Below, one piece after another: positions 1 through 41,162 of a stretch of DNA of 41,162 nt. The translations under genes were made by a program, and so were the position numbers. The notes under the pieces are model-generated. The model was not told where the DNA came from. It searched no databases and worked only from the letters and a program-made list of their open reading frames with translations. Numbering within the stretch: position 1 is the stretch's first letter; every line of letters starts with the position of its first letter. This DNA is from a virus. The DNA lies in IMG/VR virus record IMGVR_UViG_3300042197_003216, positions 1 to 41,162 of that record, one strand, 5' to 3'.

Positions 1-2
1 GC

Positions 3-89
3 CTTAACATTCGCGGAGAACCCATGGTCAATGATCGCGAGGATGCCGATAGGTTTGAAAAAATGTACCAAATCAAAGTCTTGAGTTGA
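3..89 (+). CDS. 3' end of a plus-strand gene cut by the left edge
   Basis: Frame 3 is open from the window edge to a TGA at 87-89 and encodes 28 residues, including NIRGEPMVND and DRFEKMYQIK. The charged, balanced composition is protein-like. The opposite strand and other frames here give weaker peptides. It would converge on, and overlap by 17 bases, the leftward SGNH-like gene. The fragment is too short to name a family, and a chance open frame of this length is possible. Confidence 0.4.
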   Translation, partial: LNIRGEPMVNDREDADRFEKMYQIKVLS

Positions 90-861
90 TATCGTAAAAA
101 CTATTGAATTTTTCGCACAGCACTTCGCTGATAGCACGGTGTGTTTCATTGCCATAATGACCGTCCCTGGCACGGTCATAGGTAAATTTTGGTAATAATC
201 TTTCAATGAGTTGCGAATTATAGTGCCTGTCCGGATGGCCGCAGTAAAAGTTAAAAAATGGTATGTTGTGGTTATCAAGCACGGTTTTAAGCAAGGTGGA
301 TGTGAACCAATGTTTTGTTTTTACATACCCTGCCATTTCACCATACACCAAGAAATGTTTGTCAGCTTGTGGCATCGCATGATTTACCATCATTTGTTGC
401 AGTATATCACTTTCGTCTGATTTTTTTAAAAATCTTGTTGGGTCAGACCAATATAAAAAAATATATCGAGGCTTAGGGTACCGTGATATCCATGACAGAA
501 CATTGAAAAGCATGTAATCTATTCCGGTAGCGCTTAACCCCAAGTTATAATAAGATATCCCCAATTTTCGTGCGGTGATGTACGCAAAAGTTCGTTCTAG
601 TTCTAAACCCATCCCCTCGGCGTGACTGTCCCCAACAAATAAAATATAATTGTCAAAATCAATTTCGCCTATCTCATGGCATCGGTGTCCATTACTGTTA
701 TACCTGTATGATATATTGCAATTCCTATAATACCAGTCTTTTGGTTCGGTTTGTAAGTTTTTGTAAAAATCCAGTTCACTATCAGAACCCATGAACGGGT
801 TAGTCTGATTGTATGCCGTGGATCCCAATAATCCGGTCTCGAACATGCGTAGGTAGACCAT
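73..861 (-). CDS. SGNH/GDSL-hydrolase-like protein
   Basis: This 262-residue protein has the SGNH signature. A block I motif FVGDSHAEG lies near residue 75, with Ser in the nucleophile position, and a C-terminal block V region ARDGHYGNETH has the Asp-x-x-His spacing. SGNH enzymes include esterases and O-acetyl transferases that act on polysaccharides. The substrate here is unknown. No signal peptide is seen, so action in the cytoplasm is likely. The start at 861 is an ATG seven bases from the stop of the upstream SGNH-like gene. A second ATG at residue 6 (MFETGLL) is possible. It is one of five SGNH-like proteins in the window. Confidence 0.7.
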   Translation of the reverse strand: MVYLRMFETGLLGSTAYNQTNPFMGSDSELDFYKNLQTEPKDWYYRNCNISYRYNSNGHRCHEIGEIDFDNYILFVGDSHAEGMGLELERTFAYITARKLGISYYNLGLSATGIDYMLFNVLSWISRYPKPRYIFLYWSDPTRFLKKSDESDILQQMMVNHAMPQADKHFLVYGEMAGYVKTKHWFTSTLLKTVLDNHNIPFFNFYCGHPDRHYNSQLIERLLPKFTYDRARDGHYGNETHRAISEVLCEKFNSFYDINSRL

Positions 862-867
862 GGTTGT

Positions 868-1686
868 TTATGGCTTAGTTTGAAGTAAATGAGTTAGGCC
901 TAACCGATCCAGTGCCGGAATCAAATGATTTTCTGTCCAAGCCATGTTTGCAGTAGGGGTGGGGTGTAGTGTTGCATCTAGTTGGCGTTGACTGCGAGCA
1001 TAATCACCAAGGGGTAACACATTCTCCAGCATGAGTTTGCCAGCACGCCGTGATAAATCACCTGGTACTATATCTAGATCAGGTTGTGGATTTTGCCATG
1101 ACATGAACATCCAGGTAAATCCTTTGCTCTCCAGATAACCAGCTAAGGCCATGATATTCAATAAACTTTGTAATACCTGTGCGTCCCATCCCACCACAAG
1201 TTTGTAACTGTGCTGCATACGTGCCATGGGATCCGGGTCTTTTTTCATGCGTTCCAGGCATTGTATAGATAAAGTACTGAATCTGTCGTCAAATCTATAG
1301 ACGCCATCTGTGATCTCACCGGGGCGATGCACAGTGGGCACTGACGTGCGTACCCAAGGTTCAACCATGGCTGTCTCGGCTATGACATCGGTGCGAGATA
1401 ATCCACTCCACATCACTAGGACCATGGTGTCCTTGGGGTCAATGTCAGTATTGGTTTCTACTTCATACACTATGCTGTTAAAAATATGTTGGCTGCCACT
1501 ACCGGCCAGTGATACATCATAAACATGTTTTATATCTGCGAGGTCTCTCAAATAGTAGGGCCAAGTGACCAAGAACTTGTGGTGAAAGTTATGCGTGAAA
1601 CTGCACCCACTGACCAAGATTTTTGGAAAGACACAACTACGCACAGGCGCAAAAGTACGAGGAGGATCGCGATGATAGTGCGTCAT
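868..1686 (-). CDS. SGNH-hydrolase-like protein
   Basis: This 272-residue protein has a degenerate SGNH pattern. LVSGCSFTHN near residue 25 stands for block I, a glycine/asparagine block follows (LAGSGSQHIFNSI), and LDATLHPTP near the C-terminus gives a candidate Asp-His pair. The family is common among uncharacterised phage proteins next to glycosyltransferases. The ATG overlaps the stop of the amidinotransferase gene in an ATGA junction, so the two are probably translationally coupled. Substrate unknown. The assignment rests on motif order only. Confidence 0.6.
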   Translation of the reverse strand: MTHYHRDPPRTFAPVRSCVFPKILVSGCSFTHNFHHKFLVTWPYYLRDLADIKHVYDVSLAGSGSQHIFNSIVYEVETNTDIDPKDTMVLVMWSGLSRTDVIAETAMVEPWVRTSVPTVHRPGEITDGVYRFDDRFSTLSIQCLERMKKDPDPMARMQHSYKLVVGWDAQVLQSLLNIMALAGYLESKGFTWMFMSWQNPQPDLDIVPGDLSRRAGKLMLENVLPLGDYARSQRQLDATLHPTPTANMAWTENHLIPALDRLGLTHLLQTKP

Positions 1687-2723
1687 AGATATGATTCAAG
1701 ACCACCACGACGTCGAACGTCTTGTGTGCAGCAACTTATGCCAGAATCAAAAAAGTATTTGTGCCTTTGCTCCACAATGATGGGTTCTATACGGTGCTTT
1801 TTACAAAAATCAAACACGCCACGATTGTAGCTGCTGAATATGACATTGTGTTCGTCTAAAACAAGGCAATTGACATCAAACACAGTTTCTGACACATATC
1901 CGGTCCACTTAGTGAGATAAGTGTCAACAAATGTTGCGAACTCCTCACTGGGATTGGCTTGTTGTACGTACCATCGTCCATTGAAATTTTCGTGTCTGAA
2001 TCTGCCAATTTCGTGTGCGGCAAAGATGCTGGCATCCCAGACCCTATGGACCTCCCAGCCTGGAAACGATTCGCTGTAGTCAATGTCGCCATCATGCATG
2101 CTGCTGATAATTACACCGGGCTTCAAGATCGCAAACACTGCATCGCCATGTCCGTTGGTCTGTGCTCGACGCACGCGGAATCTTGAATCAAGCACATGAT
2201 CGCGAATCCACTCCATGTGCTGCTCAGTCATCCACTCGCTGTTGTCAAAAAATACGTCCGTGCCTACTCTAACTATGCAACTGGCTACAGCACCGTTCAA
2301 GGGATGTGCATCGTGCCAGCCATTGCGGTGTGGGTCAACAATGTTGGATTGATCTGGCAGAGACAGTTGATTACAGATGCGATCCATCTCCGGCACATTT
2401 AACACACGCAGCATTTTATCACCCATGGTGATTTGCCAATCTCGTGGAGTCAGCGGTGGCATGGGAAAACATTGGTCTCTGGTCCATAACTGGTGTAGAA
2501 ATTCATTGTTGGGCAAGGTGGGACGCAGCACTTCTGCGCCAAAACTTTTTATGGTATCACAAAGATTTTGTAAATCTTCTTCTGCTTCTTGCAAAAGTTG
2601 ACTCAGCTGATGTTTGACTTTTTTATTTTCTATAAAATCAAAATGCTCGGGTCGATACACTCGACCCACTATGATGCTTTCTAATGGTTGCCAATTGGTA
2701 TAGCTTGAAATTAAATTATTCAT
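1683..2723 (-). CDS. Amidinotransferase-like protein (guanidino-group-modifying superfamily)
   Basis: This 346-residue protein resembles glycine/inosamine amidinotransferases. Near the N-terminus is W-x-PLESIIVG, followed by LWTRDQCFPMPPLTPRD, a central NGHGDAVFAIL with the candidate catalytic His, and a C-terminal SGISCCTQDVRRRGG holding the candidate nucleophilic Cys. Family members move an amidino group from arginine to an amine through a Cys adduct. I chose the ATG at 2723, which overlaps the upstream stop in ATGAATAA. The open frame extends 37 residues further upstream, but only inside the neighbouring gene. Its place among sugar genes suggests it may modify an amino sugar or a small amine. 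The substrate is inference. Confidence 0.75.
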   Translation of the reverse strand: MNNLISSYTNWQPLESIIVGRVYRPEHFDFIENKKVKHQLSQLLQEAEEDLQNLCDTIKSFGAEVLRPTLPNNEFLHQLWTRDQCFPMPPLTPRDWQITMGDKMLRVLNVPEMDRICNQLSLPDQSNIVDPHRNGWHDAHPLNGAVASCIVRVGTDVFFDNSEWMTEQHMEWIRDHVLDSRFRVRRAQTNGHGDAVFAILKPGVIISSMHDGDIDYSESFPGWEVHRVWDASIFAAHEIGRFRHENFNGRWYVQQANPSEEFATFVDTYLTKWTGYVSETVFDVNCLVLDEHNVIFSSYNRGVFDFCKKHRIEPIIVEQRHKYFFDSGISCCTQDVRRRGGLESYL

Positions 2724-3918
2724 GTTGCAGATAATCCATGAGTGGTATAAGGCCAGTGACCTGGCGAGAATCAAACAATTTTTGATTGTGGTAAAGATCG
2801 TGCAAACATTCACGCCACCAAGCGCCACGATCATGGCTGCGTTGCTTGATGTTTTCCATGGTGGCCTTCAATGCCAGCCATCGCTGTGTGGGATCTTGTA
2901 CTTCATCGTAGCTGTTATCTATGACGCCGTCAAAAACTCGATAGCCAGCAGATCGCAACACACTCAAGGTTCCTGCGGTGCCCACCACCACAAAGGGCTG
3001 TCCGTATTTGATGCACTTCCATACCTTTTCCGTGACAAATGCACCATGGCTGTTGTCAGCTTCATAGTGAGTTTCGAACACAACGTTGCACATAGATCTA
3101 GTGTACATGTCAACATTGATGTCGGTGTGATCGTTGTGTTGTGCTTCAGACAAGTCATCACAAAACTTTGGTGTAACGGATTCAAATTCTTTCAAGGATT
3201 CCTGTATGCCTGGCAACAGCGACAAATCAAATGGCAACTGATCAACGTTTACTGACCGGCGTTGATTAACAGTATTAAAGCTCCATTGACTTTGATCCAA
3301 CAACTTTGATCTCCAGAGATCGGCCATGACGATCGCTCGCCAATCTTTGGGCTGTCTCACCAAGCATGTAAAAATGTAATCCATCGCAGGTGGTGTTCGG
3401 CTTACCGTGGTTGCAGTTTGGCCTTGATTTATGAATCGAAAAAAGTTTTCATGATCATCAAAATAAAAACATTGGTCTAGCTTTTCGGCTTGGGTATTGC
3501 TGGAAACGAATCGATAGCAGTCGGTGGGCAGATTGTTGCTGACACACATACTGTTTAATCTATGCTTGATTAGCTCGGGATTGTCACCCTCGTGATAATA
3601 AAACAATATTTGCAGTTTTCGGTCACTGATGAGCCGGCGAGTTTCTTCGGGGATAAGTCTTATATAATCAATAGAAAAATCAAACCAACCAAAAGCTATG
3701 GGGTACCAGGCTTGTTTGAATTCACTGTGTCCGTGGTAAAGAATCTGGTGTGGTTGAGAGGCTCTTTTTAAATACAGCAAAGGGCGGAAATGCGTGACAT
3801 AGGGCCACTGGTTGTCAAAATTGCGCCATTGCGCCTGGCCGGGTTTGGCAACCACGTGGCCAAGGTTGGGGTATGGAATGCCGCTGGCAGTTATAGAGTC
3901 AAAAAAGAAGTTCACCAT
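2716..3918 (-). CDS. Glycosyltransferase-like protein, paralogue A
   Basis: This 400-residue protein has a C-terminal block FVTEKVWKCIKYGQPFVV followed by a GTAGTLSVLRSAGYRVFD-type turn. The T-E-K-x-(F/W)-x-x-(I/P) pattern with a downstream glycine-rich loop resembles the donor-binding part of GT10-like fucosyltransferases and is shared with the next two genes. The N-terminal half is divergent. It overlaps the next gene upstream by 7 bases (ATGGTGA). Probable role: transfer of a sugar to a phage or host glycan. Donor and acceptor are unknown. Confidence 0.6.
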   Translation of the reverse strand: MVNFFFDSITASGIPYPNLGHVVAKPGQAQWRNFDNQWPYVTHFRPLLYLKRASQPHQILYHGHSEFKQAWYPIAFGWFDFSIDYIRLIPEETRRLISDRKLQILFYYHEGDNPELIKHRLNSMCVSNNLPTDCYRFVSSNTQAEKLDQCFYFDDHENFFRFINQGQTATTVSRTPPAMDYIFTCLVRQPKDWRAIVMADLWRSKLLDQSQWSFNTVNQRRSVNVDQLPFDLSLLPGIQESLKEFESVTPKFCDDLSEAQHNDHTDINVDMYTRSMCNVVFETHYEADNSHGAFVTEKVWKCIKYGQPFVVVGTAGTLSVLRSAGYRVFDGVIDNSYDEVQDPTQRWLALKATMENIKQRSHDRGAWWRECLHDLYHNQKLFDSRQVTGLIPLMDYLQHE

Positions 3919-4775
3919 AGTTTCAACATATCAGTGAGTTCACGCCATAACGTCCGTTCAAAGCCACCACCATAAAACCAATTCCAGTTGTGTTTAATTA
4001 TCGGCAAACAATGTCGCCATAGTTGTTTTTTGTCTGTGATGGTTAGGGTATCTATGTCCTTTAAAACACGCGCCACTGCCTCATGACGGGCTAGATCATC
4101 TGTCTCGTAATCATAGTCTTCGCTCCATATGTCCCCAAAGCTTTGAAAACCATAGGATCTTAAATATTCAAGACTTCCTGCGGTCGATAACAGTACAAAT
4201 GGCATACCTAAAGCTATGGGTTTAAAAGTTTTTTCCGTAAGATACAATCGTTTGCCAAAAAATACTGTTTCTGTGCTTACGTAGACCAGACTATTGTGTA
4301 CTTCGCCCCAATTGCCAAGATCCCACGAGCTCATCATGAAAGTTTTTGTGGGCTGGCGGTATGCTGGATCTATCAAACAAAAGGTATGATTGTATCCACG
4401 GTACCAATCGAGCGCTGCCCACCCGTGAAAAAAGTAGTAACTGGGTTGCCATCCATGTGTGTCACAGACCTTGGTAACTTCGTCCCCTTTTTCACTCACC
4501 ACTATGATGCCAGGCTCGGTGTAGCGTCGCTTTTGAATTAAATCTCGATTGCGGTCTTTCACTGCAGTAAACAGTTCATTGTAAACATCGGATTGTACGG
4601 GTTTCTGGTCATGGAAAAACACATAAGTGTCTAACTCGCCATTGAAAGATCTGTTCAGCAAATTCGTGTTATCGGCGTGACCAAATGGTTCACACCATAG
4701 CATGCGAGTCCTGGGATGATTTTGCCGAATCCAAGGCCAAAATGTTTCCTTGTAAATTGCATCAATCCTGATCAT
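3912..4775 (-). CDS. Glycosyltransferase-like protein, paralogue B
   Basis: This 287-residue protein starts MIRIDAIYKETFWPW, nearly the same as the start of its neighbour at 4785-5891. Both share FFHGWAALDWYRGY in the middle and LTEKTFKPIALGMPFVL plus STAGSLEYLRSYGFQ near the C-terminus. Compared with the 368-residue neighbour it lacks roughly 80 residues from the centre, so the pair arose by duplication followed by an internal deletion or insertion. Function is inferred from the TEKTFKP block, which resembles the donor site of GT10-like enzymes. The ATG is supported by conservation of the N-terminus between the two copies. Confidence 0.6.
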   Translation of the reverse strand: MIRIDAIYKETFWPWIRQNHPRTRMLWCEPFGHADNTNLLNRSFNGELDTYVFFHDQKPVQSDVYNELFTAVKDRNRDLIQKRRYTEPGIIVVSEKGDEVTKVCDTHGWQPSYYFFHGWAALDWYRGYNHTFCLIDPAYRQPTKTFMMSSWDLGNWGEVHNSLVYVSTETVFFGKRLYLTEKTFKPIALGMPFVLLSTAGSLEYLRSYGFQSFGDIWSEDYDYETDDLARHEAVARVLKDIDTLTITDKKQLWRHCLPIIKHNWNWFYGGGFERTLWRELTDMLKLW

Positions 4776-4784
4776 GTATGTTTG

Positions 4785-5891
4785 TCAATTATGGAAACTG
4801 TGTTCGATATCATGCAGCATGGTCGTAAGCTCCTGCCACAGAATTTGCTCGAACCCCCCACCATAAAAGTGTTCATGGTTGTGTCGAATAACAGGCCAGG
4901 CTGCGCGATATATCTTCTGTAGTTCCGCCGGCGATTGATTGTCAAGGTCCTTGAGCAGTGCAGCTATTTTTTGCAACCTGATTTGATCATCGCTTTCGAG
5001 ATCGTAATCTTCATTCCAGATGCTGTTGAAAGTTTTAAAACCATAGCGTCTGAGATATTCTAGGCTGCCAGCAGTAGACACCATGACAAATGGCATTTTG
5101 AGACAGATGGGTTTGAATGTCTTTTCAGTGAGGTGATGTCGCCGGCCAGTATACACAGTTTCTGTGATCACATGAGCAAGACTTGCGGCATTTTCTTCAA
5201 ACAGGCTTAACCAGCAGCTATGCATGGGATGATCAGTCTCGCCTGGAAAGCACATGGGAAGATCGGCCTTTTCAAATACTTGTCGTACGTCTGGACCAAA
5301 CTTTTCGCTGAGATCTAAAATATGTTTGTTTTCTACAGGGCAAACATAGGGAAAGCTGATCCAGGCATTCTGCACTCTGCTTTTCAACAGATGATACATC
5401 AGCATGATCCTGTGGTCTCTACGGCCACCTATGATGCGATTGGCGCTAATAAAACTGCGTGTAATGGTTCTTTGATCGGGCTCTGGCATCAGGAATGTGC
5501 GGTCATATCCACGATACCAATCCAGGGCTGCCCATCCATGAAAGAAATAATAGAAACTCTGCCAACCAAAGCGATTACATGTCTCCTCTACATACTCACT
5601 TTGATACTCACTGGTGATTATGGCAGATCGCCGCGGGCCTTGATCGTTATCAAGGCTTATGTTACAATTAACAACTTCCTGGAACAGATCATGATGTATG
5701 TCTAAATGTATTGGTTCCTGGTCGTGGAAGAATATATACTGTAATTCTGTGACATCATCATTACCAAAGTTTCTCAGCGCCTGTGGCCTAGAGTCTCCCG
5801 GAGGGTCGCAAAAATACAACCTGGTAAACGGCAAGTGACGTTGCGCCCAGGGCCAGAACGTGTGGTCGTAAATTTCATCGATTCGAATCAT
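4785..5891 (-). CDS. Glycosyltransferase-like protein, paralogue C
   Basis: This 368-residue protein is the long copy of the pair. It opens MIRIDEIYDHTFWPW and contains FFHGWAALDWYRGY, then an extra central segment, then LTEKTFKPICLKMPFVMV and STAGSLEYLRRYGFK. The C-terminus matches paralogue B in FYGGGFE and a following LT-ML. Its ATG (5891-5889) lies in the palindrome CATG that also provides the ATG of the divergent plus-strand gene at 5890. Expected to be a cytoplasmic sugar transferase. Specificity unknown. Confidence 0.6.
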   Translation of the reverse strand: MIRIDEIYDHTFWPWAQRHLPFTRLYFCDPPGDSRPQALRNFGNDDVTELQYIFFHDQEPIHLDIHHDLFQEVVNCNISLDNDQGPRRSAIITSEYQSEYVEETCNRFGWQSFYYFFHGWAALDWYRGYDRTFLMPEPDQRTITRSFISANRIIGGRRDHRIMLMYHLLKSRVQNAWISFPYVCPVENKHILDLSEKFGPDVRQVFEKADLPMCFPGETDHPMHSCWLSLFEENAASLAHVITETVYTGRRHHLTEKTFKPICLKMPFVMVSTAGSLEYLRRYGFKTFNSIWNEDYDLESDDQIRLQKIAALLKDLDNQSPAELQKIYRAAWPVIRHNHEHFYGGGFEQILWQELTTMLHDIEHSFHN

Positions 5892-7884
5892 GTTTGACGT
5901 ATTTTATATAGGAACAAAATCACCTGGACTGTTTTCGCATGAGCGGGCCGCAGACAGCATCCAACATGCCCAGAGTTTAAGCCGTACTAGATACTTTTGG
6001 ATAGTGAATTACTTATGTGACTACACGGGCTGGGATTTCCTTTGGGAACCGCCACCGTGGCAAAGTCATCAAAGACATGCTTGGGCCAGCCAGTGGCAAA
6101 AAGATTCGGGCACCTACTTGGTGCCAAAGTCGGGATATCAGGATACCAATTATCACGATGCTCCTGTGTTGCTGCGTTTGCCTGATCAGTCTCTCTGGCA
6201 TATTCCTTACGGATTAGCAAATACATTTGACTACAGCTGGCACCCAGATCCCACAGAGCCGCCCATGACCTATCAGTTTGGTACACAATGGCAAAAAACC
6301 GGAGGCCCAATTTACATCAATGGTGGAACCACAGTAAAATATATCGCCGAACCTCGTTGTACAAAACACTCGGTAGACTCCAACTGGGATATACCGCCGG
6401 GAACCGATCCAAGCAGCTTTGATTGGACCTGGCACCCTGATGCCACAGAGCAAAATTATATCTATCAATTTGGCACCCAGCATCAGCGCACAGGTGGCCC
6501 TCGCTATGTAACAGCAGGTGCCACAGATATCAAGTTTGTGGACCAATTACGCATCCGTTCTCAGCGCGTGGCCACTGCCATTATCGAAATAGATCACTTG
6601 GATGGCAATGCAGGACAGATACCCAATGTAACAAAAACTTCCCGCTATTTTGACAACTATCTCGACACACTGAAACGCATTGCCAAAAACATTGGACAGG
6701 ATCATGAATTCGTGTGGATATGCAGCAGTATCTGCGACTACACTGATTTTGACTTTTCCTGGCATCCGGAACAATGGCAAGCCACCATGCTGCATGTATT
6801 TCCCAGCAACGGTGAAAAATTTGGCGACACCTTTTTCATGCATGTGCCTACATTCCAATACCGTGCAGACACATGTCAACTATTGGAGTGGTATGATCTT
6901 AATTTCGTAGATGGTATTTCTGTGCCACGTCGCGCCATGCCGATGATCACGCACAGCGGAGATTCACAAGTTGACGCGGTAAAAACACAAAATTGGGCAG
7001 GTCCATTAGCACTGTTTACTGTGCAGCCCAATGTGTCAGCTACCGGAATCGCTGTGCCCTTGTGGAGGGAAAAAACTCGCGTGATTGTGCCGCTCAGCGA
7101 CGGCGCTTCATCTGTGATTGTTCCTAGATCTGCTGTGCCATGGATACAGACACAATTGTATGATTACCCACACATCGATCGCACGAAAAAGATGTTGCTG
7201 GATGATCCCTTGGACATTGTGTTTATCTCCAATGGCGAACCTGGAGCGGATCATCACTGGGACACACTGAACCAAATGGTCTCGGAACGGAAAAATCGCT
7301 TGCACCGCGTTGATGGTGTCAATGGCAGAGTTGCTGCCTATCATGCTGCAGCGCAAGCCAGCCAAACTCCGTGGTTCTTTGCTGTGTTTGCAAAATTGCA
7401 AGTCGACCAAGACTTTGATTGGTCTTGGCAACCCGATCGATTACAGCAAGCCAAGCATTACATTTTCCAGGCCAAGAATCCTGTGAATGATTTAGTGTAT
7501 GGACATCAGGCCATGATCGCCTACAATACTGCTTTATGCTTGGCCAACACAGGACAAGGACTAGATTTTACCCTAGATGATCCACACGAGTCAGTGGACC
7601 GGTTGTCGGGCACAGCGCAGTTCAACACCGATCCCTGGGCCACATGGCGAACAGCTTTCCGGGAAGTTCTCAAACTCCGACACGACGGCACCAGCATAGA
7701 CAGCAGGCATAGATTAAAAATTTGGCTGACCCGAGCACAAGGCGCTCATGCAGAATGGTGTTTGCGTGGTGCCCAGGACGCTGTGGCTTATTATGATGCA
7801 GTCAAGGGCAATTTTGATCAGCTGAAACTCAGCTATGAGTGGGCTTGGCTCAAAGAGTATTTTGACTCGCTGCACACAGTTTGA
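5890..7884 (+). CDS. Repeat-containing glycosyltransferase-family-2-like protein
   Basis: This 664-residue protein is on the opposite strand to its neighbours. It carries about five copies of a module with an aromatic core: WDFLWEP near residue 49, FDYSWHPDPTE near 113, FDWTWHPDATE near 177, FDFSWHPEQWQ near 290 and FDWSWQPDRLQ near 515. The last copy follows a GT-A-like stretch (LDIVFISNGEPG near 441, then RVDGVNGRVAAYHAAAQAS). Modules 2 and 3 also share QFGTQ(W/H)Q(K/R)TGGP. This suggests a GT2-type transferase fused to repeated sugar-handling or scaffold modules. The 3' end overlaps the convergent DegT gene by 35 bases. Confidence 0.6.
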   Translation: MFDVFYIGTKSPGLFSHERAADSIQHAQSLSRTRYFWIVNYLCDYTGWDFLWEPPPWQSHQRHAWASQWQKDSGTYLVPKSGYQDTNYHDAPVLLRLPDQSLWHIPYGLANTFDYSWHPDPTEPPMTYQFGTQWQKTGGPIYINGGTTVKYIAEPRCTKHSVDSNWDIPPGTDPSSFDWTWHPDATEQNYIYQFGTQHQRTGGPRYVTAGATDIKFVDQLRIRSQRVATAIIEIDHLDGNAGQIPNVTKTSRYFDNYLDTLKRIAKNIGQDHEFVWICSSICDYTDFDFSWHPEQWQATMLHVFPSNGEKFGDTFFMHVPTFQYRADTCQLLEWYDLNFVDGISVPRRAMPMITHSGDSQVDAVKTQNWAGPLALFTVQPNVSATGIAVPLWREKTRVIVPLSDGASSVIVPRSAVPWIQTQLYDYPHIDRTKKMLLDDPLDIVFISNGEPGADHHWDTLNQMVSERKNRLHRVDGVNGRVAAYHAAAQASQTPWFFAVFAKLQVDQDFDWSWQPDRLQQAKHYIFQAKNPVNDLVYGHQAMIAYNTALCLANTGQGLDFTLDDPHESVDRLSGTAQFNTDPWATWRTAFREVLKLRHDGTSIDSRHRLKIWLTRAQGAHAEWCLRGAQDAVAYYDAVKGNFDQLKLSYEWAWLKEYFDSLHTV

Positions 7885-8971
7885 CCTGCTCCGCGATATA
7901 TTCCACTTCTAAGTCAGTAAGCTCGGGGTAGATTGGCAAGCTCAATACCCTGCGCGCCATGACAGATGCATTGCTGAAAGCATCTAGTGCATGGTCCACC
8001 GCATACTCATGCTGCTCATGCAGCGGTGTTTCGTAGTGTACTCGGGTTTCTATCCTGCGTTGAGATAGTTGGTTACGCAAAGCATCACGGTTATCACATT
8101 CGATCACAAATTTTTGCAACGCATGATCGCGGATGTTGTTGGCTGTAACAAAACATCTCACGGAAGTGTTGGCTAGTTCACGCATCCAGTGTTCGGCAAT
8201 GGCACGACGACGCACCTGCCACTGGTCGATGTAACGACTTTTTACCAACAATGCAGCACAATCAAGTTCGCTCATGCGTGAATTAGTACTGGCGACATGG
8301 TGAACCAAAGACCTAAACAGTCGATTCTGGCGCCAGTTTCTAGCAAACTCTGCTAGGTCTGGATCATCTGTGACCACCGCACCACCATTGCCGTTGGCAC
8401 TAAGATTTTTAGTGGGATCAAAACTGATGGCAGCAGGTCCTATCCTGTGACATTGCGCAGCCAGCCAGTGCTGCGCAGCGTCTTCTATGATGACTACGTT
8501 TTGCAACAACACAGATTTCAACACAGTGGAGTCAATCAAGTTGGCCACGCTGATACCGTAGAGTCCGACCACTACAATCACCAAGGCATCTTCGTTGGCC
8601 TGTACTGTGCCCAAGCGCAACACGCCCGACCGATCACAGTCTACCAGAGTGGGCCGCCAGCCTGCTCGTAAAAAGGCATGCATGGTGGCAGGGAAAGTAA
8701 AACTAGGTACAACGGCCCGGGGCTGCGAGTAAAAACTGTAGTGGTTGATGTAGTAAGAAGCCAAGATTTCCAAGGCTTGAGTGCCGCTGTGACAGGTCAC
8801 AGCGTACTTGACGTTGTTTTTTCTTGCCAACCAGTTTTCAAACTCTGCGGTATAGTTGCCAGACATGAGCTGACCACTGCGCAGAACTTCATCAGTGACA
8901 TCAAGTATTTCGGTTCTTAAGTTATTGTATTGTTTTTTGAGACCGGTAAAGGGAATGGTGAGTCCGGTCAT
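7850..8971 (-). CDS. DegT/DnrJ/EryC1/StrS-type sugar aminotransferase
   Basis: This is a 373-residue PLP enzyme of the DegT family, which usually transfers an amino group to a nucleotide-linked keto-sugar. Seen: TCHSGTQALEI (phosphate/cofactor site), VVPSFTFPATMHAFLRAG, VVIEDAAQHW with the Asp that contacts the pyridine ring, and FDPTKNLSANGNGGAVV with the PLP lysine in the SFxxxK position. The ATG at 8971 is preferred over an in-frame TTG at 8983. It lies just downstream of the radical SAM gene and converges on the repeat protein. Likely product: an amino-deoxy sugar. Confidence 0.9.
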   Translation of the reverse strand: MTGLTIPFTGLKKQYNNLRTEILDVTDEVLRSGQLMSGNYTAEFENWLARKNNVKYAVTCHSGTQALEILASYYINHYSFYSQPRAVVPSFTFPATMHAFLRAGWRPTLVDCDRSGVLRLGTVQANEDALVIVVVGLYGISVANLIDSTVLKSVLLQNVVIIEDAAQHWLAAQCHRIGPAAISFDPTKNLSANGNGGAVVTDDPDLAEFARNWRQNRLFRSLVHHVASTNSRMSELDCAALLVKSRYIDQWQVRRRAIAEHWMRELANTSVRCFVTANNIRDHALQKFVIECDNRDALRNQLSQRRIETRVHYETPLHEQHEYAVDHALDAFSNASVMARRVLSLPIYPELTDLEVEYIAEQVKLCAASQNTL

Positions 8972-8984
8972 AGCAGTATCCAAA

Positions 8985-10577
8985 TCAGCATGTAAAACCT
9001 TGTATGGTTTTTCTACTTATAATTTTTTTGAACGTCTTTTCTATAAGTTTCTTACTGGGACTTTTAAGGTTTAATAGACGTTGCCACCATACTCCAGGAG
9101 TGTCCTGCCAATAGCTGGGCTCTCTATACACAATTCGATCTGCTTGTTCTAACACAGATAAGAAATTTTCATAGGTTCCTAGATCACTCAAACTAGTGTA
9201 ATAGACACCAGGTGAGATGTTGTTGCAGTTGGCCTTTGTGAGTTTCACTGCAGTCAGGGCATGCTCCAATGCCAACGAGCGTAGGTACCATCCACGTGGA
9301 TGCTCGCAGTCACCCACATACACAATGACTCTGTTGAAATCATGTGCATCTAGGTCATCACCTGTCAGGCCGTGTTGTTGTATGATGCTGTGGAATTCAG
9401 GAAAAGTCTTGGCAAAACTCTCACCGCGTATGCCATCCAGTGCATTGGTCATTTGCAGGAACTGTGCCCATGACTTTGGTGCATAGGGCTGCTGTAACAT
9501 TGTAATGATTTCGGCAAAGGATTCGTCGTGTTCAAGATGTTGGACTACAATATCTTTAACCTTTTTAGGCAGTGTTTTGATGCACAAAAAATCTGGATCA
9601 ACCAACATATTCCAGAAAGGTTCTGTGCCCAGCAAGTCAACAACTGCCTTTTTTATTTCGGGTAGATAGTAGACATTTAAAATACCAACTGTGGTGATTG
9701 AAGTTATAGTTGATGTAATGTTGTGTTGTTGAAAATACTGTTGCCATTGTTGGACATTGTTGACCAATTGCGAATATTTTATGCCGTGTCTGATATACTC
9801 AAATTGCTCTCCCACCCCATCAATACTGATACCAATGTCAATTTCTTTGAATTGATGCAGGCCAGGAATCTTGTCAATAATGTTTACACTGCCGTTGGTA
9901 TTGATGTAGAGCGATATGTTCTTGCTGGTGCCAGACTCAACCATGCGATTCAATAGTGCAATGACTTTTTTGTTGTATGTGGGTTCACCACCAAACAGTT
10001 CCAGTCTAATTAAATTTTTCGTAAGGGCAAATATTTCGTCAACTTGCGACTCGTTCCAGTTTATTTCTCGGACATCGATCCTATATGTTGTTTGTTGTGT
10101 TATGTCAACAAGCTTTTTGGCATCAGGGATCCATCTGCTGCTATCTCCAGGATGGCATGTTCTGCATTTGGCATTGCACACATTGCCATTTTTGATGGAC
10201 AGCAACCTTGGACCACTGTGATACGAATCATCCTGTATTGATTTTAGCACCGATTCAACCACTACAGGATCTTGTAATATCTTATATTCGCTTTGCAGAG
10301 TGTCAGGATCCAGCAATCTCAAGCGAAGGCTTCGCTTGCCATATGATTCTTCGTCCCAACAACGACCACAGATTGGTGACTGGGTGTTGTTTAAAAATCC
10401 CTGTCTTAGGCTTTCTAGTTCGCTGCTGTTCCAACTTTCGATGATCGAGGGATAATCCTTAGACCATGTGGTGCCACCAAGGTATGGGCAAGGGCTAAAT
10501 GATCTCGAAGGGTGCGTGGTAATTTGTAAAAATGGCGCCACACAAAAGTTTTTAGGTGGGAATGCTTTGGCAGCCAT
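8985..10577 (-). CDS. Radical SAM protein with N-terminal cysteine region
   Basis: This 530-residue protein has the radical SAM cluster motif C134-x3-C138-x2-C141 (VCNAKCRTCHPG), followed by LELFGGEPTYN and ISIDGVG, the expected SAM-binding and barrel segments. Extra cysteines at residues 12, 30, 70 and 73 (FCVAPF, CPYL, ICGRCWDEE) precede the core and could bind an auxiliary iron-sulfur cluster, as in SPASM/twitch-type proteins. The C-terminal 200 residues are unassigned. Its stop is 13 bases before the DegT start, suggesting a shared transcript and possibly a shared sugar pathway. Substrate unknown. Confidence 0.8.
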   Translation of the reverse strand: MAAKAFPPKNFCVAPFLQITTHPSRSFSPCPYLGGTTWSKDYPSIIESWNSSELESLRQGFLNNTQSPICGRCWDEESYGKRSLRLRLLDPDTLQSEYKILQDPVVVESVLKSIQDDSYHSGPRLLSIKNGNVCNAKCRTCHPGDSSRWIPDAKKLVDITQQTTYRIDVREINWNESQVDEIFALTKNLIRLELFGGEPTYNKKVIALLNRMVESGTSKNISLYINTNGSVNIIDKIPGLHQFKEIDIGISIDGVGEQFEYIRHGIKYSQLVNNVQQWQQYFQQHNITSTITSITTVGILNVYYLPEIKKAVVDLLGTEPFWNMLVDPDFLCIKTLPKKVKDIVVQHLEHDESFAEIITMLQQPYAPKSWAQFLQMTNALDGIRGESFAKTFPEFHSIIQQHGLTGDDLDAHDFNRVIVYVGDCEHPRGWYLRSLALEHALTAVKLTKANCNNISPGVYYTSLSDLGTYENFLSVLEQADRIVYREPSYWQDTPGVWWQRLLNLKSPSKKLIEKTFKKIISRKTIQGFTC

Positions 10578-10581
10578 TCTA

Positions 10582-11541
10582 TCAATATTGCAAGTGACTC
10601 AAGGAATCCTTGAGCCATTGGTAATAAGTTTGGATGCCTTGTTCTAGATCTATCATGGGATCAAAGCCAAAGTCATGTCTGGCAGCCGAGATGTCCAGCG
10701 TTCCACGATGCGGAAACGTGTGATCTCTATCTCGCACTTCGATGCTGCCTTTGCCCACAGTTGAACACACTAGGTGTGCTGCTTCCAGCAAGGTTCTTGC
10801 GCGACCACGGGTGATGTTATATGTTTTGTTTTTGCTACAATCACCCAGAGTGGCTTGGACCACACCGGCAGCAGTATCTGTGACGTGCGTGAAGTCTAAG
10901 CGTTCTTGTGCTCCATTTACTATAACAGGTTGGTCTCGCATGGCCGATAGTATAAATTTGGCCATGACTCTGTCCAAGGTGTCATGTTCACCATACACGG
11001 CGCTGGGACGCAATATCACATATTCAAACCCATGTTGTTCGGCGTAGTCCTTGACCAACCATTCTCCCGACAACTTAAGAACGCTGTATTGGCCACGTGG
11101 GTGGCACGATGCGGACTCGGTTACATTGTCTGTGAAGTCGCCATAGACCATGCTAGAACTTACAAAAATAAACCTTTTAACATTGTACTGATATGACAGT
11201 TCCAAGCAGTTAACAAGCCCTTGAATCATGACTTGGGCTGCTCGCTGCGGATCTTGTTGGGCCTGCGCCTGTCTGGCCACACTGGCAAGATGCACCACCA
11301 CCTTGGGGCGTATATCCTTGAACACCGTGGTCATGCCAGTGTGATCTGTGATGTCGGTATGATAAATGGGAGACCTAATCCGTTGCCGGCGGTCATGCAT
11401 GATGTGTTGGTACTGGCGCACAGTTGATAGGCTGTGGTTGGTCTGGTTGTCAACTACGACAATGTCTTGTCCGCAGGCTTCCAACTGCGCTACAACATTG
11501 TGACCGATAAAGCCTAATCCGCCTGTTACCAACACTGTCAT
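10582..11541 (-). CDS. NAD-dependent nucleotide-sugar epimerase/dehydratase (extended SDR)
   Basis: This 319-residue protein begins TVLVTGGLGFIGHNVV, the G-x-x-G-x-x-G NAD-binding loop. It has VHLASVA, SSSMVYGD with the catalytic Ser/Thr position, YSVLKLSGE with the Y-x-x-x-K pair, and LRPSAVYGEHD. These features fit the UDP-glucose-4-epimerase/NDP-sugar dehydratase group. The ATG overlaps the stop of the upstream small gene in ATGA. Substrate and exact reaction (epimerase, dehydratase or reductase) cannot be told from sequence alone. Confidence 0.85.
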   Translation of the reverse strand: MTVLVTGGLGFIGHNVVAQLEACGQDIVVVDNQTNHSLSTVRQYQHIMHDRRQRIRSPIYHTDITDHTGMTTVFKDIRPKVVVHLASVARQAQAQQDPQRAAQVMIQGLVNCLELSYQYNVKRFIFVSSSMVYGDFTDNVTESASCHPRGQYSVLKLSGEWLVKDYAEQHGFEYVILRPSAVYGEHDTLDRVMAKFILSAMRDQPVIVNGAQERLDFTHVTDTAAGVVQATLGDCSKNKTYNITRGRARTLLEAAHLVCSTVGKGSIEVRDRDHTFPHRGTLDISAARHDFGFDPMIDLEQGIQTYYQWLKDSLSHLQY

Positions 11542-11810
11542 GTTGATCCACTGTAGCGTAAAACGTATTCGGTGGCCAAACGGGGTTCGAGGTATCCATA
11601 GATAGTGACGCGGTATCCCATGGCTCGGAAGTCAAGGTCTTTGGTCCAAGTCACGTCATGTGCATGATTCATGACCCATTTACCGGGTGGCGTTTGCTGC
11701 CACTCATAGATGGGCTGTGCCGCATAAATTTCTACGTCATCGATGTCTCCCAGCACAAAGCTGTGGAACTTGATGCGCAGTAATTCTTGGTTATCTGTTG
11801 ATTCTGTCAT
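11538..11810 (-). CDS. Conserved small phage protein
   Basis: This is a 90-residue protein from the ATG at 11810. The open frame extends upstream to 11933, but only inside the thyX gene, so the internal ATG is preferred. It contains DIDDVEIYAAQPIYEWQ and GKWVMNHAHD, a pattern I associate with small hypothetical proteins of T4-like phages. No catalytic motif or membrane segment is seen. It overlaps the 3' end of thyX by 20 bases, so it is probably co-translated. Confidence 0.65.
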   Translation of the reverse strand: MTESTDNQELLRIKFHSFVLGDIDDVEIYAAQPIYEWQQTPPGKWVMNHAHDVTWTKDLDFRAMGYRVTIYGYLEPRLATEYVLRYSGST

Positions 11811-12480
11811 TAACCACTGGGAATATGTCAGCAATGACTCGTGCGCAGCATCGTGCGACTTCTTGATGTTCTTTTTGTGTACCATTGGCCGAACGCAGCT
11901 CGATAAAATGTACCCAGCTTCGCAAGGTACCATTCATGTAGAGACGACTCAGAGTCAGGCCCTCGGGCAGCACGGCGCGAGCTTGCTCTTTGGCAATACC
12001 GTTGGTCACGGCCCAAGTGTAGGCATCGCGGCACTGGCGTATGATGGTGGCTTGTTTTTCATGCCATAAATCAGCCAGTTCCCGATGTTCGGGATTGTGT
12101 ACATCTAGTTCTGTGCTGTTCTGTCGATTGGCATGGTCTTGCAGTCTTGTTTCACGCACGGTGAAGTCCAGATCCTGCGTGGGATCAGCATAGCGTTGGC
12201 TAAACTCTTGAAAGCTGAAACTTCTATGACGCAGTATCTGGCGAGCAATGTCGCGCGTGGTGGTGATTTCCAAACACGCCGACACCATTTCCAAAGGGCT
12301 CCAATGCTGATGTCGGATAAGATATTTGATCAATCGATCCGACGTTTCGCTGTTGAGTTGATTGCTGGGATTGCTGACTCTGGCACAAAATGCCACCAGT
12401 TCCTGAGCATCAGTGAGCCCTTGATCGATGAACTCGCGCGAAGGCTGGCTATAGGACACTAACCTAACATCTGTGTTCAT
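11791..12480 (-). CDS. thyX: Flavin-dependent thymidylate synthase
   Basis: This 229-residue protein converts dUMP to dTMP using FAD, NADPH and methylene-tetrahydrofolate. The ThyX signature RHR-x7-S is present at residues 84-94 (RHRSFSFQEFS), followed by QRY. RHQHWSPLEMV and LPEGLTLSRLYMNGTLRSW match the folate- and dUMP-binding parts of the family. Length is normal. The start overlaps the preceding stop in ATGA. In a phage it raises the thymidylate supply for genome replication. Confidence 0.95.
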   Translation of the reverse strand: MNTDVRLVSYSQPSREFIDQGLTDAQELVAFCARVSNPSNQLNSETSDRLIKYLIRHQHWSPLEMVSACLEITTTRDIARQILRHRSFSFQEFSQRYADPTQDLDFTVRETRLQDHANRQNSTELDVHNPEHRELADLWHEKQATIIRQCRDAYTWAVTNGIAKEQARAVLPEGLTLSRLYMNGTLRSWVHFIELRSANGTQKEHQEVARCCARVIADIFPVVNDRINR

Positions 12481-12782
12481 GTCAAGGATCTCAAGAGTTT
12501 GTCTGTTTCGGGCTGCAGCAAGTCAGCCACGGCCTTGATGTCCAGCACAAATTCTATGTTGGTAATGCCGTTACCAGCATTTTCCATCACACGATCTATC
12601 ACAAGATGCAAGTCATCGTGTGTGAGTCCTTGCTGTTTGAGCTTTTGTATGTTGATGGTTTTGCGTTTGCGGTTAGGCAAGTACACAATCATCTTTTTTA
12701 CGCAGTCTATGGGCACATGCTCTTTGTCTACTTGATCAATGATTGTTTCCCAAGAGCGCAACCATTCTTCATTGACCTGCAT
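12477..12782 (-). CDS. Small phage protein of unknown function
   Basis: This 101-residue charged protein has no recognised motif. It contains NRKRKTINIQKLKQQGLTHDDL and is predicted mostly helical. Its ATG overlaps the upstream stop as TAATG, and its stop overlaps the thyX start as ATGA, so it sits firmly inside the thyX operon. A role in nucleotide or DNA metabolism is suggested only by position. Confidence 0.7.
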   Translation of the reverse strand: MQVNEEWLRSWETIIDQVDKEHVPIDCVKKMIVYLPNRKRKTINIQKLKQQGLTHDDLHLVIDRVMENAGNGITNIEFVLDIKAVADLLQPETDKLLRSLT

Positions 12783-13465
12783 TAGGCACTTGCGCTTTTG
12801 CTGGATCGTCCTCGTCGACGAGCAGGCTTTACTTCTGGTACGGCAACACCGGTCAGGACAGTGGCTTCCTTGAGCAAGCGATCACTTTCAGCCAGCAAGC
12901 CCTTGGCCTCAGCCGCCATGCGCTGTGCCTGTAGTTTCAGATCATTGGCTATGCTGGCATTGTCTAGGGCCTTGGCAGCGTCGCTGCCGGCCACTTGCGA
13001 CCCACGCTGCAGGTTGCTGCCAGCACCCACTTCGCGACCAAAGTCGTCTCTGCGTCGCACCTTGCCTGTGATGCCTTGATCTTTGTCTAGCTGAGCCAGT
13101 TTCTTGACAGCCTCTTCGCCCATTTTCATCTCGCGGATGATGCTGTTCATCTCATCCAGCCGGACATGACTGCTTGCGTTGGGTGTAACAACGATCTGGC
13201 TGGTCTGCACTTTTTTGATCATGCCTTCTGTGTGCAGCGTGGTCAGGATGGGTCTACCATCAGGCAGCAGGCTTCTGAATAAAGCATCGCCGAGGTTTTC
13301 AGCCTGTTGTCCCACGTCAGATTCAATCACACGCATCACGCTGTCATGCACGGTAACTGGCAGTGTTTCGGGATACACTATCAGGCACATGTGTTCTTCG
13401 TTGGGCACTTCTCTAAAAACTATGGCTACCTTGCGGTCGCCTTGTTTACCGATGTGTTTAAGCAT
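12782..13465 (-). CDS. Phage protein of unknown function with C-terminal coiled coil
   Basis: This is a 227-residue protein from the ATG at 13465, which has a good ribosome site (GGAG six bases upstream). The longer frame to 13516 overlaps the previous gene and is less likely. The N-terminal 90 residues look like a compact alpha/beta domain (KVAIVFREVPNEEH). Residues about 165-205 are helix-forming and may form a coiled coil. The C-terminus is a basic tail (ARRRGRSSKS). A nucleic-acid contact by the tail is possible but unproven. Confidence 0.7.
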   Translation of the reverse strand: MLKHIGKQGDRKVAIVFREVPNEEHMCLIVYPETLPVTVHDSVMRVIESDVGQQAENLGDALFRSLLPDGRPILTTLHTEGMIKKVQTSQIVVTPNASSHVRLDEMNSIIREMKMGEEAVKKLAQLDKDQGITGKVRRRDDFGREVGAGSNLQRGSQVAGSDAAKALDNASIANDLKLQAQRMAAEAKGLLAESDRLLKEATVLTGVAVPEVKPARRRGRSSKSASA

Positions 13466-13691
13466 TTGTATCTCCTTGGGCAGCAGCGTCGGCTTGAGTT
13501 GCATCGGCTTCAACATTTTGTTGGGCGGCCACTACACCTTCTGTAAACGCTACCAATTTATCGTAAAGCTCGCCAACAGTTTTCATCTCATTGGCTTGGA
13601 ATGCTCCGCGTCGACAACTTAGATCGATCAATTGCGTGATAGAAACTAGATCATTGACATTGAGTTCAGGGGGTGAATTTGTTGTTTCCAT
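13458..13691 (-). CDS. Small acidic phage protein
   Basis: This 77-residue protein begins METTNSPPELNVNDLVS. It has a central helical part (TVGELYDKLVAFTEGVV) and an Ala/Asp-rich tail. It overlaps the next gene by 8 bases. An A/T-rich element ATTAAATA lies at 13706-13699, seven bases from the ATG, resembling a late-type -10 box. No ribosome site is visible. The family looks like the small helical orphans common in T4-like phages. Function unknown. Confidence 0.65.
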   Translation of the reverse strand: METTNSPPELNVNDLVSITQLIDLSCRRGAFQANEMKTVGELYDKLVAFTEGVVAAQQNVEADATQADAAAQGDTNA

Positions 13692-13743
13692 AGTGCAGTA
13701 TTTAATATTGCGTCACGGGCTCGGCAGTTTTTTATCAATGCCC

Positions 13744-15012
13744 TCACGCTTCATACAGGGCCCACTGCCCAAAGGGCGGGCTGGGATTTTTATCCCCGTG
13801 TATGATCCACAGCGTGTCACAGTAGTTCTCATCTCCCCAACTGCCAAACGGGTAGCCGTCTGTGAACACCACCAACTTTTTGGGTTCAATCTCTTGATCT
13901 TTCATGTAACTGTACATGCATTCAAAGTCGGTGCCGCCACCGCCTAGTATTTCGTAGTCCATGATGTCTTCGAGATTTTCGTTGTCAAACACTTTTACAT
14001 TGTAGACTTGGGTGTCAAAACAACCAAGGTGAATACGGTATTGGGGGAATTCTTCCATGATGCCCTTGACTTCGCTGATGAAATCCCGAGCTTGGCTCTC
14101 AGAGATGCTGCCCGACACGTCAATGAACACCATGAGTTCAACCATTTCATCATAGTCCATGCCCGGCATGATGGCATCCAGGTGCCAACCTTTGCGATTG
14201 GTCTTCATAAAAGTGAAGTCACTGCGCAGCAGGCTCTTGATGTCCTGGCGTATGAGATCGCGCCAATTCATCTTGGGCTCGGTCATGTCTTTGATCAGTC
14301 GCCGAACTCCCAGGGGGATCTGGCCGGCGTTGTCACAACTGTTGGCAGCGTTCAGCACCGCTTCCTTGATCTCATCGCGCAAGCGAGCACGTTCTTCCTC
14401 GGTCATGGGCACAGGACCCGAACCGTTGCCTTGACCATCTCCACCATCGCTGCCGCCGCTGTCCTTGAGATGTTCGTCTAGCAGCCGTTCCGCCAGTTTA
14501 TTGATGTCCATGACCTCGGCGTTGGACATGATGTCATCATAGATCTCTTCGGTGATCATGCCATCGTACTTGGCATCGTAGAGCGCAGGCACCGTGGTGA
14601 TAAACTCACCGATGCCATGGCGTTTGAGGTCAGCGTTGTTGCGATAGTCGCCGGCCACGTTCCACATCTGAGGGTCGCGATCACCGCGACGTCCCAGATG
14701 GTCATACACCACGTGTAGTACTTCGTGACCAAACAAGAACTCCAGTTCCTTGGCGCGCAGTTTGTTGATGAAGCGGCTGTTGTAATAGAAGTATCTACCA
14801 TCAGTGGCAGCGGTACCGCACCAGTCATCAGCATTACGCAACACCAACCGCGTGGCCAGGTTGCCGAAAAAGCTTGCTCTCAGCAAGAGCCCGATGCGCG
14901 CCGTGATCATTTTTTCTCGCGCTTCGCGATCAACTCGGGGATCAGTGGGACCAATAAGGTCTTCGAACTGTTTGGATTTGTTTTGCGTGTCGGTGCTCAT
15001 TGCTGTATCCAT
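13744..15012 (-). CDS. VWA-domain protein with N-terminal metallopeptidase-like domain
   Basis: This 422-residue protein matches the DUF2201-type architecture. An N-terminal putative zinc metallopeptidase domain has HEVLHVVYDHLGRR (HExxH near residue 95). A Gly/Ser linker (GGSDGGDGQGNG) follows, and then a von Willebrand A domain with the metal-site motif D-V-S-G-S, GGGGTDFE and FTDGYPFG. Such proteins pair with MoxR ATPases, and a moxR-like gene lies 480 bases upstream. A near-consensus promoter lies directly ahead. The ATG at 15012 is used here; ATG 15000 (MSTDTQ) is equally possible because neither has a clear ribosome site. Confidence 0.85.
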   Translation of the reverse strand: MDTAMSTDTQNKSKQFEDLIGPTDPRVDREAREKMITARIGLLLRASFFGNLATRLVLRNADDWCGTAATDGRYFYYNSRFINKLRAKELEFLFGHEVLHVVYDHLGRRGDRDPQMWNVAGDYRNNADLKRHGIGEFITTVPALYDAKYDGMITEEIYDDIMSNAEVMDINKLAERLLDEHLKDSGGSDGGDGQGNGSGPVPMTEEERARLRDEIKEAVLNAANSCDNAGQIPLGVRRLIKDMTEPKMNWRDLIRQDIKSLLRSDFTFMKTNRKGWHLDAIMPGMDYDEMVELMVFIDVSGSISESQARDFISEVKGIMEEFPQYRIHLGCFDTQVYNVKVFDNENLEDIMDYEILGGGGTDFECMYSYMKDQEIEPKKLVVFTDGYPFGSWGDENYCDTLWIIHGDKNPSPPFGQWALYEA

Positions 15013-15029
15013 TGCTTCACTATAGGAGT

Positions 15030-15058
15030 ATTATAGCAGATCGCGCCCAATTTGTCAA
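15030..15058 (-). promoter_or_regulatory. Sigma70-type promoter for the VWA gene
   Basis: On the minus strand a perfect -35 TTGACA (15058-15053) and a perfect -10 TATAAT (15035-15030) are separated by 17 bases. TGC just before the -10 makes it an extended -10 as well. The expected start site is near 15023, giving a leader of about 11 bases to the ATG at 15012. Confidence 0.85.
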
Positions 15059-15078
15059 CCGGTTTCTGGCGATATTTT

Positions 15079-15477
15079 TCACTTGGATTTTAGCTGGTTC
15101 AAGGGCTGCCCTAGTTCCCAAAAAGCCAGTTCCTTGTCGCCTTGTAGGTAGATCCTGAGGTCGTTGTATTGATTGCTCCAACTCCAGTGGGGGTTACAGA
15201 CCTCCTGGATATCCATGTCCAGCGCCAAGGGTTTGTAGTTCGGAAAGTGCGTCATCTGCCCTTGCAGATCCCGCCACCGGTGCATTTCTGCATACTGTTT
15301 GATTTCGGCACTCCAGCCATAGGTACGAACAAACCATTTCTGAGCCTGGGCAAAGTACCATGGGCCCTGCTGCCTGTACATGGTACCCGAAAAACTGATG
15401 TAGATAGAAAACCACTCGCGGTAACTGAATCTACCATCCATGCGTTTTATGGTGTAGCAGTTACCGCGAGTGTTCAT
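15079..15477 (-). CDS. Phage protein of unknown function, Trp/Tyr-rich
   Basis: This 132-residue protein begins MNTRGNCYTIKRMDG. It is rich in aromatic residues (QQGPWYFAQAQKWFVRTYGW, HWSWSNQYNDLRIYL). There are no transmembrane segments and no known motif. It lies between the MoxR and VWA genes and may take part in the same process, but nothing in its sequence shows this. An AAGG lies close to the ATG. Confidence 0.65.
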   Translation of the reverse strand: MNTRGNCYTIKRMDGRFSYREWFSIYISFSGTMYRQQGPWYFAQAQKWFVRTYGWSAEIKQYAEMHRWRDLQGQMTHFPNYKPLALDMDIQEVCNPHWSWSNQYNDLRIYLQGDKELAFWELGQPLNQLKSK

Positions 15478-15495
15478 TGCCTTATTTAGGCTCGA

Positions 15496-16587
15496 TCATT
15501 CGCGCCCGTTCAAGATGTACTTGCCATAGCGCTGGTAGAACTCGTCAAAGTTTTTGAGTTTGGTGGGTTGGAAGGGCAAGTTGAACGTAGTCAGCGCCAG
15601 GCGTGCGCCCATGACCGTGATCTCGGTCTCGAAGTTGTCCATCATGTAGCGGAAGAAGTTGTCCGCCATGGTGTTGAACTGCGCATCTGGGGTCTTGCGA
15701 GCCACAGCGTCGCGCAGCTCGTAACACATAGATGTCACTAGGCTGTACATGGCCGACACTTCTCGTACTTCCAGAGTCTTGACTTTGCCCATCAAGATGT
15801 CAGTGGGATTGGGCACACGACCTGAAATTTTGCGGTGCGCCATGAACTTGATAGCCAAGCCCTCGCCTACAGCGCCCGAGATCAAGTCAGTGGCAGTGGC
15901 ATCATCCAGTGCATCACCGCCCAGGATCTCGCTGACAAAAGTCCAGGAGCGTGGGGTAGCAAAGGCGTTGCTGGAGCTCTTGCTGTCAAAGTCAAACAAG
16001 TCTTGTTTGGCAAACGACAGATAGCCCACCACATCTGGATGTATGCCATTGTTCACAGCCCAGGTATGCCAGGCTGCAAAGTCGGGACGCATCTCGAGAT
16101 GCAGAAAGCGGTTGCGCAACGGAGTGGGCATACGGTACGTGACACCCTTGTCGCTTTCGCGGTTACCGGCTGCGACCATGACCACGTTGTCGGGCAAGCG
16201 ATACCGACCAATGCCGCGATTCAGCACCAACTGATAGGCCGCTGCCTGTACCGAAGTGGGAGCCGAGTTCATCTCGTCCATGAACAGCACCACAATAGGA
16301 TACTGGGACGCAAGCTCTTCGTCGGGTAAATCTTCAGCGGGCGACCAGCTCATGCGGTTGATTTCTTTATTGTAATAAGGAATACCGCGGATGTCAGTGG
16401 GATCCATCTGCGCCAGGCGCAGATCGATCATGTAGCCGCCCAGTTCCGTGGTGATGTCACGCACCACTTCGCTCTTGCCGATACCGGGAGGACCCCATAG
16501 GAACACAGGTCGTTTGACTTGGAATGCTCGCAACAGTGCGCTGCGGGCGCCGTTACTGGTTACTGTTCTATTTTCGCTGGAACTCAT
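15496..16587 (-). CDS. MoxR-family AAA+ ATPase
   Basis: This is a 363-residue protein from the ATG at 16587, which has AGGTG upstream. A GTG at 16596 is an alternative. Walker A WGPPGIGKSE is near residues 31-40 and Walker B VVLFMDEMNSAP follows. RGIGRYRLPDNVVMVAAGN and TPLRNRFLHLEM fit sensor 1 and the arginine-finger region. MoxR ATPases act as chaperones with VWA partners to insert metals or remodel complexes. The VWA/metallopeptidase gene downstream is the likely partner. T4-like phages often carry this pair. Two strong promoters precede it. Confidence 0.9.
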   Translation of the reverse strand: MSSSENRTVTSNGARSALLRAFQVKRPVFLWGPPGIGKSEVVRDITTELGGYMIDLRLAQMDPTDIRGIPYYNKEINRMSWSPAEDLPDEELASQYPIVVLFMDEMNSAPTSVQAAAYQLVLNRGIGRYRLPDNVVMVAAGNRESDKGVTYRMPTPLRNRFLHLEMRPDFAAWHTWAVNNGIHPDVVGYLSFAKQDLFDFDSKSSSNAFATPRSWTFVSEILGGDALDDATATDLISGAVGEGLAIKFMAHRKISGRVPNPTDILMGKVKTLEVREVSAMYSLVTSMCYELRDAVARKTPDAQFNTMADNFFRYMMDNFETEITVMGARLALTTFNLPFQPTKLKNFDEFYQRYGKYILNGRE

Positions 16588-16617
16588 TTTGGGCACCTAT
16601 GCTTTAACGTTGAGCCT

Positions 16618-16646
16618 ATTATACTATGTTGTCTGGGCGCTGTCAA
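16618..16646 (-). promoter_or_regulatory. Sigma70-type promoter P1 for the moxR-like gene
   Basis: Minus strand: -35 TTGACA at 16646-16641, 17-base spacer, -10 TATAAT at 16623-16618. The predicted start near 16611 gives a leader of about 24 bases to the ATG at 16587, with AGGTG in between. Confidence 0.85.
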
Positions 16647-16686
16647 CCGGTTTTTTTATCAAGGTCGAAAAGCACATTTTCCCGTT

Positions 16687-16715
16687 AGTATAGCACAGTT
16701 GCGCCAGTTTGTCAA
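16687..16715 (-). promoter_or_regulatory. Sigma70-type promoter P2 upstream of the moxR-like gene
   Basis: Minus strand: -35 TTGACA at 16715-16710, 17-base spacer, extended -10 TGC-TATACT with the hexamer at 16692-16687. It lies 69 bases upstream of P1, forming a tandem pair. A 17-codon frame (ATG at 16677, TAG at 16626-16624, beginning MCFSTLIKK) starts about three bases from the predicted start site and could be a leader peptide. Confidence 0.8.
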
Positions 16716-16756
16716 CCTCTATTTTTGCTGCAGAATCACAGGGGTTTCGGTGCAGA

Positions 16757-17899
16757 TTATTGGGAGTAACTGGAAATCTTGTACATGGGGCTTATGTGCC
16801 CGCGTAGGCCTTCTTTGACCGTGTTGTTGTTGAACCATTTGGGGCCACAAACTCTTTCCAGCTCCCAAAGAGCACTTTCCCATTTGAGACGGGCAGCAAA
16901 GTTGCCATCCAAAAACCATTTGCTGAGTTCATTGTAGATCGCGCCCGTGGGTTTTTTGATTTGCCAAATTGACGGATTCCACGTGGGGTAGATGCTGCGA
17001 TTTACTTCTTGATAGTACAATTCGTCATGGAACGCTGCTATGTTCTTGACATGTTTGATAAGGTGCAGTTTGTCTTGCGAGCGCAACCAGTTCACTACCA
17101 CATGGCTCTGTTTGATAGACAGTTCGGGCATGTTGGGTGACCAATAAAAGTATTCATCATTCTCCCAGTACTCACCCAAGATGTCGTTGGTGGGTAGTGT
17201 GCCCGTGGTCATGATCACGTCCAAAAACGCAAAATAAATGTCATGGTCATCTCTCAGGAGACGCGGTTTGTCTACGCCGTAAATGAATCCCACTCGCTTG
17301 CCGCGGTGCAGCATGTCGTTGTGTTCTCGGAACACCTTGTGGAAACGAGACCGCACCATGCAGGTAGGATCAAATCTTGTTCCAGCACGCCAGATCCAAT
17401 CAAGATCGTCGGCAGCAGACAGGATGTCACGAGTCCAATCATACACGTTGACCTTGGTGCCTAAATGCTCCACCATCTTTTTTACTAATGGTAGACTTTG
17501 TTGTATTTCTCGAGTGTAGTATCCCGGCTCCCGAGACCATCCCACTTGATCAATGGCATCACGTTCGGCTTCAAACGCGCCCCACATGTAGATTTCGTCT
17601 AGGTGTATGTTATTGTTGACAAAGGTGGACAGTATGTTCCAACTATCGACCCCGCCGCTGTAGGTCAACACCAGGTGATCATAGGCATCTCGCAGTTGCA
17701 GAGCTCGACCTCGATATAAGGATTCAAGACTGACGTTGGGTTCAACGTGCCATTGGTGTTGTGAAAATACAGCGTTGTGGTAATCCCATTCTACATAGCT
17801 ATTGGATCGATTGGCTTCTAGTATAGCTTCTAGTTTGCTGGAGAAAGGTTTACCGTTGGCGCTGTAGATCCCTTTGTTATGATACAGATAGCTGGCCAT
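16757..17899 (-). CDS. PP-loop (asparagine-synthase-like) ATP pyrophosphatase
   Basis: This 380-residue protein contains the PP-loop SGGVDS at residues 81-86 (LVLTYSGGVDSWNIL), which binds ATP in asparagine synthetases, NAD synthetases and tRNA-thiolating enzymes. The N-terminus lacks the catalytic Cys of a glutaminase domain. The region after the PP-loop (IHLDEIYMWGAFEAERDA) fits an alpha-hydrolase fold. It likely activates a carboxyl or carbonyl group with ATP for amide formation, substrate unknown. The ATG overlaps the 3' end of the DUF2061-like gene by 23 bases, with AGGAAG immediately before it. Confidence 0.75.
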   Translation of the reverse strand: MASYLYHNKGIYSANGKPFSSKLEAILEANRSNSYVEWDYHNAVFSQHQWHVEPNVSLESLYRGRALQLRDAYDHLVLTYSGGVDSWNILSTFVNNNIHLDEIYMWGAFEAERDAIDQVGWSREPGYYTREIQQSLPLVKKMVEHLGTKVNVYDWTRDILSAADDLDWIWRAGTRFDPTCMVRSRFHKVFREHNDMLHRGKRVGFIYGVDKPRLLRDDHDIYFAFLDVIMTTGTLPTNDILGEYWENDEYFYWSPNMPELSIKQSHVVVNWLRSQDKLHLIKHVKNIAAFHDELYYQEVNRSIYPTWNPSIWQIKKPTGAIYNELSKWFLDGNFAARLKWESALWELERVCGPKWFNNNTVKEGLRGHISPMYKISSYSQ

Positions 17900-18131
17900 C
17901 TTCCTGTTCTTCGATCTTTTTGCCAGCCTCTATGCGATTCCATACACGCTCATGGAAATAATACAGTGTGCTGTTTACCACCAAGGCAAAGCCCACAACG
18001 CCCAATCCTACTTTCCAAGAACCCGATGCCAGGAAGCCACCAATGAAATTGGTAATGGTAACAAGAATTCGCCAGGTCACAACCTTGCCGAGACTGCGCA
18101 AGGCTCGTTCATAAAATTTTAACTTTTTCAT
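17877..18131 (-). CDS. DUF2061-like small membrane protein
   Basis: This is an 84-residue protein from the ATG at 18131, which has GAGG five bases upstream. The frame continues to an ATG at 18173, but the shorter form fits the family. It has the DUF2061 pattern: a basic start, SLGKVVTWRILVTITNF in the first membrane helix, a second helix (VGLGVVGFALVVNSTLYYF) and HERVWNRI. It is probably an inner-membrane protein with two helices. Function of the family is unknown. Confidence 0.75.
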   Translation of the reverse strand: MKKLKFYERALRSLGKVVTWRILVTITNFIGGFLASGSWKVGLGVVGFALVVNSTLYYFHERVWNRIEAGKKIEEQEDGQLSVS

Positions 18132-18223
18132 AAAATCCTCGCTTGATATGTCAAACACTTGATCTAAGTGCATGAATATGTATGTGTGCTTGATGCTGCC
18201 TGACAGATTTCAAAAGCACAGTC

Positions 18224-18250
18224 AAAAAGATAGGCTCCGTAGAGCCTATC
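18224..18250 (-). terminator. Intrinsic terminator of the tmRNA transcript
   Basis: Minus strand: a perfect 9-bp stem (GATAGGCTC at 18250-18242 paired with GAGCCTATC at 18237-18229) with a four-base loop, followed by five T (18228-18224). It lies about 45 bases after the tmRNA tag stop codons. Confidence 0.85.
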
Positions 18251-18558
18251 CCGACTATTGGATAATAAGGTTGTCAACCCCATCTTGCTTGCTTATTAGG
18301 CTGCAAGAGCAAATGTTTCATCATTTGCGTTTATTTGGTTTTATGCTGATTACGTCAGTCATCTTTCGGATCGTCTGCTTGGATACTCTGTGCCCTGTCG
18401 AAACTGGTCACCCCCTTGGCGCGATAGTCGGGCAACTTGCCCCAACCCACCGCTAAACTCCATTCTGATTCGGAGTAGTAATAGTTTTCGGGCTTGGTGG
18501 AGGTGGCGGGAATCGCACCCGCGTCCAGAACCTTTTTCTCCGTGCTTCCTACGATCAT
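18251..18558 (-). ncRNA. ssrA: Circularly permuted two-piece tmRNA (ends approximate)
   Basis: tmRNA rescues stalled ribosomes by acting as tRNA and then mRNA. Here the acceptor half comes first: a T-arm (stem GCGGG/CCCGC, loop TGCGATT), the 3' acceptor strand CACCTCC, and encoded ACCA ending at 18495. A 79-base intervening segment (18494-18416) follows. The coding half then begins GGGGGTGACCAGTTTCGACA at 18415. GGGGGUG pairs with CACCUCC over 7 bp (one G-U), forming the tRNA-like acceptor stem. CAGAG in the coding half pairs with UUCUG just before the T-arm (P2 helix). The tag frame starts 87 bases after the coding 5' end, close to the 89 of E. coli. Both outer ends are estimates. The 67-codon frame over this region is not a gene. 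Confidence 0.93.
18293..18328 (-). other. tmRNA tag-coding frame, peptide ANDETFALAA
   Basis: Starting with the resume codon GCA at 18328, ten codons read A-N-D-E-T-F-A-L-A-A and end in tandem TAA TAA (18298-18293). This is a canonical proteolysis tag ending in ALAA, close to beta/gamma-proteobacterial tags. A 5-bp helix CTTGC/GCAAG (18307-18303 with 18292-18288) encloses the stop codons, as helix 5 does in known tmRNAs. Confidence 0.95.
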
Positions 18559-18562
18559 ATTT

Positions 18563-18796
18563 TTACATCAACCAACCCGGATCAACATGTTCTCCGGTTT
18601 TTTGGTTGTCTTCGAACCCAAGATTGTAGGCCTCGATTTCTCGTTTACTCAACTTGGTAACTCGATCCGATAGGTAGGGCGATTCCACGAAGTAGTGGGG
18701 AGTTTTAGATCGTAGATAATAGCTATCTGCTAACCCTCTGTTGTAGGGACTGCCTAGGCTGGTTTCAAAGTCATAATTTGGTGTGATTTTCAACAT
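18563..18796 (-). CDS. Small conserved phage protein
   Basis: This is a 77-residue protein from the ATG at 18796, preceded by GGATAGGAG at good spacing. The frame extends 20 codons upstream without support. It contains SPYNRGLADSYYLRSKTPHY and LSKREIEAYNLGFEDN. The pattern (DSYY, PHY, EIEAYNxGF) looks like a family of small phage proteins of unknown function. Its stop lies just before the tmRNA, so both may share one transcript. Confidence 0.7.
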   Translation of the reverse strand: MLKITPNYDFETSLGSPYNRGLADSYYLRSKTPHYFVESPYLSDRVTKLSKREIEAYNLGFEDNQKTGEHVDPGWLM

Positions 18797-18806
18797 TGCA
18801 TTTCTC

Positions 18807-18935
18807 CTATCCGTTGAAGAAAGAATTTTCTTTCTCTTTATCTTTTGATTTATCACGTAGATTGTAAGCTACGATAAAAGAGAGGATCAGGAAAATTATA
18901 AATGCATCTCCATATGTTATTATGCCTAGTATCAT
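18807..18935 (-). CDS. Small single-pass membrane protein (42 residues)
   Basis: The reading frame encodes MILGIITYGDAFIIFLILSF in its first 20 residues, then a basic/acidic tail with KDKEKENS. The first 25 residues form one hydrophobic helix, so this is a likely inner-membrane microprotein. GTAGG lies upstream of the ATG. The stop codon overlaps the ribosome site of the next gene, which supports its being translated in an operon. Function unknown. Confidence 0.55.
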   Translation of the reverse strand: MILGIITYGDAFIIFLILSFIVAYNLRDKSKDKEKENSFFNG

Positions 18936-18941
18936 GACAAC

Positions 18942-19073
18942 CTACCTTATGGCTTGAGTATGTTTACCTTTGAGACTCTTGTTTAAGAGTTTTCGATACA
19001 GCTCACCTTGCTGCAACCTATCCTTGCTCAAAATAGCTGCGAAATATTTCTTAATAATTTTCTTTACTTTCAT
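18942..19073 (-). CDS. Small basic protein (43 residues)
   Basis: The frame begins MKVKKIIKKYFAAILSKDRL and ends with a TAG six bases before the next small ORF. It is strongly basic (many Lys) and predicted helical. It is the first gene of the leftward operon that runs through two small genes to the tmRNA. The ribosome site is weak (TAAG). Function unknown, and a chance ORF cannot be excluded. Confidence 0.5.
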   Translation of the reverse strand: MKVKKIIKKYFAAILSKDRLQQGELYRKLLNKSLKGKHTQAIR

Positions 19074-19120
19074 GTCTTACACACAGTCGCCTGCTGGCGA
19101 AATCACTCAACATCATGGGC

Positions 19121-19126
19121 AGTATA
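19121..19126 (-). promoter_or_regulatory. Possible extended -10 promoter for the small-ORF/tmRNA operon
   Basis: Minus strand TGG-TATACT, an extended -10 with the hexamer at 19126-19121. The -35 region is poor (GCGTTT). It would start transcription near 19114, 41 bases before the first small ORF. Confidence 0.4.
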
Positions 19127-19223
19127 CCATGCAACAACAGCCCAAACGCTGTAACCCAGGCGAATCGCAGATGTTGCCAATAGCTCATTTGTACCTGCTG
19201 CAAGTGATCCCATTGCATCTAAA

Positions 19224-19231
19224 TATTTATA
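19224..19231 (-). promoter_or_regulatory. T4-late-type promoter element TATAAATA
   Basis: The minus strand reads TATAAATA at 19231-19224, identical to the T4 late -10 consensus. It points leftward toward the small ORFs and the tmRNA. The region is A/T-rich, so chance is a real alternative. Confidence 0.4.
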
Positions 19232-19249
19232 CGAATTTCTCCAAGTTTT

Positions 19250-19278
19250 TTGTTTTATTTTCTTGTTTCAGGTATAAT
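19250..19278 (+). promoter_or_regulatory. Sigma70-type promoter for groESL
   Basis: Plus strand: -35 TTGTTT (19250-19255), 17-base spacer, perfect -10 TATAAT (19273-19278). The start is expected near 19285, giving a leader of about 60 bases to groES. No CIRCE operator is seen between promoter and gene. Confidence 0.7.
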
Positions 19279-19346
19279 TAGTCTTTGCATGAGTCTCGGG
19301 TGAGATCATGCAAACTTTCTTGCTTAACATTGAGGAGAGAGCAACA

Positions 19347-21261
<1,915 letters not shown>

Positions 21262-21281
21262 ATCCAGCATCAATGACCCGG

Positions 21282-21309
21282 GAAAGGGCGGTTTCCGCCC
21301 TTTCTTTTT
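21282..21309 (+). terminator. Intrinsic terminator after groEL
   Basis: A perfect 10-bp stem (GAAAGGGCGG at 21282-21291 paired with CCGCCCTTTC at 21295-21304) with a three-T loop, followed by TTTTT at 21305-21309. It separates groESL from the fiber gene. Confidence 0.92.
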
Positions 21310-21334
21310 GGCCGCTAGCTCTGGCTAGAGCACA

Positions 21335-21341
21335 CTAAATA
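21335..21341 (+). promoter_or_regulatory. Late-type promoter CTAAATA for the tail fiber
   Basis: CTAAATA on the plus strand matches the late -10 element used by T4-like cyanophages. It sits 26 bases before the fiber ATG, directly after the groEL terminator, and there is no sigma70 -35 box. This suggests the fiber is expressed late and separately from groESL. Confidence 0.6.
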
Positions 21342-21367
21342 AAAGAACTAATTTGAGAGTGCTCTAA

Positions 21368-24300
21368 ATGGCCTATATTGTCAACAATTCTCGTGGGCAG
21401 ATCATTGCCGTAGTTGCAGATGGTACCATCAATACCACAGCAACCAGCCAGACACTGGTGGGCAAAAACGTTACTCCCTATGGTGAATTTGAAGTAGAAA
21501 ACCTTGTTCACCAGCTTGAGAATTTTGCCAACAGCACAGCGCCCAACAACGCCATAGAAGGCCAGCTGTGGTTTGACACAGTCAACAGCAACATTTTTGT
21601 ATGGGATGGTTCGGATTGGATCACCATCAGCAGCACCGTGGTGGATACAGAAACACCCGCCTATGATGCCAAGTTTGGTGACATCTGGTTCAATCCAACC
21701 ACACAGCAGTTACGTGTGTTTGGTCCTACCGCGTCGGGCACGGGCTGGATGCCCGCCAACAAATTAACAGTGGCCAACTCGGCACCTGCTGCGGTGGTGC
21801 AGGGCGAAATGTATTTCAACAATGCCACCAAGCAGTTTTTTGTTTGGGACGGTGTCACCTGGAACTTGATAGGTCCCGAAGGTGTGCCGGGATTTGGTAT
21901 CACACAATGGGACAGCACCACGCTGCTTGACACAGATAGCATAGCGCATGCTGTTATGATAGGCTATGCCAACGGGGAGGCCCTGGCCATAATTGCTGCC
22001 GAAGCCTTCACAATTTTTGCTGGAGCGCGTCCTCCTGGATTTGTCAGTTTAGTCCCTGGTATCAATCTCAGTTCAGACGCCGTGATGTCTGGCGTGGCCA
22101 CCCAAGCACAAAGACTACAAACTGCTAGAACCATCAACGGTGTAGCATTTGACGGCAGCCAAAACATCACTATTCCTGTGGCGGGAACTCTCAGTGCAGG
22201 CGACGGACTCATTGGCGACGTATTCACCGGCGAAAACAACATCACATGGTCTGTTTCGGCAACTCCCAACAACCTTGTAAATCGTATCGTTCAACGCAAT
22301 GGTCTGGGTGATTTTTCCGCAAGAGTGATCACAGCTGACCTCGTGGGCGATGTCACTGGTGTGGCCACCAATGTCACGGGCGTGGTACAACCACAAAACG
22401 GTGGCACCGGTTATGATAGTTATAGTTTTGGTCAGATTCTGATTGGTCGCAACGACGGCCGACTGCATCGCGGCAACCTGGTGGGCACATCGCCTATCAC
22501 TGTGACCACCGATCCTGTCACCAACAACCTCATATTGACCTACACGGGAGGTACCGGTGTAGGCAACGTGACTTCGGTGGGTATCACAGCCGGTGCCGGT
22601 ATAGGTATATCGGGCAGTCCTATCACCACGTCTGGCAATATTCTCATCACCAACATTGGTGTCACTAGATTAATAACCGGCGCAGGACTAGCTATCAACA
22701 GCAGCACAGGCGATGTTGAAATCACCAACACTGGTGTGAGACAAATTGTTGCTGGCGCCAACATTGCAGTGAGCAGTTCCAATGGCGTAGTGACCATTAG
22801 CAGCACTGGTGGTGGCGGTGGGCCAGCGGGTGTGGCACAGGTCCTGGCTGGTACCAATATTTCTATTAGCCCAACCTCGGGCACCGGCGTCATCACGGTC
22901 AACGGTCCCAATGTAAGATCCGGCACCGGTATAGCTGTCAGCAGTAGCGGTCAAGCCAACGTCACTGTGACCAACACCGGTGTCACCAGACTCAATGCTG
23001 GACCTGGTATCGCTCTCAGCGGCGCCAACGGCAACATTACTATCACTGCTGCCAGCGGCGCTGGCGGCACCGTGACCAGTGTGGGTATCAGTGCTGGACC
23101 CGGCATAGGTGTAGCAGGCGGTCCCATCACAGGCTCTGGCAACATTACAGTAAGAAACACTGGTGTCACAAGCCTTATTGCAGGGACTGGTATTATATTG
23201 AGTGGATCCAACGGCGCTGTCACTATCAGCAGCACCGGTGGCGGTGGCGGTGGTGGTGGCACTGTCACAAGCGTGGGCTTAATAGCAGGCGTGGGCATGG
23301 GCGTGGTGGGCGGTCCCGTTACCAGCTCAGGAAACATTTTGATAGAAAATCGCGGTGTCGCAGGACTCATTGCTGGCTCCGGCATCGCTATCAGCGCCCC
23401 CAACGGTTTTGTTACCATCAGCAGCACCCAAGGCGGCGGCACTGTCACTAATGTTGCGCTGTCCGCAGGTGACGGAATTGGCGTCAGCGGCGGTCCCATT
23501 ACATCGTCAGGAACCATACAGGTCACCAATCTAGGCGTCACTCGTCTCAATGCCGGTACAGGCTTGGCTGTCAATACTGTAAACGGCAACGTGACCATGA
23601 CCAATACCGGTGTTACACAACTCACAGCAGGCACCGGAATAGTGCTCAGTGGAGCCAATGGTGTGGTGCAGATCTCCTCCACAGGTGGCGGTGGCGGAGG
23701 TGGTGGTACAGTCACCAGCGTGGGAGTGATAGGAGCTTCACCAGATAGGATCACCAGCTCGGGCGGGCCCGTTGTGGGAGCAGGCACTATAACTTTAGAC
23801 TTGGCAGCAACAGGTGTGACCGCAGGTGTGTACAGCTTCCCGCTGCTGAGCATTGACCAATACGGCAGAGTCATTGCTGCAGCCAATGGATCGATATCCG
23901 GCGGCGTCACTAGTATTGGTATCACTCCCGGAGCGGGCATAGCAGTTTCGGGCAGTCCAGTAACTAACACCGGCAACATCACAGTCACCAACACAGGTGT
24001 CACTAGACTCGAAGCAGGTAGTGGTGTTACCATAAGCCAAAACACTGGTAATATAACGATCAGTGCCCTGGCAGGCGGTACCGTGACCAGCGTGGGAATC
24101 ACTGCCGGCGATGGCATAGGTATCAGCGGTGGTCCCGTGACATCTGCTGGTACTATACAAGTCACAAACATCGGTGTGACGCGCCTCAATGCAGGTGCTG
24201 GACTGTCGGTCAATAACACCAACGGCAACGTCACGATGACCAACACTGGTGTAACCAGACTCAACGCCGGCACCAACATAACTCTAAGTGGTTCTAACGG

Positions 24301-25417
24301 CAACGTCACCATCAACAGCACTGCTTCAGGCGGCATCGATCTACCCTGGGGCAGCGTGATCATGTGGTATGGTGTGCCGGCCAATGTGCCCACGGGCTGG
24401 GCCATATGTGACGGCAACAACGGAACACCGGATCTTAGAAATAGATTTGTATTGGGCGCCGGCAGTGGCGTCACTGTGGGACAGACCGGCGGTAACAGTA
24501 CTGTGACTTCGGGTGGTACTGCACTGACCTTGGGACAGTTGCCCGCGCATAATCACGCCTTGTGGGTTTGGGACTCCACAGGTAGCAACGAACGAGTGGA
24601 TGGATTAAACCGTGCAGCGGCCTTGGCAGGTGAAGTTGAATCGCCGCAGGGTTATCGCACAGTTAACAGCGTAGGCAATCAGTTGGTAGAGAACAGTGGC
24701 AGCAGCCAGCCGCACACTCACTCAGTGACATTGACACCGCCCTTTATAGGGCTGTACTTTATCATGCGTGTGGCTGGCACACCAACCCCGCCAGCGCCTC
24801 CACCACCACCTCCACCACCACCTCCCCCACCACCCCCGCCACCACCCCCACCACCACCCCCACCTCCCCCACCACCCCCGCCACCAGGCCCAGTGGGTAG
24901 TCTCTACGTGTATCCGGACACTGGCTTTTTGCAGTTTAGTTCGGACCTTGGTACCTTGAGTACCACGCAGGTGGTTTTGGCCTACAATATTGGACCGGGA
25001 CCAATCAACTTGACGTCGGTGTTTACAACACCGGTTTCAGGCGAAGGTGGTAGATTCAACGTGTATCCAAGTCGTTTGGGCACCTTGCTGCAAGATGAAT
25101 ATTCATTGATCAACATTGCCTATGAAGCACCGCCCACTACGGTGCAGGTGGAAGCGGCAACTATACTGTCAGAAGAGCTCAACATTCAAACCAATGTTGG
25201 TTCTGCAACTGTTGCACTAACTGGATCACCCTTGAGCTTGCCAGGACCCACACAACCGCCCGTGCAACCACCGGGTCCGGGACTGCCACCCCCGCCACCA
25301 CCCCCGCCACCACCTCCACCACCACCACCACCCACTACTGTGACAGACACCGGTGGCTACCCCAGTGGCGGTGGAGGCGCAAGAATCGACGAGCAACTTG
25401 ATTTCGATCGAAATTGA
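21368..25417 (+). CDS. Tail fiber / tail-collar adhesin with proline-rich linkers
   Basis: 1349 residues. The N-terminal 200 residues hold repeats of GQLWFDT / GDIWFNP / GEMYFNN with VWDG-type turns, typical of T4-like fiber N-domains. Residues about 400-990 are Gly/Ser/Thr-rich tandem repeats (GTVTSVGI, GIGVSGGPITSSG, VTNTGVTRLNAG), probably beta-helical. At about 995-1135 is a phage tail-collar domain (GSVIMWYG, PTGWAICDG, PDLRNRFVLGAG, paired AHNH/HTHS, PPFIGLYFIMR). A run of 30 prolines, an Ig-like segment (GSLYVYPDTGFLQFSSDLGT), a second run of 15 prolines and a Gly-rich tail follow. It probably binds the host surface. Confidence 0.88.
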   Translation: MAYIVNNSRGQIIAVVADGTINTTATSQTLVGKNVTPYGEFEVENLVHQLENFANSTAPNNAIEGQLWFDTVNSNIFVWDGSDWITISSTVVDTETPAYDAKFGDIWFNPTTQQLRVFGPTASGTGWMPANKLTVANSAPAAVVQGEMYFNNATKQFFVWDGVTWNLIGPEGVPGFGITQWDSTTLLDTDSIAHAVMIGYANGEALAIIAAEAFTIFAGARPPGFVSLVPGINLSSDAVMSGVATQAQRLQTARTINGVAFDGSQNITIPVAGTLSAGDGLIGDVFTGENNITWSVSATPNNLVNRIVQRNGLGDFSARVITADLVGDVTGVATNVTGVVQPQNGGTGYDSYSFGQILIGRNDGRLHRGNLVGTSPITVTTDPVTNNLILTYTGGTGVGNVTSVGITAGAGIGISGSPITTSGNILITNIGVTRLITGAGLAINSSTGDVEITNTGVRQIVAGANIAVSSSNGVVTISSTGGGGGPAGVAQVLAGTNISISPTSGTGVITVNGPNVRSGTGIAVSSSGQANVTVTNTGVTRLNAGPGIALSGANGNITITAASGAGGTVTSVGISAGPGIGVAGGPITGSGNITVRNTGVTSLIAGTGIILSGSNGAVTISSTGGGGGGGGTVTSVGLIAGVGMGVVGGPVTSSGNILIENRGVAGLIAGSGIAISAPNGFVTISSTQGGGTVTNVALSAGDGIGVSGGPITSSGTIQVTNLGVTRLNAGTGLAVNTVNGNVTMTNTGVTQLTAGTGIVLSGANGVVQISSTGGGGGGGGTVTSVGVIGASPDRITSSGGPVVGAGTITLDLAATGVTAGVYSFPLLSIDQYGRVIAAANGSISGGVTSIGITPGAGIAVSGSPVTNTGNITVTNTGVTRLEAGSGVTISQNTGNITISALAGGTVTSVGITAGDGIGISGGPVTSAGTIQVTNIGVTRLNAGAGLSVNNTNGNVTMTNTGVTRLNAGTNITLSGSNGNVTINSTASGGIDLPWGSVIMWYGVPANVPTGWAICDGNNGTPDLRNRFVLGAGSGVTVGQTGGNSTVTSGGTALTLGQLPAHNHALWVWDSTGSNERVDGLNRAAALAGEVESPQGYRTVNSVGNQLVENSGSSQPHTHSVTLTPPFIGLYFIMRVAGTPTPPAPPPPPPPPPPPPPPPPPPPPPPPPPPPPPPGPVGSLYVYPDTGFLQFSSDLGTLSTTQVVLAYNIGPGPINLTSVFTTPVSGEGGRFNVYPSRLGTLLQDEYSLINIAYEAPPTTVQVEAATILSEELNIQTNVGSATVALTGSPLSLPGPTQPPVQPPGPGLPPPPPPPPPPPPPPPPTTVTDTGGYPSGGGGARIDEQLDFDRN
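24797..24886 (+). repeat. Polyproline tract 1 in the fiber (30 Pro codons)
   Basis: Thirty consecutive proline codons (mixed CCA, CCC, CCT, CCG) encode residues 1144-1173, between the collar domain and the following beta domain. Mixed codon use argues against simple slippage of one triplet, though the A/C-only strand could still vary in length. Confidence 0.9.
25286..25330 (+). repeat. Polyproline tract 2 in the fiber (15 Pro codons)
   Basis: Fifteen consecutive proline codons encode residues 1307-1321, between the Ig-like segment and the Gly-rich C-terminus. The preceding residues are also rich in Pro (PTQPPVQPPGPGL). Confidence 0.9.
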
Positions 25418-25418
25418 T

Positions 25419-25667
25419 CTAAGTTAGAATAGATCTCAGCGTACCAGAAAGGTAAATCAACAGGAGCCCGCCATTGACTGTGATCATGGCGGGTTCCCGG
25501 ATGCGTATAGCCCACCACAGGAACCATATGCTGCCTATATTAAGACACCAAACGTTATAGGGATCCTGGGCCGCAGCAGTCAAGACCGCGCCCACGAGAG
25601 TGAACGCAGTGCCCATCCATTTCAGGCACGTGGTCAAGGTGTCAGCGGTGTGCTGGGGTGGCTTCAT
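25419..25667 (-). CDS. Small three-helix membrane protein
   Basis: This 82-residue protein has three hydrophobic segments: GTAFTLVGAVLTAAA, VWCLNIGSIWFLWWAI and ITVNGGLLLIYLSGTL. The layout resembles SemiSWEET-like or small phage-encoded membrane proteins. Function unknown. The ATG lies only four bases (TTTT) after the CCA of the CAU tRNA, so there is no room for a ribosome site after tRNA 3' processing. It ends just past the 3' end of the convergent fiber gene. Confidence 0.7.
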   Translation of the reverse strand: MKPPQHTADTLTTCLKWMGTAFTLVGAVLTAAAQDPYNVWCLNIGSIWFLWWAIRIREPAMITVNGGLLLIYLSGTLRSILT

Positions 25668-25671
25668 AAAA

Positions 25672-25747
25672 TGGTGGGCCCGGTAGGATTCGAACCTACA
25701 GTCAAGGGATTATGAGTCCCCTGCATTAACCGTTATGCTACAGGCCC
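25672..25747 (-). tRNA. tRNA with CAU anticodon (Met or Ile2)
   Basis: 76 bases with encoded CCA. Acceptor stem GGGCCTG/CGGGCCC (one T-G pair), D-stem GCAT/ATGC, anticodon stem GGGGA/TCCCT with loop CTCATAA and anticodon CAT at 25714-25712, T-stem GTAGG/CCTAC with loop TTCGAAT. It is either elongator Met or Ile2, in which the first anticodon base would be changed to lysidine to read AUA; sequence alone does not separate them. Its first base overlaps the stop codon of the upstream gene. Confidence 0.95.
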
Positions 25748-26001
25748 TAAATGTCTCGTGATGGATTTTTGCCGTCCAGTAGCCAGGTCTGTAGTGCATC
25801 CAGCTTCTGGGTTTCAAACACTCTAGGAGCATGGTAAGACGCCATGTCCATGTCAAAGTCTGAAGGATAGTGACGCAGCAGAGATCGAGCTCGTTGTCTC
25901 ACAGCAGCCGGGATGCGTGGCGTACCACTGCGGTTGGCCAAGTCCAATAAAAACTGCCGTGTCAGGATCACAGCTCGCGCTCGTTCGTCTGGCAATGTCA
26001 T
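25747..26001 (-). CDS. BPSL0761-family-like small protein
   Basis: This 84-residue protein begins MTLPDERARAVILTRQFLLD and contains RIPAAVRQRARSLLRHYPSD. This matches my memory of the BPSL0761 family, small proteins of unknown role found mostly in beta-proteobacteria. The family link suggests gene exchange with such a host. A near-consensus promoter places the start site at the ATG itself, so the message may be leaderless. The stop codon TAG overlaps the tRNA by one base. Confidence 0.75.
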   Translation of the reverse strand: MTLPDERARAVILTRQFLLDLANRSGTPRIPAAVRQRARSLLRHYPSDFDMDMASYHAPRVFETQKLDALQTWLLDGKNPSRDI

Positions 26002-26007
26002 GTGTGT

Positions 26008-26036
26008 AGTATACTATTGCTGCGGTGCCTTGTCAA
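26008..26036 (-). promoter_or_regulatory. Sigma70-type promoter, leaderless start
   Basis: Minus strand: -35 TTGACA at 26036-26031, 17-base spacer, -10 TATACT at 26013-26008, then six bases to the ATG at 26001. The element lies inside the last codons of the upstream gene, so some of its bases also encode protein. Confidence 0.75.
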
Positions 26037-26166
26037 CCTGCAGTCTACTCTTAAGTGCTTCCCACAGCGGTTCCAGCTGGTTGACATCAAGATCAGCCTC
26101 CAAGGGCTCGATGTTGGGATTGTCGATTACATATTTTTCTTTGTTGAATTCAAGCGTGAGTTTCAT
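26014..26166 (-). CDS. Small protein (50 residues)
   Basis: It begins MKLTLEFNKEKYVIDNPNIE, with GAGG well placed upstream of the ATG at 26166. The longer frame to 26226 is not supported. The composition (MKLTLEF, alternating hydrophobic residues) suggests a small beta-alpha domain. The 3' end contains a promoter for the next gene. Function unknown. Confidence 0.65.
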   Translation of the reverse strand: MKLTLEFNKEKYVIDNPNIEPLEADLDVNQLEPLWEALKSRLQVDKAPQQ

Positions 26167-26174
26167 GTTGTACC

Positions 26175-26384
26175 TCAAAAGTTTCTTACAATGACTTGTC
26201 CGTATCTGATCATTTCTGTATCGCAACGCAATCGGTCTGTGACTCGCTTAACCAAATCTACCATGCGATTGCTGTTACCGCAAATGATCAACAAGGGCAA
26301 GTCAGCTTGATACTGGAACAAAAAGTTTTCTACTATACGATCAACTTCGCTGTGGCGTACCCCGTGCAAGTCTAGCTGGCGCAT
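26175..26384 (-). CDS. Smr-domain-like protein
   Basis: This 69-residue protein begins MRQLDLHGVRHSEVDRIVEN. LDLHG is the hallmark of Smr (small MutS-related) domains, and LLIICGNSNRM sits where the H-G-x-G loop lies in the family, here with C-G-N-S instead. RYGQVIVRNF ends the domain. Smr domains nick or bind branched DNA or RNA. The altered loop may change or remove nuclease activity. A short ribosome site (AGGT) is close to the ATG. Confidence 0.7.
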   Translation of the reverse strand: MRQLDLHGVRHSEVDRIVENFLFQYQADLPLLIICGNSNRMVDLVKRVTDRLRCDTEMIRYGQVIVRNF

Positions 26385-26405
26385 ACCTGTAATTATGTCT
26401 GCGCA

Positions 26406-26852
26406 TCACCAATCCAGTACTATGGTGCCGTCGTCTACATCAAGAGCAAAACTATAGCATTGCCGTTTGCGCCATCCCCAGTGCCGGGGCCAGGGATGAT
26501 AACTGTAGGATGTGATCTTGCGCGTCTCACCTGACTCAGATCTACAGTTGAATCTCATGAAATCACCATGACCAATTTGGTAAGTGAGTCCATTCTTGGC
26601 TGTGACGGTCCAGGTCATGTTCCACCACTTTTGTTCATGCCAGGCTCGGCTGGCGTCACCATCCACTACAGCAATGGGCATGGCATGCACCACGCTCATG
26701 AGAGTCTGGGTGTTGCTCATGACCTGTTGACGATCTAGATGACTGCCCAGGCTCACCAAGTCCTTGCCGGTGAGACCGCACATCTCTGCGTAGGACAACA
26801 GTTGTTTGATCTGCTCGCGTTTTTCCTTTGGCCAACGATCCCAGTATGTCAT
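26406..26852 (-). CDS. Phage protein of unknown function
   Basis: This 148-residue protein begins MTYWDRWPKEKREQIKQLLS. The middle has WHEQKWWNMTWTV and the C-terminus SYSYHPWPRHWGWRKRQCYS. It is rich in Trp, with no membrane helix and no known motif. Its ATG overlaps the stop of the GIY-YIG gene (ATGA), so it is translated from the same promoter. Confidence 0.65.
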   Translation of the reverse strand: MTYWDRWPKEKREQIKQLLSYAEMCGLTGKDLVSLGSHLDRQQVMSNTQTLMSVVHAMPIAVVDGDASRAWHEQKWWNMTWTVTAKNGLTYQIGHGDFMRFNCRSESGETRKITSYSYHPWPRHWGWRKRQCYSFALDVDDGTIVLDW

Positions 26853-27187
26853 GCGCGGACCCTTGTGTCGGTGTTGAGGTTGGGTGCCAAGTCACGTATC
26901 AAACTCCGCTCCAGGGCATGCGCTTGGGCTTTGCCCCGCACCACGGCAATGATGCTGCAAACAAAAGCATCAGCCCCACGCTCTCTCAACGCGCTGTACA
27001 GCAGCCAGCCATAACCAGGATCGCGGCTGCGGTAGACGTGTTTATTCCAGCGTATAGCCACGCTGCGCTTGGCAGTGCTGGCGGTGCGAGCAGTGACTCC
27101 GATGTAGAAGTCTTGCCCAGAATCGATGCGATACACGATATGGGTGCGATCGCGCCGCTTTTTACGGGGTCGGGTACTCTCACTCAT
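26849..27187 (-). CDS. GIY-YIG-like nuclease-domain protein
   Basis: This is a 112-residue protein from the ATG at 27187 (MSESTRPRKKRRD). The open frame to 27271 has no support, and the promoter sits just upstream of 27187. The GIY-YIG core is visible: HIVYRIDSGQDFYIGVT, then RWNKHVYRS with the Arg, and ALERSLIRDLAPNLN with the Glu near the end. Free GIY-YIG proteins are homing-like endonucleases or repair nucleases. The target is unknown. Confidence 0.75.
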   Translation of the reverse strand: MSESTRPRKKRRDRTHIVYRIDSGQDFYIGVTARTASTAKRSVAIRWNKHVYRSRDPGYGWLLYSALRERGADAFVCSIIAVVRGKAQAHALERSLIRDLAPNLNTDTRVRA

Positions 27188-27193
27188 TGCAGT

Positions 27194-27222
27194 ATTATAC
27201 ACTATTTGGGCCCAGAAGTCAA
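27194..27222 (-). promoter_or_regulatory. Sigma70-type promoter, leaderless start
   Basis: Minus strand: -35 TTGACT at 27222-27217, 17-base spacer, -10 TATAAT at 27199-27194, then six bases to the ATG at 27187. The expected start is the A of the ATG. Confidence 0.82.
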
Positions 27223-27311
27223 GTCTGTAGATAGCTGCTAAGTTGTTGATTTTGTTATGGATTTTCTGCAATTTCCTGCTAGATCACGTGGGTTCCGCAA
27301 AAATTCAAAAT

Positions 27312-27680
27312 TTATAGGTTTTCCAGCCATTTTTCAACATCGTTGTACAACGTAGCCAACATGGCTTCTTTTCCACCAAAAAACAGGATGCGATTCTTCT
27401 TACGATCGATAAAGTAGGGATAACGCAATCGCTTGTCCAGTTTTATCAGATAGCGCGAGCTCAGGCGCACCTTGCCCAATTCAAAACTCCAAGACTCTAG
27501 CCCAAGCTGGAGGAAGTCCTGGAGTCCCGCTGCAGTGAGTCTCAATCCGCCACCGCTGCGATGGTTGTGAAACCAGCGAAGGTCAGCTTGCTCTACGGTC
27601 AGTCCAGGATCCAGATCTCCTGTGCTTAGAACAGCAGTGACTAAAAACAGACGTTGATTATTGCGAGAATACTGTTTCAC
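27312..27680 (-). CDS. Conserved phage protein of unknown function
   Basis: This 122-residue protein begins MKQYSRNNQRLFLVTAVLST. It contains GLRLTAAGLQDFLQLGLES, SSRYLIKLDKRLRYPYFIDR and KEAMLATLYNDVEKWLENL. I recall similar small proteins in several phage genomes, without a known role. It overlaps the upstream gene by 23 bases. The 124 bases between it and the GIY-YIG gene hold that gene's promoter and nothing else I can identify. Confidence 0.65.
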   Translation of the reverse strand: MKQYSRNNQRLFLVTAVLSTGDLDPGLTVEQADLRWFHNHRSGGGLRLTAAGLQDFLQLGLESWSFELGKVRLSSRYLIKLDKRLRYPYFIDRKKNRILFFGGKEAMLATLYNDVEKWLENL

Positions 27681-27948
27681 CTTGGTTCAACAACACCACT
27701 GTAAACTTGTTGGTGTTGAACTTTTGGTTGAGTTTTTTAGCGAGATTGATAGCATGTCCCGAATTGCTGAAACTGACTTTGCGATACTTGGTGCCTTTGT
27801 TGTCCACCAGTATGTTGCAGAATCGTAGGTTAATTGGTGAGCCATCATAGAAAACAGCCCAAATGCCTGATGCAGCCAAGACTTGCTCGCTGCTATATGT
27901 CTGCCGGTTTATTGATTCTATCAGCACTTGTGGTTTGGGTCTACTCAT
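27658..27948 (-). CDS. Small phage protein of unknown function
   Basis: This 96-residue protein begins MSRPKPQVLIESINRQTYSS. It contains GIWAVFYDGSPINLRF and HAINLAKKLNQKF, suggesting an alpha/beta fold. ATAAATA lies at 27960-27954, five bases from the ATG, resembling a late-type box that would give an almost leaderless message. No ribosome site is seen. Confidence 0.6.
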   Translation of the reverse strand: MSRPKPQVLIESINRQTYSSEQVLAASGIWAVFYDGSPINLRFCNILVDNKGTKYRKVSFSNSGHAINLAKKLNQKFNTNKFTVVLLNQGETVFSQ

Positions 27949-27971
27949 GCTGATATTTATGGCTGATCTAG

Positions 27972-28184
27972 CTAAAAATTGCCGCCTTCTAGCCTGACTT
28001 CAATGACTTCTTGTGTGCCTGCTGCGGGCTGTAATTGGGCTTCGAGCTCCTGCAGTTTCAAAAGCAGTTTGGTAATGTCACCTAGCAGATCTCGTGCTTC
28101 CATGACCGACAAAACAACATCGCGTTGTTTTTGATGGTCTAGGGCCTTGACTCGATCTATGAATCTTGTGATGTGCGCACTCAT
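27972..28184 (-). CDS. Small helical phage protein (70 residues)
   Basis: It begins MSAHITRFIDRVKALDHQKQ at the ATG 28184, with GAGGT upstream. The large frame continuing to 28538 runs antiparallel-free through the neighbouring gene in another frame and is not credible. It is helix-rich (ARDLLGDITKLLLKLQELEA) with coiled-coil potential. Function unknown. Confidence 0.6.
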   Translation of the reverse strand: MSAHITRFIDRVKALDHQKQRDVVLSVMEARDLLGDITKLLLKLQELEAQLQPAAGTQEVIEVRLEGGNF

Positions 28185-28188
28185 TATT

Positions 28189-28620
28189 TTACCTCGATGT
28201 TGGTTCTGAGAAAGGACCCTGGAATTCATAGCGATCCAAGAGTATGACCTTGGGACAAAAAGTGTTGCGCCAGTTTTTATTGTATTTGATTTTGTAGTGC
28301 CCAGCAGCCAACCAGCTCTTGGATCTAGCGCTGCTGGTATAGAGCGGCAACCGTCGTTTGAGATCCCACATGGCGTTGTGTGGCATGCAGTTGGTGGGGT
28401 ATCCGTAGATTTGCTGCTGGGGTACAGCACTAGCAGTCTGGGCCTCGTCAAATTCAACGCCCATGCGTTCCCGCACCATATCCAGAGTTTTGAATGTGGT
28501 GGTGCTGTCTTTGACTCGTACATTGTAGCCATGATCATGGCTTTCGATATTGCCGATCTTGCCCTGTTGATCCTTGAGGATCCAGTAGCGTTTCGGCACC
28601 ACAGTTTTAGCGATTATCAT
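28189..28620 (-). CDS. Phage protein of unknown function
   Basis: This 143-residue protein begins MIIAKTVVPKRYWILKDQQG, with AAGGAG six bases before the ATG. It contains FKTLDMVRERMGVEFDE and a C-terminal basic/aromatic part (HYKIKYNKNWRN). Its start overlaps the end of the RNase H gene by 14 bases, so it is coupled to it. It may serve replication, but only position suggests this. Confidence 0.65.
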   Translation of the reverse strand: MIIAKTVVPKRYWILKDQQGKIGNIESHDHGYNVRVKDSTTTFKTLDMVRERMGVEFDEAQTASAVPQQQIYGYPTNCMPHNAMWDLKRRLPLYTSSARSKSWLAAGHYKIKYNKNWRNTFCPKVILLDRYEFQGPFSEPTSR

Positions 28621-29614
28621 TCAGCACTCCTTGATAGTTTTGATTCAGCACACGAGCCAACTGCTCCGCTGACTCACTGATTTTGTTCAACTCAAATCGG
28701 CTGCAAAACTTCAAAAGTCTTACACCCACTTGTCCAATGTCTTGGTGGCGTACCTGGCTGCGTATGGCATCATCCACCTGCTGCTTGATTTCTGCTGGCT
28801 GTGCTGTGAGATCAATCAAGGCACGATTTCTCTCATAGTCATCCAGCACACGGTGCTCAACGCCATCATGATCAGTCCATCTAGACAGCATGATGTTGTT
28901 CCAGGCATAGCCCTGTCGATCACGATCCTCGAATGCCTCCTGCAAGCCCACACGATTTTTCGTGCCCTTGACACGCACTCCAGGATAGGCTGAAAACACG
29001 TTGTCACTGGCATCGCCTCGCATGCACTTTTCAAACAACAGCCATTGTGGATTGGGCACTGCCTTGGGCTGTTTGGTTTTTTTGTCCAGCACCGGCTTCT
29101 GCTTGGAATCAAATATGCCTTCCATGGTGATCAACTCATCAGTGATACCGTTGTACTGTCTGACATTGCTGCTGACCAACTGCACAAAATCAGTGTCGCT
29201 GCTGATGATAGTGTGTTGATCCCCGGGATGCAAAGCGATCCAACGAGCAATGACATCGTCGGCTTCGGCATTGGGTTGGCGTATCACGCTGCAGTTGGTC
29301 TGTTCCGCGAGATATTTAGTAAAGGTATCATAGGTTTCCCAGAACAGCTTGTCCTCTTCTTGCTCGCTTTCGGTCAAGGCTGCCCGAGCCTCGCTGCGAT
29401 TACGCTTGTAAGGTGCATAAAAGTCCTTGCGCCAACTGCGACCTTCAAGGGCAAACACCACGTGATCTGCAGGGAATCGTCGCGTGATTTTGCCTATGGA
29501 ACTCAGGGTGATGTGCAAAGCATAGCCAACTTTTTCCCAACTGTCTGCGGCTCGATGGGCAGCATGACGCGCACGGAAAAACATGTTGGCTGTGTCAATC
29601 AAAAGATAGTTCAT
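28607..29614 (-). CDS. rnh: T4-type RNase H / 5'-3' exonuclease
   Basis: This is a 335-residue protein from the ATG at 29614, whose ATGA overlaps the upstream stop. The frame to 29668 is not supported. It has the FEN/5'-exonuclease pattern of metal-binding acids: YLLIDTANMFFRARH, YKRNRSEARA, AEADDVIARW, ISSDTDFVQL and CMRGDASDNVFSAYPGV. The enzyme removes RNA primers and flaps during lagging-strand synthesis. The length is close to T4 RNase H. This is one of the clearest T4-like replication genes in the window. Confidence 0.9.
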   Translation of the reverse strand: MNYLLIDTANMFFRARHAAHRAADSWEKVGYALHITLSSIGKITRRFPADHVVFALEGRSWRKDFYAPYKRNRSEARAALTESEQEEDKLFWETYDTFTKYLAEQTNCSVIRQPNAEADDVIARWIALHPGDQHTIISSDTDFVQLVSSNVRQYNGITDELITMEGIFDSKQKPVLDKKTKQPKAVPNPQWLLFEKCMRGDASDNVFSAYPGVRVKGTKNRVGLQEAFEDRDRQGYAWNNIMLSRWTDHDGVEHRVLDDYERNRALIDLTAQPAEIKQQVDDAIRSQVRHQDIGQVGVRLLKFCSRFELNKISESAEQLARVLNQNYQGVLNDNR

Positions 29615-30336
29615 TTTCTCACACGGAATTGATTTTGATTGCAGTATTGTAACATAAATTCCGCCCATTTGCTATGGGCATCTTTACCAAAATGCCAGCT
29701 CTTTCTGCTCACGGTGCGCAGACCTTGATTACGACACCAAGCCGAATAGGTTCCATTGGTGTCATAGGGCGCGATGTATGTGGTGCCCCAGTTACGTCTA
29801 GCGTTTACAGGTACTGCGGAAAAATCATTGTCACCATTGAAAAAAATATGTCGGATGTTGCGTTGCTCCAGCCAAAAATGGAATTGCCTGATCTCGTCGT
29901 GCGCTTGGTTGGTGACCCGGTTCCAATCCACACCGCTTACATACTCCTTGTACTGTTGTGCATGGCTGGCCGGCACATCGTCTATGCCCGATGCTGTGAC
30001 CTGATAATAGCGCCCATCGATCAACCATTCCTGTCTTTCCCAAGTGCTCCACTGAATGATCACCAAGGTCTTTTCCAATCTGTCGGCTACCTGCTGCTCT
30101 ATCCAGGACTTTGTTGTGCGCATGATCCTTGTGTTACTGCTGGCACTCTCGGCTTCGCAACACAGGATGGCCGGCCAAGATCTAGACAATGCCACTGGCC
30201 AGCTGACTTCGAAGTTGTCGGGGTGCGGTTGTCGGCCCAGCTGCTCATACACTGGATCGTCTTCGGCAAATGCATGGCGCACCACTGCTTCGGCTGCAGC
30301 GGCATGACTATCGCCGTTGACGTACAGCAACATCAT
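29611..30336 (-). CDS. SGNH-hydrolase-like protein
   Basis: This 241-residue protein begins MMLLYVNGDSHAAAAEAVVR, with block I NGDSH. The middle includes IIQWSTWERQEW and the C-terminus WHFGKDAHSKWAEF has the block V Asp-x-His pair. It is flanked by ATGA overlaps on both sides in a compact operon with the small membrane protein and RNase H. It is probably a cytoplasmic esterase or acyltransferase-like enzyme, substrate unknown. Confidence 0.65.
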   Translation of the reverse strand: MMLLYVNGDSHAAAAEAVVRHAFAEDDPVYEQLGRQPHPDNFEVSWPVALSRSWPAILCCEAESASSNTRIMRTTKSWIEQQVADRLEKTLVIIQWSTWERQEWLIDGRYYQVTASGIDDVPASHAQQYKEYVSGVDWNRVTNQAHDEIRQFHFWLEQRNIRHIFFNGDNDFSAVPVNARRNWGTTYIAPYDTNGTYSAWCRNQGLRTVSRKSWHFGKDAHSKWAEFMLQYCNQNQFRVRK

Positions 30337-30503
30337 ACTATTTCTTCCAGGATTCCCAATACTTCAGCAAGTATCAACAAGACGCCTGCTGTAAACAAAT
30401 GGCCGCGCAGCAAGGAAACACCGGCCCCAATCCTGAATCCGCTTTTGACAATGCTGACATAAAAGTGATTGCGACTGGGATCGCGCGGTTGTGGGTCAAT
30501 CAT
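30333..30503 (-). CDS. Small membrane protein (56 residues)
   Basis: The frame begins MIDPQPRDPSRNHFYVSIVK, followed by one hydrophobic helix (HLFTAGVLLILAEVLGILEE). ATGA overlaps with the upstream cytidylyltransferase-like gene and with the downstream SGNH gene strongly support translation. It may anchor or assist one of its neighbours at the membrane. This is inference from position. Confidence 0.65.
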   Translation of the reverse strand: MIDPQPRDPSRNHFYVSIVKSGFRIGAGVSLLRGHLFTAGVLLILAEVLGILEEIV

Positions 30504-30961
30504 TTGCTTTGCTCCGCTTCGGCTACTCGTTTTCTAAGACTGCTGCTGCTAAAACTATGGTCCCTTGAATTAAACACAAGATCAATGTTGCGCTTTTCGC
30601 AGATGGCCCTTCCTGTGAATTCTTGGTGCAGATATTCTACGCCCAAGATGCGCACATCAATGGGAAGAGTCAGTAGGATATCTTCTAGATCTTTTTCTGT
30701 TTGGTACACCACGACTTCATCCACATACCTACAGGCCGAAAGTTGTATCTGTCTTTCAACCACTGTCTGTACCGGTGGGTTCTTAGAGCCAGGGCGGTCG
30801 ATAGTGGGATCGGTCTGCAGTCCTGCGATGAGATAATCGCAGTGATTTTTGGCTTCAGCTAGCATGGCTATGTGACCAGCATGCAACAGGTCAAACGTGC
30901 TAAACGTGATACCGATGCGTTTGCCTTCCGATTTAAGATGTTTTATATGTTTGAAAATCAT
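30500..30961 (-). CDS. Cytidylyltransferase-like nucleotidyltransferase
   Basis: This 153-residue protein has the nucleotidyltransferase motif TFSTFDLLHAGHIAML (H-x-G-H) near residue 20 and a C-terminal SFSSSSLRKRV, the S-S-x-x-R box of glycerol-3-phosphate cytidylyltransferase-like enzymes. These make CDP- or ADP-linked precursors from phosphorylated alcohols or sugars. The length matches the family. It may supply an activated polyol or sugar for surface decoration together with the nearby SGNH proteins. Confidence 0.85.
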   Translation of the reverse strand: MIFKHIKHLKSEGKRIGITFSTFDLLHAGHIAMLAEAKNHCDYLIAGLQTDPTIDRPGSKNPPVQTVVERQIQLSACRYVDEVVVYQTEKDLEDILLTLPIDVRILGVEYLHQEFTGRAICEKRNIDLVFNSRDHSFSSSSLRKRVAEAEQSK

Positions 30962-30985
30962 TTGAACAGATCCATGTTGTATTTT

Positions 30986-31690
30986 TTATCTAGACCTACG
31001 GGTAGGCTTGAAAGCTTGCTTGATTGTGGATTCCGAAAATGAAAAATCTTGATAGTTTGCTGTAAAAACTCTGGGTGATAGATCCGTATGTAGCATATCG
31101 GCCAGTAACTCGTTGTTGATATTTGTGAGATGACAAGATCGCATGTCATGATAGCTCCTAAATACCTGGTCTGGTGTTGCCCCAGGCATTAAAGTTTCCA
31201 TTTCCAAAACTGAAAGCTGGTACAAGGAAAAATCAGATTGCAATGGCGGGCGAAAGCAAGGTACAATAATAAGATTTGGTACCTGGTGTTGGATGTAGTG
31301 TGCAACAGAGCGTCCAACCAAAGCGTCAGTTTTCCAATCACTTAAATATTTGTGATAGTATTTGCAAGCCAATGTAAAGTCCTTGACTTCATCGGGCATG
31401 AGTGTCGCTAGATCTGCTCCTTCATGAGACACAAACATGGCAGAATGAAAATACTCTCCGCTGGGCAGTTTGACGCTGAACCGATTTGGGGATGTCAAGC
31501 ACCAGATGTTGACATCATAAGCTTGATGATGCTCTAGAATAAGAGATGCACTGAATGCGATACTTGATCCTGGTTTGCCATAGCAGATTACATCATGACC
31601 GTGTTTATTCTGTAGATAGCGCCACCAAGCAGTGCTGTGATTAGTAATAGTTTGGTCTGCAAAGCTATCTCCAAATACTCCAATTTTCAT
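30986..31690 (-). CDS. SGNH-hydrolase-like protein, copy 1 of a tandem pair
   Basis: This 234-residue protein begins MKIGVFGDSFADQTITNHST, with block I GDSF. YGKPGSSIAFSAS gives the Gly block, VNIWCLTSPNRFSV follows, and a C-terminal DMRSCHLTNINNELLAD gives Asp-x-x-x-x-His. The neighbour at 31747-32448 shares the same framework, so the two are a duplicated pair. The ribosome site is AAAGAG. Substrate unknown. Confidence 0.65.
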   Translation of the reverse strand: MKIGVFGDSFADQTITNHSTAWWRYLQNKHGHDVICYGKPGSSIAFSASLILEHHQAYDVNIWCLTSPNRFSVKLPSGEYFHSAMFVSHEGADLATLMPDEVKDFTLACKYYHKYLSDWKTDALVGRSVAHYIQHQVPNLIIVPCFRPPLQSDFSLYQLSVLEMETLMPGATPDQVFRSYHDMRSCHLTNINNELLADMLHTDLSPRVFTANYQDFSFSESTIKQAFKPTRRSR

Positions 31691-31746
31691 TTGATGTTTC
31701 TCTTTCTATTGCCAAGATGACTGTGTGGTTGGTTTGTATCTCAATG

Positions 31747-32448
31747 TTAAGAAAGTTTGGTTCCCCAACCAAACTTTTTGGATACAAGTACGCCATCTAG
31801 ATTTGAAACCTGAACAAATTTATCGTACGTGGTTTGAAAAATACCGGGTGTTAGGTTAGCAAGGATTTCTCGGGCCATTATCGCATGGTTTTCTGGTGTC
31901 AAGTGACCTGGTCTTGGGTCATAGTAGTCTTGATACCAATGATGCCATTTTTCTTCATCTTTGAAACATGGCCTAATTTCATGACAGCACAAATTCCAAA
32001 GGTTGAATGGCATTTTAAGAGGCGGTGGAAAACAAGGAATAACCATGAGATTTGGGTATATGGTCATGAGACGATATACAAGAGAACTGTACAACAGATT
32101 GTCTTCTTCCAAGTCCACTAAGTTTAAGTAGTAGTCTCGGAAAATTTCTTGGAGGCGCCCAACATCTTTGTACTTTTCCATTATGGGATTTTTCCATCTC
32201 CAATGTATCCAATTGTGGGGTGGCGGCAGCTCCTTGGTCTGTAAGCTGAGGCGACCTGGCGTCGTGGCACACCAAATCAAGAAGTCATGCTGATACGCAT
32301 GTTTTTGTAACAATCTTACACTGTACCAAATGCTGCTGCCACCTTGACCGTACGATGTGCATTCATTACCGGAATCCTGTAGACGCTGGGACCAAACATG
32401 AGGCGCAGAAGGAGCAGCAAAGCTGTCACCAAATATCCCAATCCTCAA
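31747..32448 (-). CDS. SGNH-hydrolase-like protein, copy 2 of a tandem pair
   Basis: This 233-residue protein begins MRIGIFGDSFAAPSAPHVWS. It shares block I (GIFGDSF), YGQGGSSIWYSVRLL, LIWCATTPGRLSL and DPRPGHLTPENHAIMARE with its neighbour. It differs mainly in the central acidic/aromatic segment. Its ATGA overlaps the upstream stop. The pair probably arose by tandem duplication and divergence. Confidence 0.65.
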   Translation of the reverse strand: MRIGIFGDSFAAPSAPHVWSQRLQDSGNECTSYGQGGSSIWYSVRLLQKHAYQHDFLIWCATTPGRLSLQTKELPPPHNWIHWRWKNPIMEKYKDVGRLQEIFRDYYLNLVDLEEDNLLYSSLVYRLMTIYPNLMVIPCFPPPLKMPFNLWNLCCHEIRPCFKDEEKWHHWYQDYYDPRPGHLTPENHAIMAREILANLTPGIFQTTYDKFVQVSNLDGVLVSKKFGWGTKLS

Positions 32449-32822
32449 CTGATCTCTCTCCTGCCATCGCCAAGATCGCGGCTACGTGTGTATCTCTGAC
32501 CATTCATGGCTTGATCCTGCTCCCAGGTTTCCATGACTACGTGCCGGCAGATGTTTTGGAACCAGAGATCCACGACGTCGGCATCAGTCTTGCCTTGATA
32601 ACCGGCGCGCATGAGATTGGCCACGAACTTTTCATTCCAATCTAGCTCAAAGCTGCCTTCGTGCAGATTGTCGGGATTGATGTCCATGCTGAGTATGGCC
32701 ACATAGGGTTCACCGTTTTCTGTAGCGATCTCTTTGGCAGTTTTAGTCTTGGGTGCAGGTTGCCGAGCAGCAGGTTTAGGCGGCGGTTCACGCTGCCAAA
32801 GTTTTCGGATTTTATCTAGCAT
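32445..32822 (-). CDS. Conserved T4-like phage protein
   Basis: This 125-residue protein begins MLDKIRKLWQREPPPKPAAR, with a strong ribosome site AAGGAG before the ATG. It contains PYVAILSMDINPDNLHEGSF, ELDWNEKFVANLMRAGY and VVDLWFQNICRHVVMETW, which I recognise as a pattern of small conserved hypothetical proteins of T4-like phages. The N-terminus is Pro/Lys-rich and probably disordered. Function unknown. Confidence 0.7.
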   Translation of the reverse strand: MLDKIRKLWQREPPPKPAARQPAPKTKTAKEIATENGEPYVAILSMDINPDNLHEGSFELDWNEKFVANLMRAGYQGKTDADVVDLWFQNICRHVVMETWEQDQAMNGQRYTRSRDLGDGRREIS

Positions 32823-32851
32823 GTTGTCTCCTTAGGCGCTGATCTTGTTGT

Positions 32852-32986
32852 TTAAAAGCCCATAAGGCTAAAAGCCTCAGACCAAATGAACAATACCATT
32901 TGAAACAAAATGCTTGATACAATAAAAGCAGTTGCTAACACAAAAGGTGCGAAAATTAAAAAAGAAAGTATATCTACCATAATCAT
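32852..32986 (-). CDS. Small hydrophobic membrane protein (44 residues)
   Basis: It begins MIMVDILSFLIFAPFVLATA and continues as an almost fully hydrophobic segment with two possible helices. The ATG lies one base after the queE stop. GGGG lies upstream within queE. It may be a membrane microprotein of the same transcript. Function unknown. Confidence 0.5.
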   Translation of the reverse strand: MIMVDILSFLIFAPFVLATAFIVSSILFQMVLFIWSEAFSLMGF

Positions 32987-32987
32987 A

Positions 32988-33824
32988 TTACGTCCCCCAT
33001 TCGTTTTTAAATAACGGTACTTGCAGTCGGTCGCTGTATCGCAGGCCGCTTTTCATGGCCAGCTCGGCCACACGACGATTGTTTAGAGCATAAACGCTTT
33101 CTACACCGCCTACAGGCATGAGATACACAGGTCCCCCAAAGCCAGCCGCACGATACTGAGCAATGGCACGTTCGGCATCCTGGAAATCTTGTTCCGTGGC
33201 GATCACGAACTTGAGATAGGTGGAGCCCACATCCTCGTAATCACAAACCACGTCGGGAAGTATGGCTTCCTCCCATGCCTCGCCACTGACAGGCAGCTTG
33301 GCACTGACACTGAAAGTAATTTCTCGACCAACTTTGTTCCAATCTTGCAAATAGTTTTTGAAATTTGAGCTCAATGGTTGCGTACCATTGGTTTCAAAAG
33401 TTATCTCCAGGAGATCCCGCATGAGCGGGTGATCCAGCAAGGCGGGATAGCTGCGCTGCCATCCTAATAAAGGTTCACCACCTGTGATCACTAGGTGTTC
33501 GTCTCGCCACTGTTTGTGTGGGAGGATGTCCGTGATAGCCTCCGCAATGCTATCCACTGTAAGAGTCGGACTAAGGTGTTTGAACCTAGTATCCCAACTA
33601 GCATAAGAGTCACAACCGGTGCTAACCAGTGGTAGTTCTCCATAAGATTTATAAAGCCCTGCATTGACGGCATGACGTTCACGTGTCTTTTCTCCTCTAG
33701 GCATACCAAAACCATCACAGGTGAAGTTGCATCCAAATGTGCGCAAGAACACACTGGGCACACCCATGTAGCGACCTTCGCCCTGGATGCTATAGAACAG
33801 TTCGCTGACTTTGATTTTGCTCAT
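32988..33824 (-). CDS. queE: 7-carboxy-7-deazaguanine synthase QueE
   Basis: This 278-residue radical SAM enzyme converts 6-carboxytetrahydropterin to 7-carboxy-7-deazaguanine. It has ELFYSIQGEGRYMGVPSVF (substrate and cofactor loop), RTFGCNFTC with C32-x3-C36, then CDSYASWD with C71, and ITGGEPLL. The third cluster cysteine is 34 residues away instead of two, as in the viral/Burkholderia-type variants with an expanded loop. Phages use it to make modified guanine in DNA. No queC, queD or DNA transglycosylase is seen in the window. Confidence 0.9.
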   Translation of the reverse strand: MSKIKVSELFYSIQGEGRYMGVPSVFLRTFGCNFTCDGFGMPRGEKTRERHAVNAGLYKSYGELPLVSTGCDSYASWDTRFKHLSPTLTVDSIAEAITDILPHKQWRDEHLVITGGEPLLGWQRSYPALLDHPLMRDLLEITFETNGTQPLSSNFKNYLQDWNKVGREITFSVSAKLPVSGEAWEEAILPDVVCDYEDVGSTYLKFVIATEQDFQDAERAIAQYRAAGFGGPVYLMPVGGVESVYALNNRRVAELAMKSGLRYSDRLQVPLFKNEWGT

Positions 33825-34224
33825 TTAGATACCTTATTAGTTCTTTGTCAGTGGGCATGACACTGTGATTGCCACGGAAAAATATTTCATAGCTATCTGA
33901 TCCATACTTGCCGATGCCATACAGCATTTTAGCATCATTGCCGTCCCAGGTCAAGAAGTCTTGAGTCATTTGCCGCAGCCTGCGGTAGCGAACATTGACC
34001 ATGCCCAGTCGCTCAATCACGGTCTTGACTTCAGAATCAGTAGCTGCCAAAAAATCCTGTGGCGTGGGCCAAAGAAACAGAAAGCTGGGCAGCACTGTCT
34101 TTACAGGCTTTCTGCCGGTTTGATTCAGCATGATCACAGCCACCATGTGCTGCCATGCCCGTATCCTAATGTCCTGGGCTGGCAGTTGTTGCTGCACCAT
34201 GAGGTCATCACGCAGAGGTTGCAT
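33790..34224 (-). CDS. MBD4-like HhH-GPD DNA glycosylase
   Basis: This 144-residue protein resembles the glycosylase domain of MBD4. It has VAVIMLNQTGRKPV, TPQDFLAATDSEVKTVIERL and YGIGKYGSDSYEIFF, the hairpin-helix-hairpin with the catalytic Asp (D of SDSYEIF). DKELIRYL follows. Such enzymes remove T or U from mismatches. The 3' end overlaps queE by 35 bases, which may link repair with base modification. Target specificity is unknown. Confidence 0.8.
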   Translation of the reverse strand: MQPLRDDLMVQQQLPAQDIRIRAWQHMVAVIMLNQTGRKPVKTVLPSFLFLWPTPQDFLAATDSEVKTVIERLGMVNVRYRRLRQMTQDFLTWDGNDAKMLYGIGKYGSDSYEIFFRGNHSVMPTDKELIRYLNEQNQSQRTVL

Positions 34225-34471
34225 ATCTCGCGCTCTTTATCATTTTCTTACCACCGCGTTTCTCAACAGCTTTGCGCACTGGTTTGGTGCGTGGTGCAGA
34301 TTCGCAAGACAACTCTCCAAATTGCAAGGTGTACCTAGTGGTGGCAGTGACAAGTTCATGTCCATTGAAACTCACCACTGATTCCTGGGTTTCTTTCTCC
34401 AACCAAGACCGGAAGTCAGTGAGACTACCCCATTTGAGTCTTTTGGGCACAAAGATTTCACTTGGTGACAT
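34208..34471 (-). CDS. Small basic phage protein (87 residues)
   Basis: From the ATG at 34471 it reads MSPSEIFVPKRLKWGSLTDF. The larger frame to 34633 runs through the MazG-like gene and is not credible. It ends with a Lys/Arg-rich tail (KPVRKAVEKRGGKKMIKSAR). It overlaps both neighbours by about 15 bases. The basic tail may contact nucleic acid. Function unknown. Confidence 0.6.
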   Translation of the reverse strand: MSPSEIFVPKRLKWGSLTDFRSWLEKETQESVVSFNGHELVTATTRYTLQFGELSCESAPRTKPVRKAVEKRGGKKMIKSARYATSA

Positions 34472-34814
34472 AGGATACCAAACTGGGCGGTGTCCAACCT
34501 TCGGGCTTGAGCACTTTGCCATCCTCGCGCTTGCGTACCTTGCCAGTGACAGGGTCAATCTTGGCGAAGTTAGTGCGCATGACTTCGTTCCAAGCACCTT
34601 CTCCATCGGCGCCCATGCTGTGGATGGCACCAATGGTCACCACCAGTATGTCAACCAGCGCGTCCAGGGCATCTACATGAGTTTCAGCTTCTTCCAGTTC
34701 TTGGAATTCTTCCTTGATTAAATCCTTGTACAATTGATATTGTGCTGCGTTGAAACCCGTGACTGTTTGGTCACAGGCTGTCATGAATTTTTCTTGATCT
34801 TCAAATACGCTCAT
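34458..34814 (-). CDS. MazG-like nucleoside triphosphate pyrophosphohydrolase
   Basis: This 118-residue all-alpha protein contains LIKEEFQELEEAETHVDAL and DALVDILVVTIGAIHSMG. The E-E-x-x-E and D-x-x-D acids that bind Mg fit the MazG/HisE fold. The C-terminus FAKIDPVTGKVRKREDGK with KPEGWTPP is typical of phage members. It would hydrolyse NTPs or dNTPs to monophosphates, or lower alarmone levels. Ribosome site AGGAT is slightly far from the ATG. Confidence 0.85.
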   Translation of the reverse strand: MSVFEDQEKFMTACDQTVTGFNAAQYQLYKDLIKEEFQELEEAETHVDALDALVDILVVTIGAIHSMGADGEGAWNEVMRTNFAKIDPVTGKVRKREDGKVLKPEGWTPPSLVSYVTK

Positions 34815-34855
34815 AGATTTTTATCCTTTGGTAAATGTTTGTGCTAGATTGCTTT

Positions 34856-35350
34856 TTACTTGGTCCACCAGTCTTCCCAGGGAAACACCACCCAAACAGG
34901 ATCTTGCACTTTGTCTATGGTGGTGGCGCTGTAGTCAACGGTGAAATCACTGTTGACATTGTCCAACAGCGTGGCAAATTTTACACTGTGATGCGAGATG
35001 GACTGCCATTTTTCAGCACCGGTCACAGACTGCCAATCACGGCTGATCCAATCCAAGGTAGCACCGCTGTCGTTGATGTCGTCTACCACCAGTATGTTCT
35101 TGCCCTCAGCAGCATCTTCTGCCAGCGCTGTGTCGCTGACTGTGATGCCGTTATCTCTCAAACAAACCTGTAAAGGATGCATGGGCACACCCAAGTAGTG
35201 GCTCATGAGCGTGGCAGGTACAGCGCCGCCGCGAGTGATACCCACCACATAGTCAGGATACCATCGGTCGAGATGCAGCTTTCTCACGATGCTTTGTACT
35301 TGTCTTTCGACATCATGCCATGAATAGTAGACTTTTTTAGAATGCAACAT
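34856..35350 (-). CDS. Phosphoribosyltransferase (xanthine/guanine-type)
   Basis: This 164-residue type-I PRTase has DYVVGITRGGAVPATLMSHY and the PRPP-binding loop ILVVDDINDSGATL. It likely joins a purine base with PRPP for nucleotide salvage. The C-terminus FPWEDWWTK matches the hydrophobic lid of XGPRT-type enzymes. The gene diverges from the plus-strand glycosyltransferase with only 28 bases between, and each side has an A/T-rich promoter-like box. Confidence 0.85.
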   Translation of the reverse strand: MLHSKKVYYSWHDVERQVQSIVRKLHLDRWYPDYVVGITRGGAVPATLMSHYLGVPMHPLQVCLRDNGITVSDTALAEDAAEGKNILVVDDINDSGATLDWISRDWQSVTGAEKWQSISHHSVKFATLLDNVNSDFTVDYSATTIDKVQDPVWVVFPWEDWWTK

Positions 35351-35365
35351 ATTAACTCTTTATTT

Positions 35366-35373
35366 AATAAATA
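35366..35373 (+). promoter_or_regulatory. Late-type box AATAAATA in a divergent intergenic region
   Basis: AATAAATA lies five bases before the plus-strand ATG at 35379. On the other strand ATTAAATA (35368-35361) lies 10 bases before the PRTase ATG at 35350. The 28-base gap must hold both control regions. The boxes may be chance in A/T-rich DNA. Confidence 0.4.
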
Positions 35374-35378
35374 TCGGT

Positions 35379-36095
35379 ATGCAATCCATAGAATTAGCCA
35401 ACCGAGTTGATCGCCCTGGATTTATGCTGGCCAGCGACAGTGTATATTTCCAAAATTGGGCTCGAACATTGTTTTTAAGTATAACACATCATGCACCATG
35501 GGCGCACGTTCACTTTCACCTATTTGACCCGTTACCTGAGGATCTGGCCTGGTGCCATGCCAGCACCGCCTCTGTGAGCTGGGAAAACACTGATCCTGCC
35601 TACACCGATACCAAGCAGGATTCGGTACTATATTGGGCAGCAGCCAGATACATGCGTGTAGTTGATATCTATGAGGACAGCACCCCTGTGATCAATCTAG
35701 ATGTTGACAGCATCATGGTCAAACCTCTCAGCCAAGAACATTTCATGCAGGATCTGGCACACAGTTGGGTGCCGACTACCCCTCCCGGCAAAAGGAAAAC
35801 CCTGTCGCTGTGCAGCGCTATTGGATTCGCAGCCGACAACACCAGATACACCTTGCGAGACAGGCTCATAGGCGTTTATCAAAACGATCGCCTGTCCTGG
35901 GCCTTGGACCAAAACATCTGCGATGAGTTGCTGGCACGAGGCCAGATACAGGCCATGGATCTGCGATACACCGATTTCAAATTCAAAGATGATTCCTATA
36001 TCTGGACCGGCAAAGGCGAACGGGTATATAAAAATACCTTCAAGGACGCGCAGCAACCTTATTTGGCCCAACTGGGCACAAAATTGTCTAGTTGA
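35379..36095 (+). CDS. Glycosyltransferase-like protein with D-x-D motif
   Basis: This 238-residue protein begins MQSIELANRVDRPGFMLASD. It has VINLDVDSIMVKPL near residue 107, with the D-x-D of nucleotide-sugar transferases, and ALDQNICDELL, typical of GT-A enzymes such as GT8. It has no membrane helix. It is a lone plus-strand gene in a leftward block. Its 3' end overlaps the convergent epimerase gene by 37 bases. Confidence 0.7.
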   Translation: MQSIELANRVDRPGFMLASDSVYFQNWARTLFLSITHHAPWAHVHFHLFDPLPEDLAWCHASTASVSWENTDPAYTDTKQDSVLYWAAARYMRVVDIYEDSTPVINLDVDSIMVKPLSQEHFMQDLAHSWVPTTPPGKRKTLSLCSAIGFAADNTRYTLRDRLIGVYQNDRLSWALDQNICDELLARGQIQAMDLRYTDFKFKDDSYIWTGKGERVYKNTFKDAQQPYLAQLGTKLSS

Positions 36096-36898
36096 ATCTG
36101 TTGCTCTATGAGTTTCGTGATGCCATCGCGTAAATCAACTCTGGGACTCCAGCCATAGCGTTGTCTGATACGCGCATTGTCGGCGCACCACACCGGGGGA
36201 GTTGACATTTCTTCAACCAGCTCTACGGGAGCATCATGTCCGGTGATGGATCTCCATGCTTCCAATATGGACCAATTGGTGGTTTGCTGTCCAGTGCCCA
36301 CATTCAGCACTTCGCCCGACGGCCAACTGCTCTGTTGCACGGTATCCACAGCATCTACGAAATCTGAAATATAGATCCAATCATGTACGCCCTGTTTCAA
36401 CTGCATGGGCTGATCATAGGCAAACGCACGCCAAAGTCTAGAAAACAATCGATGCTCACGATCACCAGCGCCGTAAGGACTATAGGCACGCAGCACCACG
36501 ACGTCAAGGTCCCAGGTCTTGGCCCAGGCCTGGCACAACATGCTGGCCGCTGCCTTGGTGGCGGAATACATGTCCGTGGGCATCAGTCCTGTGTTTTCTG
36601 TAGTGGCAAAATCATGATGACCATATTCAGAGCTTGAACCTATCTGTATGAATCTGGTTCGGGGAAATTTCCGGCAGTAGTTCAATATCTGTTGAACAAG
36701 ATCCACGTTGGATCTATACATGTTTTCGGCATTGTTGATTTCGGCAGCACAGTTGATTATGATGTTGGGTTGCGCAATGTGCAGGCGATCCGTGATATTT
36801 TGATATCGATTGTAGTTGACCACTTCGTGCAGACCAGCGTAACGCTGCTGGATGTGGCGACCTATGAAGCCACCGTGCCCAGTGAGAAACATCTTCAT
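36059..36898 (-). CDS. NAD-dependent epimerase/dehydratase-type protein
   Basis: This 279-residue protein begins MKMFLTGHGGFIGRHIQQRY with the G-x-x-G-x-x-G loop. It shows IIINCAAEINNAENMYRSN, QIGSSSEYGHHD and YSATKAAASML (the Y-x-x-x-K pair), then LRAYSPYGAGD. These fit extended SDR enzymes that epimerise or reduce nucleotide sugars, such as the last reductase in a deoxysugar pathway. ATGA overlap with the preceding thiamine-enzyme gene ties it to that pathway. Confidence 0.85.
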   Translation of the reverse strand: MKMFLTGHGGFIGRHIQQRYAGLHEVVNYNRYQNITDRLHIAQPNIIINCAAEINNAENMYRSNVDLVQQILNYCRKFPRTRFIQIGSSSEYGHHDFATTENTGLMPTDMYSATKAAASMLCQAWAKTWDLDVVVLRAYSPYGAGDREHRLFSRLWRAFAYDQPMQLKQGVHDWIYISDFVDAVDTVQQSSWPSGEVLNVGTGQQTTNWSILEAWRSITGHDAPVELVEEMSTPPVWCADNARIRQRYGWSPRVDLRDGITKLIEQQIQLDNFVPSWAK

Positions 36899-37443
36899 GC
36901 TGGCGACAACTTGCCGTAATCGGGGTATTCCACTATGATGGAACTGCGCGAACTTTCGAGCGCGAAGTCATAGTGTTTTCTAATCTGGTGTGGTTCGCGG
37001 CACTGCAGGATGTTGATGTTTTTGCACATCAATGCAAATGCTTCGCTGAAGTCACCCTTGTGTTGATCCTGTGGATCCACCGGAGTTTCACTACCCTGAG
37101 CTACTCGTATAATAACTCTTGGATTCGATCGGCCCGCACTGAGGCTGCTGAGCTTGTCTAGGTGATTCACAATCTGATCCGTGGCACACAGCAGGAAGTT
37201 CCAGCGCGGTACCACAGTGATGGGTGTGAAGCCTGCTAGGGCCAGGCCGGTGCTGACTCCAATCTGGAAATTTTCCGCCACTGGCATTTCGATTTTGAGT
37301 GCTGGATCCACGCCCACAAGACTGTCGTAGCATCCGGTTCCGGCATAATTCACTGCCTGGCCCAGGAATATCACACCTGGCACAGTGGCCAAGTATGCCA
37401 TGGTGTCGAATAATTCTTTGTTGTAGAGTTGATTGTCGGTCAA
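36895..37443 (-). CDS. E1-beta-like subunit of a thiamine-diphosphate enzyme
   Basis: 182 residues if translation starts at TTG 37443, whose TTGA overlaps the previous stop. A GAGGGTG ribosome site lies upstream. No ATG fits without a 40-base overlap. It contains FDTMAYLATVPGVIFLGQAV, KIEMPVAENFQIGVSTGLAL and GFTPITVVPRWNFLL, matching the Pyr domain of transketolase/E1-beta subunits, where the conserved Glu (AENF) activates thiamine. Only this domain is present; the usual C-terminal domain is missing. It pairs with the alpha-like gene downstream in the coordinates. Confidence 0.78.
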   Translation of the reverse strand: MTDNQLYNKELFDTMAYLATVPGVIFLGQAVNYAGTGCYDSLVGVDPALKIEMPVAENFQIGVSTGLALAGFTPITVVPRWNFLLCATDQIVNHLDKLSSLSAGRSNPRVIIRVAQGSETPVDPQDQHKGDFSEAFALMCKNINILQCREPHQIRKHYDFALESSRSSIIVEYPDYGKLSPA

Positions 37444-38069
37444 AATTGCACCCTCACTCCAGCACCTGCATGCGGCCAACGCTGATTTTGATAACGATAG
37501 TAAATCAAGTGCTGGCTTTCATACCAGGTGCAGTTCTGTGCTTGGGCCGGAAGGTACCACTTGTAATCGCCCCATACCTCGCGCGTGGGAGTAAGAACGC
37601 TGAGTTCATTGTCTTCTACTACAAAAGTAATGGGTAAATTGTGTGCCTGGCTGTATTTGTAGGCTTCGGCCCAGGCACCGGTTTCCGCGCTCATGTCTCC
37701 AGCCCAACACCACACTCGTGAATCCTGTTGCTGCAGTTTCATGGCCAGGGCCAAACCCACAGCAATACTGGGGATACCGCCCACGATGCTGCTGCAATGG
37801 AATCGATATTGCGGCAGGTTCAGTACCATGCTGCGGCCCGACAAAATTTCCGCCAACAATAGATCTCGTGGCACGCCCTTGCACAGAGCTTGATAGTGAT
37901 TGCGCCAGGTACAACATACCCAGTCATTGACACAGTCTATGCGCCGGAATACTTCCAGCATCTGCGACTCGTTGCCGTGGTAAAGATGAACAGGCGCGCG
38001 GATTTCGCGATTGTTGAATCGCGCCGCGATGTCATCCTCGAATTCAATCAATTCCCGCTCAGTGATCAT
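37440..38069 (-). CDS. E1-alpha-like subunit of a thiamine-diphosphate enzyme
   Basis: This is a 209-residue protein from the ATG at 38069, which overlaps the RfbH-like stop (TGATG). A TTG at 38072 is possible. It has VCCTWRNHYQALCKGV and FHCSSIVGGIPSIAVGLALA, and the thiamine motif WAGDMSAETGAWAEAYKYS with PITFVVEDNELS (G-D-x ... N). It matches the PP domain of E1-alpha dehydrogenases, but is much shorter than the 320-400 residues of usual E1-alpha. With the beta-like gene it may make a minimal two-subunit carboligase. Confidence 0.8.
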   Translation of the reverse strand: MITERELIEFEDDIAARFNNREIRAPVHLYHGNESQMLEVFRRIDCVNDWVCCTWRNHYQALCKGVPRDLLLAEILSGRSMVLNLPQYRFHCSSIVGGIPSIAVGLALAMKLQQQDSRVWCWAGDMSAETGAWAEAYKYSQAHNLPITFVVEDNELSVLTPTREVWGDYKWYLPAQAQNCTWYESQHLIYYRYQNQRWPHAGAGVRVQF

Positions 38070-39385
38070 CAAAACTTACTCAAAAATTCTCGCGCCATTT
38101 CCCCGATATATGCAATTTGTTCCGGCGTGATCACTGGTGCAGTGCCATGGAAGAATGTATGAGTCATGACATGCGTGGCCACAGGAAAATCATCTCGTGC
38201 TCTTACCGGATCCATGAGATGGCTGTAGGCCGGCTGCAGCATGATGTTGCCGGCAAAGTAAGGACGGGTTTGTATCAGTTTGTTTTCCAAAAACTGACAA
38301 AAGTCGTTGCGCGTAAACGGAGCTGAATCGCGTATGGTCAAAGGAAATGCGAACCAACTGGGATCAGCTTTGTCTCTAGCACGTGGTAGCACGAACCAAT
38401 CTTCCCAGGGTGTGTAAATCTTCATGAGCAGATCATAGTTTCTTCTACGCAGGGCATGGATCTCGGGAAGTTTCTGCAACTGAGCAAGGCCCATGGATGC
38501 CTGTAGCTCGATGGGCTTTAGGTTGTAGCCAATTTCATCATACACATACTTGTGGTCAAAGATCTCGCCTGGCATGCATGGCACCCACTCGCTGAAGCGT
38601 TTGCCACAGGTTCCGCGTTTGAGCTTGTTGGCCACAGGACCAACACAGTAGCAACCACGACCCCACTCGCGGAAGCTTCGCAATATGATCTCTTGTTGAG
38701 CATCACTGGTAGCCACGAATCCGCCTTCGCCCATAGTCATGTGGTGTGCTGGATAAAAACTGCAGCTGGCCATGAGACCAAAACTGCCCAAAGGCGCACC
38801 GTCCCATGTGCTGCCCAAGGCGTCGCAGCAATCTTCCAAGAGCACCAGGTTGTATTGCGTCACTAACTGCATGAGTCTGTCCATGTCGGGCGGGTTGCCC
38901 AACACATGCGCAAATGTTATGACCCGGATGTTAGGATCGTTTTGAAGCACACGTTCCACAGCATCCAGATCAAGATTCAATGTGTCTTGTTCGATGTCCA
39001 CAAACACCGGAGTGAAGCCATTCTGCAGCGTGGGATTCAACGTGGTGGGGAATCCAGCTATGGGCATCAGTACCTTGGTACCGCGTGGGAAATTGTGTCC
39101 GCGCTTGCTGGTCAAGCTGGCCATCATCAAAAGATTGCTGCTGCTGCCGGAATTGGTCAAGATACCGTGTGTTTTGCCAAACTGTCGGGGAAAGTCTCGT
39201 TCAAATTTGATGCTGTCATTGCCCATGACCAGCCAGCCTTTTAGCAGCGCGGATACCGCTGCCACGTACTCGTCGCTGTTGTAGTAGTTACCAGCATAGT
39301 TCACAAAATCTTTGCCAGCTGTCCAGGTGCGTTGCGCCTGTTGTTGTTCGATGTAGTCTCGGACTTGATCAAGTATGTGTTGCAT
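38069..39385 (-). CDS. rfbH: RfbH-type NDP-4-keto-6-deoxyhexose 3-dehydratase
   Basis: This 438-residue protein is a PLP-type dehydratase of the RfbH/DdhC (E1) group. The PLP lysine is replaced by histidine: CSFYPAHHMTMGEGGF at residues 208-223 (His214/215). The cysteines needed for the [2Fe-2S] cluster are present as C187-x57-C245-x1-C247-x12-C260; the E1 pattern is C-x57-C-x-C-x7-C. It removes the 3-OH of an NDP-4-keto-6-deoxyhexose on the way to 3,6-dideoxyhexoses. The family uses CDP sugars; the carrier in this phage is not known. Ribosome site AGGAAT precedes the ATG. Confidence 0.93.
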   Translation of the reverse strand: MQHILDQVRDYIEQQQAQRTWTAGKDFVNYAGNYYNSDEYVAAVSALLKGWLVMGNDSIKFERDFPRQFGKTHGILTNSGSSSNLLMMASLTSKRGHNFPRGTKVLMPIAGFPTTLNPTLQNGFTPVFVDIEQDTLNLDLDAVERVLQNDPNIRVITFAHVLGNPPDMDRLMQLVTQYNLVLLEDCCDALGSTWDGAPLGSFGLMASCSFYPAHHMTMGEGGFVATSDAQQEIILRSFREWGRGCYCVGPVANKLKRGTCGKRFSEWVPCMPGEIFDHKYVYDEIGYNLKPIELQASMGLAQLQKLPEIHALRRRNYDLLMKIYTPWEDWFVLPRARDKADPSWFAFPLTIRDSAPFTRNDFCQFLENKLIQTRPYFAGNIMLQPAYSHLMDPVRARDDFPVATHVMTHTFFHGTAPVITPEQIAYIGEMAREFLSKF

Positions 39386-40115
39386 GTTGTATTCCTAATT
39401 TATCACAGATTTGTTGCATGATATTGATTACGGCCTCGCTGCCTCGGCTGGCATGGAAATGTAGTATATGAGCATCACCAAGGCGGCAGTTATTCCATGA
39501 TTCGTGCCAGCCTATAGCTTCCTGGTCCAGACTGCGTAGTCGCATGGCCTGCCAGGCCAGTTTTGGATGGCAGCGATCCTGCTCATCAATGTCCTGACCC
39601 CAAAACATAAGATTGTGCCTGACTTGATCATAGCCCCAGTTTCCTTCAGGATGCGAATAGAGATTGGCCAAAAGTTCTTCGCCTAGATCCCAGGTTTGCT
39701 GGGACATGCTGTGGGGAAAATACTGTATGTCATCATTGAAATATTGCGGCAAGGACTCGTGTTGTCGTGGTTCGGTATAGTTAAACAGTCGGTACTGATT
39801 GAACCCCCCAAACAACACAGTTGGTTGGATCATCAAGGTATCGGCACCGGCCCACACAATATTACATGATTCTTGATGCCAAAGGTCGCGGATAGCGCGC
39901 CAATTTTGCACACAGTAATCACGATTGTTCTCTACTTCTGCGGTCAGCAATACAGGAATAAAATCGCAATGGCTAAATTTTTGCCAACTGGCCAGCATCA
40001 TGTGATACATGCGACCATAGGCATGATATAGATCTTGGTTGCTTTCTAAATGCCAACCCTGGCTTATGGGCCGCACTGCTGTGACAAGATAGTTGCGCAC
40101 CGTCCCATCTACCAT
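39369..40115 (-). CDS. Glycosyltransferase-like protein (GT-A)
   Basis: This 248-residue protein begins MVDGTVRNYLVTAVRPISQG. NIVWAGADTLMIQPT near residue 88 carries an A-D-x-L-M-I-x-P motif in the D-x-D position of GT-A transferases, and HILHFHASRG is near the C-terminus. It overlaps the RfbB-like gene by 7 bases and the RfbH-like gene by 17. It is likely to attach the sugar made by the neighbouring enzymes. Donor unknown. Confidence 0.6.
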   Translation of the reverse strand: MVDGTVRNYLVTAVRPISQGWHLESNQDLYHAYGRMYHMMLASWQKFSHCDFIPVLLTAEVENNRDYCVQNWRAIRDLWHQESCNIVWAGADTLMIQPTVLFGGFNQYRLFNYTEPRQHESLPQYFNDDIQYFPHSMSQQTWDLGEELLANLYSHPEGNWGYDQVRHNLMFWGQDIDEQDRCHPKLAWQAMRLRSLDQEAIGWHESWNNCRLGDAHILHFHASRGSEAVINIMQQICDKLGIQHATHT

Positions 40116-41059
40116 TTGAAATGGTCGCGTTGGTGTTCTACTATCAATGCCAGCTCGTGATCAAACTTGGACTGGCACATCCAGCCTAGCAATTTGAGTT
40201 TGGTATCATCAATGCTGTATCTTACATCTTGACCTGGTCGGCTGTGTTCCACGATGTAATCAAGCCAATCGCCGCTGTATTCGGCACCGAGATATAGGGC
40301 AAGTATTTTTTCTACTACGTCTCGATTGGGTAGTTCACAATTGCCGCCAATGTTGTAGATTTCTCCAATGGCACCTTGATGAATCACGGTCATGACCGCA
40401 CTCACAGTGTCAGATACGTGCAGCCAGGTTCGACGCGGACGCCCCATTTCATGGATGTCTATTTTACGACCCAAGGCCAAATGTCGTATGCTTTTTGGTA
40501 TCAGCTTTTCGATGTATTGATCCACACCATAGTTGTTGGTGGGTCTTACAATGATAAAAGGTACATCGTATGTGCGAGCCCAGGCCTGGATCAGCATGTC
40601 GGCTGCGGCCTTGGTGGCGCTGTAGGGATTACTGGGCTTTAATAAGTCCGTTTCTTTATGGCTTCCAGTTTCTATGTCACCATAAACTTCATCTGTGCTG
40701 AAATGCAGCAACGTAGGCATGGTGAATCTCTTTTTGTGCATGATGAGATTTAAGAGATGATGTACACCGTTCACGTTGCTGCGCAAAAATTCATCGCTGT
40801 CCACGATGCTGTTGTCTACGTGGCTCTCTGCAGCGGTGTTGATCACCCAATCGCAGTCACTGAGACGATCTAGATCATTGATGTCCTTGTCAATAAATCG
40901 AAATGTGCTAAACCCGTTGAATTCATCAAGGCAGTGCATGTTGCTGGCATAGCCCATTTTGTCTACGCCGGTGATGTACCATCCCTGTGCCAAGAGATGG
41001 CGAGTGAGATGGCTTCCTATGAATCCCAGACAACCTGTTACATATGCAACCTTTTTCAT
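40109..41059 (-). CDS. rfbB: dTDP-glucose-4,6-dehydratase-like enzyme
   Basis: This is a 316-residue protein from the ATG at 41059 (MKKVAYVTG). The frame to 41113 lies in the next gene's end. It has TGCLGFIGSHLTRH, NTAAESHVDNSI (typical of RmlB/RfbB), FSTDEVYGDIE with the catalytic Asp-Glu, YSATKAAADML and VRPTNNYGVDQY. It dehydrates an NDP-glucose to the 4-keto-6-deoxy form. It lies at the head of the sugar operon before a glycosyltransferase and the RfbH-like gene, the order expected for a deoxysugar pathway. Confidence 0.88.
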   Translation of the reverse strand: MKKVAYVTGCLGFIGSHLTRHLLAQGWYITGVDKMGYASNMHCLDEFNGFSTFRFIDKDINDLDRLSDCDWVINTAAESHVDNSIVDSDEFLRSNVNGVHHLLNLIMHKKRFTMPTLLHFSTDEVYGDIETGSHKETDLLKPSNPYSATKAAADMLIQAWARTYDVPFIIVRPTNNYGVDQYIEKLIPKSIRHLALGRKIDIHEMGRPRRTWLHVSDTVSAVMTVIHQGAIGEIYNIGGNCELPNRDVVEKILALYLGAEYSGDWLDYIVEHSRPGQDVRYSIDDTKLKLLGWMCQSKFDHELALIVEHQRDHFKW

Positions 41060-41075
41060 TTTTATGAGGCCTTGT

Positions 41076-41162
41076 TCATTTGCGAGTGGCCTTGACCAGC
41101 AAGTGCCATCCAAGATACTGTCTCACAGCATCGCGCATCACATCAGGCATGCATTCAAACCA
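41076..41162 (-). CDS. 3' end of a minus-strand gene cut by the right edge
   Basis: The minus-strand frame is open from the window edge and ends at TGA 41078-41076, encoding 28 residues including CMPDVMRDAVRQYLGWHLL. Its stop lies 16 bases before the RfbB-like ATG, as expected for the preceding gene of the same operon. It cannot be named from so few residues. Confidence 0.5.
   Translation of the reverse strand, partial: WFECMPDVMRDAVRQYLGWHLLVKATRK

Follow-up and report, generated by a model that had tools for sequence, protein, structure and literature searches.

A Two-Piece tmRNA Gene of a PA5oct-Related Phage with a Protein-Like Reading Frame in Its Intervening Segment

Permuted tmRNA genes, whose products consist of two pieces, are already known from phages. 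Of 133 unique tmRNA structures from phages, for the most part marine or aquatic, 53 are two-piece (PMC9004378); 79 bacteriophage tmRNA sequences have been listed in a paper that also describes the Rfam model RF04321 (PMC11915505); and tmRNAs and SmpB are mentioned in huge phages (PMC7162821). Among the closest described systems, the two-piece tmRNAs that PMC9004378 reports from phage Melnitz, from Pelagibacter phage Mosig, and from marine or aquatic phages share with the locus reported here a complete permuted ssrA gene, a lytic myophage-type genome, and a presumed reliance on host machinery, and the authors of that study propose that the tmRNA serves host protein recycling or the upkeep of translation. 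Such genes are common in the IMG/VR collection as well, where at least 120 contigs match the pattern of tmRNA structure alone. Thus, the novelty that a preliminary description of our locus, made from its letters without database searches, had implied for a phage copy does not hold.

The Melnitz tmRNA has been placed in an alphaproteobacterial lineage and is accompanied by a riboswitch (PMC9004378), whereas the gene described here is of the beta type (RF01850), belongs to a PA5oct-related phage, and has a spacer that appears to be coding; no riboswitch match was found. The permuted tmRNA of betaproteobacteria (RF01850) has the same architecture, helices, and kind of tag as ours, and at the threshold used it was found in only 10 of 250 Burkholderiaceae-family genomes. 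In a control set of 35 distinct bacterial permuted tmRNAs the spacers measure 5–55 nt, whereas ours measures 79 nt and is coding-like. One-piece tmRNAs of Paraburkholderia, Pandoraea, and Colwellia (Colwelliaceae) carry a tag identical to ours but have the standard gene order; the occurrence of this tag in one-piece tmRNAs of unrelated bacteria rules it out as a pointer to a donor. Our searches of the open-access literature turned up no description of an open reading frame (ORF) in the intervening segment of a tmRNA. The novelty of a coding spacer rests on those searches, in which absence is not proof.

The Phage and Its tmRNA Gene

The window, by which we mean the whole stretch of DNA that was analyzed (41,162 nucleotides), is an entire IMG/VR record (IMGVR_UViG_3300042197_003216). 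Judged by its genes, the source is a jumbo-type, PA5oct-related phage: the ATPase, exonuclease, and QueE genes match PHROG phage families, the ATPase shares approximately 50% identity with its counterpart in Pseudomonas phage PA5oct (Arenbergviridae), and the order QueE–RNaseH–ATPase is common to both. The origin of the record, the PHROG families, and the PA5oct-like gene order all uphold the earlier statement that the tmRNA gene is phage-borne. A gene for GroEL (19600–21261, plus strand) lies divergent from the tmRNA operon. The identity of its product to the GroEL of phage-collection records that derive from Acinetobacter and Salmonella is approximately 66%. Positions 21368–25417 encode a tail-fibre-like protein of 1349 amino acids with long proline runs near its C-terminus.

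We collected 80 relatives of the phage through the ATPase alone. A permuted tmRNA, mostly of the beta type, exceeded the cut-off in 17 of the 18 relatives that are on contigs longer than 100 kb (chosen by ATPase), which makes it a nearly constant feature of this group of PA5oct-related phages. PA5oct itself yielded neither a permuted nor a one-piece tmRNA over the cut-off. SmpB was found in none of the 26 records of relatives searched, and the SmpB of the host would therefore have to serve; dependence on both host processing and host SmpB is plausible.

The claim that the locus is a permuted two-piece tmRNA was borne out by ARAGORN and Rfam, which place the gene on the minus strand (Table 1), a strand not having been given before. 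ARAGORN called a permuted tmRNA at 18205–18587 with the tag ANDETFALAA and two stops, in a reading frame with a resume codon, stops, and a degron at its end. The covariance-model search that the preliminary description had proposed gave a match to RF04321 (tmRNA_permuted) at 18296–18556, with 128.6 bits against a cut-off of 47. RF01850 (beta_tmRNA), the best subtype model in a listing that shows the best alone among overlapping matches of the same clan, matched over positions 1–331 of its 331 with 127 bits against a cut-off of 84. The landmarks read from the letters proved nearly exact, namely the CCA end at 18495, the start of the coding half at 18415, and the resume codon GCA at 18328, which is 87 nt into the coding half in a tag frame closed by TAATAA stops. 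The gene's own terminator (a hairpin, then five Ts down to 18224) and the 7-bp acceptor stem GGGGGUG/CACCUCC had also been recognized correctly. With G3-U70 in that stem, A73, and CCA, the identity elements for alanine are present. By its sequence the locus is a functional-looking permuted tmRNA of a kind already known in phages; the apparently coding spacer is the new part.

Comparison of the window with six relatives (see below) showed the 24 named pairs of four helices to be 99.4% paired. Five of the 24 exhibited double-sided changes, whereas every slid control exhibited zero. The pairing that had been proposed for P2, UUCUG/CAGAG, did not stand: over the seven sequences it is paired in 25 of 35 cells, as compared with 41 of 42 for GUUCUG/CAGGGC. 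A further helix between the halves, GAUCGU/ACGAUC, had been missed, and in it the window differs from the six relatives by two compensatory double changes. Among 240 distinct viral permuted tmRNAs, G1-C72, G2-C71, G3-U70, G7-C66, and A73 are constant, the constancy of G3-U70 being partly a matter of selection in that ARAGORN and the parser used both favor it. Acceptor pairs 4–6 in the same set vary freely and in a compensatory manner, with pairing kept, and 23 family members found by covariance model agree by eye on G3-U70 and A73. The T arm of the window (GGGUGCGAUUCCC, 18505–18525) has a G where the T loop usually carries its second U, as do other tmRNAs of the family that we call B (see below).

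Seven phage permuted tmRNAs (L208, L223, L222, L025, L076, L015, and L390) have long, unusual tags of 20–33 amino acids, some of them without an -LAA end (for example, ANANTGEVTVSGKNVKFSARTAQRQSLAV) and with recurring motifs such as TFDFSAMSFTGNTV; these may be alternative tag modules. In one bacterial assembly a beta permuted tmRNA with a tag called as GKNDAFYYEAA is found at two similar loci of one contig (L656 and L658), possibly a prophage or a duplicated stretch.

Table 1. Features of the tmRNA locus in window coordinates (all on the minus strand)
Feature	Position	Strand	Evidence
Beta-type permuted (two-piece) tmRNA gene, whole extent of the Rfam match	18226–18608	-	RF01850, RF04321, ARAGORN
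Acceptor half (5' piece of precursor), GAUCGU helix strand to CCA	18495–18556	-	5' end inferred from helix and promoter-like box
79-nt intervening segment (spacer), CCA to coding half; protein-like	18416–18494	-	Sequence, codon tests
Coding half: D-like region, P2 strand, tag frame, 3' pseudoknot region	18251–18415	-	ARAGORN, Rfam
Tag reading frame ANDETFALAA and tandem stops TAATAA	18293–18328	-	ARAGORN, sequence
Acceptor stem, 5' strand GGGGGUG (G3 of G3-U70)	18409–18415	-	Sequence, pairing counts
Acceptor stem, 3' strand CACCUCC, with A73 and encoded CCA	18495–18505	-	Sequence, pairing counts
P2 strand GUUCUG (partner 18392–18397)	18526–18531	-	41 of 42 cells paired, seven sequences
P2 strand CAGGGC	18392–18397	-	Pairing over seven sequences
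Helix strand GAUCGU, acceptor half to coding half (18369–18374)	18551–18556	-	Two compensatory double changes
Partner strand ACGAUC	18369–18374	-	Covariation
Terminator hairpin, then TTTTT	18229–18250	-	Sequence; hairpin covaries
67-aa ORF (family B): acceptor half, spacer, 5' part of coding half	18355–18558	-	Spacer encodes family motif
TAAAAATA, one mismatch to T4-type late box TATAAATA, -71 from CCA	18558–18565	-	Putative promoter
Upstream 97-aa ORF, stop 4 nt ahead of the ATG of the 67-aa ORF	18563–18856	-	Sequence

An Open Reading Frame across the Acceptor Half and Spacer

The preliminary description took the intervening segment for a throwaway loop and overlooked a protein-like coding sequence in it. 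The spacer, as part of a 67-aa ORF, encodes the motif YYxSExEW...G.LPxxR, which defines family B. The same ORF, with its ATG at the same place, is present in six further distinct tmRNAs, and the spacers of the seven (79, 91, 94, 79, 97, 94, and 124 nt) all have lengths of 1 modulo 3, so that the frame is kept through insertions and deletions. The N- and C-terminal thirds of the ORF are fixed by constraints on the RNA, and only some 25 codons therefore test the protein claim. Over the motif block, pN/pS amounts to 0.26 in frame, as compared with 1.18 and 0.77 in the shifted frames. Because the relatives had been collected partly by protein pattern, we repeated the calculation on codons outside the search pattern, which gave 0.37, and on a trio found by tmRNA structure alone, which gave 0.38. 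A codon-position test on that trio alone was weak (p = 0.066) and is suggestive at most. The reading frame of the spacer is conserved and under purifying selection. The window ORF lacks a Shine–Dalgarno sequence, although AGAGG is found in a part of the relatives, and the spacer itself contains no ATG for it.

The 5' flank bears on how the locus might be transcribed. The sequence TAAATA, which resembles the late promoter box of T4, is present there in 108 of the 240 viral permuted tmRNAs, as against 16 expected, at a sharply defined position (-71 to -76 from CCA), and it was found upstream of 1 of 35 bacterial permuted tmRNAs. A T4-type late promoter has a TATAAATA box approximately 10 nt upstream of the start of transcription. 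In the window the position in question is taken by TAAAAATA, which departs from the box at one base and overlaps the ATG of the ORF; with T4 spacing the RNA would start at the GAUCGU-type helix. The constant distance of TAAATA from CCA suggests that the acceptor half owes its 5' end to a phage promoter of the late type. If TAAAAATA does serve as a promoter, its start would be downstream of the ATG, and the ORF would thus need a transcript initiated further upstream. The 97-aa ORF and the 67-aa ORF are likely to be on the same transcript.

Small Proteins within and beside Permuted tmRNA Genes

A search for family B by protein, with no tmRNA required, yielded 80 contigs. In 19 of these the sequence is inside a permuted tmRNA; in 29 it is a free gene that has a permuted tmRNA on its own strand no more than 1.5 kb away, nearly always downstream of the free gene at a distance of 66–1082 nt; and for the remaining 32 there was no permuted tmRNA in the available sequence. 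Free copies are approximately 55 amino acids long with the core YYYSEDEWxRLGCGPLPPERDR. Family B had no match in Pfam or PDB and no convincing one in PHROG, and an AlphaFold2 model of a free copy was confident over the motif only (mean pLDDT 72.7). Certain nested copies (L661–L668 and L676) have their own AAGGAG and ATG directly after the CCA, and a frame that extends through the acceptor arm is seen in three lineages: the clade of the window; L357, L358, and L733; and L724–L730, with an in-frame GTG. A simple history, as far as the sequences allow one to be drawn, would be that the gene first stood free beside the tmRNA, then entered the spacer, and in some lineages had its frame fused through the acceptor arm.

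Family B is not the only kind of ORF found in tmRNA spacers; in the tmRNAs of relatives the spacer frequently contains a small ORF. We defined a nested ORF as one with an ATG near the start of the spacer, a Shine–Dalgarno sequence in place, and a frame open to the end, and we used dinucleotide shuffles as a control. Nested ORFs were found in 7 of 14 spacers of at least 60 nt in the ATPase family (0.3 expected), in 8 of 92 from a scan by structure only (1.3 expected), and in 59 of 103 from two scans restricted to sequences with AAGG behind the CCA (1.8 expected when the AAGG was left unshuffled). When the Shine–Dalgarno condition was dropped, the structure-only set held no excess of open frames (14, as compared with 20 expected), and openness alone was therefore not used as a criterion. 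The bacterial control set contained one marginal ORF of 23 amino acids.

The nested ORFs fall into families. One of these, the mini-protein family MFENWHW... (L363–L403) with the sequence MFENWHWVYMWGI..., is represented on 41 contigs. Most of its copies are in tmRNA spacers; the others are free genes, several of which stand immediately ahead of a permuted tmRNA. Among annotated phages there was no convincing homologue of the window ORF or of the WHW peptide. The ORF nested in the tmRNA L212, a relative, is 51% identical to the GWNFPQP protein of Pelagibacter phage Mosig, which in Mosig is a free gene far from that phage's own tmRNA. L211 and L212, on the 28-kb phage contig of L138, are two permuted tmRNAs with different spacers, one of them with the nested GWNFPQP ORF.

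Meaning of the Coding-Like Spacer

We consider it probable that the locus is a compound gene, in which the precursor of a beta-type two-piece tmRNA also carries, in its spacer, the conserved core of a family B protein. Host tRNA-processing enzymes would cut the precursor at the CCA (18495) and at 18415, and the two halves would be held together by the acceptor stem, P2, and the GAUCGU helix. Charged with alanine by virtue of G3-U70, A73, and CCA, and using the SmpB of the host, the tmRNA would rescue stalled ribosomes and add ANDETFALAA as a mark for host proteases. The excised spacer would not be waste but the core of a small phage protein, which in the window would be read from the ATG at 18558 through the tRNA-like arm on an uncut or upstream-initiated transcript. 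We infer these steps of processing, charging, tagging, and translation from the anatomy of the gene. More tentatively, and as a possibility rather than a probability, one stretch of nucleotides may serve both as tRNA-like domain and as codons. The phage would then translate its small protein across the acceptor arm and the spacer of the tmRNA precursor, and this protein, whose gene keeps its place beside or within permuted tmRNA genes in many phages, may act with the tmRNA or the rescued ribosome.

The window clade lacks both a Shine–Dalgarno sequence and a spacer-borne start codon, and the window is its most diverged member at the motif (pN of 0.28–0.38 relative to the others). Both points would be in keeping with a different view, in which the permuted tmRNA alone is functional and the ORF is a decaying relic of an inserted gene whose translation has been lost. 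We hold such decay to be rather unlikely, as it does not sit well with a frame that survives insertions and deletions in seven distinct spacers, with pN/pS values that stay clearly under 1 for codons outside the search pattern too, or with the extension of the same frame through the acceptor arm in three lineages. It is very improbable that the spacer is conserved for an RNA structure, such as a processing or regulatory element, rather than for protein. Although RNAalifold draws hairpins in the spacer, many of the pairs in them are G-U or broken, with hardly any covariation, whereas the changes track codon positions, and free genes encode the same protein in other RNA contexts.

Least credible is an origin of the tmRNA as a fragment captured from a host or as an attachment-site remnant of integration, with no function in the phage. 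tmRNA genes are frequent sites of integration (PMC11915505), but this one is whole and covarying and a counterpart is retained in 17 of the 18 long relatives, no integrase was found among the proteins examined, and the spacer and upstream features are unlike those of bacterial copies. We reject an integration remnant on the grounds that the gene is whole and retained.

The nested and free ORFs make up a set of natural small proteins that are absent from Pfam and have at best weak matches in PHROG. Annotation pipelines are likely to miss them because the region is called as tmRNA. If the compound-gene reading of the locus is correct, the excised piece of a split RNA gene would be a coding site, a form of gene compaction of which we found no description. 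This would raise the questions of how the cell decides between translating and cutting the precursor, whether processing of the tmRNA shuts the small protein off, and whether the latter joins in ribosome rescue during infection.
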